In this document: positions 1-5,033 of the stretch, piece after piece
Position numbering within the stretch: the first letter of the stretch is position 1
How the letters are laid out: every line of letters begins with the position of its first letter
Origin: a bacterium
GTDB lineage: Bacteria > Spirochaetota > Spirochaetia > JABEVK01
Direction of reading: 5' to 3'
Assembly (NCBI GenBank): GCA_021781625.1
Contig: JAJXWL010000162.1
Location: 1 to 5,033 of the forward strand
Length of the DNA: 5,033 bases
Notes under the pieces: generated by a model
What the model was told of the DNA's origin: nothing
The model's input: only the letters and a program-made list of their open reading frames with translations
Databases searched by the model: none
Made by a program: the position numbers and the translations under genes

Positions 1-325
1 AAACGGGAATGATCTTTACTGCATGATTCCTTTGACGATTGTTCAAGCGGCTTTGGGAACCGAGGTCAATGTGACGACTTTGGACGATAAAAAGCTCAAA
101 TTGAAGGTTCCTGCCGGAACCCAAAACGGAAAAATGTTCCGCATTAAAGATGCCGGTGTTCCTTACCTGCACATGAACGGCAAGCGAGGCGACCTGTACA
201 TTAAGATCCATGTGGAAGTCCCCACAGGCCTAAGCGGAAAGTCAAAGGACTTGTTGTCTCAACTCGGCGAACAAATTGGTGAGAATTTAGACCCTAAGCC
301 GATTCGGTTGTCACAAATCTCTTAA
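1..325 (+). CDS. dnaJ: Chaperone protein DnaJ (Hsp40), C-terminal fragment; 5' end outside window
   Basis: The reading frame is open from the first full codon (base 2) to TAA at 323-325, giving about 107 residues, so the J domain, zinc fingers and first substrate-binding domain lie upstream of the window. What is visible is the second C-terminal beta domain: 'NDLYCMIPLTIVQAALGTEV', then 'KVPAGTQNGKMFRIKDAGVP', then 'RGDLYIKIHVEVP'. These are the conserved blocks that close DnaJ proteins. DnaJ is the cytoplasmic co-chaperone that binds unfolded protein and stimulates the DnaK ATPase. The ATG at 23 is an internal methionine, because the upstream codons (NGNDLYC) match the family. The gene ends just before a hairpin terminator, so it is the last gene of its transcript. 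The DnaJ assignment is very secure; spirochaete resemblance is only an impression. Confidence 0.95.
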   Translation, partial: NGNDLYCMIPLTIVQAALGTEVNVTTLDDKKLKLKVPAGTQNGKMFRIKDAGVPYLHMNGKRGDLYIKIHVEVPTGLSGKSKDLLSQLGEQIGENLDPKPIRLSQIS

Positions 326-351
326 GAAAATTGAAAGCATCTCTGAACCAC

Positions 352-378
352 CCCAGCCGCGTCTCGTAGGCGGCTGGG
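352..378. terminator. Hairpin terminator shared by convergent dnaJ and small ORF
   Basis: A perfect 9-bp GC-rich stem (CCCAGCCGC at 352-360 with GCGGCTGGG at 370-378) encloses a 9-nt loop. An outer AAC/GTT pairing (346-348 with 383-385) may extend it across an internal loop. It lies 27 bp after the dnaJ stop and 5 bp after the minus-strand stop of the small ORF, which is the expected place for a bidirectional terminator between convergent genes. The U-tract is weak on both strands (AGTTGTT on plus), so termination could be inefficient or helped by Rho. The structure is seen directly; its function is inferred. Confidence 0.65.
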
Positions 379-383
379 AGTTG

Positions 384-515
384 TTAAAACCACCACATTC
401 CCAGCTTAAGGTATCCAGCGCCACCTAAGGCATTGAGCAACAAATCACCCCACATGACCAACAGGGGCAGGGCAAAAACACCCAGAACTAGAAAGAGTTT
501 ACTTCGGCTTTTCAT
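384..515 (-). CDS. Small hydrophobic (single-pass membrane) protein, 43 aa, unknown function
   Basis: Minus-strand ORF from ATG at 515-513 to TAA at 386-384. The product starts MKSRSKLFLVLGVFALPLLV and ends GYLKLGMWWF. Basic residues (K2, R4, K6) precede an uninterrupted hydrophobic stretch of about residues 7-22, giving the profile of an inner-membrane single-pass protein with its N terminus in the cytoplasm. An aromatic WWF tail follows. No family is recognised. Three things suggest a real gene: a good promoter (TTGACG, 17 bp, TACTTT) ends 6 nt before the ATG, the stop sits directly against a hairpin terminator, and the ORF fills an otherwise empty gap. An alternative ATG at 533 would give 49 aa with a GGAAGG only 2 nt away, which is too close to act as a normal ribosome-binding site. 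It could be a small regulatory membrane protein or a type I toxin-like peptide; the sequence does not decide. Confidence 0.55.
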   Translation of the reverse strand: MKSRSKLFLVLGVFALPLLVMWGDLLLNALGGAGYLKLGMWWF

Positions 516-521
516 GGATAA

Positions 522-550
522 AAAGTATCTCATCCCCTTCCGGGCGTCAA
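522..550 (-). promoter_or_regulatory. Sigma70-type promoter of the small ORF (leaderless)
   Basis: On the minus strand, -35 TTGACG (550-545) and -10 TACTTT (527-522) are separated by exactly 17 bp. Transcription should start 6-7 nt past the -10 box, which falls on or one base before the ATG at 515, predicting a leaderless mRNA. The -35 box is back to back with that of the divergent synthetase promoter, 5 bp away. No start-site data are available. Confidence 0.6.
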
Positions 551-555
551 TGGAA

Positions 556-585
556 TTGACGGTTCATTCTTTCGACACCTATAAT
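556..585 (+). promoter_or_regulatory. Sigma70-type promoter of acyl-CoA synthetase gene (leaderless)
   Basis: -35 TTGACG (556-561, five of six consensus bases) and a perfect -10 TATAAT (580-585) are separated by 18 bp. The expected start site is 592-593, so the first transcribed base would be at or next to the A of the ATG at 593. There is therefore no room for a Shine-Dalgarno sequence. A GGGG at 587-590 lies too close to the ATG and would be upstream of the transcript. This is the best consensus promoter in the window. Confidence 0.75.
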
Positions 586-592
586 TGGGGTT

Positions 593-2236
593 ATGCCGCA
601 GAATACTCACTGGCCGACGTTAAGCGAGCTGTTCGAGACCACGGTAAAGGCACACCCCGACCGACCGTTTCTCACAGTTTTTATAGAGTCCGAAAAGAAA
701 ATCATTACCTACGCCGAAGCCCGGGTGCTTTGTCACCGTTGGGGGGCTCTCTTCGTGCAACGGGGCATTCGACCTGGACAATCGGTTGCCTTGCGGGGAA
801 AAAACTCACCTTCTTGGGTGTTGGCCTTTTTAGGTTGTGTTCAGGTGGGGGCCGTCATTGTTCCCTTAGACTCCCAAATCTCCGACACCGATGCGGTCAA
901 ATTGGCTCATGCAGGGGAATGCCGACTTTTTGTCCATGATTCCGATTCCAGCGGTGTTCTTTCTTTATTAAAAGATATTCCAGCCCTTTCCCTGGACTCG
1001 GAACTACCCCCGCCGCTGGAAACGATGGGACCTCACAAGCCTGACGATACGGCGGCGATCTTATTTACTAGCGGTACCACAGGCCACCCCAAAGGGGTGA
1101 TGCTAACACACGAGAATCTGACCAGCGACTGCCTCTTAGCGCAAAAGTTGCTCAGTATTTCGGCCGAGGATGTGTTTTATGCGCTTTTACCGCTCCACCA
1201 TGCTTACACGTTGTTGGCCGTATTCTTAGAAGCCGTTTCGGTGGGAGCTTCTTTGCTGTTTGCCGAAAAGCTCGCCATCAGCGCCGTCTTGCACGACCTC
1301 AAAAGGGGTGGGGTAACGATGTTCTTGGCGGTTCCGTTATTATTCAATAAGCTCTTGGATGGCTTGCTTCAAGCGGTGCGCAAAAAAGGCCTTTTTGTTT
1401 GGTGGTCAGTGAGAGCTTTGATGAAGCTATCGGGTGTGGTGAAAAAAACTACAGGGCAAAACCCTGGGCGAAAGTGGTTTCGGTCGTTGCTGGAACAAGC
1501 TGGTCTGGCATCCCTTCGCGTCTGTATCTCGGGCGGTGGGCCTTTAGCCCCCAAGGTTTTTCGCCGCTTGAATGAATTGGGTCTGGATTTTGTGCAAGGC
1601 TACGGACTGACCGAAACATCGCCGATTTTGGCGTTAAATCCTGTGACAAAATACAAAGAAAACTCTGTCGGAAGAATTCTCCCCGGGGTAGAAGCCCGTT
1701 TGCGGGATGTCGATGCTCAAGGTCAGGGCGAACTCGTTGTCAAAGGGCCCATGATTATGAAAGGGTACTTCCGCGACCCCGAAGCGACGGCAGAAGTCCT
1801 CCAAGAGGGATGGCTAAGAACAGGTGATGTGGGCCGTATGGATGAGGAAAACTACCTTTACCTGACGGGACGAGCCAAATCGCTCATCGTTTCGGAAGGC
1901 GGAAAAAATGTTTACCCCGAAGAGATCGAGTATGCCTTTCAAACTCATGCCGAAATTGAGCAAATCTTAGTCAGAGGTTGGTTGAAAGACCGTGAAAAGA
2001 AAGTGGAAGGCATTGAAGCCTTAATTTTTCCGAATCCTGAAAGTGTTAAACTCTGGTCGCAGGGTAAAGCCCCGAGTGAAATCCCCGCTGTGGTCAATTC
2101 AGCGGTGAGCGAGATTGTGGCTCAGGTGAACCGAACCCTTCTACCGTATCAGAAAATCGACCGTTTCACCCTATTGGATACCCCCTTAGAGATGACGACG
2201 ACCCGAAAAGTCCGGCGGTTTACCACAGCGAGTTAA
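593..2236 (+). CDS. AMP-forming acyl-CoA synthetase (long-chain fatty acid-CoA ligase type)
   Basis: Complete 547-aa enzyme of the ANL adenylating superfamily. It would activate a carboxylic acid, probably a fatty acid, with ATP to an acyl-adenylate and then pass it to CoA. Motifs in order: phosphate loop TSGTTGHPKG (159-168); GGGPLAPKV (314-322); QGYGLTETSP (335-344); TGD with the ribose-binding Asp at 412; GRAKS with Arg427 in the hinge; GGKNVYPEEIE (436-446); and a C-terminal TTRKVRR placing the likely adenylation lysine at 539. The extended, basic 260-300 region before the GGGP motif is typical of bacterial FadD/long-chain-type ligases. No signal peptide or clear membrane segment is seen, so it is probably cytoplasmic or peripheral. 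The ATG at 593 is supported by the family-like N terminus (TLSELFE...HPDRPFL) and by the promoter just upstream. It is transcribed alone, divergent from the small ORF and convergent with arfB. The acyl substrate cannot be read from sequence. Confidence 0.92.
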   Translation: MPQNTHWPTLSELFETTVKAHPDRPFLTVFIESEKKIITYAEARVLCHRWGALFVQRGIRPGQSVALRGKNSPSWVLAFLGCVQVGAVIVPLDSQISDTDAVKLAHAGECRLFVHDSDSSGVLSLLKDIPALSLDSELPPPLETMGPHKPDDTAAILFTSGTTGHPKGVMLTHENLTSDCLLAQKLLSISAEDVFYALLPLHHAYTLLAVFLEAVSVGASLLFAEKLAISAVLHDLKRGGVTMFLAVPLLFNKLLDGLLQAVRKKGLFVWWSVRALMKLSGVVKKTTGQNPGRKWFRSLLEQAGLASLRVCISGGGPLAPKVFRRLNELGLDFVQGYGLTETSPILALNPVTKYKENSVGRILPGVEARLRDVDAQGQGELVVKGPMIMKGYFRDPEATAEVLQEGWLRTGDVGRMDEENYLYLTGRAKSLIVSEGGKNVYPEEIEYAFQTHAEIEQILVRGWLKDREKKVEGIEALIFPNPESVKLWSQGKAPSEIPAVVNSAVSEIVAQVNRTLLPYQKIDRFTLLDTPLEMTTTRKVRRFTTAS

Positions 2237-2242
2237 TCGAAG

Positions 2243-2662
2243 CTAACTAAAGTCTGAACGGCGGTTACTTTTGACGAGGCTTCTCAGCCGTTTGGTTTGA
2301 AGTCGCTTTTCTTGAGAAGAGCGAGTTTTTTGAGTGGCTTTGCGCGGTGGGCGAATTTTTAGGGCCTCTAGAATTAGGTTCAGAGCTTTGTCTAAGGCGG
2401 CCGATCGGTTCAGGTCTTGGGTGCGATGTTCCTGTGCCGCTAAAGAAAGACAACCTTCTTTAAGGCGGGAACTCAGCCGCTCTTGGATGAGAAGTCGTTC
2501 TTCGGGACGTAAAACTTTCAGCGAGGCTAGGGGGAGGGTGAGCCAAACTTTCGTATTCAGCTTGTTGACGTTTTGTCCTCCAGGTCCCCCCGCTTTGACA
2601 AAAGTGCACTGGCTATTGGCCGCAATTTCTTGAAAAAGGGTAGCTTTTCTCTGTAAGTCCAT
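2243..2662 (-). CDS. arfB: Peptidyl-tRNA hydrolase ArfB (YaeJ family), ribosome rescue
   Basis: 139 aa, the length of E. coli ArfB (about 140). The class I release-factor catalytic motif appears as KAGGPGGQNVNK, with GGQ at residues 28-30, followed by the LNTKVWLTL strand. There is no codon-recognition domain, which is what separates ArfB from RF1 and RF2. A lysine/arginine-rich tail (about 104-135, including RPPRK, QEKRLQTKRLR) fits the ArfB segment that enters the empty mRNA channel of a stalled ribosome. Known family role: hydrolysing peptidyl-tRNA on non-stop ribosomes without tmRNA. ATG 2662 is the first start after an in-frame TGA and has no Shine-Dalgarno sequence; the promoter -10 box ends 5 nt before it. 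It converges on the synthetase gene with a 6-bp gap, and its 3' part carries that gene's terminator on the other strand. No terminator of its own was found in the sequence beyond its stop. Confidence 0.92.
   Translation of the reverse strand: MDLQRKATLFQEIAANSQCTFVKAGGPGGQNVNKLNTKVWLTLPLASLKVLRPEERLLIQERLSSRLKEGCLSLAAQEHRTQDLNRSAALDKALNLILEALKIRPPRKATQKTRSSQEKRLQTKRLRSLVKSNRRSDFS
2303..2331 (+). terminator. Intrinsic terminator of the synthetase gene, inside antisense arfB
   Basis: TCGCTTTTC (2303-2311) pairs with GAAGAGCGA (2316-2324) in a 9-bp stem with one G-T wobble and a TTGA tetraloop. It is followed by G and six T residues (2326-2331). This is the classic Rho-independent layout for plus-strand transcription, 66 nt past the synthetase stop. 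On the minus strand no T-run follows the stem, so it should not stop arfB transcription. It lies within the codons for the basic tail of ArfB. Confidence 0.8.
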
Positions 2663-2667
2663 GCCCC

Positions 2668-2696
2668 AGGGTAAGACGGAGCTTTTTCAGCGTCAA
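2668..2696 (-). promoter_or_regulatory. Sigma70-type promoter of arfB (leaderless)
   Basis: Minus-strand -35 TTGACG (2696-2691) and -10 TACCCT (2673-2668) are separated by 17 bp. The -10 is a weaker match but keeps the key TA...T positions. The predicted start site is the A of the ATG at 2662 or one base away. The -35 hexamer is identical to those of the two promoters at 545-561, which supports this as the host's own promoter style. Confidence 0.55.
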
Positions 2697-2714
2697 GTAA
2701 CCTGTTATTGATAC

Positions 2715-2752
2715 TATACTGCATTTGACAGTTAACTGCATTTGACAGTATA
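2715..2752. repeat. Tandem dyad operator, probable PadR binding site
   Basis: Two perfect 15-bp direct repeats, ACTGCATTTGACAGT, at 2718-2732 and 2735-2749 (period 17 bp). Each has inverted arms ACTG-N7-CAGT. The whole block is also one large dyad centred at 2733.5: TATACTG (2715-2721), CAGTTAACTG (2729-2738), CAGTATA (2746-2752). The first copy contains the padR -35 box and the second runs into the -10 box, so a bound regulator should block the promoter. PadR proteins are dimeric winged-helix repressors that commonly bind short dyads in their own promoters, so autoregulation is the simplest reading. Action on divergent arfB, whose -35 is 19 bp away, is possible but less certain. Confidence 0.8.
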
Positions 2753-2754
2753 TT
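2725..2754 (+). promoter_or_regulatory. Sigma70-type promoter of padR-MFS operon, inside operator
   Basis: Consensus -35 TTGACA (2725-2730) is followed after 18 bp by -10 TATATT (2749-2754), predicting a start near 2761 and a leader of only about 3 nt before the ATG at 2764. TATTCT at 2751-2756 is an alternative -10 with a poorer 20-bp spacer. The second TTGACA (2742-2747) has no -10 at a workable distance, so it is probably only part of the operator repeat. Confidence 0.65.
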
Positions 2755-2763
2755 CTTATCGAA

Positions 2764-3105
2764 ATGAGAAAAAATGGCCGCCATATGCCGGCATTCCTCC
2801 TGTTGTTTTTAGCGGAGACTCCACTGCATGGTGCCGCATTATTAGCGAAGATGGAAAAGGAACTTCCTTTTTGTTACGCGGATAGTGCCGGACTGTACAG
2901 AGCCTTACAAACACTTGAGGCGGAAGGATTGATTCGAGGCGAATGGGATAGCACCGAAAACGGTGCTCCCCGAAAGGTTTACGCTTTAACCTCGGCAGGT
3001 CGAACCGCTTTGACGTTACAAGCGGAAGAACTTCGCCAACGGCAAGCTAACCTGCAGGTTTTTTTTGAGCGGCTGGAAGCACTTCAGCACAAGGAGAATT
3101 TATGA
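2764..3105 (+). CDS. PadR-family winged-helix transcriptional regulator
   Basis: 113 aa, the size of a short PadR protein with little C-terminal domain. The N-terminal winged helix covers about residues 8-85: helix 1 MPAFLLLFLAETPLHGAALL, recognition region ADSAGLYRALQTLEAEGLIRGEW (39-61), and the wing GAPRKVYALTSAGRTAL (67-83), all family signatures. The last 30 residues (AEELRQRQANLQVFFERLEAL) form the probable dimerisation helix. ATG 2764 is the first start after an in-frame TGA at 2743; no Shine-Dalgarno sequence precedes it and the predicted leader is about 3 nt. The gene overlaps the exporter gene by 4 bp (ATGA). A PadR gene coupled to a transporter is a common drug- or metabolite-responsive pair, in which an inducer releases the repressor. 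The tandem operator just upstream supports autorepression. The ligand is unknown. Confidence 0.9.
   Translation: MRKNGRHMPAFLLLFLAETPLHGAALLAKMEKELPFCYADSAGLYRALQTLEAEGLIRGEWDSTENGAPRKVYALTSAGRTALTLQAEELRQRQANLQVFFERLEALQHKENL
3091..3096 (+). promoter_or_regulatory. Strong Shine-Dalgarno site for MFS gene inside padR 3' end
   Basis: AAGGAG lies 5 nt before the ATG at 3102, within the last codons of padR. It fixes the MFS start and shows that the host ribosome uses classical Shine-Dalgarno pairing, in contrast to the first genes of transcripts in this window. Confidence 0.85.
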
Positions 3106-4301
3106 GCGATACGACACTACCCCGAAGCCGGGGTGGGGTATTCAGTCTGACCATAACTTCGACAGCACACATGCTCAACGATATGTACAGCAACTTTTTG
3201 CCCCAGTTGTTGCCGTTTTTACTGGTCCTGATGCCAGGGTTTACGGCAACCCAAGCCGCGATATTGGTTGCTTCATTCAACATCTCTTCGTCGCTCTTTC
3301 AACCCATTTTTGGGTATTTTGTGGATGCCAAGGGGCGTTCGTGGCTGATCTACCTGGGCACTTTGTGGATGTCCGTGTTTTTGAGCTTAACCGGTGTGGC
3401 TGGCAGTTTTCCCCTGATGGTGGTCTTGGCGGCGACGGCGGGTTTGGGGACCTCAGCCTTTCATCCCCCGGCTTCTTCACTTGTTAATGGACTCAGTGTT
3501 CATCGTAAAGCGGTCTATCAATCTTTTTTTGTTTCGGCAGGAAACTTGGGCTTTGCTCTAGCCCCCCTTCTTCTGGTTCCGTTGTTTCAAGCGGGGGGGA
3601 TTGCCGCCAGCACCTTGCTGTGGATTCCTGGTGTGCTCACCGCAGGCTTGTTGTTTTTCTTCTTACCCAAGCTGAAGCCCTCTGCCCAAAGCTATACTTT
3701 AAAAGAAGTCGCTAGTTCGATTTTTCATGCTCGGCGTGACTTGGCCGTCGTATTGGGAGTCATTGCCCTCCGTGCGGCCGCTTACACGGGGCTTTTGACA
3801 CTGTTACCCCTGTTTTTCCATGCCAAAGGCGTAAGTCAAATCGACTCTGGGCGTTTGACCGGGTTAATGCTTTTGACGGGGGCCGTGGGGGGGCTTTTTG
3901 GCGGCTGGTTTTCAGACCGCTGGGGACGCAAACCCGTGATTGTCATTTCGCTGATGGCAGCCTCCGCGCTTTTCTGGGGTTTCTTGGTCACCTCGGGGGG
4001 ATTCAGTGTTGTCCTTTTGGGGCTGGCCGGAGCCGCCTTATTGGCCAATTTTTCTGTCACGATTGTAGCGGCTCAAGAAACGCTCCCGCACCATAAAGCT
4101 ATGGCCACGGGGTTAAGTATGGGGTTTGCCAATGGCATCGGTGCCTTGGGCGTTATAGGAATCGGCGGGTTAGCGGATCACTTGGGCTTGTTCTCGGCCG
4201 TCGGCTTGGCCGTAAGCTTACCGTTCGTGGCGGGGCTTTTGGCCCTGGTGATGCGAAAAAGTGTCAGTGACCGACAAAAACGCTTTCAGCCAAAAAGGTG
4301 A
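3102..4301 (+). CDS. MFS exporter, fosmidomycin-resistance (Fsr)-like
   Basis: 399 aa, close to E. coli Fsr (about 406 aa), with the hydrophobicity of a 12-helix major facilitator. Fsr-like blocks: TAHMLNDMYSNFLPQLLPFL (21-40) in helix 1; QPIFGYFVDAKGR (67-79), the first motif A (G-x3-D-x2-G-R) between helices 2 and 3; GLGTSAFHPPASSLV (114-128); SAGNLGFALAPLL (145-157); and the second motif A, GGWFSDRWGRK (267-277), between helices 8 and 9. A basic stretch around 190-212 is the central cytoplasmic loop, and the tail after 384 is basic and cytoplasmic. Family members are proton-driven drug or metabolite exporters in the inner membrane. Translation is coupled to padR by the ATGA overlap and an AAGGAG site. 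The substrate is not predictable; fosmidomycin is only the namesake. No terminator was found after the stop, so read-through into the HD-GYP gene is plausible. Confidence 0.9.
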   Translation: MSDTTLPRSRGGVFSLTITSTAHMLNDMYSNFLPQLLPFLLVLMPGFTATQAAILVASFNISSSLFQPIFGYFVDAKGRSWLIYLGTLWMSVFLSLTGVAGSFPLMVVLAATAGLGTSAFHPPASSLVNGLSVHRKAVYQSFFVSAGNLGFALAPLLLVPLFQAGGIAASTLLWIPGVLTAGLLFFFLPKLKPSAQSYTLKEVASSIFHARRDLAVVLGVIALRAAAYTGLLTLLPLFFHAKGVSQIDSGRLTGLMLLTGAVGGLFGGWFSDRWGRKPVIVISLMAASALFWGFLVTSGGFSVVLLGLAGAALLANFSVTIVAAQETLPHHKAMATGLSMGFANGIGALGVIGIGGLADHLGLFSAVGLAVSLPFVAGLLALVMRKSVSDRQKRFQPKR

Positions 4302-4349
4302 TGGCCGCACCAACGCTAAGGGGCAGAGAGTTTTTTAACTTTCACCACC

Positions 4350-4378
4350 TTTACGGATTAAAGATTGCCCTCCATAAT
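4350..4378 (+). promoter_or_regulatory. Candidate local promoter of the HD-GYP gene
   Basis: TTTACG (4350-4355) and CATAAT (4373-4378) are separated by 17 bp. The -10 matches five of six consensus bases and the -35 four of six. The predicted start is near 4384, giving a 14-nt leader that keeps the Shine-Dalgarno site. It is weaker than the other promoters here and overlaps the left arm of the hairpin described separately. Confidence 0.4.
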
Positions 4379-4392
4379 TTTGTTGTGGAGGG
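4368..4392 (+). promoter_or_regulatory. Hairpin sequestering the HD-GYP ribosome-binding site
   Basis: CCCTCCATAA (4368-4377) can pair with TTGTGGAGGG (4383-4392): seven Watson-Crick pairs, one G-T wobble, two A-T pairs and a 5-nt loop. The right arm contains the whole Shine-Dalgarno sequence GGAGG (4387-4391), which sits 6 nt before the ATG at 4398. No T-run follows, so it is not an intrinsic terminator. In RNA that includes both arms the site would be hidden, suggesting translational control. The pairing is seen in the sequence; the regulatory role is inferred. Confidence 0.5.
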
Positions 4393-4397
4393 GCCAG

Positions 4398-5033
4398 ATG
4401 CTCGAGACTATTCTTACGGTGTGTGCAACTTTTCTGATTACCGCGTTTGTGTCCCTGTTGGTGTTGTGGAGAAAGTTCAAAGTTTTAAAACGAAAGCATG
4501 AGGCTGACCGGCGAACAACCGAGGCTTTGACGGAGGTTTTGGTGGAATATGCGGAATTTCGCGGTTCCCCAGACGCCGGGCATGCTAAAAACGTGCGTTT
4601 GTATACTCAATTGCTTCTTGAAGAACTTAGCGAACAAAAAACGGCACCGGAAGTTTTAACCCAACATTTTTGCCGTGCTGTGGTCAGGGCGAGTCCCTTG
4701 CACGATATTGGCAAACTGTTTCTTCCCTCCGAGATTTTTCTCAAAAATGGCCCCCTGACGGTGGAAGAACGCCAGCTGATGCAGACGCATTGTGTGCAGG
4801 GCGAAGCCTTTTTGCGTTCGGCAGAAGAACGTTTGCCTTTTTCATCTTTTTTAGGCATAGCCCGAAATATGGTGATTTCGCACCATGAGTGTTGGAACGG
4901 GACGGGGTACCCCTTCCAGATTTCGGGAGATGAGATTCCCTGGGAAGGCCGAGTCATGGCCCTGGTCGACGTTTACGATGCTCTGAGACGGCCAAAAGTC
5001 TATCGGCCAGCGGTGAGCCATGACGAATGCGTC
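4398..5033 (+). CDS. Membrane-anchored HD-GYP c-di-GMP phosphodiesterase, 3' end outside window
   Basis: 212 codons are present and the frame is open at the window end. Residues 3-23 (ETILTVCATFLITAFVSLLVL) form one membrane helix, followed by a basic, charged linker (about 25-45, possible coiled coil). The HD-GYP domain begins near 45 with VLVEYAEFRGSPDAGHAKNVRLY. Metal- and signature residues are intact: H62, LHDIGK with H102, D103 and K106, H131 in MQTHCVQGE, HHECWNGTGYP (162-172), and MALVDVYDAL with D191. This family hydrolyses c-di-GMP to pGpG or GMP, so the product should be an active cytoplasmic-facing phosphodiesterase. No sensor domain is visible before the catalytic part, so input is through the membrane segment or the missing C terminus. 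The start is set by GGAGG 6 nt upstream. It lies 96 bp after the exporter gene on the same strand, so either read-through or its own weak promoter could express it. Confidence 0.9.
   Translation, partial: MLETILTVCATFLITAFVSLLVLWRKFKVLKRKHEADRRTTEALTEVLVEYAEFRGSPDAGHAKNVRLYTQLLLEELSEQKTAPEVLTQHFCRAVVRASPLHDIGKLFLPSEIFLKNGPLTVEERQLMQTHCVQGEAFLRSAEERLPFSSFLGIARNMVISHHECWNGTGYPFQISGDEIPWEGRVMALVDVYDALRRPKVYRPAVSHDECV

What the first reader, a model, noticed from the sequence alone, without database searches (positions are those of the whole stretch)
522..2766. All four transcript-first genes appear leaderless, while the other two starts have Shine-Dalgarno sites
For the small ORF, the synthetase, arfB and padR, a -35/-10 pair with 17-18 bp spacing ends 6, 7, 5 and 9 nt before the ATG, and none has a usable Shine-Dalgarno sequence. 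The operon-internal MFS gene (AAGGAG) and the HD-GYP gene (GGAGG) do. Seeing this at every promoter-proximal gene in 5 kb suggests genome-wide use of leaderless mRNA for first genes and SD-led initiation for downstream genes. Leaderless mRNAs are known to be common in some phyla, such as actinobacteria and Deinococcus; a widespread case in this lineage may be undescribed.
Basis: partly seen in the sequence, partly recalled or inferred. Interest (0 to 1): 0.75.

Follow-up and report, generated by a model that had tools for sequence, protein, structure and literature searches.

The report
Promoters sitting directly on start codons
In this DNA piece, probably from an uncultured spirochaete, up to four genes seem to be switched on by promoters so close to the start codon that their messages would carry almost no leader, a known but less common way of starting protein synthesis.

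Summary
A scan of both strands for TTGACN, 16-19 nt, TANNNT finds four sites in 5,033 b, and all four end 5-9 nt before an ATG. That motif with ATG runs at 0.6-24.4 per Mb in 99 control genomes of another phylum, against 795 per Mb here. Synthetase and arfB have no other start codon between the upstream in-frame stop and codon 25; padR's start is backed by residues kept in three relatives. Weak case: the small ORF, whose one database relative is called six codons upstream. padR probably keeps a 2-3 nt leader. HD-GYP may also be transcript-first yet has a Shine-Dalgarno site, so the split is 4 of 5. The synthetase's closest named relatives are Spirochaetales. Most likely these are sigma-70 promoters giving leaderless or near-leaderless mRNAs. 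The genome-wide claim is untested: no genome is held and no close relative's DNA was reached. Leaderless mRNAs are already reported in this phylum (about 440 in Leptospira interrogans, PMC5243855). New member of a known kind, moderate interest.

The parts
384..515 (-). Small hydrophobic ORF, 43 codons from ATG 515 (49 codons from in-frame ATG 533)
   Evidence: one relative only (P0121, 98% identical over the 43 residues), called from the upstream ATG; no NCBIfam family; Pfam not searched with it
522..550 (-). Promoter candidate of small ORF: -35 TTGACG 545-550, 17 nt, -10 TACTTT 522-527, 6 nt to ATG 515
556..585 (+). Promoter of synthetase: -35 TTGACG 556-561, 18 nt, -10 TATAAT 580-585, 7 nt to ATG 593
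593..2236 (+). Acyl-CoA synthetase (AMP-binding enzyme), 547 aa, start at ATG 593
   Evidence: Pfam PF00501; Met-to-WPT distance equal in the 6 closest relatives P0002-P0007; no other start codon from the upstream stop to codon 25
2243..2662 (-). arfB, ribosome-rescue peptidyl-tRNA hydrolase, 139 aa, start at ATG 2662
   Evidence: NF006718 ArfB over its cut-off, residues 18-136 on profile 18-136; ArfB chains in the PDB; no other start codon from the upstream stop to codon 25
2668..2696 (-). Promoter of arfB: -35 TTGACG 2691-2696, 17 nt, -10 TACCCT 2668-2673, 5 nt to ATG 2662
2725..2754 (+). Promoter of padR: -35 TTGACA 2725-2730, 18 nt, -10 TATATT 2749-2754, 9 nt to ATG 2764
2764..3105 (+). 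padR family regulator, 113 aa, start at ATG 2764 rather than 2785
   Evidence: Pfam PF03551; residues RK-GRH before Met8 kept in P0123, P0124, P0125
2718..2749 (+). Two identical ACTGCATTTGACAGT elements (2718-2732, 2735-2749), ACTG-N7-CAGT dyads over the padR -35 and spacer: candidate PadR operators
   Evidence: operator role inferred
3091..3096 (+). Shine-Dalgarno AAGGAG of the MFS gene (ATG 3102; the MFS gene overlaps padR by 4 nt)
3102..4301 (+). MFS transporter, operon-internal, SD-led
   Evidence: Pfam PF07690
4350..4392 (+). HD-GYP upstream region: candidate promoter TTTACG-17-CATAAT (4350-4378), SD GGAGG 4387-4391, and hairpin 4368-4392 that would cover the SD in read-through RNA
4398..5033 (+). 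HD-GYP-like HD domain protein, runs off the window, SD-led
   Evidence: Pfam PF13487

Best explanation
The window carries two divergent gene pairs (small ORF / synthetase; arfB / padR) in which each gene is read from its own housekeeping (sigma-70 type) promoter placed so that RNA synthesis starts on, or within about 3 nt of, the ATG. Such mRNAs have no room for a Shine-Dalgarno site and are expected to be read through their 5'-terminal AUG, with initiator tRNA and IF2. The MFS gene, which overlaps padR, and HD-GYP use Shine-Dalgarno sites instead. Shown: promoter sequences, distances, absence of SD, start-codon position for synthetase, arfB and padR. Inferred: transcription start sites, leaderless translation, and the whole case of the small ORF.
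For: Only four TTGACN-N16-19-TANNNT sites in the window, both strands; 4 of 4 end 5-9 nt before an ATG. Shuffle product 1.8e-10. Density 795/Mb against median 7.4 and maximum 24.4/Mb in 99 control genomes and 4.5-12.4/Mb in the 7 genomes (one genome is in both sets). Starts supported independently of any promoter: no competing start codon for synthetase or arfB up to codon 25; Met-to-WPT distance equal in the 6 closest synthetase relatives; ArfB model residue 18 on position 18; padR residues before Met8 kept in 3 relatives. Positive control: TANNNT 4-10 nt before the start in 18 of 65 first genes and 0 of 35 internal genes of three Deinococcus plasmid stretches, against 1 of 28 and 1 of 13 in 50 kb of E. 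coli K-12; window 4 of 5 and 0 of 1.
Against: No RNA data. The Deinococcus signal comes mainly from one of the three stretches (11 of 27; the others 2 of 16 and 5 of 22, with no clear peak), so the control is modest. TSS is typically 5-9 nt after the -10 (recalled), so padR probably has a 2-3 nt leader. Small ORF may start at ATG 533 with AAGGGG just before it, in which case 522-550 is not its leaderless promoter. -10 boxes of small ORF and arfB are only TANNNT-grade, and a generic promoter scan shows no excess. The Turneriella and Leptospira plasmids show no such signature (2 of 15, 2 of 22).
Confidence: 0.82

Rival explanations
1. The promoters are real, but transcription starts some nt away, or a second unrecognised promoter farther up gives a leader; translation then starts without SD by S1 or low-structure recruitment.
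For: padR gap of 9 nt, and weaker -35/-10 combinations farther up (8 of 12 for padR at 26 nt and for arfB at 41 nt). Non-SD genes are studied as a common class in PMC5397173 (passages).
Against: No second TTGACN-N16-19-TANNNT site in either intergenic stretch (77 and 101 bp) or elsewhere in the window; the next best combinations within 70 nt score 7-8 of 12.
Confidence: 0.13
2. The leaderless arrangement is real here but local: a cluster of such genes in a genome that is otherwise mostly SD-led, noticed because the window was selected as striking. (Compatible with the best explanation; it bears on the genome-wide claim.)
For: Only 5 first genes could be judged; one of them (HD-GYP) is SD-led. 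Spirochaete genomes with predicted leaderless genes had 1.8-6.9% (PMC3160421).
Against: Four genes in two separate divergent pairs show it; even the densest of 99 control genomes would give 4 or more in 5 kb with P about 9e-6.
Confidence: 0.4
3. Start codons are misplaced and true starts lie elsewhere with SD sites.
For: Small ORF: relative P0121 is called from ATG 533. padR: P0122, the database's call for this gene, begins at Met8.
Against: Synthetase and arfB have no other start codon up to codon 25; padR residues before Met8 are conserved in 3 relatives and Met8 is Thr in P0125 (the two distant relatives P0126 and P0127 do not share them).
Confidence: 0.04
4. Chance matches to a loose promoter consensus.
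For: The generic sigma-70 scan gave 3 sites against 3.0 expected.
Against: TTGACG/A is near-perfect in all four, and such sites occur nowhere else in the window; shuffle product 1.8e-10.
Confidence: 0.01

Closest known systems
Leaderless mRNAs of Deinococcus (and mycobacteria)
   Same: TANNNT box 4-10 nt before the start in 18 of 65 Deinococcus first genes and 0 of 35 internal genes; [quoted passage not shown] no mycobacterial DNA examined here)
   Different: Here a near-consensus TTGACG/A -35 accompanies each -10 box; in the Deinococcus sets 1 of 65 first genes had a 5-of-6 -35 with a -10 at 4-10 nt
Leaderless mRNAs of Leptospira interrogans (same phylum; PMC5243855)
   Same: About 440 genes with a 5' UTR under 10 nt, 184 and 170 of them (30 and 37 C) starting exactly on the start codon (passages)
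   Different: Apart from sigma-54 sites that study reports no E. coli-like promoter motifs, whereas the window shows clear -35/-10 pairs; a different order of spirochaetes
TA-led (leaderless) genes predicted in bacterial genomes, including 6 of 18 Spirochaetes (PMC3160421)
   Same: TANNNT about 12 bp upstream of the start; in Sulfolobus, cited there, single and proximal genes are leaderless and distal genes SD-led (passages)
   Different: Reported share in spirochaetes with such genes 1.8-6.9% of genes; the window shows 4 of 5 first genes, in 5 kb only

Membership tests
Leaderless gene (TA-led, sigma-70) | -10 box (TANNNT) ending about 4-10 nt before the start codon | tested here: met
   4 of 4 claimed genes, gaps 6, 7, 5, 9
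Leaderless gene (TA-led, sigma-70) | No Shine-Dalgarno site | tested here: met
   No match of 4 nt or more in the last 22 nt at the four ATGs; the alternative start 533 of the small ORF has AAGGGG directly before it
Leaderless gene (TA-led, sigma-70) | Start codon correctly placed, judged without the promoter: synthetase, arfB, padR | tested here: met
Leaderless gene (TA-led, sigma-70) | Start codon correctly placed, judged without the promoter: small ORF | tested here: inconclusive
   the one relative is called from ATG 533
Leaderless gene (TA-led, sigma-70) | mRNA 5' end at or within a few nt of the start codon | not testable with these tools
   needs 5'-end mapping
Genome with widespread leaderless first genes | Genome-wide peak of -10 boxes next to first-gene starts, SD in internal genes | not testable with these tools
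   no genome held; no close relative's DNA reached
Spirochaetales origin | Closest relatives of the window's proteins are Spirochaetales | tested here: inconclusive

The most novel reading that the evidence does not exclude
An uncultured Spirochaetales lineage uses leaderless mRNAs as its default for transcript-first genes, driven by near-consensus TTGACG/A-TANNNT promoters placed on the ATG, with Shine-Dalgarno initiation kept for operon-internal genes and a few first genes; it would be a separate rise (or retention) of Deinococcus-like leaderless usage in the spirochaetes.
Probability: 0.45. Interest if true: 0.5.

Novelty: new member of a known kind. Interest (0 to 1): 0.4.

Why it matters
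If widespread, it adds a spirochaete order to the few bacterial groups where leaderless initiation is a default, with a promoter signature clear enough to read from metagenome contigs. It also has a practical side: gene callers may misplace such starts, as seems to have happened for padR (P0122 begins at Met8).

Tried and rejected
Laying or searching the window's own genome: not available. Fetching DNA of close relatives: the one genome-contig scan gave 14 loci at 28-39% identity, named Deltaproteobacteria, Thermodesulfobacteriales, Planctomycetota groups or just 'bacterium'; viral-contig scans with the synthetase, its alignment and arfB found no relative and with the PadR alignment one locus at 29%. 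Plasmid searches with synthetase and MFS: no spirochaete among the rows shown (15 of 2,659 and 5 of 57 records) or the ten organism names printed in each. A pattern scan of viral contigs (120 stretches, stopped at its limit, 80 listed) found contigs with similar promoters and no evident spirochaete link. Leptospira biflexa and Turneriella plasmids as phylum comparison: no peak of -10 boxes at 4-10 nt (2 of 22 and 2 of 15 first genes), so these two small replicons give no support for a phylum-wide signature. Rfam: nothing at gathering scores in the window. Chance and misplaced starts considered and rejected for three of four genes.
Full report
What was checked. The finding claims that four genes in a 5,033-base window start right behind a promoter, without a Shine-Dalgarno (SD) site, while two others have one. 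I re-derived each element from the sequence. All four promoter-start arrangements are present at the stated distances (6, 7, 5 and 9 nt), and so are the SD sites of the MFS and HD-GYP genes. The small ORF lies on the minus strand (384-515), convergent with the end of a dnaJ-like gene (DnaJ_C).

More than chance. A scan of both strands for TTGACN, 16-19 nt, TANNNT finds four sites in the whole window, and each of the four ends 5-9 nt before an ATG. A second scan, over every ATG, GTG or TTG that opens 35 codons or more (TTGAC[AG], 16-19 nt, TANNNT, gap 4-10 nt), returns just these four genes in the window; in 256 kb of other loci (L001-L025, partly overlapping one another, none from close relatives) it returned one place with two alternative starts. 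Dinucleotide shuffles of the upstream 80 nt give P = 0.0036, 0.0011, 0.0029 and 0.0157, product 1.8e-10. The pattern TTGACR-N16-18-TANNNT-N5-9-ATG occurs 9 to 31 times per genome in 7 genomes of 2.0-4.9 Mb, and at 0.6-24.4 per Mb (median 7.4) in 99 genomes drawn from the phylum of G001, which is not the window's phylum (rates; G001 is in both sets). Some of those sites may be true promoters too, since the pattern read backwards is rarer in most of the genomes. The window has 4 in 5 kb, 795 per Mb; at the highest of the 99 rates, four or more in 5,033 bases has P about 9e-6. Cautions: the window was chosen by a reader for being striking, and a generic sigma-70 scan showed no excess over shuffles (3 against 3.0), because two of the -10 boxes match TANNNT only.

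Are the start codons right? Much hangs on this. Synthetase: between the in-frame stop upstream and codon 25 there is no other ATG, GTG or TTG. I aligned 15 of the 120 listed proteins (one of them, P0001, is the window's own). The distance from Met to the conserved WPT (CPT in P0007) is the same in the 6 closest relatives, P0002-P0007; in six others it is 2-7 residues longer, and in P0031 and P0038 15-17 longer; all are gene-caller starts. arfB: no competing start, and the protein matches the NCBIfam ArfB model over its cut-off with residue 18 on model position 18. padR: no start upstream; downstream ATG (codon 8) and TTG (codon 14) are possible rivals, and P0122, the database's call for this gene, begins at codon 8. 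But residues RK-GRH before Met8 are kept in P0123, P0124 and P0125, and Met8 is Thr in P0125; the two distant relatives, P0126 and P0127, do not share this stretch. So ATG 2764 is the better start. In P0123 and P0124 the start lies one codon farther upstream, in P0125 two. Small ORF: its single relative (P0121, 98% identical) is called 6 codons upstream, from ATG 533, which has AAGGGG just before it; the start, and whether the ORF is a gene at all, stay open.

How it most likely works. Bacterial RNA polymerase usually starts 5-9 nt after the -10 box (recalled, no call). That puts +1 on or next to the A of the ATG for the small ORF, synthetase and arfB, and perhaps on G2761 or A2762 for padR, a leader of 2-3 nt. 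Leaderless mRNAs are described as read through the 5'-terminal AUG with ribosome-bound initiator tRNA, helped by IF2 (passages of PMC10783764). MFS overlaps padR by 4 nt and has AAGGAG, as expected inside an operon. HD-GYP lies 96 nt after MFS, has GGAGG, and has a weaker promoter candidate of its own (TTTACG-17-CATAAT, 19 nt before ATG). If it is transcript-first, then 4 of 5, not all, of the first genes are leaderless.

Controls for the test itself. First gene means: divergent from, or more than 60 nt away from, the upstream neighbour; genes without a visible neighbour or without 80 nt of upstream sequence were dropped. A TANNNT box 4-10 nt before the start then occurs in 11 of 27, 2 of 16 and 5 of 22 first genes (18 of 65) and 0 of 35 internal genes on three Deinococcus plasmid stretches. 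Only the first of the three shows a clear peak over neighbouring distances. In 50 kb of E. coli K-12 it is 1 of 28 and 1 of 13; on the Turneriella plasmid 2 of 15 and 2 of 13; on 50 kb of Leptospira biflexa p74 2 of 22 and 1 of 11; in the window 4 of 5 and 0 of 1. With a -35 of at least 5 of 6 in addition, the counts in first genes are 1 of 65, 0 of 28, 0 of 15, 0 of 22 and 4 of 5. The two spirochaete plasmids thus give no support for a phylum-wide signature; they are small and their gene tables incomplete.

Origin. The synthetase's closest relatives (81-83% identity, P0002-P0004, then 64-65%, P0005-P0007) are Spirochaetales where an organism is named (P0003, P0007). No genome is held for the window, and no DNA of close relatives could be fetched, so the genome-wide claim is untested.

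What is known. PMC3160421 (passages): leaderless genes predicted in 207 of 953 bacterial genomes; Spirochaetes 6 of 18 genomes, 1.8-6.9% of genes; Deinococcus-Thermus mean 39.4%. PMC5243855 (abstract and passages): in Leptospira interrogans about 440 mRNAs have a leader under 10 nt, and apart from sigma-54 sites no E. coli-like promoter motif was reported. [quoted passage not shown] PMC5397173 and PMC10783764 were seen as passages. My searches for leaderless mRNAs in spirochaetes (listings, apart from the papers named) showed no 5'-end mapping in Spirochaetales that reports them; the library lacks most subscription journals, and the listings were cut (15 of 20; 25 of 2,886).

Verdict. The arrangement is real and best explained as leaderless or near-leaderless transcription of at least three genes. 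As a phenomenon it is known, also in this phylum; the possible novelty is its density and its clear -35/-10 signature in an uncultured, probably Spirochaetales lineage, which one assembled genome would settle.

Noticed in passing
window 4350-4400: The HD-GYP SD (GGAGG 4387-4391) lies in the 3' arm of a predicted hairpin 4368-4392 (RNA 4340-4425 folds at -24.1 kcal/mol, 1 of 200 shuffles as stable). RNA read through from MFS would hide the SD, while RNA from the candidate promoter 4350-4378 would lack the 5' arm: a possible switch between the two transcripts.
   Followed up: partly
window 2708-2749: Two identical ACTGCATTTGACAGT elements (ACTG-N7-CAGT dyads, 17 nt apart) cover the -35 and spacer of the padR promoter, with a diverged 17-nt copy just upstream (76%): possible PadR autoregulation.
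   Followed up: partly
window 545-561: The -35 boxes of the divergent small-ORF and synthetase promoters form an inverted repeat, CGTCAATGGAATTGACG, with 5 nt between the boxes, so the two promoters may interfere with each other.
   Followed up: no
window 352-378: Perfect 9-bp inverted repeat CCCAGCCGC / GCGGCTGGG with a 9-nt loop between the convergent dnaJ end and the small ORF: possible two-way terminator, read directly from the sequence.
   Followed up: no
L040, L052, L055, L061, L070, L092, L115: These 7 viral loci, found by the promoter pattern, carry a second site TTGACA-18-TANNNT-6-ATG before a 767-794 aa ORF (PHROG 459, peptidase, in the two tested, L070 and L055): phage genes that also look leaderless.
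   Followed up: partly
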